Assembly (NCBI GenBank): GCA_025924315.1
Contig: JAICIO010000001.1
Span: 62,001-126,000, forward strand
Source of the DNA: Phycisphaerae bacterium
Lineage (GTDB): Bacteria > Planctomycetota > Phycisphaerae > Tepidisphaerales > Tepidisphaeraceae
DNA: 64,000 nucleotides
Direction of reading: 5' to 3'
Of this stretch, positions 1 to 64,000 are shown one piece after another. Below the pieces are notes generated by a model that worked only from the letters and a program-made list of their open reading frames with translations, was not told where the DNA came from and did no database searches. The stretch's first letter is position 1; each line of letters begins with the position of its first letter. Both the position numbers and the translations under genes were made by a program.

Positions 1-513
1 TCGCTCATACTTTGTCTGGCGACACTCGCGCTGCGCGAGCGAAGCTTTGCATCGTGCGACAATGCTTACTGGGCGGACGAAGAGCATTCCGTTGGGGCGT
101 CCACATCGAATGGGCAACTGCGTATTGCAATCGAGCAACCGTTGCATCCCGGAGGACTGCATCCTTTTGTCGGCAGACATCTCCAAACAGATCGCCCACT
201 CGATTTTGCGTCGTCGCGGACGTGGCAAGGATGGGGCATGCATGACCTCGGCATTCACGTCGGAACGCAAATCGGGTACATCACGAAATGGTTCGCTGTC
301 ATCATTCCCCTTTGGATAATCGCTGTTGTGTTCGCTGTGATTCCCGGTTTTTGGGCGTGGATCGGGTATCGGACGATTGCATTGAAGGTTCGACTGGCGG
401 AACGAATCATTGAGCAGCGATGCCCAGCTTGCGGATACGATATCCGTGCAACGCCTGATCGCTGTCCCGAATGCGGGACCGTTACGGACTACAAACCCGC
501 GAAGAAGAAATAG
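1..513 (+). CDS. Zinc-ribbon membrane protein, 5'-truncated by the window edge
   Basis: The frame is open from the first base, so the true start lies upstream of the window; no convincing start codon exists inside. A hydrophobic end (LILCLATLAL) sits at the very left edge and a second membrane segment (WFAVIIPLWIIAVVFAV) spans about 289-339. The protein ends in a four-cysteine zinc ribbon, [19 protein letters not shown], at 421-477, then a lysine-rich tail. This is the membrane-anchored zinc-ribbon family that is abundant in Phycisphaerae; its function is unknown. A lipoprotein gene follows 9 bases after the stop, so the two are probably co-transcribed. Three more copies of the ribbon lie within the next 1.7 kb. 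Confidence 0.75.
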   Translation, partial: SLILCLATLALRERSFASCDNAYWADEEHSVGASTSNGQLRIAIEQPLHPGGLHPFVGRHLQTDRPLDFASSRTWQGWGMHDLGIHVGTQIGYITKWFAVIIPLWIIAVVFAVIPGFWAWIGYRTIALKVRLAERIIEQRCPACGYDIRATPDRCPECGTVTDYKPAKKK

Positions 514-522
514 GAGACAAAC

Positions 523-733
523 ATGCGTCGATTGATTGCGATCGCCAGTCTTTTGCTCATGGTGGGCTGTGCTACAGGCCGCTGGCAAGTTGTTGGCGAA
601 CGTTGGCGAACAACCGACTGAGACATTGGTCGATACCCAAACTGGCGACACCTATGCTTACGGCAGCGTTGATGGGAACGTCTCATACCACTGGATAAAG
701 ATGGGATCGCGACTGGCAACGACACAACCATAG
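523..733 (+). pseudogene. Small lipoprotein gene with a frameshift
   Basis: An ATG at 523 preceded by AGGAGA (512-517) encodes a clear lipoprotein signal, MRRLIAIASLLLMVGC, with Cys16 as the lipidation site. That frame stops at 619-621. The +1 frame, read on to the TAG at 731-733, carries a coherent C-terminal part (ETLVDTQTGDTYAYG, then SYHWIKMG) that looks like the body of a small secreted protein. The two halves are joined only if one base is gained or two are lost somewhere in about 580-610. Either this is a recently broken gene or the assembly carries an indel. No function is known. Confidence 0.55.
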
Positions 734-833
734 CTAACGTTTCGAGAACATACCACTACCCTAAAGCCTTTGCCGGAGCATCCAACCCCAGCACTCTGGA
801 TCGGTCTGGCGCGCCTTCTCCTCACCGGCGTCG

Positions 834-1439
834 TCACGCGTCCACTCGCTCGAGTTCTACAGCCGCAACAGAATTTCCACATTCCGGGCAGCGATCGGGC
901 GTGGCGCGGAGGTCGTACCCGCATGTGGGGCAGCGGCCGTGCTGATCGTGTCGTCGCCTACGCCAGTAGCCGATGAACCACATCGCGGGGAGCACGGCGA
1001 AAGCGGGCATCAGAAGCCAATGCGGCGCAACAACGGTCAGCAGATAATAGGGGGGCCAATCCCCTTCATGCACGATCCCTGCATCAATGACCACGCCACA
1101 GCGATGAATAAGGTCCGCATTGTCTGAGTGTGATTCCTCTCGCCACGGCTTATCGCCAGCACGAAGGTAACTCCATCGAAAGTGAGGTACGGTCGGATCA
1201 TTCCGGTAAGCATCAATATTGAGTTGATCCGTCGCGGTTTCTCGCATGCACGCAAAGATGATCTCGCCCCTCGAAGAGTCGAGATCGTAGAATGATCGCG
1301 TCCATTTGTCTTCCGCCGTCGAGTCGAGAACAGATGAAAGGTGGTCGTACCTCCAATAACTTCTCGTCCAGAGAGAGACCACGCCGACAAGTAGCAGAGC
1401 GGAGATTGCCGTGAGCACGTTGAACGCACGACGTTTCAT
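834..1439 (-). CDS. Zinc-ribbon membrane protein (paralogue 2)
   Basis: A 201-aa protein. I take the start at 1439 (MKRRAFNVLTAISALLLVG) because its ATG overlaps the upstream gene's TGA in an ATGA junction and because the family begins this way. There is an N-terminal membrane anchor, an extracytoplasmic domain of about 110 residues, a second membrane segment (LLMPAFAVLPAMWFIGYW), a basic stretch RRRRHD, and a terminal zinc ribbon [19 protein letters not shown] encoded around 880-935. A longer reading from 1634 only extends over the neighbouring paralogue. Role unknown; the ribbon probably binds Zn on the cytoplasmic side (inference). Confidence 0.75.
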   Translation of the reverse strand: MKRRAFNVLTAISALLLVGVVSLWTRSYWRYDHLSSVLDSTAEDKWTRSFYDLDSSRGEIIFACMRETATDQLNIDAYRNDPTVPHFRWSYLRAGDKPWREESHSDNADLIHRCGVVIDAGIVHEGDWPPYYLLTVVAPHWLLMPAFAVLPAMWFIGYWRRRRHDQHGRCPTCGYDLRATPDRCPECGNSVAAVELERVDA

Positions 1440-1885
1440 GTAGGGAGGCTCTTCGTGGATAAGGGTATTGCGCCACATTCCGGGCAGCGATCGGGCGTGG
1501 CACGTAGGTCGTATCCGCAGCGAATACAAACGCCGCATTTCGCCTTCATCTGTGACCGGCGAAGTAAGGCCCATCGAAGAGGAAGAGCCATCGCGCACAG
1601 CGCGGGGAACCAGTATGGAAACCTTATGAGCCACGGGCTTGTCGCGTTTTCACGTGGCATGCTGAACACGAAGCCAGCAAATGCAAAACGGAATGGCATC
1701 TTCCAAATGCTCCAACCATTAATCAGCACCGCGCCTCTGCGGGAAATGACGTTCATGGGCGTGCCATCAATCGAGTGGCACATCCAATCAGAAAAGCTGA
1801 AATAACTGCGTACCCACAGCAAGATTACTCCCACGCACAGTACCAGCGAGAGCGCGGCCAACATGTTGAACAGGAAGCGTTTCAC
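1436..1885 (-). CDS. Zinc-ribbon membrane protein (paralogue 3)
   Basis: A 149-aa protein with the same plan as its downstream neighbour: an N-terminal anchor (MKRFLFNMLAALSLVLCVG), a short middle domain, a second membrane segment (WFPALCAMALPLRWALL) and a terminal ribbon [19 protein letters not shown]. Its stop overlaps the next start by four bases (ATGA), so the two are likely translationally coupled. The middle domains of the two paralogues differ much more than their ribbons, which suggests that the C-terminal ribbon is the conserved functional part. Function unknown. Confidence 0.75.
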   Translation of the reverse strand: MKRFLFNMLAALSLVLCVGVILLWVRSYFSFSDWMCHSIDGTPMNVISRRGAVLINGWSIWKMPFRFAFAGFVFSMPRENATSPWLIRFPYWFPALCAMALPLRWALLRRSQMKAKCGVCIRCGYDLRATPDRCPECGAIPLSTKSLPT

Positions 1886-1942
1886 GGTCGGAAAGTTTAA
1901 TCGGGGAGCGCCAGCAATTCCGTGATTTCCAAAACATAAAAC

Positions 1943-2197
1943 TCATTCCACTTTTGGGACAGCCCCGCATTCAGGGCAGCGATCGGGCGTGGCGCGTAGG
2001 TCGTATCCGCACCGGTCGCAAAAATTCCCTCGTCGGCGTGCCGACCTCGTGCGCCTGTATCCGTGCGATGTGCCATACCATCTGATCGGAGGAAGCCATC
2101 GGGTTGCCGTGCTGTCCGTGCTGAAAGATGAACTGCGGCTGGCATCCGTACATCGGATATGGATTGCCAAGTCGCAGGGGTAACACAATGCGTTCAA
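1943..2197 (-). pseudogene. Degenerate zinc-ribbon gene, frameshifted
   Basis: The fourth ribbon copy ([19 protein letters not shown]) is intact at its C-terminus, but its open frame has no membrane anchor and an implausible arginine-rich N-terminus. The neighbouring frame carries a more protein-like upstream part that ends [17 protein letters not shown]. Moving one base in the run of five T (A on the + strand) near 2030 would join that part directly to the ribbon. I therefore read this as a broken or mis-assembled gene whose original start was perhaps at 2153 ([11 protein letters not shown]). It abuts the tRNA-Tyr fragment. Confidence 0.45.
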
Positions 2198-2268
2198 GCG
2201 CCCCGCAGAGCGCCCTACACATTTGCAGAACCCCGCAAAACCTCGTTGAAATCTCGTTCTTGCGCCGG

Positions 2269-2320
2269 GACTGTAAATCTGATGGCTCTGCCTTCGAAGG
2301 TTCGAATCCTTCCGCGCCCA
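2269..2320 (+). other. 3' half of a tRNA-Tyr gene (possible attachment-site remnant)
   Basis: From the anticodon loop onward the sequence is tRNA-like: a GTA anticodon in ACTGTAAATCT, a type-II variable arm (GGC-TCT-GCC), a perfect T arm (GAAGG-TTCGAAT-CCTTC at 2296-2312) and a 3' acceptor strand CGCGCCC-A. The matching 5' acceptor strand GGGCGCG and a D arm are not found in the 250 bases upstream, so only the 3' half exists here. Tyrosine recombinases typically use such 3' tRNA ends, so this could be an att duplicate left by an element. No integrase is in the window. Confidence 0.6.
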
Positions 2321-2370
2321 TTTCGAAATTCATTTCAGCTACTCCCGCCGTTCGTCTGTTTAATGACACG

Positions 2371-2928
2371 CTATTGTATCTGGCGCTCTGCCCAACTCTT
2401 AAGATCCCTCGCGCGCTTGGCGTCGCGATCTTTTAGTAGCGCAACGACGTTTTCACGTTTCATGCGCAGGGCGACGTCGAGGCTCGTTTCCCCGCCGGTC
2501 AATGAATTGGGATTCGCGCCGGCATCGAGCAGGATCTTCACTACCTCAAAGTGATTATTCGCGATTGCCACGTAGAGCGCGTCGATTCCAGCGTCCGCCT
2601 TGAGAAATGCATCCGCGCCGCGCGAGAGCAGCGCTCGCACTGCCGCGACGTTGCCGGCGCCTGACGCGATAATGAGCGGTGTGCAGCCGGACGGAGACCG
2701 CGCATTAATCTCGGCTCCCTGCTCCAGCGCCTTATCGACGTCTCCACCGCTGCCACTACCGGATGCGCAGAAGAGAAGCTCATTTCCTCGCGGGGTCCCG
2801 CTGAGAGAATCCCAGAGCCGTTCGCCGTCCCACATCGCCAGCGCCAAGGCAGCCAGTAAGAACAGCGCCGCCAGTTTTTGCGCCTGTTGGTAAAACGAGG
2901 GGCGCGCACCGCAATTATTCCATTGCAT
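2371..2928 (-). CDS. Membrane-anchored ankyrin-repeat protein
   Basis: A 185-aa protein with a hydrophobic segment at about residues 18-33 (LAALFLLAALALAMW), probably a signal anchor. Three to four ankyrin repeats follow between residues 60 and 165, with typical helix-turn motifs such as GCTPLIIASGAGNVAAV, ALLSRGADA and ILLDAGANPN. Ankyrin repeats bind proteins; the partner cannot be read from sequence. The gene precedes no obvious operon partner and shares its strand with the kinase gene upstream, about 95 bases away. Start chosen at the first ATG of the frame. Confidence 0.8.
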   Translation of the reverse strand: MQWNNCGARPSFYQQAQKLAALFLLAALALAMWDGERLWDSLSGTPRGNELLFCASGSGSGGDVDKALEQGAEINARSPSGCTPLIIASGAGNVAAVRALLSRGADAFLKADAGIDALYVAIANNHFEVVKILLDAGANPNSLTGGETSLDVALRMKRENVVALLKDRDAKRARDLKSWAERQIQ

Positions 2929-3022
2929 GTTGCTTCTTCCTTCCGGTCAGCAAATCTGACCCCGTTATCAATGCGAGAGCGAGGCGGGAATGGGGCCAGG
3001 CGAAATCGGATTCGCTATAAAA

Positions 3023-5563
3023 TCAGTGCGGTTGTGAGGTTGCGATGGGACTCGTCGTGGCGGGGGCGGTCGACTGGTGGTATGGGGAACCGGATCGATA
3101 GAGTTTCAAGCGTGCGGCCAATTCATCTTTGGAATCTTTGACCATGGCGAGGGCTTCTTGTTCAACGCTTATGGCCTTTTCAAACTGTCCGGTCTCCGCG
3201 TAGGCGGCGGCAAGCGTGTCAACATACAAGGGCAGTTTCCGATTCGTCGCGGCGACGGCTTGTTCGGCGAATCTGACGGCACTGGCTCCGTCGCGCGCGG
3301 GAGGCAGCTCGCAAGTGGCCAGGAACCATGCGGCCGCATTCAATCGTTTGGCATCGGTACTTGCGGGCGTCTTGCGGTAAATCGAAGAGGCTTCTCGATA
3401 ATAGGCGTCTGCATCGCTTGACTTTCCCGCGAGGCACAAGGCCCCGGCAAGCTGCTTGGCGGTGTAAGCAACTTCCAGCGTTTCACCATCTCTTTCGCGG
3501 CGATTGGCCAGCGCCTGGCGATAGAGCTCTGCCGCCTCTACAGGCCGCTTTTGCAATACCAGGAACTCGGCCAACAAGGAGCGGGACAGGTCGGTGTCCA
3601 CGTCATTGCTTCCGGCTTTGATGCCGATTTCCAAAGCGGTGCGATAGAGCTGCTCCGCCTGCGCCGGGTCGCCTTTAAACTTCAAAAGCAGCGCGACATC
3701 GCGATAGCCCCTCGACACTTCGCGGCCTTCCTCGCCAAATAACTTCAGCCGGAGCGCCAGCGATTGCCTGACCAGAGGTTCTGCTTCTGTGAGACGATGG
3801 TAGACGAGCAGCATGTGCCCCCATTCGCTCATCGTTCTGACCATTGATGGGTGTTCCGCTCCGTAGAGTCGATGCTCCATCGCCAGCGCATCGCGCAGCA
3901 TCGAAAAGCCTTCGTCCGCTTTGGCAGGCATCTCCGTCAGAACATCTCCCAACGAAGTCAAACTTTCGGCGATCGCCGCGCTGTCAGGGCCGGAGACTTG
4001 CTGGCTCAAGGCCAGCGATTTTCGGAGGTTGGCTTCCGCGGTGGCGTCATCGTTTCCCCAGAGCGCGTCGCCGATCGTGCGCCGAACTTCCGCCTCGATC
4101 TCCGGGTGCTCCTTGAGCGATCCGGCGTCCATTTGACGGCTGGCCCCGATGAGCAGTTCGCGCACAGTTACGGCCTTCCCCTGGCTCAAGATCCCCCTGA
4201 GCACCGCATCGCTGGCCTTCTGTGTTTGCGCCTCGCGAAGCGTGACTTCTTCGGCGCGCGTGGCGCGAACCGCCTCCCAGGTGCTAACGGCCGTCGCGAG
4301 CACGAGGATTCCGACGATGGTTCCGGCCGTCGCGATGACAGCGCTGTGCCGCCGGGCGAATTTGCCAAAGCGGTAACGGACCGACGGCGGACACGCCAAC
4401 ACCGGCTGATCGCTCAGATAGCGAGAGAGATCCATCGCCAGCGCATTCGCCGTTTCATAGCGCCGGCTTCGGTCTTTCTCCAGGCACTTCATCACGATCC
4501 AATCCAGCTCCCCGCGCACCAGCGCCGCCAGCTTGCGCGGCTCAATGGCGCGGTGCGCTGCGATGGACGGCAACGTGTCTTTGGTGGCACCCAATCGCGT
4601 GCTGGGCGCGGGCGGCTGAACCTCGCGGATGATCCGTTGCATTTCCGCAAACGCCTTGCTCCTCAGCTCCCTGGGATCAAACGGTGGGGAACCCGCCAGC
4701 AGCTCGTACAAGAGCACCCCCAGCGAATAGACATCCGAGCGGGTATCGATGTCCAAGCCGCCCTCGGCTTGCTCCGGACTCATGTATTCCGGCGTGCCGA
4801 TGAGTTGCCGGAATTCCGTAAACAGCGTCTTCTCCGTCAGCCGCGCCTGTGTTGCCTTGGCGATTCCGAAGTCGATCACCTTCGCCACTGGCTTATCGTC
4901 CTGCGTGCTGACGAGCACGTTGGAGGGCTTGAGGTCGCGATGAATCAATCCCTTCTGGTGCGCGTGTTGCACGGCCTGGCAGACCTGGTCGAACAATTCC
5001 AGCCGCTGGCGGATGTTCAGGTTGTTCTGGTCGCAGTAGTCCGTGATCGGCGTGCCCTTGACCAATTCCATCACGAAGTAGGGCCGACCGGTGTCGGTCG
5101 CGCCGCCGTCGAATACCTTCGCGACGTTGGGATGATCCATCATCGCCAATGCCTGCCGCTCGGCCTCGAAGCGGGCAACGACCTGTCGCGTGTCCATTCC
5201 CAGCTTGATGATCTTCAGCGCCACCCTGCGCACCACGGGAGTTTGCTGCTCGGCCATGAAAACGACACCGAAGCCCCCTTCGCCGATTTGTTCAAGCAGT
5301 TTATATCGCCCGACGTGACCGCCGGGGTGCTCGGCCAGCGTGACGCGCTCGTCAACCATTTCAGCTGTTTGCAGAATGCCCTTGGTGTGTTCAGCCGCCG
5401 TCAGGAATGCTTCGACCTCGGCGCGCAACTCAGCATCGTCGCGGCATGCGTCGTCGAGATACGCGACACGATCCGCGCCGAAACGCTCGGAGGCTTCGAA
5501 GAATACCTCCTTCACGCGATGGAGGTTAAACTTTGGCAATTCGACTCCAATCGGCCGAATCAA
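3023..5563 (-). CDS. Membrane Ser/Thr protein kinase with C-terminal tetratricopeptide-like repeats
   Basis: An 846-aa Hanks-type kinase. Residues 1-80 are a helical N-terminal region. The kinase domain, about 87-390, has the glycine loop GEGGFGVV, the ATP lysine K117 (VALKIIK), the catalytic HRDLKPSN (208-215), DFG (231-233) and the SPEQ substrate loop. A membrane segment (AVIATAGTIVGILVLATAV) follows near residue 410, then a long TPR-like helical sensor or scaffold domain outside the cytoplasm. The start is a TTG whose bases overlap the TGA of the upstream sigma-factor gene (TTGA at 5560-5563), which implies coupled translation. This sigma-kinase pairing is typical of planctomycetes; the kinase likely controls the sigma factor or its regulon. 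Confidence 0.92.
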   Translation of the reverse strand: MIRPIGVELPKFNLHRVKEVFFEASERFGADRVAYLDDACRDDAELRAEVEAFLTAAEHTKGILQTAEMVDERVTLAEHPGGHVGRYKLLEQIGEGGFGVVFMAEQQTPVVRRVALKIIKLGMDTRQVVARFEAERQALAMMDHPNVAKVFDGGATDTGRPYFVMELVKGTPITDYCDQNNLNIRQRLELFDQVCQAVQHAHQKGLIHRDLKPSNVLVSTQDDKPVAKVIDFGIAKATQARLTEKTLFTEFRQLIGTPEYMSPEQAEGGLDIDTRSDVYSLGVLLYELLAGSPPFDPRELRSKAFAEMQRIIREVQPPAPSTRLGATKDTLPSIAAHRAIEPRKLAALVRGELDWIVMKCLEKDRSRRYETANALAMDLSRYLSDQPVLACPPSVRYRFGKFARRHSAVIATAGTIVGILVLATAVSTWEAVRATRAEEVTLREAQTQKASDAVLRGILSQGKAVTVRELLIGASRQMDAGSLKEHPEIEAEVRRTIGDALWGNDDATAEANLRKSLALSQQVSGPDSAAIAESLTSLGDVLTEMPAKADEGFSMLRDALAMEHRLYGAEHPSMVRTMSEWGHMLLVYHRLTEAEPLVRQSLALRLKLFGEEGREVSRGYRDVALLLKFKGDPAQAEQLYRTALEIGIKAGSNDVDTDLSRSLLAEFLVLQKRPVEAAELYRQALANRRERDGETLEVAYTAKQLAGALCLAGKSSDADAYYREASSIYRKTPASTDAKRLNAAAWFLATCELPPARDGASAVRFAEQAVAATNRKLPLYVDTLAAAYAETGQFEKAISVEQEALAMVKDSKDELAARLKLYRSGSPYHQSTAPATTSPIATSQPH

Positions 5564-6114
5564 CCTTCGTCGAGCTCACGAAACAAAAACGCCCGCGCGA
5601 ATGACCAATCGCGCTTCACCATTCGCGGGGACACGCCGATGCTTTTGGCGACTTCCTCGACGCTCAGGCCGGCGTAAAAACGAAGGCGCACGACGCGGGC
5701 GGCGTCGGGATCTTTCTCTTCAAGGCGAGAGATCGCTTCATCCAAGGCCAGGATTTGTGCCGGGTCCGCCTCGGTCGCGAGATCGACGATGTCCAGCGGC
5801 AGCTGGCGCCGACCGCCCCCGCGCTTGGGGCCCGCCCGGGCCCGGGCATACTCGATCAGAATCCGTCGCATCGCTTCGGCGGCGGCGTGAAAAAAGTGTG
5901 CCCGATTCGCCCATTCAAGTTCGTTGTTGCCCACTAGCCGCACGTATGCCTCGTGCACGAGCCCGGTTGCTTGCAAGGTGTGGTCCGCTCGCTCCGACTC
6001 CATGCGATGATGTGCCAACTTCCGCAGTTCGTCGTAAACCAATGGAAGCAATGCCGCCGCAGCGCGCGGATCGCCATTGCCCGCCGCATTTAGCAATTGT
6101 GTCGCTTCTGGCAC
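5560..6114 (-). CDS. ECF-type RNA polymerase sigma factor
   Basis: A 184-aa sigma factor of the planctomycete/acidobacterial ECF group usually found beside kinases. Region 2 covers about residues 20-95 (LVYDELRKLAHHRM, EAYVRLVG, AMRRILIEYARAR). Region 4, with its helix-turn-helix, covers about 125-180 (VVRLRFYAGLSVEEVAKSIGVS, then VKRDWSFARAFL). No anti-sigma factor lies nearby; the downstream, translationally overlapping Ser/Thr kinase is the probable regulator, by phosphorylation (inference from the known family arrangement). Confidence 0.92.
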   Translation of the reverse strand: MPEATQLLNAAGNGDPRAAAALLPLVYDELRKLAHHRMESERADHTLQATGLVHEAYVRLVGNNELEWANRAHFFHAAAEAMRRILIEYARARAGPKRGGGRRQLPLDIVDLATEADPAQILALDEAISRLEEKDPDAARVVRLRFYAGLSVEEVAKSIGVSPRMVKRDWSFARAFLFRELDEG

Positions 6115-6164
6115 CCTTCAAATGATACCCGATCCCGCGCTGGCAACATCCATTGCTGGTTTGG

Positions 6165-7634
6165 TTACGCGATCACCGCTTTCACCACATTCCCACTGAC
6201 GTCGGTGAGGCGGTAGAAGCGGCCCTGAAACTGATAAGTAAGCCGGGTGTGATCGATCCCCATCTGATGCAGAATCGTGGCGTGGAGGTCGTGGACGTCG
6301 ATGGGATCGGTCGTCACGTTGTAGCCAAAGTCATCCGTGGCGCCGTAGGTGAAGCCCGGTTTGACACCTCCGCCGGCCATCCATGTCGTGAAGCAACGCG
6401 GATGGTGGTCGCGGCCGTAGTCGGTGGCGGTGAGCTTGCCTTGCGAGTAATTCGTGCGGCCGAACTCGCCGCCCCAGACGACGAGCGTGTCGTCGAGTAG
6501 CCCGCGGCGCTTGAGGTCCGTCACAAGCGCGTAGCATGCGCGATCGACGTCGGCGCATTGTCGGCGAATGAGTGCCGGCAGGTTGCCGTGATGATCCCAA
6601 CCCGGGTGATACAGCTGGATGAACCGCACATCGCGCTCCGCGAGCCGTCGCGCGAGCAAACAATTCGCCGCGAACGTGCCGGGGTCCTTTGCTTCGGGAC
6701 CATAGAGGTCGAAAACGTCGGCCGGCTCCTTTGAGATGTCCATCGCCTCGGGCACGCTCGTCTGCATGCGATACGCCATCTCGTACTGCGCGACGCGCGC
6801 GTTGATCTCGGGATCGCCGACGTCCTGGAACTGAAGCGCGTTCAGCTCCGCCAATCGATCCAGCATCTTTCGGCGACTCGCATCTGAAATGCCGTCCGGA
6901 TTCTTCAGAAACAGAACCGGATCTTTTCCGCTGCTGAAGCGTACGCCCTGGTGCGCGCTCGGAAGAAATCCATTGCCCCAAAGCCGCGCGTAGAGCGGTT
7001 GATCAATGCGATCTTTGCTGATCAGCACGACGAACGCGGGCAGATTCTGATTCGAACTACCGAGGCCGTAGCTCAGCCATGAACCCATACTCGGTCGCCC
7101 GGCGAGTTGGTGGCCGGTCTGGAAAAACGTGATCGCGGGATCGTGGTTGATCGCCTCGGTGTGCAGCGATTTGATGAAGCACAGTTCGTCGACCATCTTC
7201 GCGGTATGCGGCATCAGCTCGCTGATTTCTGCGCCGCATTTGCCGTGCTTGGCAAACTTGAAGATCGAACCCGCCATCGGCAGCGTTGCCTGATTGCCGG
7301 ACATGCCAGTGAGGCGCTGTCCCATGCGCACGCTCGCCGGAAGGTCCTCGCCATTGTGCTGATTGAGCAGCGGCTTGTGATCGAACAGATCCAGCTGCGA
7401 CGGTCCCCCGGCCATGAAGAGATAGATGATGCGTTTCGCTTTCGGCGGAAAGTGCGGATGATCGAGAACGCCTTTAAACGGATTCGGCGCGCTCTGCTTC
7501 GTCGTGGGCGACACGCTCGACGCGCGCGCATCAGCATGCAGCAGTCCCATCAGCGCGGCCCCGCCGAGGCCAAGCCCGAAACGGGCGAGGAAATCACGGC
7601 GATTCATCGAATAGTTGATGTTTCCGCAGTTCAT
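6165..7634 (-). CDS. DUF1501 sulfatase-like secreted protein with Tat signal
   Basis: A 489-aa DUF1501 protein. The start at 7634 has a good ribosome site (AAGGTGAG, about 5 bases upstream); an inner ATG at 7607 would give a cleaner Tat signal, [20 protein letters not shown]. The body has the alkaline-phosphatase-superfamily fold features of the family: DLFDHKP, a late metal-site stretch [12 protein letters not shown], and [15 protein letters not shown]. It begins 4 bases after the PSD1 gene stops, the standard planctomycete two-gene unit. The exact substrate is unknown; DUF1501/PSD1 pairs are thought to act in polysaccharide-related processes in the periplasm or in large cell-envelope invaginations. 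Confidence 0.92.
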
Positions 7635-7637
7635 AAC

Positions 7638-10600
7638 TCACCTTCGCATGATGGCAGCATCGTGATTCAAGAGCGCCGTCGCGAGCACAGTCCCGGCGGC
7701 GAGATCGGTGCGGTCGAGCTTCGGGTCATTCGGCTTCGCACCGACGGCCAGCAGCTTCTTCGCGGCGGCGGCGTCTTTCGTAAAGATCTCGCGCTGTTCC
7801 GTGTACATCTGGTTCAACACCATCATCTCTCGTTGCGTCGCGGGACGACCTGTGATTAAACGAAACGCCCAGGCAATGCGCTCGTCGGCACACGATCCAC
7901 CTTCCGTAAGCATCCGCTGCGCGATGAATCGCGCAGCTTCCGTGATCTGCGTGTCGTTGAGCAGCGCCAGCGCCTGCAGCGGGGTGTTGGTGGTTTGCCG
8001 CCGCACGGTGCATGTGTTTTTGTCCGCGGCGTCGAAGATCGTCATCGCCGGCGGGGGGACTGAGCGCTTCCAGAAGGTGTACAGGCTACGGCGATAGAGG
8101 CCCTCGCCTTTGTCCTGGTCATATGTCGGATGACCCATCGCGACGTCCCACACGCCTGCGGGCTGATACGGTTTGACACTTGGCCCGCCGAGCTTTTCGA
8201 CGAGCAGGCCGGCATCGAACAGCGCCTGATCGCGCAGCATCTCCGCCGTGAGTCGCCGCGCCGGCCCGCGCGCGAGCAGCGCGTTGCCCGGATCGTGCTC
8301 GAACTGCTCAGGCGTCGCCTTCGACGATTGCCGGTAGGTCGACGACATCGCGATCGTCTTGAGTAGCCGCTTCATGTCCCAGTGCATCGAGTGCGAGAAT
8401 TCGTAAGCAAGCCAGTCGAGCAATTCCTGATTTGACGGCTGCGCGCCCTGCGTGCCAAAGTTTTCGGTCGTCTCCACAATCCCGCGGCCGAACATCTGCT
8501 GCCACGCGCGATTCACGATCACGCGCGCCGTGAGCGGATTGCCGGGATCAACGACCCACTTCGCCAGTCCCAGCCGATTTCGCGGCTGATCCTTCGGAAA
8601 CGGCGGCAGAAACCCCGGCGTGTTCGCGGAGACAGCTTCGAGATGCGCATCGTACGCGCCGCGCTTCAGCACAAACGCGGGCTTCGTCGTCGGCATCTCC
8701 TTCATCACCATCGCTTCGGGAATGGACATCACCAGCGCGTTCTCTTCGCGACGGAGCGACGCGAGTTCATCGCGGGTCTTGAGCGACGGCGCGTAAACAT
8801 TCGCGATAAAGTTTTCGAAAAGCGCATCGCGCTGCGTTCTCGAAAGGGCAGACGGCGCCGTCTTGAACGCGATCGCAAGCTGCTCATTTCCGGCGAGGCT
8901 ACTGATCTCCAGCGGAACGAGCGCGCGCTTATAGACGCGAAACTCATCGACTTTCCCGCCCTTGAAACCGTTGTCACGGAAGCGGAAGCCAATTGCGAGA
9001 TCCGGCTCGGCAGCGCCATAGGTGATGTCGCGCGTGAGACCGTCGCGAATCACGTCGAACTCCGCGGGCGCGCCGTTGATGTAAATGTGAACACCGGCGG
9101 CGCGGCTCGATCCGTCGTACGTGACCGCGACGTGCGTCCACTCGTTGATCGGCACGACCTGCTTCGTCACAACCTTCAGGGAATTGCCTGGCCAGAAGTG
9201 ATGCAGCCCAAACGCGACGTGGCCATTTTCCAGCAGCAGCTCATACCCACGACTGGCCGCATCCGCGGGCGCTTTGCTCTTGTGCACGACCGTCATCCGC
9301 GGGGCGCGCGTTGGTGTCTGCAGCCACAGCGCGAGCGAAAACGAATCCGTCCGCGAGAAGAGTCCCACTCCGCCGGGAAACACGAATCCGTTCTCGCCAC
9401 TCAACTCCGCGGCGTTGCCAAACTTTCCAACGATTGGACCCGGATGTTCAACCGCTTTGCCGTAATTGTTCGGATCCGCCTCGTTCGCGACCTCATCGTT
9501 CTCCAGCGAATCAAACGAGCAATGCCCGACCAATCCCGTTTCATCGGGTGAAACGTAACGCTTTGCATTGAGCCAAGTGTCAAACGCTTTTCGCGCCTGC
9601 AGCCGCTGCACCTGAATCTCCTGCTGTTTCGCGGCAATATCTTTTCGCAGCGAGGCCAGTTTTACATCCTGCGCATCCGTCGAAAGCAGCATCGCTGGCG
9701 TCGGCATCGCGTCGGTGAAGTAGGACGTCTGCCCCGATTCATCGATGTTCTGGAAAAACGCGAACATCGAATAAAAGTCTTTTTGCGTAATCGGGTCATA
9801 CTTGTGATCGTGACATCGCGCGCACTCATAGGTGAGACCGAGGAACGCGGTGGACATCGTTGTCACGCGATCGACAACGTACGCGACGCGAAATTCCTCC
9901 GCGACAACCCCGCCTTCCTCGTTCTGCATGTGCAAACGATTGAACGCCGTCGCCAGACGCTGGTCTTTCGTTGCATTCGGCAGCAGATCGCCCGCGAGTT
10001 GGTCGGTAATGAATTGGTCGAACGGCAGGTTCTGGTTGAACGACTTGATCACCCAATCGCGATAGGGCCACATCGGCCGGTAGCGATCCATCTGGTAACC
10101 ATGCGTGTCGGCGTAGCGCGCAACTTCAAGCCAGTCGGTCGCCATGCGCTCGCCGTAGCGCGGCGAGGCGAGCAGTCGATCGACGAGCGCTTCGTATGCG
10201 TTCGGCGACGAATCATTCGTGAACGCATCGATCTCGACCGGCGTGGGTGGGAGACCGGTGAGATCGAGGGTCACCCGGCGAATGAGTGTTGCTTTGTCAG
10301 CTTCGGGAGCAGGTCGAAGCTTCTCTTCTTTCAATCGCGCTCGAACAAGAGCGTCGATCGGCGATGGGTTCGATTGAGGAATCGCCGGCAACTGCGGCGG
10401 GACGAACGCCCAGTGCGTTCCCCACTTCGCGCCTTGCTGCACCCATTTCGTCAACGTGTCAATCTGCGCCGGCGTGAGCTTGCGGATGTTGTCCGCGGGC
10501 GGCATGACGTCATCCGGATCCTTGGTGTTGATCCGGCGAACCAACTCGCTCTTCTCGGGATGCCCAGCAACGACGATCGTTACCCCATCATCGTCGGTGC

Positions 10601-10787
10601 TGAACACACCTTCCTTGCGATCGAGCCGCAGATCCTTCTGCCGCGCTTCGGCATCCGGCCCATGGCAGGCGTAGCACTTGGCCGACAAAATCGGCAGCAC
10701 GTCGCGCGCGTAATCGACGGTCGCGTCCGCCAGCAAACGACTCGACATCAGAGCGAAGAAGAGAATTACGACACAACGCCCGCGCAT
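7638..10787 (-). CDS. PSD1/PSCyt1 c-heme protein with LamG-like domain (DUF1549/DUF1553)
   Basis: A 1049-aa secreted protein with a signal peptide at residues 1-20. PSCyt1 contains a covalent heme site C38-Y-A-C41-H42. DUF1549 follows at about 150-360, including a second Cys pair in [12 protein letters not shown] concanavalin/LamG-like beta-sandwich occupies about 470-620 ([30 protein letters not shown]). DUF1553 fills about 700-1030 with [14 protein letters not shown] and [11 protein letters not shown]. It is the partner of the DUF1501 gene immediately downstream. Electron transfer coupled to carbohydrate binding is the usual suggestion for this family, not shown experimentally here. Confidence 0.93.
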
Positions 10788-10845
10788 GTGGCGACAGTAT
10801 AAGCGAATTCGCCTTTACGAACGTACTGTGCGATGATCGGCTTTG

Positions 10846-12006
10846 ATGGCGCCGATTCCACAGCAATCCCGACGCCGCTGCCTGCGCGCCGTTGCTTGCG
10901 TAATTTTGTTCACAATCGCATGGGCCCGCTTTCTCAGCCCCGCCCATGGCCATCCCATCGGCTTCAGCGGATTGCGCGTCGAAATCCAACCGCAGACGAT
11001 TCACGCCGCGATGACGTTGCACACGCGCGATCTCGGCACGTGGTTTCCCCCCGCGAAGTATCCGGATTACGTGAAGAACGTTTGCGATGCCATCGCAAAA
11101 CAGGCCAGCGACTGCGTCGAGGTGCAGGTCGATGCGAAACCGATCGAAGTGAGATCGGTAAAGGCGTCCTCGCCCGAAGTCGGAATGATCGAACTCGACG
11201 TCGATTACGCGCTTCCGTCCAATGGCAAGACGATGCTCATTTGGACGAAGTGTCTTCGGCTGCTCCCTATCGGGCATCAGCAGTTGCTCGTTGTTGATGA
11301 CGCGCGCGGATCGAAACCTGAAACGCTGCTCGAGGACACGCTCGCGCCGGATCACGATTCGGTGGAGGTCGACATCCCGAGCGTAGCCAGCACTTCATCC
11401 ACACAACCGGCGACGACGCCGGCTCACGTCGCGTCGAACTCGCGATCCCGCGGGATCTCGTTCTTTTTGCTCGGCATCAATCACATCATCACCGGCTACG
11501 ATCACCTGCTGTTTCTCGCGGCGCTGCTTCTTGTATGCAACACCTTTGGTGAAGCCGCCAGCGTCATTACCTTCTTCACGATCGCACATTCGATCACGCT
11601 AACGGCCGCGACGCTCGGTTTGGTGCGCATGCCAGCGCGCGTCGTCGAGCCCGCGATCGCGGCGTCGATCGTATACGTGGGATTGGAAAACATTTTCGGA
11701 ACGCACAAATTCGCCTGGCGCGCCGCGATTACATTTGGTTTTGGATTGGTTCACGGACTCGGTTTCGCTTCGGCCCTTCGCGAAGTAGGATTAGGATCCA
11801 CCAGCGTCGGCATCGCGGTGCCGCTGGTGAAATTCAGCGTCGGCCTCGAGACCGGCCAGCTCTGCATCGCGGCGGTGATTCTGAAGATCATGCTGACGTT
11901 GCGAAAGAAGCAGCCGGATTTCAAGAGACAGTGGGTGCCGGCGGGTTCGATGCTGGTTTCGGTGATCGGCGCTTACTGGCTGATCACTCGTGTGATGGCG
12001 GGTTAG
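10846..12006 (+). CDS. HupE/UreJ-family membrane protein
   Basis: About 386 aa, starting at the ATG 10846; a TTG directly before it could add one residue. A signal or anchor segment (AVACVILFTIAWARF) is followed by an extracytoplasmic domain to about residue 190 with HPIGFSGLRVEIQ. A HupE/UreJ_2-type membrane domain then has about six helices and the diagnostic ISFFLLGINHIITGYDHLLFL and FGFGLVHGLGFASALREVGL. Conserved histidines in the GYDH and VHG motifs suggest a metal, as in nickel/cobalt or hydrogenase-linked relatives, but no hydrogenase or urease genes are near. Divergent from PSD1 and co-directional with the next gene. Confidence 0.88.
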   Translation: MAPIPQQSRRRCLRAVACVILFTIAWARFLSPAHGHPIGFSGLRVEIQPQTIHAAMTLHTRDLGTWFPPAKYPDYVKNVCDAIAKQASDCVEVQVDAKPIEVRSVKASSPEVGMIELDVDYALPSNGKTMLIWTKCLRLLPIGHQQLLVVDDARGSKPETLLEDTLAPDHDSVEVDIPSVASTSSTQPATTPAHVASNSRSRGISFFLLGINHIITGYDHLLFLAALLLVCNTFGEAASVITFFTIAHSITLTAATLGLVRMPARVVEPAIAASIVYVGLENIFGTHKFAWRAAITFGFGLVHGLGFASALREVGLGSTSVGIAVPLVKFSVGLETGQLCIAAVILKIMLTLRKKQPDFKRQWVPAGSMLVSVIGAYWLITRVMAG

Positions 12007-12046
12007 GGTTCTCGCCATATCTCGTCTTTGGGGAAAAGAGGATCGA

Positions 12047-15000
12047 ATGACGCGTTTAAGCCTCTGGGCTGTCGTCGTCGTCGTTGTCATTTCTACTTTT
12101 GTTCTACAATCATCCAATGCCGCGCCGAGTTCACAGCCATCGCCCGATGCGATCGGGCTGCGCGTGCGCTTCGGCATGAAGGACAAGGCCGCCACGAAGT
12201 GGGACGGAAAGCTCGTCGTCAGTGAAGGCAAAGTCACATCGATCCGCGGATGGCGGTGGGGACCGGGCGACAGCGCGGAAGGAAACGAGTTCACGATCTC
12301 GACGCGCCGGCCAGGCGCTCAAGGCGCCGGCGAAAAGAAGATCGTCGCCGCGGGCGGCAAGCTTCCGATCGCTGACAACGGTTTCATCGCCGAGCTTTCC
12401 GGCACCAAGCCTGATACGTCGATCACGCTCGACACCGCGCCGGGGAAGTATGAGTTCAAGCTCTCGGACCTTCCGTACGGGAAGTTGATCACCGCGCTTG
12501 ACGGCAACCTTCAGATCCAGCGCGTGCCTGTCGCGCGGGAAATCGCCGTGACGACCGAAGACGAGGATTACCCCGCCGTCGCGACCGCGAAAGACGGCAC
12601 GACGTACCTCGCGTACGTTTCGTTCAAGCACGGGAAAGATTTCCAGGGCGCGCGCGAGCGGCCTGCGACGCCGGAATCAGGGCCGGTCAGCGGCGCGAAC
12701 ATGACCACGCCGATCAAGCACCTCGATAAGCCGGAAGATTTCGATTACCTCGCCGAGCCCACTGGCGGCGAGCAGCTCTTTCTGCGCGTCGGTCATAATG
12801 ACGGCTCGTGGAGCGATCCGATCGCCGTCACCAATCGCAAGCAGGAGGTTTATCGCCCCGCGATCGCGGTTGATGGCAAGGGCCGCGTGTGGGTGTTCTA
12901 TTCTGAGCAGCTCAACCCCGACGCGCATCTCGATCACGGCAACTGGGAGATGATGGCCCGCACTTTCGATGCGCAGGGCAAAAAGCCCAGCGAGCCGATC
13001 AACATCAGCAACGCCAAAGGCCCGGACTTCATGCCCGCAGCCGCAACCGATTCGAGCGGAAATATCTGGCTTGCATGGGTCGGTGGCCGCGAGACGTCGT
13101 TCAACATTTTCTCCGTGCACCAGGACGGCGAGACATTCACCAAGCCGCAGCGCATGACTGACGCCACCGCGAACGAATGGGAGCCCGCGGTTGCGTGCGA
13201 CGCGAAAGGCGGCGTCGCGATCGCGTGGGACACCTACGGCAAGGGCGACTACGACGTGTACCTTTCTCGTCGCGGATCGTCCGGCGATTTTGAGAAGCCG
13301 CAGGCGGTCGCGGCGTCACTTCTTTTCGAAGTGCGCCCGACGATGGCGTACGACAAAGCCGGCAAGCTGTGGATTGCCTGGGAAGTGAGCGGCGACGAGT
13401 GGGGCAAAGATTTCGGCGGGCTCAAGAAGAAGGGCATCCCCATCTACCAAGCCGGCCGATGGCTTGCGATGCGCGTGCTCGACGAGAACGGGCAGTGGTT
13501 CACTCCGCCGGACGTGATGGAGGCGATGCCGTCCTGGGCGAAGCGTCCGCGCGCGACGGTTTCACACAACGAAGGCCAGAAGCCCAGCGGCTTTGAGGGC
13601 TCGATCACGCCGTGCTATCCGAAGCTCGCTGCGGATCCGGACGGCAACGTCTGGCTCGCGTTTCGTGGCAAGCACAACGGCCCGTGGCGCGTCGGCGTGG
13701 GAACGGTGTGGTTCGAATATGTGACGCGACTCGAGGCGGATCACTGGGCCGAAGCAGTGTGGCTCCCGCGATCGAACGGCGGGCTCGACGTTCGCCCCGC
13801 GCTTCAGGTTCGCGACGACGGACTGAGCATTTTCTATCAAGGCGACGGCCGCGCCGAAATAAATCCCAAAGCCGGTGTCGACGGCGGGGCAACAGCCCCC
13901 TCCGATAGCGACGCGCAGATCCCGGGCATGTCGGACGACGAAGCAGTTCCCTCCGCGGACGTGCAAGCGCCCGCGAGTCAGCCCTCGACCGATGAGCTGA
14001 TACAAACCGATCGGCCACGTAAGCGCAGGGGTGGAGGACGACGTGGCGGCGGGGGCGGAACGACCACCGACGCGGATCTCTACGAAGCCAGAATGGACGC
14101 GACTGTGTATGACAATGCAAAGCCCGCCGAACCTGCGCTTGCGACGACGCAGCCCGCGACCGCGGCCGAGCCGATCGCGGACACGGCTGTGGAACGCAAG
14201 GCTGTCCAGATAGCACGCGACTATCGCGTGAATTTGAACGGCGAGACCCTCCGCATCTGGCGCGGCGAATTCCACCGACACACCGAATACTCTCCCGACG
14301 GCCAGGGCGATGGCGGACTCCTCGACATGTGGCGCTATGCGATCGACGCCGCCAGCCTCGACTGGATCGGCGACGGCGATCACGACTATGGCGTCGGCCG
14401 CGAATACTCATGGTGGACGACGCAAAAGACCGTCACGCTCATGACGCTCGATAACCGCTTCGTGCCGGAATTCTGCTACGAACGGTCGGTCACGTACCCC
14501 GAAGGCCATCGCAATTGCATGTTCGCCGAGCGCGGCGTGCGATCTCTTCCGCGCTTGCCGCTTTCGGATCCGGAGAAGTTCGCGCCTGCGCCTGACACGG
14601 ACATGCTCTACATGTACCTCAAGCGCTTTAATGGCCTGTGTGCCCCGCACACGTCCGCCACCGACATGGGCACGGATTGGCGCAATCACGACCCCCAGGT
14701 CGAGCCGTGGGTCGAAATCTACCAGGGCGATCGCAATAATTACGAGCGCCCGGACGCGCCGCGATCGGCCGTCACCGAAGCGAAGCTCAAGCAGTCCACG
14801 CCCGACAAGGAAAGCATGGGCGGCTGGCGGCCCAAGGGTTTCGTGAACCTCGCGCTGCTCAAAGGCGAAAAGCTCGCCTTCGAGTGCAGCAGCGATCACA
14901 TCTCGACCCACCTCGCGTACGCGAACGTCTACGTCACGAATCCGACCCGCGAAGCGATCATGGATGCGATCCGCAAAAAGCGCGTCTACGCATCGACAGA

Positions 15001-15349
15001 CAACATCGTCGCGGATGTGCGTTGCAAGGTCGGCGACACGGAGCATTTCATGGGCGAAAGCTTCGCAACCAACGAGGCGCCGGCGCTGAATATCCACATG
15101 ATCGGCCCGCAGAAGTTCACGAAGATCACCATCATCAAGGACGACAAGGTTGTGAACGTTGTCGAGCCCGGCAAGGAAGACGTGACGCTCACCTGGACCG
15201 ACCCCAACCCGACGCCCGGCAAAGAATGCTACTACTACGTCCGCGGCGAGCAGGCGCCCGATATGGACGGCATCTCGTCCGGCGAACTCGTGTGGGCCTC
15301 GCCGATGTGGATTTCGTACAAGGGAAACCAACAGGCATCGGCCAAGTAG
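12047..15349 (+). CDS. Large secreted protein: beta-propeller plus PHP/DUF3604-like domain
   Basis: An 1100-aa protein with a signal peptide (residues 1-26). Residues about 170-590 show recurring propeller-blade strands with D-x-D-G-x-x-W/Y-L-A-W/Y patterns (AKDGTTYLAYV, DSSGNIWLAWVGG, DPDGNVWLAFRG). About 600-720 is low complexity, with a Gly/Arg run near 660 and acidic and Thr/Pro stretches. From about 740 a PHP/DUF3604-like metal domain begins: GEFHRHTEYSPDGQGDGG (HxH), GDGDHDYG (DHD), and later LCAPHTSA and FECSSDH. Probable extracytoplasmic hydrolase of unknown substrate with a sialidase-like propeller for binding. It follows the HupE-like gene by 40 bases. Confidence 0.8.
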   Translation: MTRLSLWAVVVVVVISTFVLQSSNAAPSSQPSPDAIGLRVRFGMKDKAATKWDGKLVVSEGKVTSIRGWRWGPGDSAEGNEFTISTRRPGAQGAGEKKIVAAGGKLPIADNGFIAELSGTKPDTSITLDTAPGKYEFKLSDLPYGKLITALDGNLQIQRVPVAREIAVTTEDEDYPAVATAKDGTTYLAYVSFKHGKDFQGARERPATPESGPVSGANMTTPIKHLDKPEDFDYLAEPTGGEQLFLRVGHNDGSWSDPIAVTNRKQEVYRPAIAVDGKGRVWVFYSEQLNPDAHLDHGNWEMMARTFDAQGKKPSEPINISNAKGPDFMPAAATDSSGNIWLAWVGGRETSFNIFSVHQDGETFTKPQRMTDATANEWEPAVACDAKGGVAIAWDTYGKGDYDVYLSRRGSSGDFEKPQAVAASLLFEVRPTMAYDKAGKLWIAWEVSGDEWGKDFGGLKKKGIPIYQAGRWLAMRVLDENGQWFTPPDVMEAMPSWAKRPRATVSHNEGQKPSGFEGSITPCYPKLAADPDGNVWLAFRGKHNGPWRVGVGTVWFEYVTRLEADHWAEAVWLPRSNGGLDVRPALQVRDDGLSIFYQGDGRAEINPKAGVDGGATAPSDSDAQIPGMSDDEAVPSADVQAPASQPSTDELIQTDRPRKRRGGGRRGGGGGTTTDADLYEARMDATVYDNAKPAEPALATTQPATAAEPIADTAVERKAVQIARDYRVNLNGETLRIWRGEFHRHTEYSPDGQGDGGLLDMWRYAIDAASLDWIGDGDHDYGVGREYSWWTTQKTVTLMTLDNRFVPEFCYERSVTYPEGHRNCMFAERGVRSLPRLPLSDPEKFAPAPDTDMLYMYLKRFNGLCAPHTSATDMGTDWRNHDPQVEPWVEIYQGDRNNYERPDAPRSAVTEAKLKQSTPDKESMGGWRPKGFVNLALLKGEKLAFECSSDHISTHLAYANVYVTNPTREAIMDAIRKKRVYASTDNIVADVRCKVGDTEHFMGESFATNEAPALNIHMIGPQKFTKITIIKDDKVVNVVEPGKEDVTLTWTDPNPTPGKECYYYVRGEQAPDMDGISSGELVWASPMWISYKGNQQASAK

Positions 15350-15353
15350 TCCT

Positions 15354-15428
15354 GTAGGGTGCGCTTCAGCGCACCGGTTATTCCCTTGTGCGCCGAATGA
15401 ATAACCGGTGCGCTAAAGCGCACCCTAC
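15354..15428. repeat. Palindromic doublet, family 1 (copy A)
   Basis: Two inverted copies of GTAGGGTGCGCTTCAGCGC... flank a 13-base centre. Each half is itself a hairpin: GGTGCGCT-TC-AGCGCACC on the left and GGTGCGCT-AA-AGCGCACC on the right. The TAG stop of the GH36 gene (read on the minus strand, 15425-15427) lies inside the right edge. Confidence 0.9.
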
Positions 15429-17350
15429 ATGCGCCGATAGATGATAATCGCCGAACCCGGTCGTGAAGTGATGGAGATGGGCAAACCCTTCTCCATCAAT
15501 TCGCGGCCGGATTGTTTTGTCATTTGCTTCGTGTCGAGATTCGTCAGTTCGTAGCTCGCATCCGTCCGCAAGCCGTTCAGCCTGAACGTCATCGTCTCGT
15601 CCGCGTTCTTCGCGCGCCGAAACGCCTGCACCGCGCCTTTCCCTGTCTCGTCGTCGTCATACTGCCACGCCATCCACATGTCATCTTTCTGCGAGTAAGG
15701 CGTCAGCGGATAGAAATCGCCGAGCATCACGTCGCGAAACTGACGATGATCCGCGACCGCTTTGCGGATCACGTCGAAGTTCATCTTGTCCGTACCGTCT
15801 CCGCCCGGACCAAAGGTCAGTTCTGACACCATCGAGCTACGGATCCAATATTCATCGCGCACGCCGATGAATCCTGTCCCTTGATATGGCACCCACATCG
15901 CCAGCCCATACGTCTGACACTGCTGACCTTCCGGCGAGTTGTACCAGTCGCTTCGCAGCAGCGGCACCGCGCGCTTCAGCGTTTCGATGTCGTTGCGACG
16001 TCCGCCGGACGAACACGAATCGATGAACATCTTCGGATGCCGCTTCAGCAGCTCGTCCCAATAGGCGAGATAACCCTCGACGTGACGAATCTCGGCGATG
16101 CCTTGCCGATCTGCACCGTCCGCGCCGCGCCAATACGTCAGCGGATCGATGTTGAAATCCTGGCGATAGATGTCGATGCCTTCGTCCGTCAGCAGCTTGT
16201 CGATGTGATCCGTCAGCCACGCGCGCACCTTCGGTTCGCCGAGCTCAAGCAACCCTTGATCTTTCAGATCGTGCACCCAGTCCGGATGCTGCGTCGCGAT
16301 CCATGTGTCCTTGTAAACGCGCTCGGGCTCAAACCAGACGATCGATTTCATCCCGTGCGCGTGCACGAAATCGCTCACTTCGCGCAGACCTTTCGGAAAC
16401 CGCGTGCGATCGACTTCCCACGTCCCCGTCTTCGGCCAACCCACGCCATCGCACGGATACCACCCCGCGTCCTGCCACCACGCGTCGAGCTTGACACCGT
16501 GATTGAGATACTGCTGGATGAACTTCAGCTCCTGCTGCGCGTTGCTCATCAGCCCGGGATAAAAGTTCCCGGTGCAAAGCGTCGCCATCGGTGCCGGCGG
16601 CTTTCCTTCTGGCCGCGGCGTGTTGTGAAGAACCATCCAGCGCCGCCAGAGATTCTGCCCGCGGATCCAGTCGCCCCGGTAAAACTGCGCAACCACTCGC
16701 GGACCGCGCACGGTTTCGCCCGGATGCAATTTGAAATGCGTCAGCTCCTGCCCGCCGCTCAAATGCACTATGGTGCCTTGTCGAGAGAAAGAAGCGGACC
16801 ATTGCCCGGGCCATCCAATCGCAACAATCGCTCCGCGATCTTTCGACCCGAAGTTGAAATACGGAAACACATTCTGCGTCGGCCGCCCACCACTCGCGGT
16901 AATCGTCTTCGTCTCACCGTTGCTGAGCGGCTCGGCAATCGGTTCGTAACTCGCCGCCGTCGCGTTGTCACCGGCGTTGTGATGCAGGACGATGTTCGCA
17001 TCGCCAAGGTCGAACGACGCGTCGATCGCGCAAACATTCTCGATGATTGGCGTGTCCTGTTTTCCCTCATTGCGAAAGTAGACCGTCCATTCAACAGTCG
17101 GCGAATCATCGTAGTGTTCAAGCTCGTAACGAACGACCAAACCTGTTTTCGGATCTGTGAACCGGGTCCCGTCGTGCTTCCAACCCTTGAGCAGCGCCGA
17201 TGACGGCTGGCCACCATAGAGGAACGAGATCGGCGGCGTCGTGGTCTTCACCCATCGCGTCGCATCCGCGAGCTCTTCGCGCGTGGGCGTGACGGCGCGC
17301 ACAACGATCGGGCTGAGCAGGAGTATCGAAAGAGCGAGTCGCTTCAACAT
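15425..17350 (-). CDS. Glycoside hydrolase family 36-like alpha-galactosidase, secreted
   Basis: A 641-aa enzyme. I start at ATG 17350, which gives the signal peptide MLKRLALSILLLSPIVVRA; longer frames run into the promoter of the divergent gene. An N-terminal beta-sandwich is followed by a TIM barrel with the GH36 signatures WWQDAGWYP, KSIVWFEPERV, nucleophile D398 in IYRQDFN, SCSSGGRRND and acid/base D468 in LLRSDW. It should release alpha-galactosyl residues from oligo- or polysaccharides outside the cytoplasm (family knowledge). The stop codon TAG is supplied by the palindromic repeat next to it. It is divergent from an oxidoreductase gene and is part of a carbohydrate gene island. Confidence 0.9.
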   Translation of the reverse strand: MLKRLALSILLLSPIVVRAVTPTREELADATRWVKTTTPPISFLYGGQPSSALLKGWKHDGTRFTDPKTGLVVRYELEHYDDSPTVEWTVYFRNEGKQDTPIIENVCAIDASFDLGDANIVLHHNAGDNATAASYEPIAEPLSNGETKTITASGGRPTQNVFPYFNFGSKDRGAIVAIGWPGQWSASFSRQGTIVHLSGGQELTHFKLHPGETVRGPRVVAQFYRGDWIRGQNLWRRWMVLHNTPRPEGKPPAPMATLCTGNFYPGLMSNAQQELKFIQQYLNHGVKLDAWWQDAGWYPCDGVGWPKTGTWEVDRTRFPKGLREVSDFVHAHGMKSIVWFEPERVYKDTWIATQHPDWVHDLKDQGLLELGEPKVRAWLTDHIDKLLTDEGIDIYRQDFNIDPLTYWRGADGADRQGIAEIRHVEGYLAYWDELLKRHPKMFIDSCSSGGRRNDIETLKRAVPLLRSDWYNSPEGQQCQTYGLAMWVPYQGTGFIGVRDEYWIRSSMVSELTFGPGGDGTDKMNFDVIRKAVADHRQFRDVMLGDFYPLTPYSQKDDMWMAWQYDDDETGKGAVQAFRRAKNADETMTFRLNGLRTDASYELTNLDTKQMTKQSGRELMEKGLPISITSRPGSAIIIYRRM

Positions 17351-17415
17351 ACCGCGCAGTGTAACGTTGAAAGCCCGCGAAATCTGAGTAGGTTGCTCGC
17401 GGGAGATATGTTTCG

Positions 17416-18390
17416 ATGGCTCGAACAATCAACATCGGCCTGATCGGCTGCGGCGGACTCGGCCGCGTGCACGCGGATTGCGTGAAACGCATCGATGGCG
17501 CGCAGATGATCGCCTTCTGCGACACCAACGAATCCGCGGCGCAGAAGCTGTCCGACGATTTCGGCGGCAAATACGCGACAACGTCCGCGGACAAGGTGCT
17601 GAGCGATCGGGAAATTGACGCGATTTACATCTGCACGCGTCACGACTCGCACGCATCTCTCGCGATCGCCGCCGCCCGCGCCGGCAAGCAAATCCTCATC
17701 GAAAAGCCGCTCGCCCTGAATCTGAATGACTGCGAAGGGATCGCGCGCGAAGTGGAAGCATCCGGCGTGCATCTCATGCCCGCGTTCAAGATGCGGTACT
17801 ACCCGCTCGTGCAGAAGGCGCACGAATTTATCCCCGCGCCGCTGATCGTCGTCGGCCAGATGATGGACAATCGCTGGGGCGACGATCACTGGGCGCAGGA
17901 TCCGGTCCAAGGCGGGGCGAATGTGCACAGCCAGGGTTGTCATACCACGGACATCATGCGCTACTTCGCGGGCAGTGAACCGAAAACGATCTGGGCAACC
18001 GGCGGAACCTTTACGCATCCGGGCCACAAGTGCATCGACCAATGCGTCGCGTCGATTCAATTCGCAAGCGGCCGTGTCGGGAGCTGGATTCAGGGCGACG
18101 CGGCGCAGGGACAATTCACGAGCAAATTCTTCTTCGAACTCTTCGGCCCCGATGGCCGCAGCGTGCAGTTGTACGACCGATTGAAGAAGGCGACATTCTT
18201 CGACGGACAGAACACATGGACGGAAGAGCGAACTGATGAAGAGGGCTTTTATCTCGAAAACGTGGAATTCATCTCCGCGCTGAAAGAAGATCGCGCGCCC
18301 GCGCTGAACGCACAAGACGGAATTCAAGCGACAAGAATTGTGCTCGCCGCGGACCGTGCGATCCGCACCGGCGAAATTCAACATTTGTAG
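17416..18390 (+). CDS. Gfo/Idh/MocA-family NAD(P)-dependent oxidoreductase
   Basis: A 324-aa protein with an N-terminal Rossmann fold (NIGLIGCGGLGRVHADC), the conserved lysine motif LIEKPLAL and a C-terminal alpha/beta domain with HTTDIMRYFAG. These enzymes oxidise or epimerise sugars and cyclitols. It lies 65 bases from the divergent GH36 gene and upstream of a second, more distant family member and an enolase-superfamily gene, which supports a sugar-acid pathway. Its TAG stop (18388-18390) is the first three bases of a family-1 palindrome unit. Confidence 0.9.
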   Translation: MARTINIGLIGCGGLGRVHADCVKRIDGAQMIAFCDTNESAAQKLSDDFGGKYATTSADKVLSDREIDAIYICTRHDSHASLAIAAARAGKQILIEKPLALNLNDCEGIAREVEASGVHLMPAFKMRYYPLVQKAHEFIPAPLIVVGQMMDNRWGDDHWAQDPVQGGANVHSQGCHTTDIMRYFAGSEPKTIWATGGTFTHPGHKCIDQCVASIQFASGRVGSWIQGDAAQGQFTSKFFFELFGPDGRSVQLYDRLKKATFFDGQNTWTEERTDEEGFYLENVEFISALKEDRAPALNAQDGIQATRIVLAADRAIRTGEIQHL

Positions 18391-18416
18391 GGTGCGCTTC
18401 AGCACACCAGTTACTT
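18387..18416. repeat. Single palindrome unit, family 1 (copy B, no inverted partner)
   Basis: GTAGGGTGCGCTTCAGCACACC followed by AGTTACTTG matches the left half of the family-1 doublets with two or three substitutions; the inverted right half is missing. It spans the stop codon of the upstream gene and ends about 18 bases before the next ATG. Confidence 0.75.
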
Positions 18417-18434
18417 GTTTTGCAGAGACATCAT

Positions 18435-19355
18435 ATGAAAATCGGCATCGTTGATCTCGACACATCCCATCCCCAGAACTGGATCCCCATCGAGCGCGAG
18501 CTCGGCCACGAAATCGTCGGCCTGTTCGACGCCGGCGCCGTTCATCCGGCCGGCTACGCTGAGAAATTCGCCGCCGAGCACAAGATCCCTCGCGTCTTCA
18601 AATCGATCGACGAGATGGTGCCGCAAGTCGACTGCGCGATCATCCATGGCTGCGACTGGGACACCCACATCGCCAAAGCGCGACCGTTCATCGAAGGGAA
18701 GAAGGGCGTACTCATCGACAAGCCGCTCGCGGGCAACGTGCGCGATCTGAATCAAATCCGTAAATGGGCCGAAAGCGGCGCGCGGATCACCGGCGGATCG
18801 TCATTGCGCTTCTGCATCGAAACCCAACAGTGGCTCGCGAAGGACCCCGCCGAGCGCGGCTCGCCGCATACCGTCATCTGCGGCTGCGGGGTGGATGAAT
18901 TCAACTACGGCATCCACGCGTACTCGATGCTCTCAGGGATCATGGGCGTCGCCGCAAAAAGCGTTCGCCATCTGTCGAGCGGAGTGCAACGTCGGCTTCA
19001 AATCAGCTCCAACGATGGTCGCACCGGGATTCTCGTCATCGGCGCCACGGCTGCCTGGTTGCCGTTTCACGCGACGATCGTCACCGAGCGATCCGTCTCG
19101 CAATACATCGCCGACGCGACAAAGCTTTATCGCGCGCTGCTCGAAAAGGCGCTCCCATATCTCGCGGGCCGGGCCGATGCGCCGCTCGATCCTTCGGCGC
19201 TCATTGAACCCGAACTCTGCGCCCTCGCCGCCCAGCGCTCGTGGCTCAACGGCGACCGTGACGTGCAATTGAACGAGTTGACGAACGACGATCGATACGA
19301 TGGAGCAGCATTCGCCCAGTCCTATCGTCACATGCGCTACCCAGAATCGAAATGA
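18435..19355 (+). CDS. Gfo/Idh/MocA-like oxidoreductase, divergent
   Basis: Start at ATG 18435 (MKIGIVDLDTSHPQNW); 306 aa. It keeps the family layout but has DLDTSHPQNW where the glycine-rich NAD loop normally sits, and LIDKPLAG in place of the EKP motif. This subgroup is common in planctomycetes and its cofactor use is uncertain. A conserved Cys/His-containing middle (CGCGVDEFNYGIHAYSML) is seen at about residues 150-170. It overlaps the next gene by four bases (ATGA), so the two are translationally coupled. Confidence 0.85.
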   Translation: MKIGIVDLDTSHPQNWIPIERELGHEIVGLFDAGAVHPAGYAEKFAAEHKIPRVFKSIDEMVPQVDCAIIHGCDWDTHIAKARPFIEGKKGVLIDKPLAGNVRDLNQIRKWAESGARITGGSSLRFCIETQQWLAKDPAERGSPHTVICGCGVDEFNYGIHAYSMLSGIMGVAAKSVRHLSSGVQRRLQISSNDGRTGILVIGATAAWLPFHATIVTERSVSQYIADATKLYRALLEKALPYLAGRADAPLDPSALIEPELCALAAQRSWLNGDRDVQLNELTNDDRYDGAAFAQSYRHMRYPESK

Positions 19356-20599
19356 AGACTGAAGTTCTCGAAGCATCGGTCGAATTTATCAATCGGCCGT
19401 TCATCAAGCCGCTGAAGCTCAGCTCCGGACCGATCACCGAGATCACCGAAGCGCGCGTTTCCGTCCGCGCGCGCACCGACGGCAAAGAAGCGACCGGCCG
19501 CGGATCGATCTTTCTCAGCGACCTCTGGGCCTGGCCCGATCCGAACCTCACACACGTCGTGCGCGACGCGGCGATGCGCGAGCTCTCTCAAACCATCGCG
19601 AAAAACCTTCGTGCGCTGTGCGGCGATCAAGCGGCTCATCCGCTCGAGTTGGGATTGCGATTGCACGAAGCGGTCGCGCATCAATCCGATTCGAACGTCG
19701 CAACAATCCTCGCTCGCGCCGTCTGCGCGAGTCCGTTCGACGCCGCCATCCACGACGCCGCCGGAATTGCGCTCGGTCACTCTGCGTTCGACTTCTACGA
19801 GCGAACCGAGCAGATGCCCATCGCGGACCAATACTTCAAAAGCGGTCGCGCGATGGAAGCGATTCGAAAGACACTCCAGCCGCCGAAGAAAGCGCTTGAT
19901 GCGTGGCTGATCGTCGGCGGGGACGATTCACTCGATCATTTCGGCGAATTCCGTTGCTTCAAACTGAAGATCGCGGGACGTGATAACCCCGCCGACGTGG
20001 CGCGCACCATCGCCGTCTACCGCGCCGCGCGAGCCGCAAAGATCGACCGCCCGCGAATTTCGGTCGACAGCAACGAAGGCAATCCGACCGCCGACTCGGT
20101 CGTCGATTATCTTCATCGCCTGCGCGAAGCGGATCGCGAAGCGTTCGTCGCGGTCGAATATCTCGAGCAACCAACCTCACGCGATATCATCAAGCATCGC
20201 AACGACTGGCACGAGGCGAGCGCGCTCAAGCCGATCATGCTCGACGAGGGGCTGACGTCGCTCGAGCTTCTCTCGACGGTGAAACGCGATGGCTGGGGCG
20301 GGCTGTGTCTCAAGACGTGCAAAGGACACAGCTTCACGCTCGTCGCCGCCGCATGGGCGCGGGAGAACGGCCTGATCATTTCGATGCAGGACCTCACAAA
20401 CCCCGGCTTCTCCGCGATTCATTCGTTCCTCGTCGCATCGCGGCTCAATGTGATCAATGGCGTCGAGCTGAACTCGCCGCAGTTCACCCCCGAAGCCAAT
20501 CGCGAATGGCTCCCGCGGCTCTCGTCGCTGTTCGACGTAAGGAACGGTGTGCATCGGTTGGAGAATGTGAACGTTCCAGGCCTCGGCTCAACGCTGTGA
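19352..20599 (+). CDS. Enolase-superfamily enzyme (muconate-lactonizing subgroup-like)
   Basis: A 415-aa protein with the enolase-type alpha+beta cap and barrel. The catalytic pattern is readable: K-x-K in FKLKIAG, then metal ligands D in SVDSNEG, E in VEYLEQP and D in IMLDEGL, and a second lysine end in LKTCKGH. This K...D-E-D...K set fits the MLE subgroup (cycloisomerases, epimerases, racemases) more than mannonate-type dehydratases. Given two coupled Gfo/Idh proteins and two glycosidases around it, a role in a sugar-acid or cyclitol pathway is inferred. Four-base overlap with the preceding gene. Confidence 0.85.
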   Translation: MKTEVLEASVEFINRPFIKPLKLSSGPITEITEARVSVRARTDGKEATGRGSIFLSDLWAWPDPNLTHVVRDAAMRELSQTIAKNLRALCGDQAAHPLELGLRLHEAVAHQSDSNVATILARAVCASPFDAAIHDAAGIALGHSAFDFYERTEQMPIADQYFKSGRAMEAIRKTLQPPKKALDAWLIVGGDDSLDHFGEFRCFKLKIAGRDNPADVARTIAVYRAARAAKIDRPRISVDSNEGNPTADSVVDYLHRLREADREAFVAVEYLEQPTSRDIIKHRNDWHEASALKPIMLDEGLTSLELLSTVKRDGWGGLCLKTCKGHSFTLVAAAWARENGLIISMQDLTNPGFSAIHSFLVASRLNVINGVELNSPQFTPEANREWLPRLSSLFDVRNGVHRLENVNVPGLGSTL

Positions 20600-20601
20600 C
20601 A

Positions 20602-22350
20602 ATGCGACGGCATTTCGCGATCTTTCTTTGCATCTGCGCAACGACCGTGCTCGCGGCTGATGGGCCATTGCCCGCGCAAATCACGATCGACTCATCCGTC
20701 GTCAAATCCGGCCTCGATCCACTCGATTACTGTTCCGCCAATTGGGTCTGGACAACCGGCACGCACGCGCTGCGGAAGATTCTCGCTACACCGGACTATC
20801 GTCGTGATTTCATGAAGTTCCTGCACGACGACGTGCACATCCGCACGCTTCGCTATCCCGCCGGCGGAAATGTGCAGTATGTGCACTTCGGAATTCCTGG
20901 CGCGCATTTCATTGACGACATGCGCAAGACAGATTCTTCCGCCAATCCCGATGACTGGATCGAGCTCGACGAGTTCTTCAAGTTTCTGGCGGATGGTGAT
21001 CTTCGCACGATCTTTCAGGTCAACACGCTCTCGTGGTACGACGATGCAAAGGACAAGCTCGTGTCTTTCATTCCCCCGGGCACGAAGCTGCCGATGACCA
21101 AGGACAAGATTGACCGCGCCGGCCTGCAGAAAGCCGCCGATCGTGTCGAGAAGATGGCCCAGTGGATCAAGGCGAATCATTACGATCGACTGATTCGCAT
21201 CTGGGAATTCGGTAACGAAGAGTACGGCGGATACACCGGCGAAACGTACGGCGTCATCGCCGGCGAGCTGATCCGCCGCGTAAAGAAAGTGCTGCCGGAG
21301 GCGCGCATTGTCGTGACGAACCAGCTGGGCGTCACGCACGATGAGTGGAAGCAGATCCACAATGAGTTTTCGGTCGGCGTGTTGAAGGAGTTGCGCGAAG
21401 AGAAACTCGCGGATGTGATCGATGGCGTGACGAATCACGTTTACGGCTTCGCGATCGTGCGGCCGGATGGAAACATCGGCACCTCGACCGCGTATCAGGA
21501 ATTCGCGGCGTATACGAGCTTTCTGCCGGACGATCCGTATCGCCAGCCATGGGAACCGCTGGTGAACGAGAAGGGGCAGCGCGTGTCGATCGTTCGCAAG
21601 CAGGCGGACATGCTCGACGCAAATGGCTATCCGCACACGAACATTTTCATGACGGAATTTCGCCTCGGCGGGATGCAGGAGCAATACAACCAGTCGCTCG
21701 CGAATGGGCTTGGGAATCTCCAACTGGCGGCGGCGTATGCGGCGGCGCCGCGCGTGGGCGGATGCACAATTCATTCGCTGCTGCACGCGTCGGCGGTCAC
21801 GCACCAGCGGCCGTTTCAGATCTGGGGATACGATGTCATCAATTTCCAGATGGACGAAGATCTTCATCCTCGGTTCGTGAGTACACCTGTGTCTGAAGCG
21901 TACAACCTTCTGTGGCAGATCGCGCAGGGCGACGTGTTGCGATCGACCAGTTCCAACCCGCTGCTGTTCACCGTCGCGACGCGCGATGCGAAGTCACTAA
22001 GATTGCTCGTGATCAATCGCGCGGCAAGACCGGAATCGGAAAAAGACGTTCGACCGAACACCTGGACCTGGGGCGATTCTGCCGACTCGCTCGCGAAGGA
22101 GAGTGAGCAGGGCGATGCGTTTGATGTCACGATTACACTGCCCGGGGAATTTCAAGCCAGCAATCAGGTGCAAGTGATGTCGTTGGGCGAAAAGGAAAAG
22201 CTGTCGGATCGGAGTGTCGATCCAGGCACGCTCAATGTGCACGAAGTCAAAGTTCACACGCGGACAGTGTCGGGGATGGTGAAGGGAAATCGCGCGACGT
22301 ATCAGTTCCCGCCGCACTGCGCGACGCTGCTCGAATTCAAGCGGCGATGA
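20602..22350 (+). CDS. Secreted clan-A glycoside hydrolase (arabinofuranosidase-like)
   Basis: A 582-aa protein starting at ATG 20602, two bases after the preceding stop; the longer open frame is overlap with the upstream gene. Signal peptide MRRHFAIFLCICATTVLA. A TIM barrel carries LRYPAGGN, the acid/base motif WEFGNEEYGG (E206) and a likely nucleophile in FMTEFRLGG. A C-terminal beta domain follows. The pattern fits the GH51/GH39/GH79-type clan; the exact family cannot be fixed by eye. Located in the carbohydrate island, convergently overlapping the HAD gene by 14 bases. Confidence 0.82.
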   Translation: MRRHFAIFLCICATTVLAADGPLPAQITIDSSVVKSGLDPLDYCSANWVWTTGTHALRKILATPDYRRDFMKFLHDDVHIRTLRYPAGGNVQYVHFGIPGAHFIDDMRKTDSSANPDDWIELDEFFKFLADGDLRTIFQVNTLSWYDDAKDKLVSFIPPGTKLPMTKDKIDRAGLQKAADRVEKMAQWIKANHYDRLIRIWEFGNEEYGGYTGETYGVIAGELIRRVKKVLPEARIVVTNQLGVTHDEWKQIHNEFSVGVLKELREEKLADVIDGVTNHVYGFAIVRPDGNIGTSTAYQEFAAYTSFLPDDPYRQPWEPLVNEKGQRVSIVRKQADMLDANGYPHTNIFMTEFRLGGMQEQYNQSLANGLGNLQLAAAYAAAPRVGGCTIHSLLHASAVTHQRPFQIWGYDVINFQMDEDLHPRFVSTPVSEAYNLLWQIAQGDVLRSTSSNPLLFTVATRDAKSLRLLVINRAARPESEKDVRPNTWTWGDSADSLAKESEQGDAFDVTITLPGEFQASNQVQVMSLGEKEKLSDRSVDPGTLNVHEVKVHTRTVSGMVKGNRATYQFPPHCATLLEFKRR

Positions 22351-22993
22351 GCGATTCAATTGTTCTGGCGGCTTCGAACAGATCGTTCACCCGCGCGTTC
22401 GCAACCTGTGAGAAATCTTCGATCGCGGTCAAATGCGATGGAACCGCGATGACATAAGCGCCCGCGCTTTTGCTCGACATCGCGCCCGCCTTCGAATCTT
22501 CAAGGACGATCGATTCGCTTCCATCAACGCCTAATCGCGACATGCAACGCCGGTAAATCTCCGGATGCGGCTTGCCGTGCGTGACTTCGTCGCCGGTTTG
22601 GACGACTTCAAATTCGTTCGCCACATCCAACGCTGGCAGCAGCACGTCAGTGAACTTTCGCGGCGAGCTGGTCGCGACCGCGAATCTCAGGCGTCCGCGA
22701 AATTGGTTCAGGATTTCGTGCAGGCCTTTCATCGGCTCAACTCCGCGGCCGTAGCGTTGGAGCATAAGTTCCTCGCGCTCGACGAGCAGATCTTCCGGCG
22801 CGCGCGAATCGATTCCACACGCTTCGGCAAAGATTCGCATCGATTCGATGCGGCTGCGGCCCATCATTTTCCGCAGCGTTTCGTCGCTCACTTCCTTGCC
22901 GCATTGTTGCGCCAGGTCGCGTGCGACGTCCCAATAGAGTGGTTCGGTGTCGACCATCAGTCCGTCCATGTCGAAGATCAGTGCGCGAATCAT
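22337..22993 (-). CDS. HAD-superfamily phosphatase / beta-phosphoglucomutase-like
   Basis: 218 aa, starting at ATG 22993. Motif I is DMDGLMVDTEP (nucleophile Asp and general acid Asp), motif II TSS, the lysine is in HGKPHP and motif III is VLEDSKAG. A helical cap follows motif I. This is the sugar-phosphate phosphatase or mutase subfamily (GS-type). Its 3' end overlaps the glycosidase gene on the other strand. A link to the neighbouring sugar genes is plausible but not shown. Confidence 0.9.
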   Translation of the reverse strand: MIRALIFDMDGLMVDTEPLYWDVARDLAQQCGKEVSDETLRKMMGRSRIESMRIFAEACGIDSRAPEDLLVEREELMLQRYGRGVEPMKGLHEILNQFRGRLRFAVATSSPRKFTDVLLPALDVANEFEVVQTGDEVTHGKPHPEIYRRCMSRLGVDGSESIVLEDSKAGAMSSKSAGAYVIAVPSHLTAIEDFSQVANARVNDLFEAARTIESLIAA

Positions 22994-23036
22994 CGGCGGC
23001 GAGCATATCATCCGTTGGTCAAATTTCGGAGGTTCG

Positions 23037-23495
23037 ATGGAAGCACGTTTTAACGGCATGAAGCTGTCCGGTGGAGGATTCAAGGCGATGCTCGGGCTCG
23101 AGCAGTACATCCATTCCTGCGGGCTCGAAGAGAAGCTGATTCATCTCGTCAAATTGCGCGCGTCGCAAATCAACGGCTGCGCATATTGCATCGACATGCA
23201 CTGGAAAGATGCGCGGGCGCTGGGTGAGACTGAACAGCGACTCTATGGGCTCGATGCGTGGGAGGAATCGAACTACTACACCGACCGCGAACGGGCGGCG
23301 CTGGCGTGGACCGAAGCGGTCACGAACATCAAGGACGGCCATGCGCCGGATGCGGTGTATGAGCGGGTGAAACAGCACTTCAACGAGAAGGAGCTGTCGG
23401 ATCTGACGGTGGTGATCGCGACGATCAATGCATGGAATCGGCTCGCGATTCCGTCGCGCACGGTGGCGGGGGCGTATCAATCCCCGAAGCGGTAA
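23037..23495 (+). CDS. AhpD/carboxymuconolactone decarboxylase-family protein
   Basis: A 152-aa protein starting at ATG 23037 behind a strong GGAGGT site (23028-23033). It has the redox CxxC-x-x-x-H motif CAYCIDMH at about residues 54-61, embedded in the helix that starts KLRASQINGC, as in peroxidase-like AhpD relatives. It probably acts as a cytoplasmic thiol-dependent peroxidase or reductase. Divergent from the HAD gene, with 43 bases between starts. Confidence 0.9.
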   Translation: MEARFNGMKLSGGGFKAMLGLEQYIHSCGLEEKLIHLVKLRASQINGCAYCIDMHWKDARALGETEQRLYGLDAWEESNYYTDRERAALAWTEAVTNIKDGHAPDAVYERVKQHFNEKELSDLTVVIATINAWNRLAIPSRTVAGAYQSPKR

Positions 23496-23516
23496 GCGGT
23501 CGAACTTTCGAACGAT

Positions 23517-23595
23517 GTCATCCTGAGCGAAGCGAAGGATCTCGATCTCGAGCGCGTGTTGTGATCCCGAGATCCTTCGCTTCGCTCAGGATGAC
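23517..23595. repeat. Perfect 28-bp inverted repeat (family 7)
   Basis: Left arm 23517-23544 and right arm 23568-23595 are exact reverse complements, beginning GTCATCCTGAGCGAAGCGAA, with a 23-base loop. It sits between two convergent genes and could act as a bidirectional terminator. Unlike the other families, its halves do not form good hairpins alone. Confidence 0.9.
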
Positions 23596-23608
23596 AAGTC
23601 GCGAGGTA

Positions 23609-24250
23609 TCATTGTCTCGTCAACGTCTCACGATGAGCGATCATGGTGTGATTGCCGAGGATCCATCCGACGAGCGATGCCGGTGCGCCTTCGTAAACGA
23701 CGATCCCGTGCGGTTTTTCCGGCTCAAAGCTGAAGGTCGTGTACATCGCGTCGGGATATTGCAGGCCCAACGAGTTGTATTCCCCGTCATGCAGCTTCCA
23801 TTCGAGCTTCACGGGACACGGGTCTTCATCGTCGTCCGGCTTCTGGATGATTCCGAGCGAGCCGGAGTACGCTTTGCCGTCGATCGCGACGGCGTAATTG
23901 ATGAGCCAGATTCCCGTGCCGGTGGAAACGCTGTGCTCGTGACCGCAGCCGGTGAGGTCGTCGGTTGCAGCGCCAGGCGGAATCCAGAGTCCGCGGAGCT
24001 GGTTCGCTTCGTGCGTGTACGCGCCGATTTCGACTTTGTCTTTTGGGCCGTACGCCATCACCAATCGGCCCGCGAACGGCATCGCCAAACCATAGCGCGT
24101 TCCGAGGGCTCCGAGCTGGGCTTCGGCGTGGAGGAATCGGCCTTTGCGCACGATTTGGAGTGTTCCGTTGTACGTGGAGCCGTCGCGCCGGTGGCCGGCC
24201 ACGGTGTAATTCCCCACGAATGATTCGGCGAGTGCGATCGGGTCGGGCAT
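23609..24250 (-). CDS. Hypothetical beta-rich protein
   Basis: 213 aa, starting at ATG 24250 (MPDPIALAESFVGNYTV). No signal peptide is seen. Two related strand-turn units are visible: YTVAGHRRDGSTYNGTLQIV near residues 15-35 and INYAVAIDGKAYSGSLGII near 120-140. This points to a small beta-barrel or sandwich built by duplication, a pattern seen in many uncharacterised planctomycete proteins. A DDDEDPCP acidic turn follows. I do not recognise a named family. Convergent with the AhpD-like gene across the inverted repeat. Confidence 0.75.
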   Translation of the reverse strand: MPDPIALAESFVGNYTVAGHRRDGSTYNGTLQIVRKGRFLHAEAQLGALGTRYGLAMPFAGRLVMAYGPKDKVEIGAYTHEANQLRGLWIPPGAATDDLTGCGHEHSVSTGTGIWLINYAVAIDGKAYSGSLGIIQKPDDDEDPCPVKLEWKLHDGEYNSLGLQYPDAMYTTFSFEPEKPHGIVVYEGAPASLVGWILGNHTMIAHRETLTRQ

Positions 24251-24396
24251 GGTGTTTACCGTACCGCTTGATCGCGCGTCTGCCAACCTCGTAACGCGCA
24301 GAGAGATTGATTCCGCCGCGACTTTATCATTGACGATCGCGCATCGCGCATGCGCACAATGCGCCGTTCCGTTTTGACAACAAACCAGGAGGCCAC

Positions 24397-24687
24397 ATGG
24401 CGCACTACGTCCTTCTTTTGAATTGGACCGAGCAGGGCATCCGCGGGGTAAAGGATACGGTGAAGCGCGCAGCGAGTGCGCGGCAGATGGTCGAAAAGAT
24501 GGGCGGACGAGTGAACGACTGTCAGTGGACGCTCGGCGCGTTCGATCTGGTCCTGACGCTCGAAGCGCCCGATGACGAAACGATTACCGCGATGTCGATC
24601 AAGCTCGCGGGATTGGGCAACGTGCGAACGACGACGTTGCGCGCGTTCAGCGAGGCGGAGATGGAGAGGATTCTGCAGAAGGTGTGA
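24397..24687 (+). CDS. GYD-domain protein
   Basis: A 96-aa single-domain protein of the GYD family (ferredoxin-like, dimeric alpha/beta barrel type). The family hallmark appears as TLGAFDLVLTLEAPDDETITAM, with LGNVRTTTLRAFSEAEM at the C-terminus. A ribosome site AGGAGG lies at 24388-24393. Members are small cytoplasmic proteins of unsettled function. An inverted repeat follows the stop. Confidence 0.9.
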   Translation: MAHYVLLLNWTEQGIRGVKDTVKRAASARQMVEKMGGRVNDCQWTLGAFDLVLTLEAPDDETITAMSIKLAGLGNVRTTTLRAFSEAEMERILQKV

Positions 24688-24703
24688 TTGCAGCGACACC
24701 GCT

Positions 24704-24808
24704 CGGTGGCACCGACATTCCTGTCGGTGATCGGACGCCGTACTCGGCGTCCGAGTATGCGTCGATGATTACATCGCCGCATCACAGACAAGAATGTCTG
24801 TGCCACCG
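24704..24808. repeat. Palindromic doublet, family 2, with a nested hairpin
   Basis: The left hairpin CACCGACA-TTCC-TGTCGGTG and the right hairpin CACAGACA-AGAA-TGTCTGTG form inverted halves of one element flanked by GGTG/CACC. Between them sits a third perfect hairpin, CGGACGCCG-TACT-CGGCGTCCG (24732-24753). The C:G to A:T change between the two halves is compensated within each stem. Convergent intergenic position suggests terminator use. Confidence 0.85.
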
Positions 24809-24830
24809 AGATCACCAGTTGCGAGCTGTT

Positions 24831-26369
24831 CTACTCCTCGGCCTTTTGCGCCTTTCCGCCGGGCGGGGGGTCTTTGCGGTTGTAGCCTTTGGCGAGCTCG
24901 TGGCGGGCGCGCTGTTCGGTTTCGTCTGGATCGGCGCCGACTTCTTTGACGATGCGCGCGTGCATTGTTTTGATGAGATCCGCGTGCTCCGGCTTTGCGG
25001 CGAGGTTGGTGAATTCGCCCGGGTCGGTGGAAAGATCGTACAGCTCGCGCTCGGCGGGGTGATCCTTGTCCATCACCGTGTGATAGGTGTATTTCCACTG
25101 TTCACTGCGCGCCATGACGTAGCCGGAGGCGATGTTGTGGGCGTAATACTCGCTCACGGCGAAGTCTTTCCATTTCGATTTGCCGTCGTCCATGTACGCG
25201 AGCATCGAATCGCCGTTCCATTCATCGGGCGTATGTCCGCCGCCGATGTCGCACAGGGTCTTAACGAGATCGAGATGCGAGCAGGTTGACGTGCGGCGTT
25301 GTCCGCCAGTCCAGCGCTTCGGCCAGCTCACCACCAGCGGCACGTGCGCCGCGTGCTCGAACATGTCGTTCTTCCACCACAGGCCGTGCTCGCCCATGTT
25401 TTCGCCGTGGTCGGAGGCGTAAATAACGATTGTATTCTCTGCAATTGCTTTATTCGCGCGAAGCGTCGTGAGCAGCTTGCCGACTTCGTTGTCGAACCAT
25501 TCGGTCAGGCCGTAATAGAGTTCTCGTCCGCGGCGGACGGTGTCGTCGGATACGCCCACTACGCCAAACCCCACGCGCAGGTGCTTGTAATTCAGCGGCA
25601 GCCGATCGAGATGGCCCGGCGGAATGTTCGGCATGTCGATCTTGCCCTTGTAATGATCCCAGTCCGGTTCGGGCACGATGAGCGGAAAGTGCGGCGTGAG
25701 ATAACCGGCGTAAAGGAAAAACGGCTTGTCATCCGCAGATCGCTTGCTGAGAAAGGGGATCGCGCCGGCGGTCACGCGGCGATCGTGTTCGACCGTCGAA
25801 CCATGATCGCCGGGATGAAAGTCGTCGAATCGCTTCGACACTTTTTTCGGCTTGAGATTGTCCGGATCGCGCCGCCCGCCGTTTCCCGTCTTGTAATTGT
25901 TGTTGAAGTTCCCGCCGATTTCCGTGAAGCCATACCGCCGCGAGTAGTCGTAGTGCTGTTTGCCGCAGAGGAACGATTCGTAGCCCGCGTCGTTCAGCAC
26001 GCGCGGCAGTGATGGGATATCGGCGGTCGGCAGCTCGCAGTTGTTGTTCCACACACTCACGCGCGAGCAATACTTCCCGCTGGTGAGCGACGCACGCGAC
26101 GGCACACACAGCGGTGAATTGCAGTACGTGTTCTCGAACGTGATGCCGTTCTCCGCGAGCGAATCGATATTCGGCGTGCGCACAATCTTATTGCCGTAAC
26201 AACCGGTGACGATCGGATTATGCTCGTCCGACATGATCCAAAGGATGTTCGGCCGCTGCTCGGCTTTGCCGATCCCAAAGACGCGACTCGTCGCGAGTGC
26301 CAATGCGCTGGCAGCGCTGGCCTGAAGGAAACGACGACGTGAAGTGCGGGTTGCAATAAGGTCGCTCAT
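24831..26369 (-). CDS. Sulfatase (Tat-exported)
   Basis: A 512-aa sulfatase with a twin-arginine signal (SRRRFLQASAASALALA). N-terminal metal motif ILWIMSDEHNP; formylglycine motif C88-V-P-S-R in SPLCVPSRASLTSGK; later metal and substrate residues in YASDHGENMGEHGLWWK. It hydrolyses sulfate esters, likely of polysaccharides, in the periplasm. The Cys-type motif needs a formylglycine-generating enzyme or anSME, neither of which is in this window. Alone in its transcription unit, ending beside a family-2 palindrome. Confidence 0.93.
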   Translation of the reverse strand: MSDLIATRTSRRRFLQASAASALALATSRVFGIGKAEQRPNILWIMSDEHNPIVTGCYGNKIVRTPNIDSLAENGITFENTYCNSPLCVPSRASLTSGKYCSRVSVWNNNCELPTADIPSLPRVLNDAGYESFLCGKQHYDYSRRYGFTEIGGNFNNNYKTGNGGRRDPDNLKPKKVSKRFDDFHPGDHGSTVEHDRRVTAGAIPFLSKRSADDKPFFLYAGYLTPHFPLIVPEPDWDHYKGKIDMPNIPPGHLDRLPLNYKHLRVGFGVVGVSDDTVRRGRELYYGLTEWFDNEVGKLLTTLRANKAIAENTIVIYASDHGENMGEHGLWWKNDMFEHAAHVPLVVSWPKRWTGGQRRTSTCSHLDLVKTLCDIGGGHTPDEWNGDSMLAYMDDGKSKWKDFAVSEYYAHNIASGYVMARSEQWKYTYHTVMDKDHPAERELYDLSTDPGEFTNLAAKPEHADLIKTMHARIVKEVGADPDETEQRARHELAKGYNRKDPPPGGKAQKAEE

Positions 26370-26400
26370 TCTTCCTCGCTCCCGAAGTGAGTAGACTTTT

Positions 26401-26479
26401 ATTTAGCCGCGGGGCTTGCCGCGCGCGAGGCGTCAGTCTGCGAATCGCCTTCCGCGCGGGGCAAGCCCCGCGGCTAAAT
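26401..26479. repeat. Palindromic doublet, family 5
   Basis: Arms beginning ATTTAGCCGCGGGGCTTGCC are mirrored at 26453-26479. The right half contains a perfect hairpin GCGGGGC-AA-GCCCCGC; the left half has one mismatch. It lies between the 5' end of the sulfatase gene and the 3' end of moaC. Confidence 0.85.
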
Positions 26480-26482
26480 GGG

Positions 26483-26977
26483 TCATACCGTAACCGTGCT
26501 TTTCGTTCCGCCTGTCTTCTTCACGAGCCGAATCCCGTCGATTTGCATCGTCTTGTCGATCGCCTTGCACATGTCGTAAATCGTCAGCGCCGCGACTGAC
26601 ACCGCCGTCAGCGCTTCCATCTCCACTCCTGTCTTACCCGAAATCGATGCCGTCGCCTTGATGTGCACGCGAACCGGCGCGTCGTGATCGGGCTCAAGCT
26701 CAGGGATATCAAAATCGACCGAAACCTGCTCGATCGGCAGCGGATGACAAAGCGGAATGAGCTCGCCGCAGCGCTTCGCCGCCATGATCCCCGCGATCCG
26801 CGCCGTGCCGAGCACTTCACCCTTCGGCACCCGCTCATCCGCGATCGCGCGAATCGTTTCCGCCTGAAGTGTGATAAATCCCTCCGCCATCGCCTGGCGC
26901 GCGGTGACCGGTTTCGCGCCGACGTCGACCATCTGCGCTTTGCCCGATTCGTCGAGATGGGAAAGTTTCTTCGACAT
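26483..26977 (-). CDS. moaC: Cyclic pyranopterin monophosphate synthase MoaC
   Basis: 164 aa, starting at ATG 26977 ([20 protein letters not shown]). Full-length MoaC with [26 protein letters not shown], the active-site region [24 protein letters not shown] and the basic C-terminus VKKTGG. It converts 3',8-cH2GTP to cPMP in molybdenum-cofactor synthesis. No other moa gene is adjacent. Flanked on both sides by palindromic doublets. Confidence 0.96.
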
Positions 26978-26992
26978 TGAGATCGCACGTTT

Positions 26993-27051
26993 GTGACACG
27001 GCCTTTTAGGCCGTGCGAGCGGTATCAGCACGGGCTAGAAGCCCGTGTCAC
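26993..27051. repeat. Palindromic doublet, family 3
   Basis: Outer arms GTGACACGG/CCCGTGTCAC enclose two hairpins, CACGGCC-TTTTA-GGCCGTG and CACGGGC-TAGAA-GCCCGTG. The C:G versus G:C swap inside the stems is compensated in each half. Positioned between moaC (5' end) and kdsA (3' end). Confidence 0.85.
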
Positions 27052-27071
27052 GTTCAAAGTTCTTTTCCTCG

Positions 27072-27884
27072 CTACCAATTCTTTCTCAACTCCGCGATTT
27101 GTTTGCACGCGGAGAGCAGCGGTTTTACGTCGTTCAGGTTCAACATCGTCGCGGCGTCGCTCTTTGCCTGCTTTGGGTCGGGATGACATTCGAGGAAGAG
27201 GCCATCGACGCCTGCGGCGACCGCCGCTCGGGCGAGCATTGGCGAATACTGCGGATTTCCGCCGGACTGATTCCCCAGGCCCGCGGGCTGTTGGGTTGAA
27301 TGCGTCACGTCGAAAACGACCGGACAACCGAACGACTTCATCACCGGAATGCCGGTGAAGTCGTTCACCAATCGGTTGTAGCCGAAGAACGTTCCGCGTT
27401 CGGTCAGCATGATTTTCTGATTCCCCGTCGAGCGGATCTTTTCGACCGCGTTGCCCATTTCGTTGGGCGACATGAACTGGCCCTTTTTCACATTGACGGC
27501 GGCGCCGCTTTGGCCGCAGGCGATGAGCAGATCCGTTTGTCGAGCGAGGAAGGCGGGGACTTGCACGATATCGACCACGCGCGCGGCGATGGCGGGGTGA
27601 TCGCTCTCGTGAACATCGGTAAGCACGGGCACGCCGAGTTCGCGCTTGATGCGCTCGAGGACGACCAGACCATCCTGCAAACCCGGCCCGCGGAAGCTTG
27701 CGTTGCTTGATCGATTCGCCTTGTCGAAGCTCGCCTTGAAAATGTAGGCGAGCCCGAGTTCGTCGCAGACATTCTTTACATGCGTCGCGATCTGCATGCA
27801 GAGATCGGACGATTCGATCACGCACGGACCCGCGATGACAAACAGCGGCGAGCGGTCAAGTTTCAACAGGTCTTTCAGGTCCAT
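27072..27884 (-). CDS. kdsA: 3-deoxy-8-phosphooctulonate (Kdo-8-P) synthase KdsA
   Basis: A 270-aa TIM-barrel aldolase. Motifs: VIAGPCVIES at residues 16-25, FKASFDKANRSS, VPAFLARQTDLL, KKGQFMSPNEM, TERGTFFGYNRLV and FLECHPDP. It condenses PEP with arabinose 5-phosphate to make Kdo-8-P for lipopolysaccharide, so the host should have an outer membrane with Kdo. No other kds genes are near. Normal length; start at the first ATG. Confidence 0.96.
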   Translation of the reverse strand: MDLKDLLKLDRSPLFVIAGPCVIESSDLCMQIATHVKNVCDELGLAYIFKASFDKANRSSNASFRGPGLQDGLVVLERIKRELGVPVLTDVHESDHPAIAARVVDIVQVPAFLARQTDLLIACGQSGAAVNVKKGQFMSPNEMGNAVEKIRSTGNQKIMLTERGTFFGYNRLVNDFTGIPVMKSFGCPVVFDVTHSTQQPAGLGNQSGGNPQYSPMLARAAVAAGVDGLFLECHPDPKQAKSDAATMLNLNDVKPLLSACKQIAELRKNW

Positions 27885-27898
27885 TCGGCCTCAAACTT

Positions 27899-27970
27899 CG
27901 TGGCGAGGGCGTCTCGCCCTCGGGCACGCGGCGATACCCGCAAATGCGAGGGCAAGATGCCCTCGCCACG
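27899..27970. repeat. Palindromic doublet, family 4
   Basis: Outer arms GTGGCGA/TCGCCAC with two hairpins, GAGGGC-GTCTC-GCCCTC and GAGGGC-AAGAT-GCCCTC, and a 24-base centre. Lies between kdsA (5' end) and the lipid kinase gene (3' end). Confidence 0.85.
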
Positions 27971-27998
27971 TTTGGAGGTCGCACACGTTTGCACAGTG

Positions 27999-28901
27999 TC
28001 ACGCCTTCGGCGGAACGATAAACGGCAGGTGGAAGGGAAGCAAATCGATCACCAGCGGTGTGTGTCCACCGGGGTCACCGTCGATCTGCACGGGAACTTG
28101 TTCGAGCGCATCGATGCGCACGTGTTTGCCTTTGACGTACACGACGCCCTCCGCCTCCGTGTGTTCACCGGCGAGCGCGAGCAGCCCCATCTTCAGGATC
28201 TCCTGATAGGAGCGAATCGGCAGAACACAGATGTCGAGCAGGCCGTCATCGGACCGCGCTTGAGTCAGAACAGGAAACCCGGTTCCGTATTCCGGAACAT
28301 TTCCAACAAAGGCCATCCCCGGACCCATCGGGAAGACGGTTCGATCGTCCACGGTCACCTCGATCGAGGGATACTGATACGCCTGAAGGGCAAGAGCGGC
28401 GGGGAGAATGTAGCTTGTAAGATCGATCGGGCCGCTTCGCACGCGGTCGAGTTCGTGAACGATCTGCGCGTCAATGCCGACGCCGACCATCAGCAGGAAA
28501 AGCTTCTCGTTCGCCTTCGCGACATCGAGCTGCACCGTTCGATTCGCAAGGATTGCCGCGACGACGCGCTCTTCGACATTTTTGTCGCGCCAATCAACAT
28601 CGAGATGGCGGCCCATGAGATTCGCGGTCCCCATCGGCACGACCACGATCGGCGGAACGCGCTCGGGGCCGAGAATCGTGACGAGCGCATCACAAACGGT
28701 GCGAAGTGTGCCGTCGCCCCCAATCACGACGGCGGCGCGGGCGTCGTGCTTGAATCGAGCGGCGTCAAGCGTGTCGGCGCGATCGAAGATCACGATGGGG
28801 TTGAGGTTCGCTTCGGATGCGCGCGCCGCGATGCGCTTGGCGAGGCGTTCGCCCTTTCCACGGCCGGCAATGGGATTGGCAAAGATCCAGACTTCGTTCA
28901 C
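27999..28901 (-). CDS. Diacylglycerol/lipid kinase-family protein (YegS-like)
   Basis: A 300-aa DAGK-catalytic-domain protein: ANPIAGRGKGERLAKRI, the nucleotide motif VVIGGDGTLRTVCDAL, VPMGTANLMGRHL, and the later GDGLLDI-type stretch SDDGLLDICVLP plus PVQIDGDPGGHTPL at the C-terminal domain. It is expected to phosphorylate a lipid (diacylglycerol, phosphatidylglycerol or a sphingoid base) at the membrane face. A family-1 palindrome separates it from the polyprenyl synthase gene upstream. Confidence 0.92.
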   Translation of the reverse strand: MNEVWIFANPIAGRGKGERLAKRIAARASEANLNPIVIFDRADTLDAARFKHDARAAVVIGGDGTLRTVCDALVTILGPERVPPIVVVPMGTANLMGRHLDVDWRDKNVEERVVAAILANRTVQLDVAKANEKLFLLMVGVGIDAQIVHELDRVRSGPIDLTSYILPAALALQAYQYPSIEVTVDDRTVFPMGPGMAFVGNVPEYGTGFPVLTQARSDDGLLDICVLPIRSYQEILKMGLLALAGEHTEAEGVVYVKGKHVRIDALEQVPVQIDGDPGGHTPLVIDLLPFHLPFIVPPKA

Positions 28902-28937
28902 CGCCGTATGTTAACGAAATCGATGAAAAGCGTCTTC

Positions 28938-29011
28938 GTAGGGTGCGCTTCAGCGCACCGGTTATTTGTTTTCGAATGAAAGAATAACCGGTGCGCTAAA
29001 GCGCACCCTAC
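28938..29011. repeat. Palindromic doublet, family 1 (copy C)
   Basis: Left hairpin GGTGCGCT-TC-AGCGCACC, then GGTTATT, a short centre, AATAACC, and right hairpin GGTGCGCT-AA-AGCGCACC. It lies between two minus-strand genes, about 10 bases from the 3' end of the polyprenyl synthase. Confidence 0.92.
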
Positions 29012-29021
29012 AATGCGGCGA

Positions 29022-29999
29022 TCACATCGGCCGCGCGATGACGAAGTGGGCCATTGTTTCGAGGACGCGGCGCGGTTCGGAATCAGGGAGGCACTGCAGC
29101 TCTTCCTGGGCTTGCTCGATCAGCTCCTTGGCGCGCTGCTGCGCATAAGCGATCGAGTCGCTGGGGACGATGAGGTTGCGGATTTTCTCGGCTTTGTCGG
29201 CGTCGCGTCCGCTGAGCAGCGCGCGGAGCAGGGCGCGATGTTCTTGTGGCGCGTGGCGGAGGAAATGGATCGCAGGCAGAGTGAGCTTGCCTTTGTCGAT
29301 GTCGATGCCAAGTGTTTTGCCCACGATGCTCGTGTCGCCCACGATATCGAGGATATCGTCCTGGATCTGAAACGCGGTGCCGAGGCACATGCCATAGCTT
29401 TCGAGCTTACGGCAGACTTCTTCGGATGCGCCGGATTGATGTGCGCCGAGGAAGCAGCAGGTCGCGCAAAGGACGGCGGTCTTGCGAGCGATGATCTTGA
29501 TATACGTTTCTTCGTCGAGGTTGAGGTTGTTGCGATTGTCGATCTGCAGTAACTCGCCTTCGCAGACCTGGTTCGTCGTTCGCGCGATGGTGCGGCTGGC
29601 GAGTTGCGAATCGAGACTCGAGCACAGGTGATAGCTGTGGCTGATGAGATAGTCGCCGAGCAAGACCGCGGCCTCGTTGCCGCGAAGGTGGTTGATCGTC
29701 GCGCCCTTGCGGCGAAGCTCGGCCTCGTCGAGCACGTCGTCGTGCACGAGCGTCGCCATGTGCACCATCTCGACGACCGTCGCGAGCGTGACGTGCGCGT
29801 CGGTCAGCTCGCCGCATGCTTTGCCGGCGAGGAGCAGCAGCGTCGGACGCAGCATTTTTCCGCGGAAGCGACTAACGTGCTTTACGAGCGTATCGACGCT
29901 GGAAAGATCGCTCTTCAGTTCATCGTGGAAGACGCGCTCAACGGCCGCGAGTTGTGGGGCGATGCATTCGGTCAAACTCAGCAAGGCAGAACTCATCAA
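29022..29999 (-). CDS. Polyprenyl diphosphate synthase (trans-isoprenyl)
   Basis: A 325-aa enzyme. First aspartate-rich motif HDDVLDE (D87, D88, D91), second motif QDDILDIVGD, the substrate site RGKMLRP, and the final basic residues. Long-chain type (IspB/HepT-like) by length and by small residues before the first motif. It would supply the side chain for menaquinone, matching the UbiA-type prenyltransferase and mqnE found 20 kb away. Start at the first ATG, with a second one directly after it. Confidence 0.93.
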   Translation of the reverse strand: MMSSALLSLTECIAPQLAAVERVFHDELKSDLSSVDTLVKHVSRFRGKMLRPTLLLLAGKACGELTDAHVTLATVVEMVHMATLVHDDVLDEAELRRKGATINHLRGNEAAVLLGDYLISHSYHLCSSLDSQLASRTIARTTNQVCEGELLQIDNRNNLNLDEETYIKIIARKTAVLCATCCFLGAHQSGASEEVCRKLESYGMCLGTAFQIQDDILDIVGDTSIVGKTLGIDIDKGKLTLPAIHFLRHAPQEHRALLRALLSGRDADKAEKIRNLIVPSDSIAYAQQRAKELIEQAQEELQCLPDSEPRRVLETMAHFVIARPM

Positions 30000-30095
30000 C
30001 GCTCCATGTAGTTGGCGGGATTATAGAAATGGGCGGCAAGTGTGCGAATGCTTGCCGGAAGTTTCGAAAATATTGAAAACTGGGAGGACGAAAGA

Positions 30096-30123
30096 AGCCA
30101 GGAGCCAGAAGCCAGTAGCCAGA
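30096..30123. repeat. Four tandem 7-bp repeats (AGCCAGN)
   Basis: AGCCAGG, AGCCAGA, AGCCAGT, AGCCAGA follow each other without gaps, 27 bases upstream of the cysteine desulfurase start. The copies differ only at the seventh base. Confidence 0.8.
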
Positions 30124-30150
30124 AGAGGTTCGCTCGACAACAATGAAGTA

Positions 30151-31299
30151 ATGGACGTGGTTTATCTGGACAACAACGCGACGACGAAACCGGCGGCGGA
30201 AGTCGTGGCAGCGATGATGCCGTATCTGACCGAGTTCTATGGGAATCCATCGAGCGTTCATCGGTTTGGTCAGCGCGCTCGACAGGCTTTGGACGAGGCA
30301 CGGGGGCAGATTGCGACTTTGGTTGGTTGCAACGAAAGCGAGCTGATGTTTGGCGGCGGCGGGACGGAAGTGATCAACACCGCGATTCGGGGAGTGCTGA
30401 CCGCTCGCGCCCCCAGGAAGAAAGTCGTCATCAGCTCGGTCGAACACTCGGCGACGCGCGAGCTGTGCCAGCAACTCGGCCGCGAGGGATTTGAGATTGT
30501 TGTAATCGATGTTGATCGGGAGGGCGTGCTCGACCTGGATCGGTTGCGGTCCGTCGTCGATGACAGCGTCGCGCTCGTCTCGATCATGTGGGCGAACAAC
30601 GAGACGGGCGTGATCTTCCCGGTCCGCGAGATCGTCGAACTCTGCAAGGCCGCGCGTGTGCCGTTTCACTGCGATGCGGTGCAGGCGGTGGCCAAGATTC
30701 CGCTGAATTTCAACGAAGCGGGCGTCGATCTTGCGAGCATCGCGGCGCACAAGTTTCACGGGCCGAAGGGCGTGGCGGCGCTCTACATCCGCCGCGGAGT
30801 GCGGATCCGTCCCTTGCTGATTGGTGGCCCGCAGGAGCGCGGGCGACGGGGTGGGACAGAAAATGTGCCGGGCATCGTCGGCATGGGAAAGGCGGCGGAG
30901 CTCGCCCTCACCGGTCTTCAGCAGATGCCGCGCGTCGCGGCCCTGCGCGATCGGCTGGAGCGCGAGATCCTCGCAAGAATTTCCGACACCGCCGTGAATG
31001 GTCGCACGGATCTGCGCGTTCCGAACACGACCAATATTGGCTTCTCGCGACTGGAGGCCGAAGCAATCTTGCTTCTCCTGAGTGAGCAGGGCGTCTGCGC
31101 CAGCGCCGGCGCCGCCTGCAGCAGCGGAAGCCTCGAACCCTCGCCCGTTCTTCGCGCGATGAAGATCGACGACAAAATCGCCCACGGCGCGATTCGCTTC
31201 AGCCTGTCACGTTACACAACCGACGCGGAACTCGATCGGACGCTGGAAGTACTGCCTGGAGTGATCCAACGACTTCGTGCGGTGCTCCCCGTCGGATAG
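30151..31299 (+). CDS. Cysteine desulfurase (NifS/IscS-type)
   Basis: 382 aa from ATG 30151 (MDVVYLDNNATTKPAAEVV); the longer frame upstream is not protein-like. PLP lysine K201 in AAHKFHGPKG, SVEHSATRE, WANNETGVIFP, GGTENVPG, and catalytic C323 in ASAGAACSSGSLEPS. It makes persulfide from cysteine for Fe-S cluster or thio-cofactor assembly. No IscU/NifU gene follows, so it is a stand-alone copy. The TAG stop is the first three bases of an AT-rich inverted repeat. Confidence 0.93.
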   Translation: MDVVYLDNNATTKPAAEVVAAMMPYLTEFYGNPSSVHRFGQRARQALDEARGQIATLVGCNESELMFGGGGTEVINTAIRGVLTARAPRKKVVISSVEHSATRELCQQLGREGFEIVVIDVDREGVLDLDRLRSVVDDSVALVSIMWANNETGVIFPVREIVELCKAARVPFHCDAVQAVAKIPLNFNEAGVDLASIAAHKFHGPKGVAALYIRRGVRIRPLLIGGPQERGRRGGTENVPGIVGMGKAAELALTGLQQMPRVAALRDRLEREILARISDTAVNGRTDLRVPNTTNIGFSRLEAEAILLLLSEQGVCASAGAACSSGSLEPSPVLRAMKIDDKIAHGAIRFSLSRYTTDAELDRTLEVLPGVIQRLRAVLPVG

Positions 31300-31352
31300 T
31301 GATTATTGATTCTTGATTAACCATGCGCGCGCGAGTTAATCAATAATCACTA
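31297..31352. repeat. AT-rich perfect inverted repeat (15-bp arms)
   Basis: TAGTGATTATTGATT at 31297-31311 and its exact reverse complement at 31338-31352, with a 26-base GC-rich loop. It begins on the stop codon of the cysteine desulfurase gene. Confidence 0.85.
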
Positions 31353-31402
31353 ATCAATAGCGTCTGGACTTCTCTGCCGATCCACTGCACACTCCCGCGA
31401 CA

Positions 31403-32413
31403 ATGAATCCGTTGACGGCGATCGCGCAGGCGAACGCGGGATTTCTGCTGCTGATCGCGACGACCATCACCTGGTACATCGCGGCGCGCGCGGCGCTGGA
31501 TGCGCTTCCGCCGGCTCGTGCGATGAACCCGTTGATGCGCGCCGTGGCGCATTGGGTTCCGATCGCGGCGCTGGCGCTCTATGGCATCTGGAGCAATCGC
31601 CCGGAAGTCGCGGTCACAGTCGTATTCGCGACGAGCGTTGCGGCCCTGTCGCTGGTTCTCGGGATCTTGATTCTCTCGGGCGCGGTGGGGGAAGCATCGG
31701 CCGAAGCGCGGCGGCCATGGGGATTGATCGCGCCCGTCGCGATGATGACGTTTCTCGCGGGTTTCAAGGGCCATTTTACCGCGACGCATGCATTGATCTT
31801 TCTAATCGAAGGGGCGGTTGTGGCGTATCTCATGTCGCCACAGGTGGCGCGCAATGGACCCGCGGCGGTTTCTGGGCCCCCGCGCGAAGCATCGCTGCGC
31901 AGTTTGCAGTTTCTGCTCGCGATCGCGGTGGCGCTGCTGGGGGCGTGGCTTGGCGCGATGACGACCGACCGGATGGCGACGTCGGCGCATTTTCTTACCC
32001 GCGAATTCGTTACCGCGGCGATGCTCAGCCCGGCGCTCATGCTGCCAATGATTGGAACGGGCAGCGAGCTCGTGCATGAGGGACGGTTCGATACGGCGGT
32101 GTCGTCGCTTGTTTCTGTCGTATTACTCAACCTGTGTTTGCTCTTGCCCGTGATGATTCTGTTTTCGCTCGTGGTGACGGCGCGCGGAAACATGACGCTG
32201 AATGTGTCGTTCCAGAGCGCGCTGCTCGATGCCTCGCCGCTGTTCGTTCCGATGACAGCGTGGCGGATCGACAATGTGTTTCTCATCGTGCTCGGAATGG
32301 CGCTGATTCCGATCTCGATCGGCCGCTGGGCACTCGGCCGCACCGAAGGCGTTCTCGTCCTACTGGTCTACACGTTCTATCTCGCCCTCGTCGCCCGCGC
32401 CGCGGTGATGTAG
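31403..32413 (+). CDS. Multi-pass membrane protein, resembles a cation/Ca2+ exchanger fold
   Basis: 336 aa with about ten hydrophobic helices. Two similar blocks in opposite halves, FATSVAALSLVLGILILSG (about residues 75-93) and LPMIGTGSELVHEGRFDTAVSSLVSVVL (about 213-240), look like the inverted alpha-repeats of the CaCA exchanger family. The ending RTEGVLVLLVYTFYLALV also fits. The acidic residue expected in the first block is missing and only one E (in TGSELV) remains, so transport activity is doubtful. Assignment is by pattern only. Confidence 0.55.
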   Translation: MNPLTAIAQANAGFLLLIATTITWYIAARAALDALPPARAMNPLMRAVAHWVPIAALALYGIWSNRPEVAVTVVFATSVAALSLVLGILILSGAVGEASAEARRPWGLIAPVAMMTFLAGFKGHFTATHALIFLIEGAVVAYLMSPQVARNGPAAVSGPPREASLRSLQFLLAIAVALLGAWLGAMTTDRMATSAHFLTREFVTAAMLSPALMLPMIGTGSELVHEGRFDTAVSSLVSVVLLNLCLLLPVMILFSLVVTARGNMTLNVSFQSALLDASPLFVPMTAWRIDNVFLIVLGMALIPISIGRWALGRTEGVLVLLVYTFYLALVARAAVM

Positions 32414-32442
32414 GAATTCATTCAATGTTTCCCGAAGGCTTT

Positions 32443-32516
32443 GTAGGGTCCGCTTCAGCGGACCGGTTACTTGCTTTCGAACGTCTGAATAACCCGTCCG
32501 CTGAAGCGGACCCTAC
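32443..32516. repeat. Palindromic doublet, family 1 variant (copy D)
   Basis: Both halves carry the change GGTCCGCT...AGCGGACC instead of GGTGCGCT...AGCGCACC, so each hairpin stays perfectly paired (four coordinated changes across the doublet). It lies between two convergent genes. Confidence 0.9.
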
Positions 32517-32543
32517 AAACGCGACGACGTGGGTGAGATTCGT

Positions 32544-34739
32544 TTACTGATCTTCTTCAGTATCTCCCGAATCGAGCATTAGCTTCGAGATCTCTGGTGG
32601 GATGCGGCCCTCCGGGAAGAGGATGGCGAGATCGTTTTCTTCGTACGCGATGATGATCCGGCCGGCGGGGTCTAGCCAGATTCGGCGAACGTATTCGCTG
32701 TTCGGAACGTTGCGCGTGAACGTGGCTTCCAGCTCGAACGGTTGCGTGCTCGCGGGTGTGCGATGGATGCGCAGCACCCGGCCGGGAGCGTTGAAGAGGA
32801 ACAGGCGATGCTCGCCGGCCTCGATCAGTGTGGGCTTGCCCTCGCCGGTGGCCGCATCCGGCAGTTTCCAGGTGAATTCCTTGCCGTCGTTTTGAACGAG
32901 GTGCAGCGCGTTCACGCCATCGAAGTATCGATTGCCGTCCTTATCGACGAAGAGCGGCGGAGACGACTGCGTCGTTGCTGGCGCGCTCGTCGATGTTGGC
33001 TTTGCCTTCGGCCCCGGCGACGGCGGAAGCTCGGTGATCAACGACTCGCCTTTCGCTGGGTCCATCGCCTCCCAACCGGCTTCTTTCAACTTCCATGCGC
33101 CGCCGCGATCGATCGCGGGCCAGTTGTCCTTGCTCCAGCCCGTTTTTCCCTTCGTGACTTCATACACCCACACCGGCAATTTCGGTCGCGGATCAGGAAT
33201 CGTGGGATCGACAATCAGCGTGTCGCTCTTCGATCCCGGCTTGCGGAAAAGCCATCGGCCACGGCGATCGATCGCGACGAAGGATTGATAATCCTGTTCG
33301 CTCTTGCGCAAGAGCGGATCGAACGAGTTGCCAAGAAATCGCCGCACGCCCTGCACCGGGTCGGTCACGATCCACTCGTCGCCCCATGAAATGATCTGGC
33401 ATGAGCCGGGTTGCAGATCAGTCGTCATCGTGTCGGGAAGAAGTTGAATCGATCGCCCGGGGCGAATGCTGATCCACGCGGGAACGATGGTCTCCGGTTC
33501 GTTCTCGCCGCGCGAAATGCTGACGCCGGCCTCGGCATAAAGAACCACACCGCCGTCGCGATGGCGGGTGACAGTCTGCAGCGGGCCGGGATTGAGCCGC
33601 AATGCGCCGAGCGTCGGCTGAAGTTTGCCTTTGAGCAACTCGCGCAGCCGCGCCTGCGTTTCCGGTGGTTGATTGTCGAGAAGCTTTTCGAGCACGGGCC
33701 ACAGCGCGCTGCCGTAACGTGTCAGCTCTTCGTAGGCGCGCTTGCGCTGATCCGCATCGGGATCGGAAAGCTTATCGACGAGCATTGAGATGCGTTTTTC
33801 ATCGACACTGGCGGATTCGGTTACCGCGAGCGTGACTTGCGCGTTGGCATCGTCGCCGCGGGCGATGCGGATGATGCTGCCGTCCAGCAGTGGAATCAGC
33901 TGGATGAGTTTCTCCGGCCAGCCGGTCGATGCATCGAGGCGCGTCCATTTGCCGTCGACATAACGCGCCGCGCCGTCGCCGCCGGTCTTGCCGTTGTCCC
34001 ACGGAATCCAAGCGATCAGTCCGCGCGTATCGAACATGATCTGCGCGACCGGCGCATCGGATGAGCGAGTCGTCGCGGGCGAAGTGCTCGCTGCCTTCAT
34101 CAGCTCGACCGCGTCCGATTTTCCATCGCGGTTGAGGATGGTGATTCCAGTCGCAGTAGGAACGATGATCTGGTCATTCCAGCTGAGCGCGTGGTCCCAA
34201 AGATAAGCCGCGTTCGGCAGCGGCGTGCGCCGCGCGGCGGTCACCCACTGCGTTTCGCCTTCGGGCGATTTCACGATGAGGTTCGGCGCCCATTGCCCGG
34301 ATTCCGTCGCCGACCAATGAACAAAGAGAATATTCTCGCCGACGACGTGCGTTTGCTCGTCGCTGGCCTTGCGCAGGACGGTACCGACCGGCGGGGCGTC
34401 GGGATGCGTGAACCAAAGATCGTTTCTTGAGCAGACGTAGATCGGATCGTGCAGGACGAGATGCGCGGCCTCGTTCAGCTCGAGCGGCACGCCCAGCGGC
34501 TCGGTCGTCGGCAGCTTCGGATACGTCCGCAGAACAACGTCCATGTACTCTTTGGGTGGGGCAAGCGGCGCGCTGGTTGGCACGGCGGCGACCTGTGTGG
34601 TCGGCGCGGTCGCCGGGTGGGTGGACGGAGAAGTGTGAGCTGATTCGCGCAGCGAAGTGATGCGCCATCGGAAAAAGGTCGCCCCCGCGATTCCGCACAG
34701 GACAACGACCAATACGAACGGTCCGACTCGGCTCTTCAT
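32544..34739 (-). CDS. Large membrane-anchored protein of unknown function
   Basis: 731 aa from ATG 34739 (MKSRVGPFVLVVVLCGIAG), with a single N-terminal anchor at about residues 5-24 and the rest probably outside the cytoplasm. A Thr/Pro/Ala-rich linker follows at 35-70. The bulk is beta-rich and propeller-like, with recurring DRRGRWLFRK, DKDGNRYFDG and DPAGRIIIAYEE units. A HEAT-like helical insert (ADQRKRAYEELTRYG ... LEKLLDNQPPETQARLREL) sits near 310-360. Such mixed propeller/HEAT proteins are common in planctomycetes; I know no function. Divergent from the histidine kinase gene. Confidence 0.75.
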   Translation of the reverse strand: MKSRVGPFVLVVVLCGIAGATFFRWRITSLRESAHTSPSTHPATAPTTQVAAVPTSAPLAPPKEYMDVVLRTYPKLPTTEPLGVPLELNEAAHLVLHDPIYVCSRNDLWFTHPDAPPVGTVLRKASDEQTHVVGENILFVHWSATESGQWAPNLIVKSPEGETQWVTAARRTPLPNAAYLWDHALSWNDQIIVPTATGITILNRDGKSDAVELMKAASTSPATTRSSDAPVAQIMFDTRGLIAWIPWDNGKTGGDGAARYVDGKWTRLDASTGWPEKLIQLIPLLDGSIIRIARGDDANAQVTLAVTESASVDEKRISMLVDKLSDPDADQRKRAYEELTRYGSALWPVLEKLLDNQPPETQARLRELLKGKLQPTLGALRLNPGPLQTVTRHRDGGVVLYAEAGVSISRGENEPETIVPAWISIRPGRSIQLLPDTMTTDLQPGSCQIISWGDEWIVTDPVQGVRRFLGNSFDPLLRKSEQDYQSFVAIDRRGRWLFRKPGSKSDTLIVDPTIPDPRPKLPVWVYEVTKGKTGWSKDNWPAIDRGGAWKLKEAGWEAMDPAKGESLITELPPSPGPKAKPTSTSAPATTQSSPPLFVDKDGNRYFDGVNALHLVQNDGKEFTWKLPDAATGEGKPTLIEAGEHRLFLFNAPGRVLRIHRTPASTQPFELEATFTRNVPNSEYVRRIWLDPAGRIIIAYEENDLAILFPEGRIPPEISKLMLDSGDTEEDQ

Positions 34740-34939
34740 TGCATTCCTGCTGGCCATTTCAGAAAGAATCCCTCTTTTCCCCGCCATCCTAACAAAGAGT
34801 GAGCGCGTTCCATATTTCCTGTCCGCAATCGCATGCGCAACGAAGACCGGGGGCGCATAAATGTTTGGATCGCGTCCTGCCTTCATGTGATAATGGACGA
34901 CCGAGCAAGGGCGTGACGCGGGGCGAAGGGAATAGTGCT

Positions 34940-37606
34940 GTGCAGTCGACTTCCACATCCCCAAAGGACGCGTCCAATCAGCCCCAGGCCGGTCCCGTCC
35001 GACCCACGTTTTCGGATCGTTCGCGCTGGCGTGATCTGCTGTGGCCTACATTGTTTTGCATCGCTGTTCTCTTGGTTCTGACCGGGGCGACGCTTGCGCT
35101 CTGGCGGCATGAGCTCGCGGAAGTTCGTGCCGATATCCGGTCCAACTCCAATCTCGTGTGTGCGCAGCTTATCGAACGCCTGGAAACCGGGGTCGACGAG
35201 CGTCTGCGTCCGCTTCGAGCGCTCGAATATGAAATGCGCTCGTCCGGCGGCGACACGATCATTCTCTTTCAACGCGACGCAGGAAAGCTCGTGCAAAGCT
35301 CGGACTGGCTTCGGGCGGCCGCGCTTGTCAATCCAAAATTGTATTGTCGCGCGGCGGTCATTCAGCCCGGCGCGTCGCCTCTAAAGCGACAGAACCTGGG
35401 ACGACAGCCAATCGCGTATCCGCGATATTACAACGGTTTGAAAAAGGCTCAGCAAAGCGAGCACGAGACGATCACCGGATACGCGGACGGTGACGGCGGG
35501 CCGGAAGCGATCTTTGTGATCCCGGTGCAGGTCGGCGCCGGAAGGCCCGAAGGCGGAGCGCTGCTCTACGACATCTCGCTGGAAAAGTTGCTCGGTCCAA
35601 TCGTCGATAATGACGCGACCAAGTCCTTCGGCATCTCACTCGAGAATGGAGACGGCCAACCGCTTTATAAGGCGGAGCAAGAGCGCACGAGCGCTTCGCT
35701 TGGCGTTTCGGGCATGGCTCAGGTGGCGGACAGCCATTGGCGATTAACGCTTCGCCCGACGCTGAGCTCCGTGACGGATAGGGAGCGGCGATCGCCGATC
35801 GGTGTGTTGATCGCAGGAATGCTGGTTTCGTTGATCGTGTCGGCTGGCCTATGGCAAACCATCGCCCATCGTCAGCGCGATCGGCGAGCATCGGAGGCAC
35901 ATCTCGCGGCGCTGTCGGCGCTAAATGACATCTCACTGGCGATCACGGCCGATCCCAATGCGATGGAGCCTGTATTCGACGCCCTCACGCGCACCGCGTG
36001 TGAGCTCATGGGGATGTCGTCGGCTTCCATCACGTTGCTCAACCCCGCCGACCAGACCATGCATGTTCTGCATCGTCGCGATGTGCCCGTCGAGCCCGAG
36101 CGAACCGTTTACCGGCTCGACGAGCTGCCCATGTGTAAGCTGTGCATGGAAACCAAGCAGGTGATGTTCGCCCCCGATGTGTGGAGATATCCGGGGCCAT
36201 TTAACGCCGACCGATATAAGTCGTTCGGCATCCGATCGATCGTGGTGGTGCCGTTGCTGGCGCAAGGCAAACCGCTGGGCGCAATGGTTTTGTCGGATGC
36301 GAAGACGAAGAGATTCACCAGCGCTCAGCGACACATGGCAGGCCTGTGGGGCGCGCAGGCCGCGGTGACGATCTCGAACCAACGGCTCTACAAAGGAATG
36401 AACGACGCGCTTGGCGCGCAGAAACGCCTCCTCGACAAGCTCAAAGAACTTTACGAGATGAACACGCGCATCCAGACCGCCGGAACATTCCGCGAAGCCG
36501 TGCAGCTGATCGCGGATCTGACCCCGCCTTCGCTCGGAGTGGATTGCACAATTGTTGCGCTGCGCGATCGGGACGTCGCGCCCGGCTTCGTTCGTGTCGT
36601 CGCTGCGACGAAGGGCACGTCCGCAGAGCAGTTCGTCGGCAATGACATGCCGTGCTGCATTCACTGTTCGGAAGTGCTCGAGAGCGGAAAATCGCAAAGT
36701 GTTGAATCCGCTTCCGATGATCCGGTGCTCCGCGCGACGGCGCTTGCATCGTGGGGAAGCGCTCTGTTTCTTCCGCTCGTCACCACCAGCAGCGAGCCGT
36801 TCGGATTGCTCATCCTGATGCGAAAAGCGCCGGTGCCGCTTTCACAAGAGGAACTGCGCATCGCGGAATTATTCGCAACTCGCGCGGCGGTTGTCATCGA
36901 AAACACGCGACTCTATGAACAGACGCGCCGCGACGCCGACGCCAAGGCGATGCTTCTCCGCGAGCTGAACCACCGCGTGAAAAACAACCTCGCGGCGATC
37001 GTTGGTTTGCTCTCAGCCAAGCCCACAGATCTTTCCGCCAGCGCGCAGCGCTGGATCGATCGCGCGACGCAGCGCATCGCGACGATGGCGCGCACGCACG
37101 ATCTCTTCAGCGGCGGAATCAATGAGGTCAGCGTGCAGGAGCTGGCGCAAAAGGCGCTCGCGTCTGTGGAAGCGATCAAACCGCCCGGCGTGCGCATTCG
37201 TACGGAACTGCAGGATCTGAAAGCGCAGCTCGGCACCGACCGCGCGGTGACGCTGGCGATGGTGCTCTACGAATTGTGCTGCAACGCGCTCGTGCACGGC
37301 ATGGGTGAATCCGGGCACCTCGTGCTTCGCGGGCGAAACGTCGATGGCGATCGCGTGGCGATCGACGTCATCGACAGCGGATCGCCAACCGGATCGCTCG
37401 CCACGGGAAAAGCAATCCTGCGCGACGAAAACGAAGCGAGCGCGACGAAGACAAACGGTGAATCACACGGAGTTGGACTGAGTCTCGTACGAGGCCTGGT
37501 CGGAAGAGAGCTGCACGGCCGATTCGATCTTCGGCCGAATCCTTCGGGGGGAAGCACTGCAACAGTGGAATTCCCCATTAACGGCAAAGCGCCGCCGAGG
37601 GTGTGA
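34940..37606 (+). CDS. Hybrid-sensor histidine kinase, HisKA_2 type with two GAF domains
   Basis: 888 aa. I prefer the GTG at 34940 behind GAAGGGA (34925-34931); earlier starts give an unlikely Cys/Arg-rich leader. Order: membrane segment at about 31-53, periplasmic sensor domain to about 285, second membrane segment at about 287-309, GAF 1 at about 330-487 (with CKLC and CIHC-like Cys pairs nearby), GAF 2 at about 500-655, HisKA_2 phospho-acceptor in LLRELNHRVKNNLAAIVGLL (His near 676), then an ATPase domain with ELCCNALVHG and GVGLSLVRGLVGREL. Three bases separate it from an ANTAR response regulator, its obvious partner. Confidence 0.88.
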   Translation: MQSTSTSPKDASNQPQAGPVRPTFSDRSRWRDLLWPTLFCIAVLLVLTGATLALWRHELAEVRADIRSNSNLVCAQLIERLETGVDERLRPLRALEYEMRSSGGDTIILFQRDAGKLVQSSDWLRAAALVNPKLYCRAAVIQPGASPLKRQNLGRQPIAYPRYYNGLKKAQQSEHETITGYADGDGGPEAIFVIPVQVGAGRPEGGALLYDISLEKLLGPIVDNDATKSFGISLENGDGQPLYKAEQERTSASLGVSGMAQVADSHWRLTLRPTLSSVTDRERRSPIGVLIAGMLVSLIVSAGLWQTIAHRQRDRRASEAHLAALSALNDISLAITADPNAMEPVFDALTRTACELMGMSSASITLLNPADQTMHVLHRRDVPVEPERTVYRLDELPMCKLCMETKQVMFAPDVWRYPGPFNADRYKSFGIRSIVVVPLLAQGKPLGAMVLSDAKTKRFTSAQRHMAGLWGAQAAVTISNQRLYKGMNDALGAQKRLLDKLKELYEMNTRIQTAGTFREAVQLIADLTPPSLGVDCTIVALRDRDVAPGFVRVVAATKGTSAEQFVGNDMPCCIHCSEVLESGKSQSVESASDDPVLRATALASWGSALFLPLVTTSSEPFGLLILMRKAPVPLSQEELRIAELFATRAAVVIENTRLYEQTRRDADAKAMLLRELNHRVKNNLAAIVGLLSAKPTDLSASAQRWIDRATQRIATMARTHDLFSGGINEVSVQELAQKALASVEAIKPPGVRIRTELQDLKAQLGTDRAVTLAMVLYELCCNALVHGMGESGHLVLRGRNVDGDRVAIDVIDSGSPTGSLATGKAILRDENEASATKTNGESHGVGLSLVRGLVGRELHGRFDLRPNPSGGSTATVEFPINGKAPPRV

Positions 37607-37609
37607 ATC

Positions 37610-38230
37610 ATGGGAAAGAAAACGGAACCAGCCGGCGAAATCAAATCGGCCCTGATTGTCGAGGACGACACGCTCGTCGGGATGGGCCTTCGCTCATACC
37701 TGGAAGAGCTGGGATTCAACGTCGTCGGGCAGGCATCGGATGCAGACCAGGCCCTTCAGCTCATGCGCGACAAGGGTCCGAACCTCGTGCTGATGGATAT
37801 TCGCCTCGATGACACCGACGGCGTCGAGCTCGCGGCGCAGATGCTTGGCGAATGTCGCTGTGCAATCGTCATCGTCAGCGCCTACAGCGATCCAGAATTA
37901 GTCGCCCGCGCCGTCGCCGCGGGAGTATTCGGCTATCTCATCAAGCCGGTGAGCAAAGACGCGCTCGCCGCACAGGTTCACGTCGCGATGCAGCGCTGGC
38001 AGGAGCAGGAGCAGCTCATCAAGGACAAGCAGGAACTGACGCAAACCCTCGAAACGCGCAAGCTCGTCGATCGCGCCAAGGGCATCCTCATGAAGCGCCT
38101 GAACCTGGACGAACCCGCCGCCCACCGCTGGCTCCAGGTCGAAAGCCAAAAGCGCCGCATCAGCATGCCCAACATCGCCGCGAAACTAATAGAATCCGAA
38201 AAACTCCTCGGCGGCGGTGGCATTGACTAG
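37610..38230 (+). CDS. Response regulator with ANTAR RNA-binding output domain
   Basis: 206 aa. The receiver domain is at about residues 12-125 with acceptor D63 in LVLMDIRL, an acidic pair in VEDD and K in YLIKPVSK. A coiled linker (EQEQLIKDKQELTQTLETRKL) leads to an ANTAR domain at about 148-198 (VDRAKGILMKRLNLDEPAAHRWLQ split across two helices). ANTAR proteins bind paired RNA hairpins and stop transcription termination when phosphorylated. With the HisKA_2 kinase just upstream this is a complete two-component antitermination pair of the EutW/EutV kind; target not known. Confidence 0.93.
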   Translation: MGKKTEPAGEIKSALIVEDDTLVGMGLRSYLEELGFNVVGQASDADQALQLMRDKGPNLVLMDIRLDDTDGVELAAQMLGECRCAIVIVSAYSDPELVARAVAAGVFGYLIKPVSKDALAAQVHVAMQRWQEQEQLIKDKQELTQTLETRKLVDRAKGILMKRLNLDEPAAHRWLQVESQKRRISMPNIAAKLIESEKLLGGGGID

Positions 38231-38237
38231 GGTGCGT

Positions 38238-38312
38238 GTAGGGTGCGCTTCACCGCACCCGTTATTATTTCGTTAGGAAGGCGAATAACCGGTGCGCTGA
38301 AGCGCACCCTAC
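38238..38312. repeat. Palindromic doublet, family 1 (copy E) with a duplicated start
   Basis: A normal doublet whose left hairpin is slightly damaged (GGTGCGCTTCACCGCACC). Directly before it, TAGGGTGCG (38228-38236) repeats the element's first bases, and the TAG of this extra piece is the stop codon of the ANTAR regulator. Confidence 0.85.
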
Positions 38313-38407
38313 CAACGCGATAACCCAGGGATCCTGCTCGTCTGGTTCACGCCCCAAACCTCGGCTACAATCGATCCTTTCCCAAGGAATGGAAGCGCGA
38401 GGTTTCA

Positions 38408-39649
38408 ATGTCATTACAGCAAGTTGATCCGAAAATTGCCGAGCTCATCGCTCAGGAAAAGCACCGCCAGGAATCCACGCTCGAATTGATCGCCAGCGAA
38501 AACCATGTCTCGCAGGCGGTGATGGAAGCCGCGGGAAGCGTGCTGACGAATAAGTACGCCGAAGGTTATCCCGGCGCACGTTACTACGGCGGATGTCAGT
38601 TTTACGACCAGATTGAAAACATCGCGATCGATCGCGCGAAGCAGCTCTTCAATTGCCGCTTCGCGAACGTTCAACCCCACAGCGGCGCGAACGCCAACCT
38701 CGCGGCGTTCATGGCGATGATGCAGCCTGGCGATCCGTTCCTTGGCATCCAGCTTTCCTCCGGCGGACATCTCACCCACGGCATGAAGCTCAACGCCAGC
38801 GCGATTTTCTACAAACCCGATTTCTACGCCCTCGATCCCAAGACCGAAACGATCGACTTCAACTCGGTCAGAGTGAAAGCGAAAGAAATCCGCCCCAAGG
38901 TGATCATCTGCGGATACAGCGCCTATCCGCGTACGATCGACTTCGCCAAATTCCGCGAGATCGCCGACGAAGTCGGCGCGTTGGTGATGGCGGACATCGC
39001 TCACATCGCCGGCCTCGTCGCCGCCGGTGCGCATCCGTCACCCTTCCCGCACGCGCACGTCGTCACCACCACGACGCACAAAACACTCCGTGGTCCGCGC
39101 GGTGGCTTGATCCTGACCAACGACGAAGAGCTGAATAAAGCCATCAACCGCAGCGTGTTCCCGGGCCTGCAGGGCGGCCCGCTCATGCACATCATCGCCG
39201 CTAAAGCCGTCGCATTCGGCGAAGCGCTTCAACCGAGCTTCAAAGGCTACGCCCAGCAGATCGTCAAGAACGCAAAAGCCCTCGCCGAGGCGCTCACGAA
39301 AAAAGGTTACCGCCTCCAGTCCGGCGGAACGGACAACCACCTGATGCTCGTCGACCTTCGCGCGAGAAACGCCGACTTCACCGGCGCCGAAGGCGAGAAG
39401 GCGCTTGAAGCGGCGGGCATGATCACCAACAAAAACGCCATCTACAACGACCCGCGACCGCCGAAAGTGACGAGCGGCCTGCGCCTGGGCACGCCCGCGA
39501 TCACCACGCGCGGCCTGAAAGAGAATGACATGACCACAGTGGCGGATTTCATCGACCGCGCGCTCCTTGCCAAAGACGACGCCGCGCAGTTAGCGAAGAT
39601 CAAATCCGAAGTCGCCAAGTTCTGCGAAAAGTTCCCGATGCCGCATTGA
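38408..39649 (+). CDS. glyA: Serine hydroxymethyltransferase
   Basis: A 413-aa, full-length SHMT. Motifs: [40 protein letters not shown], the PLP lysine motif [14 protein letters not shown], and [13 protein letters not shown]. It interconverts serine and glycine and charges tetrahydrofolate with one-carbon units. It stands alone, 96 bases after the family-1 palindrome that ends the two-component operon. Confidence 0.97.
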
Positions 39650-39708
39650 GCTCCACCTGTGCTTTGCGTGGAGCCGGCGAGCTTGCTCGCGGTATCCAAC
39701 GCTGTTGA

Positions 39709-41362
<1,654 letters not shown>

Positions 41363-41551
41363 CAATCTGCAAGGCGCCACGCACTTTGTTTTTGACGACG
41401 GTTGCATTCCATAGTGTCATGAACACGATGGCTTGGCCTGCAGTGGTGATGTTTCGTCAGCCTCACATCAAAGGAAAACTACTTACGTCCGGTTACGTCC
41501 CAGTTATGACCCCAGGGGATTTCGCTCGGCTTAGGCGACGAGCCCTCTGCG

Positions 41552-42163
41552 TCACGGCAGCTTCGGCTCGGAATCATGCGCGGTTGTTTCGGCGCGGACT
41601 TGCGATGAGCTGACCGCCTTTTGTCGTGTCTCCTCAAGCAGCGAAAGCAATTGGTCCGCCGACATTCCAAAACATTGCGGATCGATCATGTATTGAGGCT
41701 TGGGTGTCGAATGACGTGCAAGAGCGCGACGACGTTGGCGCGACAGATTGCGATAGTTCGGGTCGGTGCGACATGTCACTCCGATTTCGACGGTCGTCCA
41801 CCGACCCGCGTAAGCGGCATGGTGAGAGACGCGGACGAGAGAAAACTGTACGATATCATTCCATCGGAACTGTTCGGTTTTGCCTTGCCTCACCGAGAAT
41901 CCCGCATCGCCGATGCGAAGCCACACTCCGCCTGTCATGATCATTGTGGCCGGCAGCGCCAGCAGGAGCAATCCGAGGCACAGCGCAATGATCCCAATGA
42001 CGTGAGCTCCCGTTAAAGCCATCCACGCGCCGGTGGCAACGAAGATTACGGGTGGACCACTCAGCCCTGCGTAGTACCAAAGTGACCCGCGGATTACTCG
42101 CTCGGTCACATAGTCGAGCGTAATGCCGTTGCCAGAATGAACCATAGGGTCATGTTGATGCAT
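41552..42163 (-). CDS. Small two-helix membrane protein, hypothetical
   Basis: 203 aa with two adjacent membrane helices at about residues 30-85 (PPVIFVATGAWMALTGAHVIGIIALCLGLLLLALPATMIM). A PH-like stretch follows (LRIGDAGFSVRQGKTEQFRWNDIVQFSLV), as in bacterial PH-domain membrane proteins, then a basic soluble tail. The start is uncertain: ATG 42163 or ATG 42145. It overlaps the upstream gene, which has the same plan, so the pair could be a divergent duplication. No function known. Confidence 0.6.
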   Translation of the reverse strand: MHQHDPMVHSGNGITLDYVTERVIRGSLWYYAGLSGPPVIFVATGAWMALTGAHVIGIIALCLGLLLLALPATMIMTGGVWLRIGDAGFSVRQGKTEQFRWNDIVQFSLVRVSHHAAYAGRWTTVEIGVTCRTDPNYRNLSRQRRRALARHSTPKPQYMIDPQCFGMSADQLLSLLEETRQKAVSSSQVRAETTAHDSEPKLP

Positions 42164-42617
42164 GTCCGATAACCGCGGATTTTCGATGACGCCACATGCC
42201 GATCAGTTCCGCCGCGGCGTCTCTTTGCATCCACAGAACGGATTTGCGGCGGGGGTTTTCTTCATCTTGAAGGTCCATCCAGAAAATCACCAGCGAGACC
42301 GGGGTTGGGTCCATTTTGACCACTGCGTCCCACGGGATCACGTAACTTGTTTTGCCCGAATGGCTGTTGAAACAGAGGCCATGCTCCGTTTCGGTCCAGC
42401 GGCCGCTTGGGCGGAAGCGGAGGACGATTATGAGATAGAGGAAGCCGAAGACGAGGATCGCCGCACCGACGATTTCCGGCCACGGAACGATGCGATGATG
42501 ATGCTGGATCCCGCGGTCGTAAATCAGAAAGCCGATGAAGATCAGCGGGCCGAAGGAGATTGGGAACGCGATCAACCGCCGCATCGGCCCGGGATCCTCG
42601 CGGATGATTCGGTCCAT
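42150..42617 (-). CDS. Small two-helix membrane protein, hypothetical (partner)
   Basis: 155 aa; helices at about 13-32 (LIAFPISFGPLIFIGFLIYD) and 47-66 (IVGAAILVFGFLYLIIVL), then a beta-rich PH-like domain ending in VLWMQRDAAAELIGMWR. Layout and order mirror the downstream overlapping gene (14-base overlap). Together they look like a two-gene unit. Neither has a recognisable enzymatic motif. Confidence 0.65.
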   Translation of the reverse strand: MDRIIREDPGPMRRLIAFPISFGPLIFIGFLIYDRGIQHHHRIVPWPEIVGAAILVFGFLYLIIVLRFRPSGRWTETEHGLCFNSHSGKTSYVIPWDAVVKMDPTPVSLVIFWMDLQDEENPRRKSVLWMQRDAAAELIGMWRHRKSAVIGHAST

Positions 42618-43277
42618 CGCCGAAGCGTACCGCGGCCAGCGTTCGGGACAAATGGCTCAACCCTCGAAGCCGCCGAAATTCCGCGGATTTTGGCGGACAG
42701 ATGGGTGGCGGGGTGCTATGGTCGTATCTGGCCCGAGGCGTCGCTTGCTCGCGCGAGAAGGGAGGGCTGACGATAATTAGCGGCGGAGCGAAGCTCCGCG
42801 GGTTGCGATGATGTCTAGCCTATTCACAACCCCACTGCGGTTGACCCACGCTGACGTGGTTTACCGCCGTTGACCAAAAGGAGGGAAATTCAAAACGAAG
42901 CCAACGGTGGAAAATCCCAATGACCAAATCCCCATGACCAATCAAATCCCAAATCCCAATAGATGCCGCCCGGCGCTAAAGCTCTGGGACGGCCTTGAAG
43001 GTGTTCCCTCGTGTTCCGCCGTGTTCCAGGATGTTCCGAGATATTCGCGTTCCACGAAAAATGCGAAACGAACCCACCGCGGCGCGATATGGATTGTCAA
43101 CTTCGGATGATCAATGACGTTGCAATCATTCGATTCGCGCGATCGAGGTTGACGCTGGTTTACCGCCGTTGATCGTTCCGCGCGAAATACAAAACGAACC
43201 CACGGCCGCTCAAGATTGGTCGTTGGCCCTGGTCATTGGCCATTCCGTTTTACCCCCTGTACTATCCCTCGCTTCTT
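42618..43277. repeat. Repeat-rich intergenic stretch without a gene
   Basis: I see no protein-like frame here. It holds a lone hairpin GCGGAGC-GAA-GCTCCGC (42783-42799); an exact 16-bp direct repeat GGTTTACCGCCGTTGA at 42858-42873 and 43157-43172; three GAA-CAAAACGAA-CC-like fragments; a run of GTTCC-type repeats near 43008-43040; and an imperfect inverted pair CAATGACCA...GACCAAT (42916-42942) against 43215-43240. It looks like a graveyard of interspersed repeats. The promoter of proS must lie at its right end. Confidence 0.7.
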
Positions 43278-44825
43278 ATGGCCAAGAACATCAAAACGCG
43301 GAAGGACGATTACGCACAGTGGTACCTCGACGTCATCAAGGCGGCGCAGCTGGCGGATAATTCGCCTGTGCGCGGCTGCATGGTCGTTCGGCCGGAGGGG
43401 TATGCAATCTGGGAAGCGATTCAGCGCGATCTCGATCGCCGGTTCAAAGAGACCGGGCACATCAATGCATACTTCCCGCTGCTGATTCCGCAGTCGTTTC
43501 TCGCGAAGGAAGCGCAACACGTCGAAGGGTTCGCGATGGAATGTGCGCTCGTCACGCACACGCGGCTCCAGAAGAATCCGAACGGCAGTGGGATCCAGGT
43601 CGACCCCTCGTCGAAACTCGAAGAGCCGTATGTCATTCGCCCAACCAGCGAGACGATCATCGGCCACATGTATTCGCAGTGGATCCAGAGCTATCGCGAT
43701 CTGCCCGTGCTGATCAATCAATGGGCGAACGTGATGCGCTGGGAGATGCGCCCGCGTTTGTTTCTGCGCACGAGTGAATTCCTCTGGCAGGAAGGGCACA
43801 CAGCGCATGAGACGGCCGACGAGGCGCAGGAAGAGACCATGCGCATGCTCGATGTCTATGCGAGCTTCGTCCAGGAGACTCTCGCGATTCCGGTGGTGAA
43901 GGGAAAAAAGAGCGAGGCGGAGAAATTCCCCGGCGCGGTCGATACGTACACCATCGAAGCAATGATGCAGGACGGCAAGGCGCTTCAGGCGGGGACGAGC
44001 CATTACCTCGGCCAGAATTTCGCGAAGGCGTTCGACATCAAGTTCCTTGGCCGCGATCAGAAGCAGAACCACGTGTACACGACGAGTTGGGGCGTGAGCA
44101 CGCGATTGATCGGCGCGATGATCATGGCGCATTCGGATGACGAGGGCCTGGTGCTTCCGCCGAACGTCGCGCCGATCGTCGTTGCGATCGTGCCGATCTT
44201 TAAGAGTGACGAAGAGCGCGCGACCGTCACGGGTTTCATCAACCAGATGCTGACGCAGCTCGTCGGCGCAGACGAAGTCGCTGCCGGTGACAAGCGCAAG
44301 AGCGGTGACGACATCAAGAGCTACTTCTTCGATAAGCAAACCAATCAGCGGATCGTCGTCGATCTGCGCGACACGCGGCCCGGTGACAAGCAATACCACT
44401 GGGAGCAGCGCGGGGTGCCGTTCCGGATCGAAGTCGGCCCGCGGGACGTGGCGTCGAACGCGTTCGTGCTCAAGCGGCGTCTGGACCGGTCAAAGAACGT
44501 GGGCAATTTAAGTCAGGTCTCCGCCGACTGGCTCCGCGCGCAGCTGGCGGACGTGCACCGCGCGATGTTCGACAAAGCCCGTGCTTTCCGCGACGACAAC
44601 ATCCGGACGGCAAAGAGCTATGACGAAATGAAGCAGATCCTTCAGGAGAAAGGAGGGTTCGTTCGAGCGTACTTCGAGCCCAGCATGGACGTAGAAAAAC
44701 GAGTGAAAGACGAGACCAAAGCGACGGTTCGGTGCATCCCGTTCGATCAGCCGAGTCAGGCTGGGACAGATATCGTGACTGGGCAGGCTACAAAAACGCA
44801 GGTTCTCTTCGCCCAGGCGTATTAG
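43278..44825 (+). CDS. proS: Prolyl-tRNA synthetase, archaeal/eukaryotic-like (type 3)
   Basis: 515 aa from ATG 43278. Class II motifs: motif 1 in GHINAYFPLLIP, the TSE motif YVIRPTSETIIG, motif 2 RPRLFLRTSEFLWQEGHTAH, and motif 3 GVSTRLIGAMIMAHSDDEGLVLPP. The anticodon-binding domain follows from about residue 300, and a C-terminal domain ends in tyrosine (FAQAY), typical of the ~500-aa type without the bacterial editing insert. It charges tRNA-Pro. The upstream 42 bases of open frame belong to repeat DNA, not to the gene. Confidence 0.96.
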   Translation: MAKNIKTRKDDYAQWYLDVIKAAQLADNSPVRGCMVVRPEGYAIWEAIQRDLDRRFKETGHINAYFPLLIPQSFLAKEAQHVEGFAMECALVTHTRLQKNPNGSGIQVDPSSKLEEPYVIRPTSETIIGHMYSQWIQSYRDLPVLINQWANVMRWEMRPRLFLRTSEFLWQEGHTAHETADEAQEETMRMLDVYASFVQETLAIPVVKGKKSEAEKFPGAVDTYTIEAMMQDGKALQAGTSHYLGQNFAKAFDIKFLGRDQKQNHVYTTSWGVSTRLIGAMIMAHSDDEGLVLPPNVAPIVVAIVPIFKSDEERATVTGFINQMLTQLVGADEVAAGDKRKSGDDIKSYFFDKQTNQRIVVDLRDTRPGDKQYHWEQRGVPFRIEVGPRDVASNAFVLKRRLDRSKNVGNLSQVSADWLRAQLADVHRAMFDKARAFRDDNIRTAKSYDEMKQILQEKGGFVRAYFEPSMDVEKRVKDETKATVRCIPFDQPSQAGTDIVTGQATKTQVLFAQAY

Positions 44826-44880
44826 CGCTCGGTCGGAAATTCTCTGCTGGTTTTCGATCTGCAGACCGTACAATGCGCTC

Positions 44881-45696
44881 ATGCTGGCGCGGGGCGAGCT
44901 GCAGCTGTTCTCCCATTATCCGGGTCTGCCTCCGCCGGTCGATCCGCGCCTGGTGACACTTCCGCCGCATCCGTGCCCGTATCTCCCAGGCCGTGAATCG
45001 CTTAGCCGTGCATTTTACATTCATCGAATGTCACCGGATTTGTACCAGGCGTTCATGGATGCCGGCTTCCGGCGCAGCGGCAAGCTGATCTATCAACCAA
45101 TCTGCAACGGCTGCCGCGCGTGCCAGCCGATTCGTGTGTCAGTCGAGAAGTTCCAGGCGAGCAAATCACAACGCCGGTGCTGGAAGCGCAATCGCGATCT
45201 CGTTGCGACGTTCGGCCAGCCGGACCCGACCGAGGAAAAGTTCGCGCTCTACCAGCGTTACATCCGCGAGTGGCACGGCACCAACGACGCGACGCGCGAA
45301 TCGTTCGAAAGCTTCCTTTACGAGTCGCCGGTGCACACGCTCGAGTCGACCTTCCGCGATCGGCATGGCCGGTTGCTCGCAGTCGGCATTTGCGATCTCT
45401 CGCCGCGGTCTCTGTCGAGCGTCTACTTTTATTTCGACCCGGCCGAGTCGCATCGCGGGCTGGGAACGTTCGGCGCGCTCTGGGAGATCTACTGGGCGAA
45501 GTTCCGGAAGATGCCGTACTACTATCTCGGCTACTATGTGCAGGCGTGCTCGGCGATGGAGTACAAGGCGAACTATCGGCCTTGTGAAATTCTCTGTGGT
45601 GATGGCGTGTGGCGCGAGCAGCGTCCGGTTCCGACGATCGTCTTCAATCGCGAAACGTCAGCAGCCGTAAAAATGAATCTTCCGCAAATTCGGTAG
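44881..45696 (+). CDS. bpt: Aspartate/glutamate leucyltransferase Bpt (Ate1/Bpt family)
   Basis: 271 aa. N-terminal RLVTLPPHPCPYLPGRES, the Cys cluster LIYQPICNGCRACQPIRV, and the C-terminal acyltransferase part SSVYFYFDPAESHRGLGTFG and YYLGYYVQACSAMEYKANY. It adds leucine from Leu-tRNA to proteins with N-terminal Asp/Glu, feeding the N-degron/Clp pathway. It follows proS by 55 bases on the same strand. Its last codons overlap the end of a small membrane gene on the other strand. Confidence 0.94.
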   Translation: MLARGELQLFSHYPGLPPPVDPRLVTLPPHPCPYLPGRESLSRAFYIHRMSPDLYQAFMDAGFRRSGKLIYQPICNGCRACQPIRVSVEKFQASKSQRRCWKRNRDLVATFGQPDPTEEKFALYQRYIREWHGTNDATRESFESFLYESPVHTLESTFRDRHGRLLAVGICDLSPRSLSSVYFYFDPAESHRGLGTFGALWEIYWAKFRKMPYYYLGYYVQACSAMEYKANYRPCEILCGDGVWREQRPVPTIVFNRETSAAVKMNLPQIR

Positions 45697-45877
45697 GTGG
45701 CTGTTGCGCTGGCGCTTCATCAAGGCTCGCGAATACGAGACCCATGAGCACGCCGAAGCATGCGCCGATGACGGTGGGCAGCACATCCGGCGCGAAAATC
45801 AAATACGCAACGAAACCCGCGAGAATGCCGGCGAGCGTGCAGATGGGCAGCAGCTCCCAATGTTCTGGCGATTTCAT
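45644..45877 (-). CDS. Small two-helix membrane protein, hypothetical
   Basis: 77 aa from ATG 45877 behind AGGAAGA; the longer reading adds an unlikely leader. Two helices, LLPICTLAGILAGFVAYLIF and VLPTVIGACFGVLMGLVFASL, separated by a short loop with APD. Its C-terminal 17 codons overlap the end of bpt on the opposite strand. No known family; probably an inner-membrane protein. Confidence 0.65.
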   Translation of the reverse strand: MKSPEHWELLPICTLAGILAGFVAYLIFAPDVLPTVIGACFGVLMGLVFASLDEAPAQQPPTEFAEDSFLRLLTFRD

Positions 45878-45998
45878 AATTCTTCCTCTACCGATCAGAC
45901 ACGCACGCAGGTCTAAAGTTTGCTCATCTGACATTTCGGAGGGCGGAACGTATGATGTAAATCCGATACGTCATGGATTTTGTTAGGATGTATTCCCA

Positions 45999-46409
45999 AT
46001 GAGTGAACTGGTCCCAGGGACTGGCGTTTCCGCGGAGTCGGAAAAGCAGTCAAAGAAAAACCGAATCCTGATCGTGGAAGACCATGCGCCGACGCGTCTG
46101 GCGATGAGCCGCCTGCTCCGGCAGGTCGGGGCCGAAGTCGTCACCGCGCGCGACGGCGAAGAGGGGCTCGGTTATCTCCTCACACAACGCTTTGACATTC
46201 TCCTCACAGATCTGCGCATGCCGGTGATGGACGGCTTCGAGCTGCTGCATCATTGCCTCAAGCTCCCCGACTCTCACCGCCCGCGGCGCATCGTCGCGAT
46301 CAGCGGCGAATATGAAGCCGGCGCGCTCCGCGGTCAGCCGGTGCAGTTCATGGCGAAGCCCTTCGATCTCGACGCGCTGCTCGACATGATCGGCGGGAAG
46401 ATGAATTGA
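45999..46409 (+). CDS. Single-domain response regulator (CheY-like)
   Basis: 136 aa: a short N-terminal extension, then one receiver domain with the acidic pocket VEDH, phospho-acceptor D71 in LLTDLRMPVMDGFELL, the switch Thr/Ser region IVAISGEY and K near 120 in FMAKPFDLDALL. No output domain, so it must act by binding a partner. No kinase is adjacent. Followed by a family-1 palindrome. Confidence 0.93.
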   Translation: MSELVPGTGVSAESEKQSKKNRILIVEDHAPTRLAMSRLLRQVGAEVVTARDGEEGLGYLLTQRFDILLTDLRMPVMDGFELLHHCLKLPDSHRPRRIVAISGEYEAGALRGQPVQFMAKPFDLDALLDMIGGKMN

Positions 46410-46419
46410 TGTGGGTCTT

Positions 46420-46494
46420 GTAGTGTGCGCTTCAGCGCACCGGTTATTCTGTTTGATGCGCAGCGAATAACCGGTGCGCTGAAGCGCACCCTAC
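46420..46494. repeat. Palindromic doublet, family 1 (copy F)
   Basis: Left half GTAGTGTGCGCTTCAGCGCACC, right half GGTGCGCTGAAGCGCACC-CTAC, with GGTTATT/AATAACC inside. The single G to T change near the left edge breaks one outer pair only. A classical terminator hairpin follows 11 bases later. Confidence 0.92.
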
Positions 46495-46505
46495 AAAAGC
46501 AAAAA

Positions 46506-46534
46506 AAGCCCAAGCGCATCGCTTGGGCTTTAAA
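46506..46534. terminator. Intrinsic terminator, probably bidirectional
   Basis: AAGCCCAAGCG-CAT-CGCTTGGGCTT is a perfect 11-bp stem with a 3-base loop, preceded by a run of A and followed by TTTAAAG, so it can end the response-regulator transcript and the minus-strand gene that ends at 46554. Confidence 0.85.
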
Positions 46535-46553
46535 GTTTAGAGTGGGATTGCGC

Positions 46554-46862
46554 CTAAGCCGACTTCACATCGACGAACGCCTCAACGCTCTTCAGATCGC
46601 GGATGATCTGCGGAGTCGCCTTAATCGTCGCGCTCGCGCCGCGAGCCAGTTCGGGATGAAGCTTATTGGGGCGCTTCGTCCAGATGCACCCGCCGCGGCG
46701 CTTGGGCTGTTCCTTGAAGTTGCTTGCGCGCTCTTCGATCGGTTTGCTGACCGACTTATCCATGAGGAACAGTCGCTCGAGGGTCTTTCGCGCACCGGCG
46801 CGGGTGATGCTTTTGCTGACGGTCAGGGTCACCTGCGCGCCGCTTTTGATATCGATCGCCAT
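46554..46862 (-). CDS. Small basic conserved planctomycete protein
   Basis: 102 aa from ATG 46862 behind GGAGATTT; a TTG six bases earlier is less likely. N-terminal beta strand (GAQVTLTVSKSITRAGARKTLERLF), a basic middle with KRRGGCIWTKRPNKL and a C-terminal strand-helix (ASATIKATPQIIRDLKSVEAFVDV). I recall similar short proteins throughout planctomycetes but know no function. The Lys/Arg-rich middle hints at nucleic-acid binding (inference). It has its own terminator. Confidence 0.75.
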   Translation of the reverse strand: MAIDIKSGAQVTLTVSKSITRAGARKTLERLFLMDKSVSKPIEERASNFKEQPKRRGGCIWTKRPNKLHPELARGASATIKATPQIIRDLKSVEAFVDVKSA

Positions 46863-46922
46863 GTTCAAATCTCCGGGAAATTCGAGCGGGGAAGTATAGC
46901 AAGCACCAGCGGGGAGGCAAGT

Positions 46923-47861
46923 CTACCGGGGAGTAGGGCTCGGAGCCGCCGTCGAGGGGAGCAATTCCCATTGCGTCACATCCCCGTTGGACGAAATCGC
47001 CTTCCCCATGCTGGGAGTGAGGACAAAGCCGTTCTCTGTGAGCTTCGCAACGATTTGGCCTTTTTTCCCATCGACCTCGAATGGAATGATGAACTTCGAG
47101 TCGTCCTTTGGGTCGACCATGCCTGCGAAAAGACGCAACCCGCCGCCGGCGCTCATTTGCTCCTGTTCGTCCGAAATCGGGTGAGTTCGCGTATCAGGCA
47201 GAGTGAACTCCATTGAGCTGGTGAAGGCGGTTGGGATCTCGATGCCGTTGGGTGAAAGATTCCACGCGGAAACCCAGAGCCGCCGGCCTTTGTAGACGGA
47301 GCTCTGGGCCGCTGAAACGCCGAAGTTAAAGAGGCTCGTCAACTCCGCGGCGACGAGCATCGGGCGATGCGATGGCGACATGCGCTCGTGCAGAAACGCC
47401 ATCGCCGCCGGGTAGCGCGTTCCGCCGTTCAGCCTGAACGTCAGATCCTTGTACACCTGCGGATTGATCTGCGCCGCCGGCACTTGATAGTTCGCCGGAC
47501 GCATCGAGTCCGCCGGCAACGCGGGCTGATACCCACTTGCATTCTGCAACAGCTTCAGCGCCTTATCCCAGTTCTCCTCGTACACCACGGTGTTGTCGGG
47601 CAACGAGAAGTTGATCGCCGACTTCTGCGCCGCGATGTCCTTCTGAAGCTGAGCTTGAGCCGCGGCCTTCGCCGCGCGATGCGCCTTCCACTGCTGATAA
47701 ACGGACCCCACATAGGTCCACGTCTTCGGCCCCAGCAACGAGCTGCCGAGCATGATCGTGTTGAGCAGCGTGAGAATCAGCAGCAAACGAACGGATTTGC
47801 GTGTGGCGTACGGAGACTCAGCACGCTGATACTCGACCGGCTCGACGTTGCGATCGTGCAT
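46923..47861 (-). CDS. Single-pass membrane protein, hypothetical
   Basis: 312 aa with one membrane segment at about residues 24-44 (VRLLLILTLLNTIMLGSSLLG), a coiled-coil-like stretch (AAKAAAQAQLQKDIAAQKSA), and a mainly beta extracytoplasmic domain with LFNFGVSAAQSSVYKGRRLWVSAW split over two strands. No recognised motif. It lies 27 bases downstream of mqnE on the same strand, so it may be co-transcribed. The C-terminus is Pro/Ser/Thr-rich. Confidence 0.7.
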   Translation of the reverse strand: MHDRNVEPVEYQRAESPYATRKSVRLLLILTLLNTIMLGSSLLGPKTWTYVGSVYQQWKAHRAAKAAAQAQLQKDIAAQKSAINFSLPDNTVVYEENWDKALKLLQNASGYQPALPADSMRPANYQVPAAQINPQVYKDLTFRLNGGTRYPAAMAFLHERMSPSHRPMLVAAELTSLFNFGVSAAQSSVYKGRRLWVSAWNLSPNGIEIPTAFTSSMEFTLPDTRTHPISDEQEQMSAGGGLRLFAGMVDPKDDSKFIIPFEVDGKKGQIVAKLTENGFVLTPSMGKAISSNGDVTQWELLPSTAAPSPTPR

Positions 47862-47888
47862 AGCCTGCCTCTTGAATTGAACGGACGA

Positions 47889-49046
47889 TCAAGCGAGCGC
47901 CATCTCCGGCTCGATCACGCGATCATTCGCGGGATCGCGCTTCACTTCGCGGTAGAGCGTGTCGCGCTCGATCGGCGTGCGTCCCGCCTCGCGAATGCGC
48001 CGCTGGATGTCGCTCACGTGCAGTTCCTGGTGCACGCCATGACCTTCGCGCTTGGTGATATCGTACCACACGACGGTGCCGTCGAGATCATCGCAGCCCC
48101 AATCGAGCGCCACCTGCGAGAGGCCAACACCCTGCATGATCCAGAACGCCTTGATGTGGGCGATGTTGTGAAGCATCAGCCGTGCGATGGCGAGTGTCTT
48201 GAGGTCTGTCAATCCCGTAGGTCCCGGCAGATTTCCGAGCTCGCTGCCATCCGGGATGAAGCTGAGCGGAATGATGCTGTTGAAGTGCGCCCGCGAAGAC
48301 GCAAGCGACTCCGCCTGTAGCTCGCGAAGCGCGATCAGGTGCTTCACGCGCTCTTCGGGGGTTTCGACGTGGCCGTAGAGCATCGTCGCGTTGCTGTAGA
48401 TGCCGAGCCGATGGGCGGTGCGATGAACCTCGAACCACTTGTTCGCGCCGACCTTGCCCTTGAACACTTCTGCGTGCACGCGCTCGTCGAAGATCTCCGC
48501 GCCACCGCCAGGCAATGAGCCGAGGCCGGCGTCGCGAAGGGCGCTCAGCACTTCTTCAATCCTCATCCGCGCCACGCGCGTGAAGTGAACAATCTCGATC
48601 GCCGTGAACGCTTTCACGTGAAGCTGTGGACAAGCCGACTTCACGCCACGCAGCATGTCGAGGTAGTAGTCGAACTTGAGCCATGGATGGAGCCCGCCGA
48701 CGATGTGCACTTCGGTCGCGCCGGCGTCGGCGGCCTTCTTCGCGGTCGCGACGACCTGTTCGATCGGCATCTCATATGCGCCTTCTTCGCCGCGCTTGCG
48801 GTAGAAGGAGCAGAACTTGCAGCTGAGCGCGCAGACGTTGGTGTAGTTGATGTGCCGGTTGCGGTTGTAGTAGGTCTTATCGCCATGCAACCGCTCACGG
48901 ACGATGTTCGCGAGCCGACCGATGCCGTGCAGATCGCGGCTGTGGTACAGCGCCACGCCATCGTCGTATGAGAGCACCTTGCCCGCCAGAACCTTCTCGC
49001 GGATGGAATTCAGCGTTGGATCCGATACAAAACCGTCGTTGGACAT
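47889..49046 (-). CDS. mqnE: Aminofutalosine synthase MqnE (radical SAM)
   Basis: 385 aa from ATG 49046 (MSNDGFVSDPTLNSIREK). The radical-SAM cluster motif is C72-x3-C76-x2-C79 in NVCALSCKFCSF. MqnE-type features follow: HIVGGLHPWLKFDYYLDMLRG split over a strand and helix, GGGAEIFDERVH, TMLYGHVETPEERV, and WGCDDLDGTVV near the end. It joins 3-(1-carboxyvinyl)oxybenzoate with SAM in the futalosine menaquinone pathway. A prenyltransferase of the MqnP kind and ubiX lie 2-4 kb away. Confidence 0.95.
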   Translation of the reverse strand: MSNDGFVSDPTLNSIREKVLAGKVLSYDDGVALYHSRDLHGIGRLANIVRERLHGDKTYYNRNRHINYTNVCALSCKFCSFYRKRGEEGAYEMPIEQVVATAKKAADAGATEVHIVGGLHPWLKFDYYLDMLRGVKSACPQLHVKAFTAIEIVHFTRVARMRIEEVLSALRDAGLGSLPGGGAEIFDERVHAEVFKGKVGANKWFEVHRTAHRLGIYSNATMLYGHVETPEERVKHLIALRELQAESLASSRAHFNSIIPLSFIPDGSELGNLPGPTGLTDLKTLAIARLMLHNIAHIKAFWIMQGVGLSQVALDWGCDDLDGTVVWYDITKREGHGVHQELHVSDIQRRIREAGRTPIERDTLYREVKRDPANDRVIEPEMALA

Positions 49047-49123
49047 TACGCTGACAGTATAGGCGAGTCCGCCGACTGCGAAAGAGTCGTCACGACTTTT
49101 GAAAACAGGGCAAGGGAGGAACC

Positions 49124-50503
49124 GTGAACAGAGTAATCCGGATCGCATGCGTGCTGCTGACGCTTGCACTTGTGTTGCGCGCGAGCGCGGACGCCAAACG
49201 CCCGAATATCCTCGTGATCGTCGCGGACGATCTCGGGTACGCGGACATCGGCGCGCAGGGGCAGGAAAAGGACGTCCGCACGCCGAACGTGGACACCATC
49301 GCCAAGGCCGGCGTGCGGTTTACCAACGGCTACGTCACGTGTCCGGTGTGCAGCCCAACGCGGGCCGGCTTGATGACCGGTCGTTATCAGACGCGCTTCG
49401 GCCACGAAGTGAATCCAGGTCCGAACACGCCCGAGAATTTCGGGCTGCCCCTCGATCAAATCACAATGGGGCAGGCTTTCAAAAGCGCCGGTTACACGAC
49501 GGGCGCGATCGGCAAATGGCACCTCGGTTTCAAGACCGAGATGATGCCGACGCATCGCGGGTTTGATGAGTTCTACGGCTTTCTCGGAGGCGCGCACTCG
49601 TACACCGAAGTGACCGCGGGCAAAATCGCGAAGAACTCGGTGTTGCGCGGCGAGAAGCCAGTCGAATCGGTCACGTACCTGACCGACGACTTCGGCCGCG
49701 AAGCAGGAGATTTTGTCGATCGACATGCAAGTGAAGACAAGCCGTTCTTTCTCTATCTCGCGTTCAACGCGGTTCACACGCCGATGCAGGCGGCGGAGAA
49801 ATATCTCGACCGATTTAAGGAAGAGCCGGACAAGAAACGGCGAACGCTTCTCGCGAAGCTGTCCGCGCTCGACGACGCGGTCGGAGTAGTGCTCGGAAAG
49901 CTGCGCGATCACAAGATCGAAGACAGCACGCTGATCTTCTTCATCAGCGACAATGGCGGACCGACCGGCAGCAACGGTTCGCGCAACACGCCACTGCGCG
50001 GGTTCAAGGGGCAGGTCTTTGAAGGCGGAATTCGCGAGCCGTTTTGCATCCAATGGAACGGCCATATCCCGGCGGGGAAAGTCGACGATCGCACCGTCGT
50101 GTCGCTCGATATTTTTCCGACAGCGCTCGCCGCCGCCGGCGCGGAAAAGCCCGAGAATGTGAACCTCGATGGCGCAAACCTCTTGCCCTTCCTAAAGGAA
50201 GGAAACAAGGACGTCATTCACGAGTCGCTTTACTGGCGCTTCGGCCCGCAGTGGGCGATCCGCGATGGGAATATGAAACTCATGCACAATAATCCGGATG
50301 GGACGATGCTATTCGATCTCGGCAAAGACATGAGCGAAACGCACGATCTCGCGTCCGCGCAGCCCGACGAGGTGAAGCGGCTCAAGGCGAAATACGACGA
50401 GTGGAATTCGAAGAACATCGCGCCGCTCTGGCACGATTCGCGCGAAGGCAAGCGCGCTGCGAACGGGAAGGCCAGCGACGCGAAGGGTGAAGCCGACGAG
50501 TGA
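49124..50503 (+). CDS. Sulfatase (Sec-exported)
   Basis: A 459-aa sulfatase with signal peptide MNRVIRIACVLLTLALVLRASA. Metal motif PNILVIVADDLGYADIG, formylglycine motif C76-S-P-T-R in CPVCSPTRAGLMTGRYQ, AIGKWHLG, FFISDNGGPTGSN, and GIREPFCIQW. The T in place of the second S of CxPSR is an accepted variant. Aryl- or carbohydrate-sulfatase in the periplasm. Divergent from mqnE. A lysine/alanine-rich tail follows the catalytic domain. Confidence 0.94.
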   Translation: MNRVIRIACVLLTLALVLRASADAKRPNILVIVADDLGYADIGAQGQEKDVRTPNVDTIAKAGVRFTNGYVTCPVCSPTRAGLMTGRYQTRFGHEVNPGPNTPENFGLPLDQITMGQAFKSAGYTTGAIGKWHLGFKTEMMPTHRGFDEFYGFLGGAHSYTEVTAGKIAKNSVLRGEKPVESVTYLTDDFGREAGDFVDRHASEDKPFFLYLAFNAVHTPMQAAEKYLDRFKEEPDKKRRTLLAKLSALDDAVGVVLGKLRDHKIEDSTLIFFISDNGGPTGSNGSRNTPLRGFKGQVFEGGIREPFCIQWNGHIPAGKVDDRTVVSLDIFPTALAAAGAEKPENVNLDGANLLPFLKEGNKDVIHESLYWRFGPQWAIRDGNMKLMHNNPDGTMLFDLGKDMSETHDLASAQPDEVKRLKAKYDEWNSKNIAPLWHDSREGKRAANGKASDAKGEADE

Positions 50504-50518
50504 TCCGAATCGCTCAAC

Positions 50519-50588
50519 GTTTAGCCCCCGCGGCCACGCGGGGGTTTGGTTCGACGGGTTCATCCCCGCGTGGCCGCGGGGGCTAAAC
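50519..50588. repeat. Palindromic doublet, family 6
   Basis: GTTTAGC...GCTAAAC ends enclose CCCCCGCG-GCCA-CGCGGGGG and CCCCGCG-TGGC-CGCGGGG. It sits exactly between two convergent genes, so it can terminate both. Confidence 0.9.
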
Positions 50589-50593
50589 ATGAA

Positions 50594-50893
50594 TCAGCGA
50601 TGCTCCGCCGGCTCGGCGGGCGACCCGTCTTCGCGGTACCACGCTTTTTGAGTCTGGTTCGCTTCGCGATAAGTGATCTCATACGCCGCGGGCCCGGTGG
50701 CGGTGTGAATGATCTGGGAGCTGAGGGCAGCGGCGCCGGGATGATCGCGATTGAACGACGCACGCACCGGCGTCGGCAGGCTCGTCATCTTCGCTTCGTT
50801 GTAAACGTCCTGCTCGGTGACTTCCGGCTTGGGATGGCTCTTGCAGCCGACGAACATCACGAGCGCGACCACGACAACGATCAATCGGTTCAT
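50594..50893 (-). CDS. PepSY-like lipoprotein
   Basis: 99 aa with a lipoprotein signal, MNRLIVVVVALVMFVGC (Cys17). The mature part, LPTPVRASFNRDHPGA followed by YEITYREANQTQKAWY, resembles the small PepSY-like/beta-lactamase-inhibitor-like fold. Probably a periplasmic, lipid-anchored protein of unknown role. Flanked by palindromic doublets on both sides. Confidence 0.75.
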   Translation of the reverse strand: MNRLIVVVVALVMFVGCKSHPKPEVTEQDVYNEAKMTSLPTPVRASFNRDHPGAAALSSQIIHTATGPAAYEITYREANQTQKAWYREDGSPAEPAEHR

Positions 50894-50903
50894 AAAGTCT
50901 CCG

Positions 50904-50976
50904 TAGGGGGCGCTTCAGCGCACCGGTTATTCCTTGTGCGCGCGAAGTAATAACCGGTGCGCTGAAGCGCACCCTA
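50904..50976. repeat. Palindromic doublet, family 1 (copy G)
   Basis: GTAGGGGGCGCTTCAGCGC on the left and GGTGCGCTGAAGCGCACC-CTAC on the right, with GGTTATT/AATAACC inside. It lies 5' of the lipoprotein gene and 3' of the prenyltransferase gene. Confidence 0.92.
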
Positions 50977-50982
50977 CAGGAT

Positions 50983-51903
50983 TCAAAAGAGGACGTCGAG
51001 AATGCCCAACGTGCCGAGCAGCAGGCTGATGATGCCGTTGATCGTAAAAAAAGCGAGGCCGACTTTCGACAGATCAGTTGGTCGGACAAGAGAGTGTTCG
51101 ACGATCAGCAGCGCGACCGCGATTCCGACGCCGATGAAATACAGCGTCGAAAGGGCGGGCGAATAGAGCCCGAGCAGGACAAGCATCGCGACGCAAATCA
51201 GGTGCGTGAAGCGACTGATCCACAGCGCAGCCGAAATGCCGAACTTCGAGGGAACCGAAAAGACTCCGCAGGCGAGGTCGCTCTCGTAATCCTGGCACGC
51301 GTAGATGATGTCAAACGCCGCGGTCCAGGTCAGCACCGCGGCGGCCATGAGGACCGGTTCCCAACTCAACCGACCGGCGATCGCGATCCAGGCACAAACC
51401 GGTGCAAGCGCCAGCGATGCGCCGAGGTAGTAATGGCAGAGGCGCGTGAACCGCTTAAGCAGCGGGTACGAACTGACGAAGATCAGCACGGGAATCGACA
51501 GCGCAAGTGGCCAGACATTGCCGTACTTCCAGTAAAAGCCATAGGTCGCCGCGATAAAACCAACGGCGCAGACGAAAAGGGTGGTTGCGACGAACGCGAC
51601 CGGGAGTTGCCCACTCGGAATGGCGCGACGGGCTGTACGAGGATTCTGCGCGTCAAGCTTCGCGTCCAGCAGTCGATTCGCGGCCATCGCGACGGTGCGG
51701 GCGCAGATCATGCAGATCACGATCAGAACGAGCTGAAATGCATGGGGCCAACCGCCTGCCGCGAGGAAGGTCGCGAGCAGCGCCCACGGCATTGCGAAGA
51801 CGGTGTGACTGATTTTGATGTCACGGGCAAAGAGCGAGAATCTCGCCGCAAAAGACGTCGGTGCTTTTGGCGTGTGGGGAATCGGTGCAGAAGCGAAAGT
51901 CAT
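50983..51903 (-). CDS. mqnP: UbiA-family prenyltransferase, MqnP-like
   Basis: 306 aa from ATG 51903 (MTFASAPIPHTPKAP). About eight to nine membrane helices. First aspartate motif ANRLLDAKLDAQNPRTARR (N-x3-D-x3-D) and second YACQDYESD. The NPRTARR-type continuation and the nearby mqnE favour the menaquinone-futalosine prenyltransferase over 4-hydroxybenzoate prenyltransferase. It would attach the polyprenyl chain made by an enzyme like the one at 29 kb. Longer start at 51927 is possible. Confidence 0.85.
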   Translation of the reverse strand: MTFASAPIPHTPKAPTSFAARFSLFARDIKISHTVFAMPWALLATFLAAGGWPHAFQLVLIVICMICARTVAMAANRLLDAKLDAQNPRTARRAIPSGQLPVAFVATTLFVCAVGFIAATYGFYWKYGNVWPLALSIPVLIFVSSYPLLKRFTRLCHYYLGASLALAPVCAWIAIAGRLSWEPVLMAAAVLTWTAAFDIIYACQDYESDLACGVFSVPSKFGISAALWISRFTHLICVAMLVLLGLYSPALSTLYFIGVGIAVALLIVEHSLVRPTDLSKVGLAFFTINGIISLLLGTLGILDVLF

Positions 51904-51911
51904 TGGATTGA

Positions 51912-51969
51912 AACCACGGATTAACACAGATGAACACGGATCAGTGTTTATCGGTGTTCATCTGTGGTT
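51912..51969. repeat. Imperfect inverted repeat with 10-bp periodicity
   Basis: AACCACGGATTAACACAGAT...GTTCATCTGTGGTT; the arms are built from GAT-x-AACAC units repeated every ten bases. It separates the prenyltransferase start from the CsrA gene end. Similar text is widespread between planctomycete genes (recollection). Confidence 0.7.
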
Positions 51970-51974
51970 CCATT

Positions 51975-52289
51975 TCACTCTTTGTCTTCCTTGATCGAGT
52001 TCGGCGATTCCTTTCGGTGAAGCGCCAAATGCGGCGGCGCGTTGATGCCGAGGCGCACCACGTCGCCCCGCACTTCGACCAGCGTCACCTGGATCATCGG
52101 GCCGATCGGAAAGGACTGGCCTTTGCTCAGCTCGTGAGCGGTCTGAAACGTTCCGCCGTCGTTCGGTCCGCCGAGCATGCGGCCCTTGGCGATCAGGCGA
52201 ACGGACTTCTCATCGATATCGGTCGGCGCCACAAAAATGTCATCGCCGATCACCAGCCATTCATCGACCCCGCGCGTGAACACAAACAT
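51975..52289 (-). CDS. CsrA-family RNA-binding regulator with duplicated core
   Basis: 104 aa from ATG 52289 behind GGAGGG, about 7 bases away; earlier starts add a poor leader. The ends are CsrA: MFVFTRGVDEWLVIGDDI at the N-terminus and TLVEVRGDVVRLGINAPPHL then ALHRKE at the C-terminus. Between them, about 45 extra residues include IGDDIFVAPTDIDEKSVRLIAKG, itself similar to CsrA strands 2-4, followed by a loop and a second start-like piece SKGQSFPIGPMIQVTL. CsrA normally has about 60 aa and works as a swapped dimer on GGA-containing mRNA leaders. Between mqnP and ubiX on the same strand. Confidence 0.8.
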   Translation of the reverse strand: MFVFTRGVDEWLVIGDDIFVAPTDIDEKSVRLIAKGRMLGGPNDGGTFQTAHELSKGQSFPIGPMIQVTLVEVRGDVVRLGINAPPHLALHRKESPNSIKEDKE

Positions 52290-52351
52290 CAGCACACCCT
52301 CCGATGGCGAAAAGAGCATCCCGCATAGCCACGGTCCCCGGCGAACGACCC

Positions 52352-52954
52352 CTAAACGCTCTTCGCTGGTGGTCGAATATTCTTTGGATCCCACCGCGTG
52401 TCAAATGTATGGGGCACGCCGATGAGATCGAGAAGCTTCCCCGCGACAAAGTCAACCACTTCACCGACCGTGGCGGGGTTCAAATAAAACCCCGGATTTG
52501 CCGGGGCGAGAATCACGCCCGCGTCGGTCAGCACCTTGTAATTGTTCACGTCGATCGGCGAGAGCGGCATTTCGCGATGGCACAAAATTAATTTCCGGCG
52601 CTCCTTCAATGTGACCGCGGCGGCGCGGGCGATGAGGTTGTCGCCGAGGCCATGTGCGACGGCCCCGAGGGTGTTGCTCGAGCAGGGGACGATCACCATG
52701 CCGTCGTGAAGAAACGATCCGCTGGCGAGCTTCGCGCCGACGTCGTTGTAGCTGTAGAGCGAGATGTTGTGATCATCCGTCCCGGCCAGCACGCCCAGAT
52801 CAACGCTCTCCATCCCGAGTTCATCATGCAGCAACCGTCGACCCAGCGGCGAGATCACGAGATGCGTCTGCACGCCCGCCGCGACAAGCCCGTGAATAAA
52901 CCGTTGCGCATACAGCGCGCCGCTCGCGCCGGTGATGGCGGTGACGATGTTCAT
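52352..52954 (-). CDS. ubiX: Flavin prenyltransferase UbiX
   Basis: 200 aa from ATG 52954 (MNIVTAITGASGALYAQRF). Family features: the GASGALYA phosphate loop, IVPCSSNTLGAVAHGLGDNLIARAA split over two segments, and the CHREMPLSPI motif with PANPGFY. It prenylates FMN for UbiD-type decarboxylases, which in the futalosine route act late in menaquinone synthesis. No ubiD in the window. 60 bases upstream of the CsrA-like gene on the same strand. Confidence 0.95.
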   Translation of the reverse strand: MNIVTAITGASGALYAQRFIHGLVAAGVQTHLVISPLGRRLLHDELGMESVDLGVLAGTDDHNISLYSYNDVGAKLASGSFLHDGMVIVPCSSNTLGAVAHGLGDNLIARAAAVTLKERRKLILCHREMPLSPIDVNNYKVLTDAGVILAPANPGFYLNPATVGEVVDFVAGKLLDLIGVPHTFDTRWDPKNIRPPAKSV

Positions 52955-53018
52955 CCGGTAAATCATACGGCATTCGTGCCAAAAGGGATTGACCTTTCAG
53001 AGAGTTTGAAAGACCGCG

Positions 53019-53504
53019 ATGAGCTACACGATCCGAGTATTCCAATCGTCCGATCTGCCACGTTTGCAGGAGATCACTGCCCAGACTTTCGGTCCCGTCT
53101 CGATTGATCGAAATATGGAGCAACTGCTCGGTCCCTTCGGCCAGGGTGATTGGCAAACGCGAAAGGTGAATGCGATCGCGGACGATTGCCGCGCCCAGCC
53201 CGACGGCGTGTTCGTTGCGCTCGATGAGAAGACCCAGATCGTTGGCTACGTCACGACGCGGCTGAATCACACAAGCGGCATCGGCTGGATCCCAAATCTC
53301 GCGGTCGATCCGAATCATCAGGGGAAAGGATTGGGCCGCGCACTCCTCGACCACGCCTTACATTTCTTCCGCGAACGAAAGATGAGCGTCGCGAAGATCG
53401 AGACGTTGGAGCAGAATCCGATTGGTCAGAAGTTGTATCCCTCGCTCGGTTTCCAAGAGGTTGCGCGGCAGATTCACTTCGCGATGCGACTCGACGAGAA
53501 ATGA
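53019..53504 (+). CDS. GNAT-family N-acetyltransferase
   Basis: 161 aa. Acetyl-CoA loop NHQGKGLGRALLDHAL at about residues 107-122, preceded by the strand IPNLAVDP and followed by LGFQEVARQIHFAM. The substrate (small molecule or protein amine) cannot be told. It overlaps the next GNAT gene by four bases (ATGA), so two acetyltransferases are made together. Confidence 0.9.
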   Translation: MSYTIRVFQSSDLPRLQEITAQTFGPVSIDRNMEQLLGPFGQGDWQTRKVNAIADDCRAQPDGVFVALDEKTQIVGYVTTRLNHTSGIGWIPNLAVDPNHQGKGLGRALLDHALHFFRERKMSVAKIETLEQNPIGQKLYPSLGFQEVARQIHFAMRLDEK

Positions 53505-54004
53505 GGTTTCGCATGGAAGTGACACTGCATGAAGCGACGGCCGGAGACCTCGTCATTGCGCGAAATCTGTCAAGTTACTACGTCTATGACATGGCCGAGT
53601 ATATGGGCTGGCCGTGCAAACCCGACGGACGTTTCGGCGGATGTGATGACCTCGAATCCTATTGGGCTGAGCCCGGCAAACACGCCTTCATGCTCCGCGC
53701 CAGCGATGAATTGGCCGGCTTCGTGCTGATCCTGGGGAGGAACGCGGAACCCGATGTCGATTTCTCCGTGACCGACTTTTTCGTCCTGCGAAAATTCCGC
53801 GGGCAGGGCGTCGGCCAGCGCATCGCACACGAACTCTTCAATCGCTTCCGGGGACGGTGGAAGGTCGAACAATTCTCGCAGAACAAGCCGGCGGTCGCGT
53901 TTTGGGAGAAAACGATCGATCGTTATACAGGCGGGAAGTTCGAGCGGTCGAACGCCGCCTCGCGATGGGAGGAGCCGCTCAATGTGCTGCGATTCTCTTC
54001 GTAG
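53501..54004 (+). CDS. GNAT-family N-acetyltransferase (second of the pair)
   Basis: 167 aa, with a possible inner start at 53513. Acetyl-CoA loop KFRGQGVGQRIAHELFN, strand FSVTDFFVL, and the C-terminal KVEQFSQNKPAVAFWEKTI typical of the ribosomal-protein or YjbC-like branch. Coupled to the preceding gene through an ATGA overlap. Its TAG stop (54002-54004) is part of a family-1 palindrome. Confidence 0.88.
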   Translation: MRFRMEVTLHEATAGDLVIARNLSSYYVYDMAEYMGWPCKPDGRFGGCDDLESYWAEPGKHAFMLRASDELAGFVLILGRNAEPDVDFSVTDFFVLRKFRGQGVGQRIAHELFNRFRGRWKVEQFSQNKPAVAFWEKTIDRYTGGKFERSNAASRWEEPLNVLRFSS

Positions 54005-54062
54005 GGTGTGCATCAGCACCCCATGGGTAGGCGCACAAACGGTGTGCTGAAGCACACCCTAC
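54001..54062. repeat. Palindromic doublet, family 1 variant (copy H), shared by two stop codons
   Basis: The right half GGTGTGCT-GA-AGCACACC is a perfect stem in which a G:C pair became T:A on both sides; the left half is damaged. The centre is shortened and lacks the GGTTATT/AATAACC arms. The left TAG ends the GNAT gene and the right TAG (minus strand, 54059-54061) ends the STAS gene. Confidence 0.88.
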
Positions 54063-54475
54063 TTGGGGAGACCGGTTTGTGCCGCGGATCCCGCGCTCGG
54101 CACAGGCGCTGAGCGGATCGCATCATCGACCGTCGGATAAGCCTGAAACACGCGCAGCAGCCCCGCGTGCTTGAATGTGTCGAGGACCAGCGGCCGGAGC
54201 GCCGCGAGCACAACGCGGCCACCCGCGTGAGAAATCTCGTTGCGGAACTTCACCAGCGCGCCGATGCCCATGCTCGCGATGTAGCTCATGCCCGCCAAAT
54301 CGAGCACCGCCAAAGCCGGTTTGGCCGCGGTAAGCAGTCGCAGGCTGCGATCGAGCTCGTCGGCTTCGTCGACGCCCGCCTCGCCGGTGAGGCGCGCGAC
54401 AACCCCCTGCGGTTTTTGTTCAATATCGATCTTGAGATTCGCCACGTCCCGCCTCACTTTCCAAGAAGTGATCAC
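54059..54475 (-). CDS. STAS-domain anti-anti-sigma-like protein (1)
   Basis: 138 aa with one STAS domain: GVVARLTGEAGVDEADEL, LAVLDLAGMSYIASMGIGALV (the conserved Ser in IASMGIG is the usual kinase target), and GRVVLAALRPLVLDTF. A C-terminal Ser/Pro/Ala tail follows. It starts on the stop codon of a second STAS gene (ATGA). Such proteins answer to RsbW-type kinases and phosphatases in partner-switching pathways; no kinase is adjacent. Confidence 0.88.
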   Translation of the reverse strand: MITSWKVRRDVANLKIDIEQKPQGVVARLTGEAGVDEADELDRSLRLLTAAKPALAVLDLAGMSYIASMGIGALVKFRNEISHAGGRVVLAALRPLVLDTFKHAGLLRVFQAYPTVDDAIRSAPVPSAGSAAQTGLPK

Positions 54476-54942
54476 ATTCCGGCGCGCGCTGGCTCGCTGA
54501 GGGCTTCTTCGATCGTCGAATAAATTCCAAAGATCCGTTGCAGACTCGCGCGGCGAAGCGTTTCACGCACGAGCGACGGCGGGGCGGTGATCACCACGCG
54601 CCGACCTTGTCGGGTCATTTCGTTGCGGAAGCTAACCAGCGGACCGATGCCCAGACTTGCAATGTATGTGAGATTCGACAGGTCAAGCACGACAAGATTC
54701 GCGGGGCTGTCGAGAACAGTTTTGAGCTGCTTCTCGAGCGCGTCGGCCTCTTCCTGTCCGGCTTCGCCTGCCAGGGTAACGACCGCTGCCGTCGGTCGTT
54801 GCTCGACTTTGATCGTCAGCTTCCCCAAGTTCACCTCGAGACCGTCCCGCAACAAAGGATAACGGCCCGCGGCCGGGTGTGTCGAGGGGAAAGGGCCGGC
54901 ATCGCCAGAAATCTGCGAGAACGCTTTCTGCGCTGCCAGCAT
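54472..54942 (-). CDS. STAS-domain anti-anti-sigma-like protein (2)
   Basis: 156 aa: an N-terminal extension of about 40 residues not shared with its neighbour, then a STAS domain with AAVVTLAGEAGQEEADALE, VVLDLSNLTYIASLGIGPLV and GRRVVITAPPSLVRETL. Clearly a tandem duplicate of the downstream gene (same motif order and lengths), translationally coupled by four bases. The start at 54942 is 22 bases from the divergent GH13 gene. Confidence 0.88.
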   Translation of the reverse strand: MLAAQKAFSQISGDAGPFPSTHPAAGRYPLLRDGLEVNLGKLTIKVEQRPTAAVVTLAGEAGQEEADALEKQLKTVLDSPANLVVLDLSNLTYIASLGIGPLVSFRNEMTRQGRRVVITAPPSLVRETLRRASLQRIFGIYSTIEEALSEPARAGM

Positions 54943-54964
54943 TCGGCGGATTGGTTACAAGGAA

Positions 54965-56857
54965 ATGACCGACTGGAGGAGACGTTTATTTGTGCTGACT
55001 GAGATCGAACCGACTGCACCAACCACGCTTGAACTGGCCAACCTGCAGCCCCGCGGGCGGGTCCATCCGAGTCCCGACAATTGGGATTCCCAGATTCTTT
55101 ACTTCTTGCTCCCGGATCGTTTCAGCGACGGTCGTGAAGCCGGCCGGCCGATGTTCGACCGGCACAATCCCGAGCAATTCCGCGCGCAGGACAAAAAGGC
55201 GTGGATGGAAGCCGGGCGAAACTTTCAGGGTGGGACGCTTCAAGGCGCGCGAAGCAAGCTGCCGTATCTCAAATTGCTCGGCGTGACGGCGCTGTGGGTC
55301 GGGCCGATGTGGAAGCAGCGTATCGACCTGCCGAGCTATCACGGCTACGGCATCCAGAACTTTCTCGATGTCGACCCGCGCTTCGGGACGCGGCAGGATC
55401 TTCGTGATCTGGTCGACGCGGCCCACGACATGGGCATCTACGTTGTGCTTGACATCATCTTCAATCACACCGGGAACAACTGGTTCTACGACGACAATGG
55501 TCACCCGCGCGAGACGGTGCCGTATCACGAAGGCGAATACCCCATGCACGGCTGGCGCTCGCGCGAAGGCAAAAGCGTTCCGCAGATCCAAGGATTGGAA
55601 GACGGGGTGTGGCCGAAGGAGTTTCAGGATCCCGAGTGGTACAGCCGCGCGGGCGAGATCAGAAACTGGGACGATCCGCAGAAGATGGATTCACCCGAAG
55701 CCGAATTCCGGCGAGGCGATTTTGGATCGCTTAAGGACCTGAAGCTCGAGAAGTCTGAATGCCTCGACGCCTGCGTGCGCGTCTATCAATACTGGATCGC
55801 GCTGAGCGACTGCGACGGTTTCCGCATCGACACCGTCAAACACATGCCACGGGAGATCTCGGCGATCTTTTGCCACGACATTCGCACGTTCGCGCGGCGA
55901 CTGGGCAAGACGAATTTTCTCCTGCTTGGTGAAGTCACCGGCAGTCCGGAGATCGTTCGAAAATATGTCGATCCCAATGGTCCCAACCTTGATGCGGTTC
56001 TCGACATCGAAAGCGCGCCCGGGCGCCTCGAGATGATGGTGAAGGGCCTCGCGCCCCCGGAGGAATTCTTTTGCCACTTCGGTGGTCGCGACGAGCTCGG
56101 CATCGTTCGGCAGATGGGCAAGCATCACGTCACGGTGATCGACGATCACGACATGGTATGGAAGCACACCAAGCACCGCTTCGCGTGGCAGAATTCGGCG
56201 GCCGACCCGCTCGCGCAAACGGCGCACGCGGTCGGCGTGCAGCTCACGACGCCCGGAATTCCGTGCATTTATTACGGGACCGAGCAGGCGCTGGTCGGGG
56301 CCGAAGCCGATCACGATGAATCGATCGAGCCGCGCTGGGCGGACGGTCGGGTTCCCGAGGCCGACCGTTACATCCGCGAATCCATGTTCGGCGGAACGTT
56401 CGGTTCGTACATCACCAGCGGCTGTCACTTTTTCAACGAACAGCATCCAACGTATGCGCGCATCGCCGCGATCGCGCGTTTGCGCAATAAGGCGGATCAC
56501 GTCGGACTCTGCCTGCAGCACGGATCGCTTCACGTCCGCGAGACGCGCGTGCTCGGCGAGCAGTTCGGGCCCTCAGGCCAGGGCGAACTGCTTGCCTGGT
56601 CGCGGCTGCACGAAGGACGATCCGTCCTCGTCGCTCTGAACACGCACGGCATCGACGCCCGCGGCGCGGATGTCACCGTGGACGCGACGATTCATCCGCC
56701 CGGCTCGGCGTTGACCGTGCTCTATCGCGGCGATTGGAATCCCGAGCAATTGAAGAATCCGCCCGCGGATCAGACCGTCACCGTGCAGCAGGAACCGGAC
56801 GGCCGCGCGTGGATCCACCTGGATCTTCCGGCTGACGGAATGATGATCCTCGCTTGA
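54965..56857 (+). CDS. Alpha-amylase-family (GH13) glycoside hydrolase
   Basis: A 630-aa GH13 enzyme without a signal peptide, so probably cytoplasmic. Conserved regions: VVLDIIFNHTG (region I), GFRIDTVKH with nucleophile D289 (II), FLLLGEVTG with acid/base E323 (III) and VIDDHDMVWK with D396 (IV). A C-terminal beta domain follows at about 520-630. Acts on alpha-glucans such as glycogen or trehalose-type substrates; subfamily not fixed. Divergent from the STAS pair. Confidence 0.94.
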   Translation: MTDWRRRLFVLTEIEPTAPTTLELANLQPRGRVHPSPDNWDSQILYFLLPDRFSDGREAGRPMFDRHNPEQFRAQDKKAWMEAGRNFQGGTLQGARSKLPYLKLLGVTALWVGPMWKQRIDLPSYHGYGIQNFLDVDPRFGTRQDLRDLVDAAHDMGIYVVLDIIFNHTGNNWFYDDNGHPRETVPYHEGEYPMHGWRSREGKSVPQIQGLEDGVWPKEFQDPEWYSRAGEIRNWDDPQKMDSPEAEFRRGDFGSLKDLKLEKSECLDACVRVYQYWIALSDCDGFRIDTVKHMPREISAIFCHDIRTFARRLGKTNFLLLGEVTGSPEIVRKYVDPNGPNLDAVLDIESAPGRLEMMVKGLAPPEEFFCHFGGRDELGIVRQMGKHHVTVIDDHDMVWKHTKHRFAWQNSAADPLAQTAHAVGVQLTTPGIPCIYYGTEQALVGAEADHDESIEPRWADGRVPEADRYIRESMFGGTFGSYITSGCHFFNEQHPTYARIAAIARLRNKADHVGLCLQHGSLHVRETRVLGEQFGPSGQGELLAWSRLHEGRSVLVALNTHGIDARGADVTVDATIHPPGSALTVLYRGDWNPEQLKNPPADQTVTVQQEPDGRAWIHLDLPADGMMILA

Positions 56858-56860
56858 ATA

Positions 56861-57682
56861 TTACTTCCGGCAATTCAGCTCGCGCATGATCTTGTCCGTC
56901 TCGCGATATGCCTCTTCCACCCACTCGACGATCTTGTCCGGCTCCGGCGAATATTCGAGCTCGATGCTTACCGTGCGATTGAAACCAGTGTCACGAATCG
57001 CCCGGAGATAATCGACGATCGGAGTAATGCCTCGCCCCGGCGGAAGATCGCCGTGCGTGACGCCGTTGCAATCTGACAGATGCACGTGCGCGATGCGGCC
57101 CTTCAATCGCGCGATCTCTTTCGGATCCGCCTTCACCAGATGCAGATGCGAGATGTCGCAGTTCGCCTGAACGTTCGGCAGGCCAATGTCATCGAGAAAC
57201 GCGAGCATCGTGTCGACGCTGTTGACGAGCGAGAGCTTGAATGGCTCGAGCTCGATCGCGATTTCCAGGCCCAGCTTTTGCGCATGCTCTCCGCACTTTC
57301 GCACGTTCTCGACCGCCGTCTGCCACTGCGCCGCCGGCGGAATCACTTCCTGCTGCCAGATGTATTCGCCGACCACAAGCAGTACATTCTCCGCCTCAAG
57401 CTCGTACGTCAGATCGAGAAACGCCTTCACGCGATCCACACTGAACCGCTGCACCGACGGATTAAAATCCACCAAGCCCACCGCCACGCAGCACAGGCTC
57501 TTGATCGGCAGCTCGCATTTCTTCGCAGTGTCTTTGATGAGCTTTCGCTCGACCACATCGATGTCCAGCGGATCGGTGAAGATGTCCACCGTGTCGAAGC
57601 CAATCCGCTTGGTCTGCTCGATACCGAAGGCGGTGCCCTTGCCCGCTTGAGCAAACGCGGAGTTGATCAAACCGAGTTTCAT
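56861..57682 (-). CDS. Sugar phosphate isomerase/epimerase (xylose isomerase-like TIM barrel)
   Basis: 273 aa of the AP-endonuclease-2/sugar-epimerase superfamily. Metal ligands fit IAIELEPF, NCDISHLHLVKA, HVHLSDCNGVTHGD and SIELEYSP. These enzymes isomerise keto-sugars such as tagatose or hydroxypyruvate using Mn or Co. It ends 4 bases from the GH13 gene (convergent). A start RBS is not obvious. Confidence 0.9.
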   Translation of the reverse strand: MKLGLINSAFAQAGKGTAFGIEQTKRIGFDTVDIFTDPLDIDVVERKLIKDTAKKCELPIKSLCCVAVGLVDFNPSVQRFSVDRVKAFLDLTYELEAENVLLVVGEYIWQQEVIPPAAQWQTAVENVRKCGEHAQKLGLEIAIELEPFKLSLVNSVDTMLAFLDDIGLPNVQANCDISHLHLVKADPKEIARLKGRIAHVHLSDCNGVTHGDLPPGRGITPIVDYLRAIRDTGFNRTVSIELEYSPEPDKIVEWVEEAYRETDKIMRELNCRK

Positions 57683-57696
57683 TTGTTTTCCGTTGT

Positions 57697-58707
57697 TTAA
57701 GTACCTGCGCCGTGATTCTCACCATCCGACTGCAGTTGAAAATACTCGATCTGCATCGGACTTCCGTCACCGCAGAAGGTTAGAAATACTCGCAGCTCAC
57801 CTCTCAGGTATGTCTTAGGATCGATCCGGGCGGTTACCGATTTCCATTCCGGCGCAGCGGAACCCGATGCAAGCTCGATGATCGCAAATGGTTCACTGGT
57901 GTGGCTCTGCGAACGGAATTCGATTCGACCACCGTTATTGCTCGCAACCCGCGCGAGAACACTTCGCGCGCCGGTCGCGAAATCGACCTTTGGAAAGACA
58001 AGAACGGTTCCGTCAGTTCGGACCTCGACGAAACTTGGCGGATCCGATCCGGCCGCGACGCGAACTTTCTTCGCTCGGTTGCGGTACGTCCCGCTATAGT
58101 CGAGCGCATCGACCTTTGAAAAAGAACGTTTCGGGAGTCGAATGAGTAACTGAGTTGCCAGCCACTTAATTTCCGCGCGCGGCCGCGCCGGCAGGATGTT
58201 GAAATATCCTCTATCTACGAATTGAATCCGCAGAGAGTTGAGCCATTTGCCGTCCGGAAGAAATGGTAACGACGTATCCAGCGCAATTCCGCTGATCTGC
58301 TCTGCCGGATACGATGCGCAGCGTTGCGATGGCCAGGTCATGCTGAATCGCTCCGGCCCAATTTCAATGATTGTCGGATACTTCGCACATCTGGCGGCCA
58401 TGCGTCCCAAGCCAGCGGCAGCTGATATGAATAGAAGCGATATTAAAGCGCCGAACGCTCGCTTGGGCCACCACGGACCTAACGCCGTCGCACCGAGGTG
58501 CCAGGGTTTAAGAGCAACGAACATCGCCGTCCCGACAACCAACAATAGAAATGCCCACACGAGCGATTGGAGAACGTTTCGAATGTTGGGCGGGTCAATA
58601 AAGCGCGTGCGATCCGCGAGTTCCTCAATCTGAATTGGCGTCTGAACCGGACACAAATCGCCGCGCTGCTCGTAATCCAGTGCGGGATGTTTGCCGGAGG
58701 GCGTCAT
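57697..58707 (-). CDS. Two-helix membrane protein with beta-rich C-terminus, hypothetical
   Basis: 336 aa from ATG 58707. Two membrane helices at about residues 44-64 (VWAFLLLVVGTAMFVAL) and 84-104 (FGALISLLFISAAAGLG), a PH-like strand set (IIEIGPERFSMTWPSQ), and a C-terminal beta-sandwich-like part with GRIEFRSQSHTSEPFAII and RGELRVFLTF that resembles a carbohydrate-binding jelly roll. No known family. Sits between the sugar isomerase and an oxidoreductase on the same strand. Confidence 0.68.
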   Translation of the reverse strand: MTPSGKHPALDYEQRGDLCPVQTPIQIEELADRTRFIDPPNIRNVLQSLVWAFLLLVVGTAMFVALKPWHLGATALGPWWPKRAFGALISLLFISAAAGLGRMAARCAKYPTIIEIGPERFSMTWPSQRCASYPAEQISGIALDTSLPFLPDGKWLNSLRIQFVDRGYFNILPARPRAEIKWLATQLLIRLPKRSFSKVDALDYSGTYRNRAKKVRVAAGSDPPSFVEVRTDGTVLVFPKVDFATGARSVLARVASNNGGRIEFRSQSHTSEPFAIIELASGSAAPEWKSVTARIDPKTYLRGELRVFLTFCGDGSPMQIEYFQLQSDGENHGAGT

Positions 58708-58718
58708 GAGCTTAGGCA

Positions 58719-59831
58719 CTACAAGTCGATGCAACGATGCTCGCGCGCCGATTGGTAACACGCATCGACGAGCGCCATCGTCTTGAGATTATCCTCACCG
58801 CTGATGCACGGTTTCCGTTTCTCTTCCAGCGCGATGAGCAACTCCGCCATTGGCCCGATGAACGCGTCGGGGAACCATGCCTCTTCCCACCGCGGCGAGT
58901 GCCATTTCTTCTCGGCAGTCGTCGTGTAATCGATCGTGCTCGGCGTGCGCGCGGGATAGCTCGGCCAGCCGATCGTCCCGCGCGCGATGCCTTCGGTACC
59001 TTCGACGCGCCATTTAATACCAATATCCGATTCAGCGCCTTCGAGCGCCGGCCCGGCCCAGACATCGTCGCAACCCATCGCTCGCGCGCCGTTGGCAAAT
59101 TCGAGGATGTACAGGCAGATGCCGTCCTCGTGCGGAAACTTCTTCGCGGTCCTTGGATCCGGCCGCACGCTCGCGAAGACGCGCACTGGATCGCCCAGCC
59201 AGTAGCGGAAGGTGTCGAGATGATGGATGCTCATGATCCGTAGCGTGACCCAGCCGAGGCGCTGTTGCCACGGCATCCAGTGCGGGATCCCCCGCATATC
59301 GATCGTCGCCAGCACTGGCTCGCCGAGCAATCTGCGGTCGAGCAGGTCTTTGCACGCGCGGACTGAATGATCGAACCGCATGTTCTGGTTCACCGCGAGC
59401 TCAATGCCTGCTTCTCGACACAGACGGACACTTTCCTGGGCTTCCGCCAGATTCATTCCGAGCGGCTTTTGCGCGAGGATTCCGCGAATGTGATCATTGT
59501 GCTTCACGGCGTCGCGGATGATTGACAATTGAACGTCCGGAGGGACCGCGATGTCCAGCACCTCGACGCGGGAATTATTGAGCAGTTCGCCGTAGTTGTC
59601 GTACGCGCGGTCGATCTCGTGTCGCTTCGCGACGGCACGCGCTTTCTCAGGATTCTGCGAGGCGATGGCGATCGGATTCAAACCGTTTGCGCGATATGCC
59701 ACCAACTGACAGTCCGCCATGATGAATCCGGCGCCAATGCAACCTATGCCGACGCGCTTGTCTCGCGGCAAGTCGGGGAGATATCGCAACGCGGTTGAGC
59801 GGGTTGTCTCCACTTCGCGGCATTGCACCAC
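58719..59831 (-). CDS. Gfo/Idh/MocA-family oxidoreductase (third)
   Basis: 370 aa, GTG start at 59831 (a second GTG follows immediately). Rossmann motif [27 protein letters not shown] in place of the usual EKP, and [16 protein letters not shown] with the conserved His/Asp. Oxidises or reduces a sugar or cyclitol with NAD(P). It is far closer in plan to the 17-kb gene than to the divergent 18-kb one. Twelve bases from the membrane gene downstream. Confidence 0.9.
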
Positions 59832-59894
59832 GCGAGATTTGGAGTTGTCAAATTCGTCAAATGCGCGCGAAGGTGAAACTCAACAGGAGATCTC

Positions 59895-60401
59895 ATGCCT
59901 GAAAAGAAAACGATCGAACGAGCACGGCGTGATAAACGCGAAGGAAAAGCCGCATCAACGCAGGCCGGCGAGTTTGTTCGCGAGGAGATGGAGCACATTC
60001 GCGAAGGGAAACACGGCGCGCGGTCGGCCAAGCAAGCCATTGCGATCGGATTGTCCAAGGCTCGACGGGCCGGCGTTGAGTTGCCGCCTCCGGGGAAGGG
60101 CGAGGCCAAAGAAACCACGCGGAAAAGCGCCGAGCGCGATTACGCACGAGGTCACGGGGCGCGATCGCGAACGAAAACCTCGGCCAAGCGATCGCGTGCC
60201 ACGCTCAAAGCGCTCAAGCGCGAAGGCCACAGCGCCGCCTCGCACAAGGCGCTCGCGCGCCAGGCACACAGCGCCGCGGAAAAGCGATCGCCCGAGGAAC
60301 GCTCGATGGCCGCGAAAAAAGCGGCACGGACGAAAGGCCCCGCGGAGCGATCAACCGCCGCGAAGAAAGCGGCGCGCACGCGAAAGGCTCACGCGCGCTA
60401 A
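59895..60401 (+). CDS. DUF6496-type basic protein with histone-like tail
   Basis: 168 aa. The N-terminal half has the DUF6496 signature (REEMEHIREGKHGARSAKQ, then AIAIGLSKARRAGVELPPP). The C-terminal half is a Lys/Arg/Ala-rich tail with tandem AAKKAARTKGPAERSTAAKKAAR-like units split in two, similar to histone H1 tails. Likely binds DNA or RNA (inference from charge). Its end overlaps the next gene by four bases on the opposite strand. Confidence 0.85.
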   Translation: MPEKKTIERARRDKREGKAASTQAGEFVREEMEHIREGKHGARSAKQAIAIGLSKARRAGVELPPPGKGEAKETTRKSAERDYARGHGARSRTKTSAKRSRATLKALKREGHSAASHKALARQAHSAAEKRSPEERSMAAKKAARTKGPAERSTAAKKAARTRKAHAR

Positions 60402-60664
60402 ATCGCTGACGAAACCAGATCCTGTTCGCGCGTGACCGGCTCACTGTGTTCATGCCGATGCGGCCAGTGCTCCTTGCTGCGCAACACAATCGTGGCGAGC
60501 GGAATCGTGGTGATCGCGCCCACGCCGACCAGTGTCCAGCCAACGGCGCGGCGCTGCTCTTTGCTCAATCGATCCGCCACGAGCAATCCGATTCCTGCGC
60601 CGAGCAATCCGCGCGTCAGCGCAATCAGACCAATCTCCGGAATGGTGACGACTCTGCGATTCAT
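60398..60664 (-). CDS. Small two-helix membrane protein (DUF2892-like appearance)
   Basis: 88 aa from ATG 60664. Two helices, IGLIALTRGLLGAGIGLLVA and VGWTLVGVGAITTIPLATIV, separated by the basic loop DRLSKEQRRA, and a His-rich tail (WPHRHEHSE). It belongs with the small stress-type genes around it. No firm family name. Convergent overlap with the DUF6496 gene. Confidence 0.7.
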   Translation of the reverse strand: MNRRVVTIPEIGLIALTRGLLGAGIGLLVADRLSKEQRRAVGWTLVGVGAITTIPLATIVLRSKEHWPHRHEHSEPVTREQDLVSSAI

Positions 60665-60680
60665 GATGTCTCCTTTGTCT

Positions 60681-61052
60681 CTACGAGACGCGATAGCCAG
60701 GCGGGAAACCTTCACACGGCGGCATGAATCGAACCATCGTGACAATGCCGTCCGCGGATTCGACCTCCAGCGCGATCGCATGCCCATTTTCCTCCTCGGC
60801 GAGGCGCACTTTCGTCGCGGCTGCGATGCTGTGATTGGTGTGAATGTCGTCGCCGACAATGACTTCGATCGCTGGTTCGTGCGAAGGCGTTTCGCCCAGC
60901 ACAACGCCAACGAGCGGGCGATCGTTCATCGCCGATCGCACGCCGACGCCAGCGCCCAGCGTCTCGACATTGACATGCTTGCCGTGATGGAGATGAGTGA
61001 AATCGCTGAAGAAAGGTTCCCAGCGTTGTGGATCAATTTCGCGTGTTCGCAT
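60681..61052 (-). CDS. DUF5335-family protein
   Basis: 123 aa: WEPFFSDFTHLHHGKHVNVE, PLVGVVLGET, IEVIVGDD and the basic/acid strand KVRLAEEENGHAIALEVESADG. This matches the DUF5335 pattern found beside general-stress and gas-vesicle-type genes in many soil bacteria. No catalytic motif. Seventeen bases upstream of the small membrane gene, same strand. Confidence 0.8.
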   Translation of the reverse strand: MRTREIDPQRWEPFFSDFTHLHHGKHVNVETLGAGVGVRSAMNDRPLVGVVLGETPSHEPAIEVIVGDDIHTNHSIAAATKVRLAEEENGHAIALEVESADGIVTMVRFMPPCEGFPPGYRVS

Positions 61053-61137
61053 AAGGCCCGCCTTGCGAAGGTTCGCAGTTGTGAGCCCCGGTTAATTTTA
61101 TGCAGGCACGCGCTCGGATTTATACCTGCAAGTGATT

Positions 61138-61971
61138 TTATTTCTTTCCCGCGGCGATCGTTTGATCTTCCTCTTTCTTGAGGAATGAATTCTGATCATC
61201 GCTCGATCCCTTCGCTCCGACTTTCTTGATCATGTCGTCATCCACCTTCTTCAGCGGCGTGTAATTCGGGTGATGCGATTTCTTGTATGGATCGTTTGTC
61301 TTCGTGTTATAACAGCAGATGAGCGACCACCGCGGATTCTGGCTCGTGTTCGCCGCGGATGCGTGCAGCACGTTCGCGTGAAAGAACAGCACATCGCCGG
61401 GCTCGGCTTCGAAATAAACCATCGGATAACGCTGGATCGCGACCTTCACGCGCTCGGGGTCCGCGCCGGTTTGCTCGCCGAACTTTCCGTGCTCGACGCG
61501 GCCCATCTTATGCGTCCCCGCGAGGAGTTGCAGGCAACCATTCTCCTTCGTCGCGCGATCGACCGCGATCAGCCCGCTCGCCATATCCGGGAGCAGGCAA
61601 CCGTTCTGATACCAATACCCGTAATCCTGATGCCACTCCCACGCTCCGCCGACCTTCGGCTCCTTCAGCATCATCTTCGAGTGGTAGTGATACACCTCGT
61701 CGCTAAGTAGTTGCTCCATCGCATCGACCATCCGCCGCCCGCGCGAGAACATGCCGTAGATGTCATCGCCCGGATGATTCCAAAGCGACAGCTGACTCTG
61801 CCGCCCGCTCGCGTCCTTCACCGGAATGTTGTGACTGAGCATATTGTGATCCGCCCGCGCGGTCTGCAGCAGCAGATCCATCTCCTCGCGGTCGTAATAC
61901 CCGCGGCGGATGAGGTAGCCTTCATCGTTGAATTGCTTGACCTGCGCGGCGGTGAGCGGATGCGTATTCAT
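61138..61971 (-). CDS. Phytanoyl-CoA dioxygenase (PhyH)-family oxygenase
   Basis: A 277-aa Fe(II)/2-oxoglutarate enzyme. Metal site WHQDYG (H-x-D) and distal histidine in FHANVLHASAANTS; 2-OG-binding Arg in the following RWSLICCYN. A lysine-rich C-terminal tail (about 40 residues) is extra. Substrate unknown; the planctomycete members are numerous and act on varied small molecules. Alone between a DUF5335 gene and an ABM gene. Confidence 0.92.
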   Translation of the reverse strand: MNTHPLTAAQVKQFNDEGYLIRRGYYDREEMDLLLQTARADHNMLSHNIPVKDASGRQSQLSLWNHPGDDIYGMFSRGRRMVDAMEQLLSDEVYHYHSKMMLKEPKVGGAWEWHQDYGYWYQNGCLLPDMASGLIAVDRATKENGCLQLLAGTHKMGRVEHGKFGEQTGADPERVKVAIQRYPMVYFEAEPGDVLFFHANVLHASAANTSQNPRWSLICCYNTKTNDPYKKSHHPNYTPLKKVDDDMIKKVGAKGSSDDQNSFLKKEEDQTIAAGKK

Positions 61972-62062
61972 TGGATCTCCGGTTCCAGGCAGAAGGTTTT
62001 CGACGCATGCATCTTACCGACAAAGATGCACCGCTTGAAAACCCGTGCTACGATGGCGGCCG

Positions 62063-62350
62063 ATGACCACGATCGGCATGCATTACGAAGTGAAGCCCGG
62101 GAAGGAAGAAGAATTCGAGCAGGGCTTCCTCAACGTGCTGAAGCTGCTCAAGACCCTCCCCGGCCACGTCGAATCGCACATGTACGAAGACATCGAATCC
62201 AAGGGCAGCTACGTCATCCTCAGCCAGTGGGAATCCAAAGAAGCCTACGCGAAGTTCCTGAACAGCCCCGAGTTCGCCAAAGCCGTCGCTTGGGGCAAAG
62301 CCGAAATCCTCCGCTCCCGGCCGCGACACAAGGTCTTCAACGAGGACTGA
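62063..62350 (+). CDS. Antibiotic biosynthesis monooxygenase (ABM) domain protein
   Basis: 95 aa from ATG 62063. A ferredoxin-like ABM fold: TIGMHYEVKPGKEEEFEQGF, LPGHVESHMYEDI, GSYVILSQWESKEAYAKFL and a C-terminal RPRHKVFNED. Such proteins act as small cofactor-free monooxygenases or heme-degrading enzymes; here the role is unknown. Last gene before the visibly AT-richer end of the window. Confidence 0.9.
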   Translation: MTTIGMHYEVKPGKEEEFEQGFLNVLKLLKTLPGHVESHMYEDIESKGSYVILSQWESKEAYAKFLNSPEFAKAVAWGKAEILRSRPRHKVFNED

Positions 62351-62438
62351 TTCGAACGGTTGAGAAGATTCAGCGTCGCGACTAAACTCTGTCGTCCCTG
62401 GCCGAGTACCCAAGTGGGGGAAGTGGAATCGTTGAATC

Positions 62439-62462
62439 ACCCAGAAAAGTCTGGGTTTTTTT
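62439..62462 (+). terminator. Intrinsic terminator
   Basis: ACCCAGA-AAAG-TCTGGGT followed by six T. It lies about 90 bases after the ABM gene and marks the boundary to the lower-GC segment. The 62363-62440 sequence before it looks structured but I could not identify an RNA. Confidence 0.8.
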
Positions 62463-62646
62463 GCGAAGCGGACCACAGGGTAGACCAACTCAATTCTCTT
62501 TCTGAAGTTTGGTCTTATCTGTCGCCATCGACACGAGCCGTCATCGCCGCACTAAGTCAATTGCCGAGAAGAGTCAGATCGGTAACCGTAGAGAATCCAC
62601 GTCAGTTTCTAACCGCTACATAAATCTTTTTCGGTAGCATCACCCC
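62463..62646. other. Intergenic segment at the composition boundary
   Basis: No full gene. A short frame reads NSLSEVWSYLSPSTRAVIAAL, a W-x2-L-x3-x-x-R-x2-I tail that I associate with small proteins near mobile genes, so it could be a remnant. Base composition becomes visibly AT-richer here and stays so to the window end. Confidence 0.4.
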
Positions 62647-63495
62647 ATGATTCCACCGGAACAGCTTCAGGTATTCGGCGAGTCTCTCAAGAATGCCCGT
62701 GAATATCTCGATTTGGTCCTGAAACCGTCACTCACCCAGATCGGCGGAATGCTGGAGGACACGGTTCAACACTGGCGACTGCGAAACAAGGTGAATCTTG
62801 TTCTGAAGACGAAGAAGATTCTCGAATCGAAGGGAGTAACACCGAAACAACTGGAGCCGAATATTGTGGTTCCGCTTTTGGACGAAGCAGCCAACACCGA
62901 CGACCCAACCCTGTCCGACATGTTCGCCAACCTGATGGCATCGGAACTCGACGCCGATGGAGCCGCCACGCATCCTTCGTTCGCTAAAACACTCGGCCAG
63001 CTTAGCCCGCTCGACGCCAAAGTCTTAGAGATGATCGACGGAAAAGATGAAGCGAACTGGAAGGACCGCCAACAAAAGAAAGCCAACAAACAGGAACTAG
63101 GACCGCAGGGCCAAGAATACGCCTGGGGTGAATACTCGCTCACGATGACTGTGAGGAGCAATCTGAAGGTTACTGCCGACGTGGCCGCACTTAGTATTGA
63201 TAATTTGAGGCGTCTCGGCTTAATCGAGGACTTTGCACTTCCCGAACGGGATTTCGCCGGAGCGATAGAATACGACTTGAAGGTGACCGGTTACGGAATT
63301 CGTTTCCTGCTGGCGGTCAAGCGTGAAACGTATTGGCGAAAACAATTCGAGGGAAGATTTGAAGAGTTCGCTAAGAAGGCCGAGGCGACGACAGAATCGG
63401 ACCCCAAGCCAAGTAAAGCTTGGAAAGAGGGCAGACGAAAGTATCCTCAACCTCGACCGATCCAGCGTGACAAGAACAGAAACGCTCATGACTGA
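62647..63495 (+). CDS. Abi-alpha (DUF4393) protein
   Basis: 282 aa. The conserved N-terminal half shows the family pattern: YLDLVLKPSLTQIGGMLEDT, a helix WRLRNKVNLVLKTKKILE, VVPLLDEAANTDDPTLSDMF and ANLMASELD. The family was named for abortive-infection genes and also occurs in cellular toxin/defence islands. No transmembrane helix is obvious. The C-terminal 40 residues are Lys/Arg/Pro-rich. Lower GC than the rest of the window suggests acquisition. Confidence 0.75.
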   Translation: MIPPEQLQVFGESLKNAREYLDLVLKPSLTQIGGMLEDTVQHWRLRNKVNLVLKTKKILESKGVTPKQLEPNIVVPLLDEAANTDDPTLSDMFANLMASELDADGAATHPSFAKTLGQLSPLDAKVLEMIDGKDEANWKDRQQKKANKQELGPQGQEYAWGEYSLTMTVRSNLKVTADVAALSIDNLRRLGLIEDFALPERDFAGAIEYDLKVTGYGIRFLLAVKRETYWRKQFEGRFEEFAKKAEATTESDPKPSKAWKEGRRKYPQPRPIQRDKNRNAHD

Positions 63496-63530
63496 TTCAC
63501 GCCGGGTATTTTGTAGAGCCAGTCGATCTC

Positions 63531-64000
63531 TCACCTTCCCGGCCGACGATTGTACGAGTGAACGTACGTTCCGTCCTTCCGTGTGTACCCATTCACGTGT
63601 TGGGTCTTTCCGCTCCCGTAGTAACCGCCAGAAGGGGCGGGAGTGCTGTAGGCTTGCGGTTGACTTGGTTGACTGTTCGTTAAATCCGGGCGACTGGCGA
63701 GGGCCGCCGTCTGTTGAGCTTGTTGTGTCTGTAGTGCTTGCTGTTGCTGTAGGAGTTGCTGTTGCCTCGCTTGTGCAAGGGCCGTGTCTCTTTGGGTAAT
63801 CGCCTGCTGAATCCGTGCCACTTCAGCAACGTCCGTAGAGACATCGCGTGACGCTTGTAACACGTCCGGATCATCTGCGATTAACCGATCGCGAATCTTG
63901 GTTGTGTCATTCTTGGCGGACATCCAAACTGAACTAGTGGCCGATACGCTGCTCCCGTTCGGATTGGCTCTAGCTTCTTTCACTGCCTTCTCTGCGGACG
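63531..64000 (-). CDS. Q-rich secreted-type protein, truncated at the window edge
   Basis: The frame stays open to base 64000 (AEKAVKEARANPN), so the N-terminus lies beyond the window; a GTG at 63983 is an unlikely start. The middle has a long glutamine-rich stretch (ARQQQLLQQQQALQTQQAQQ) and the end reads GYYGSGKTQHVNGYTRKDG, then TYVHSYNRRPGR. The GYTRKDGTYVHSY tail is known from many small secreted proteins that bind or coat surfaces. No function assigned. Confidence 0.6.
   Translation of the reverse strand, partial: SAEKAVKEARANPNGSSVSATSSVWMSAKNDTTKIRDRLIADDPDVLQASRDVSTDVAEVARIQQAITQRDTALAQARQQQLLQQQQALQTQQAQQTAALASRPDLTNSQPSQPQAYSTPAPSGGYYGSGKTQHVNGYTRKDGTYVHSYNRRPGR

Follow-up and report, generated by a model that had tools for sequence, protein, structure and literature searches.

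In the canonical CsrA dimer, each of the two sheets combines strands of both chains, in the orders b5A-b2B-b3B-b4B-b1A and b5B-b2A-b3A-b4A-b1B (PMC3791407). Each RNA face brings together b1 of one protomer and b5 of the other, L4 and R44 being critical; in E. coli CsrA dimers, both working faces are needed for bridging and for full glgC repression, and single-site targets also exist (PMC7652899). In Re-CsrA (PDB 5Z38), a C-truncated CsrA linked to a full CsrA forms a compact barrel with an untraceable b5' and a single ligand site (PMC5864733). The need for two RNA faces, i.e., two-site bridging in one mRNA, has so far been studied with mutant mixed dimers. To our knowledge, a single-chain CsrA dimer was previously known only as a laboratory construct, and our literature search, conducted mostly beyond subscription journals, found no natural tandem or single-chain CsrA. 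We describe here a tandem gene that we consider, with a probability of about 60%, to be a naturally fused, monovalent CsrA pseudo-dimer, likely acting as a local regulator of menaquinone synthesis.

The window, i.e., the whole stretch of DNA that was analysed, covers 64,000 nt of a Phycisphaerae bacterium (GCA_025924315.1, contig JAICIO010000001.1, positions 62,001-126,000 of the forward strand), and its features are collected in Table 1. The tandem csrA frame runs on the minus strand from an ATG at 52289 to a stop codon at 51977-51975. The Pfam CsrA model (PF02599) matches the protein in two separate stretches with 68.2 bits (E 5.9e-19; gathering cut-off 27), which places it in the CsrA family at the Pfam gathering score; the NCBIfam CsrA equivalog models score below their cut-offs (64.3 vs 73 for NF002469, 57.6 vs 70.1 for TIGR00202). 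The original prediction of a CsrA gene at 51975-52289 is confirmed, and the peptides that it quoted, MFVFTRGVDEWLVIGDDI, VRGDVVRLGINAP and DDIFVAPTDIDEKSVRLIAKG, are exact; to judge from its sequence, the 104-aa frame is a genuine gene whose product is related to CsrA. An upstream GTG start at 52394, which would give 139 aa, is disfavoured because the alignment of the relatives begins at the ATG. The ribosome-binding site of the gene, GGAGGG, lies within a predicted four-base hairpin loop (52290-52312, minus strand), the classical shape of a CsrA target; since the orthologues have no such hairpin, we did not use it as evidence.

Table 1. Features of the tandem csrA gene, its protein and its neighbours in the window.
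Feature	Position	Strand	Basis
Tandem (single-chain) CsrA gene, 104 aa	51975..52289, stop codon included	(-)	ORF listing, Pfam, family CsrA profile
N-lobe, residues 1-37: b1-b2-b3-b4; R6 of the putatively retained RNA face; TDID motif, residues 23-26	52179..52289	(-)	HMM match 1-32, predicted strands
GGPNDG loop, residues 40-45	52155..52172	(-)	Invariant as GG[PA]xDG in 8/8 type I proteins
Middle strand X, residues 47-55, predicted to replace b1 of the second lobe	52125..52151	(-)	Models, structure overlay, alignment
C-lobe, residues 56-94: b2'-b3'-b4'-b5', A84-P85, H91-R92	52008..52124	(-)	HMM match 9-55, predicted strands
C-terminal tail, residues 95-104, short low-confidence helix	51978..52007	(-)	AlphaFold model of the window protein
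ubiX (flavin prenyltransferase), directly upstream of tandem csrA	52352..52966	(-)	TIGR00421 180.4 bits, above cut-off
ubiA-type prenyltransferase (MqnP-like), directly downstream	50983..51927	(-)	TIGR01475 251.9 bits, above cut-off
mqnE (aminofutalosine synthase), further downstream	47889..49169	(-)	TIGR03700 471.8 bits, above cut-off

We compared the protein with a profile built from 34 canonical Phycisphaerae CsrAs. Residues 1-32 match profile positions 1-32 (16.0 bits), which correspond to CsrA strands 1-4, and residues 57-103 match positions 9-55 (54.0 bits), which correspond to strands 2-5 and the helix. Hence, strands 2-4 are the repeated part, strand 1 being present at the front only, and strand 5 and the helix at the back only. 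With b2-b4 found twice in one chain, in the profile matches as in two structure models, the protein departs from the canonical layout of a single b1-b5-helix protomer. The original prediction had seen about 45 inserted residues carrying a second strand-2-to-4 unit. Strands 2-4 do occur twice, but the segment DDIF...IAKG that it took for the repeat is the native unit of the first lobe, and the actual repeat, at residues ~57-84, belongs to the second; the protein is better described as two tandem lobes and a middle strand between them than as an insertion of 45 residues. The profile recovers two CsrA domains in 13/13 related tandem proteins, with the lowest scores in genomes G011 and G002 and in the second unit of G015.

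AlphaFold was run on the window protein and on a 45%-identical orthologue, each alignment consisting of two sequences. The window-protein model (pLDDT 81.1, pTM 0.68) has predicted strands at residues 2-5, 10-14, 18-25, 29-37, 47-55, 59-61, 67-74, 77-83 and 90-94. The orthologue model (pLDDT 84.7, pTM 0.74; two of the five models were poor, with pLDDT 55 and 48) shows the nine strands in this same succession, followed by a long helix at 95-109. The order in both is b1-b2-b3-b4-X-b2'-b3'-b4'-b5', then the helix. Whole CsrA chains (2bti_A, 1vpz_A, 5z38_H and 2jpp) can be superposed on residues 47-107 of the orthologue model (53-58 residues, 1.4-1.5 A), so that X would occupy the place of b1 of the swapped protomer and the C-lobe of this model is shaped like one protomer of the swapped dimer. 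On residues 46-104 of the window-protein model, CsrA chains fit loosely (about 3.9-6 A over 52-56 residues), and for this reason the strand-swap arrangement rests on the orthologue model. The latter has no CsrA match above Z 5.8, and 3u2g, a beta fold for which no relationship is known, scored higher. Neither model obtained a significant E-value in Foldseek; CsrA chains appeared among the ranked hits, at a probability of up to 0.97, with the window model alone. Judging from the topology, X probably pairs with b4 of lobe 1 as a hairpin.

The alternative considered with the original prediction, an insert forming a disordered loop, is not what the models contain: the block is predicted as strands, with a pLDDT of about 79-95. 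An RsmN-like helix insert was rejected as well, b2 (10-14) leading to b3 (18-25) via a short turn and no helix being predicted before residue 97. The proposal of two CsrA cores in one chain, distinct from RsmN, is supported by the sequence, by 12 related proteins and by the two structure predictions.

The search set comprised 60 relatives and then the whole Phycisphaerae family (26 genomes), the order having no other family in the set. Type I tandem proteins are encoded in eight of the 26 genomes (the window genome G000, G002, G003, G005, G009, G011, G015 and G017), spread over eight genera; the relatives are 31-45% identical to the window protein, and 14 residues are invariant. Type II, retrieved from Pfam CsrA hits, is found in five (G002, G012, G015, G019 and G021) and has no GGxxDG loop. 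Both are present in series in G015, in a 203-aa frame between ubiX and ubiA (L042, G015:C298:15663-16262, minus strand) which amounts to four CsrA lobes in one chain. The profiles of the two types align over their full length (hhalign probability 98.5%, E 3.6e-15), which makes descent from a common fused ancestor likely. The search for this form in other planctomycetes, suggested at the outset, yielded 13 proteins with the window protein included, all from one Phycisphaerae family: among 397 genomes of the class and 392 of the phylum, clear type I or II scores came from known family members alone, an absence that is provisional because scoring was confined to the 12 top candidates of each genome and the phylum sample contained no positive control for type II. 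One match was obtained by searching named genomes (JANYKD010000027.1, a Phycisphaerales MAG contig, with the same protein as on G003:C45), and no match to tandem CsrA in IMG/VR. Canonical CsrA is also encoded in genomes with a type I gene, and the window genome encodes two further CsrA domains of canonical type.

Other CsrA forms were observed in the family. In the window genome (L048:5031-5786, minus strand; G000:C47), a full CsrA domain that retains R6 and H43-R44 shares a reading frame with a yeast-FCY1-like cytosine deaminase (match to PDB 1uaq, 4.2e-34), the two being joined by a linker of ~25-50 aa. This fusion occurs in at least seven family genomes (other loci L029, L063, L064, L070, L075 and L076), and our literature search found no paper on it; joining an RNA-binding domain to such an enzyme invites the question whether deamination is directed or regulated by RNA. 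Short CsrAs in which a few residues are added between strand 2 and strand 3, such as VVGDQDGSFNQVLKVTVLEIRGDKVKLGFEAAREVPVNRLEV, are encoded in G006 (L143 and L144) and G010 (L142), His43 being replaced by Asn in the G006 pair.

At the level of sequence, the tandem protein keeps one RNA face, made up of b1 of lobe 1 and b5 of lobe 2 with R6 and R92; the second face appears lost, b1 of lobe 2 being now X and b5 of lobe 1 absent. In the window protein, A84-P85 and H91-R92 of the C-lobe correspond to E. coli A36-P37 and H43-R44, and the residues of the kept face (R6, A84-P85, H91-R92, K93 and E94) are all present; R92 thus stands for Arg44, and Leu4 is replaced by Phe4. In strand X, the canonical Leu4/Arg6 positions are occupied by His52/Leu54, and the Arg6 position is hydrophobic (L/V/M/I) in 13/13 tandem proteins. 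The built-in asymmetry proposed by the original prediction can be sharpened into one RNA face apparently kept and the other abolished; RNA binding itself we infer for the window protein, and several orthologues are devoid of key RNA-contact residues.

The neighbourhood of the gene is that of menaquinone synthesis. On the minus strand of the window, the order is ubiX, tandem csrA, ubiA and, further down, mqnE; the ubiA-type gene scores 196-229 bits with the MqnP models, below their cut-offs. All eight type I genes adjoin ubiX and/or ubiA of the menaquinone cluster: the gene lies immediately upstream of ubiA in 7/8 genomes and immediately after ubiX in 6/8. In G011, it remains with ubiA, ubiX being ~7 kb away, and in G003 it follows ubiX, with no ubiA in the searched flank. 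Five family genomes without type I (G006, G013, G016, G020 and G023) have ubiX and ubiA adjacent, and type II genes, G015 excepted, have no ubiX/ubiA neighbourhood. A UbiX tree built to date the gain was mostly unresolved; G002, G005, G011 and G015 cluster together. G010 has another ORF between ubiX and ubiA (L085, minus strand, 2039-2476 of the reversed locus, at most 146 aa, MPNSAERVTAKTQ...), with no visible CsrA resemblance. Our literature search found no CsrA-type protein linked to menaquinone synthesis.

The computation shows two CsrA lobes per chain, a nine-strand layout, the loss of the second face at the sequence level and a conserved neighbourhood. In the mechanism that we propose, lobe 1 would give b1-b4 and lobe 2 b2-b5 and the helix, X replacing b1 of lobe 2, and lobe 1 having neither b5 nor helix; a single chain so composed would by itself adopt the barrel for which two chains of CsrA are ordinarily required, and would presumably be monomeric. 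One RNA face would be kept, b1 of lobe 1 meeting b4/b5 of lobe 2 with R6 and R92, and the other lost. Such a monovalent CsrA could cover a single GGA site and could not bridge two. Its simplest role would be to act on its own operon or on nearby genes, and the constancy of its position in the ubiX-ubiA-mqnE cluster suggests that it regulates locally, with the menaquinone genes as its presumed target.

The main rival to the monovalent regulator is that type I has been repurposed, keeping the fused barrel and being no longer mainly a GGA-RNA binder; RNA binding would be on the way out, and the TDxD turn, the GG[PA]xDG loop and E53 would together create a new binding site for another protein or a small molecule, perhaps one from the UbiX/UbiA steps. 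We regard this as unlikely, albeit worth serious attention. In its favour, T23, D26, G36, G40, G41, D44, G45 and E53 are invariant in type I and absent from type II and from the aligned canonical CsrAs, the TDxD and GGxxDG motifs being invariant in 8/8. R44 is lost in 5/8 type I members and R6 in 3/8 (R6 is present in 5/8, R44 in 3/8 and both together in 3/8, so that one or the other is gone in five). The tie of the gene to ubiX/ubiA fits as well, and so does the outcome of the search for GGA leaders that the original prediction had suggested, which failed: no common GGA hairpin was found in the 60 bases upstream of 12 tandem genes. On the other hand, the window protein retains the residues of the kept face, the sister form type II has R6 in 5/5 and H43-R44 in 5/5, and no ligand or partner is known.

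It is far less probable that the tandem chain swaps strands with the ordinary CsrA of the same cell, as a partner or a poison altering its valency. Canonical CsrA is indeed co-encoded in type I genomes, and lobe 1, because its b5 is missing, would leave an open sheet edge in the models, but a single tandem chain is able to satisfy its own core. We give still less credit to a decaying CsrA duplicate without function. The patchy distribution (8/26 genomes) and the divergence to 31-45% identity would agree with decay; an open frame, 14 invariant residues and a neighbourhood fixed across eight genera at this same divergence argue against it.

The monovalent regulator remains our preferred reading for the window gene. 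A wider scenario for the family is more tentative: evolution may have produced a monovalent single-chain CsrA, of which type II would serve to regulate RNA at a single site and type I would be a component of the menaquinone cluster with a new TDxD/GGxxDG site, both being fused in the 203-aa four-lobe chain of one genome. A natural one-face CsrA beside ordinary CsrA in the same cell would permit a direct comparison of the two, and the tandem protein, if our reading is true, is a ready single-chain scaffold. The finding also connects a CsrA-type protein to menaquinone synthesis.

Among known systems, canonical CsrA/RsmA (PF02599) shares with the tandem protein the strand sequence, the hinges, and the AP and HRKE motifs of the putative kept face, and differs as a homodimer of chains of ~60-75 aa with two equal RNA faces. 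RsmN/RsmF of Pseudomonas aeruginosa is likewise a natural CsrA relative in which extra sequence rearranges the chain topology, but its helix is inserted between b2 and b3, and it forms a two-chain dimer with two RNA sites (PMC3791407). The E. coli CsrA/CsrA-R44A mixed dimer, as summarised from Mercante 2009 in PMC7652899, is also a CsrA barrel in which a single RNA face is functional; it was obtained by mutating and mixing chains, whereas in the tandem CsrA the single face would be built into one chain. The closest is Re-CsrA: the two models and the orthologue overlay give the tandem protein a Re-CsrA-like order (copy 1 b1-b4, then copy 2 b1-b5-helix), and in both a C-truncated first copy (b1'-b4') is joined to a second that runs through b5 and the helix, with one complete ligand face. 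Re-CsrA, however, was engineered from two copies of the E. coli protein and has a linker and a complete b1, whereas the tandem CsrA is natural and diverged, and its one middle strand X, which follows a short conserved loop, is degenerate.
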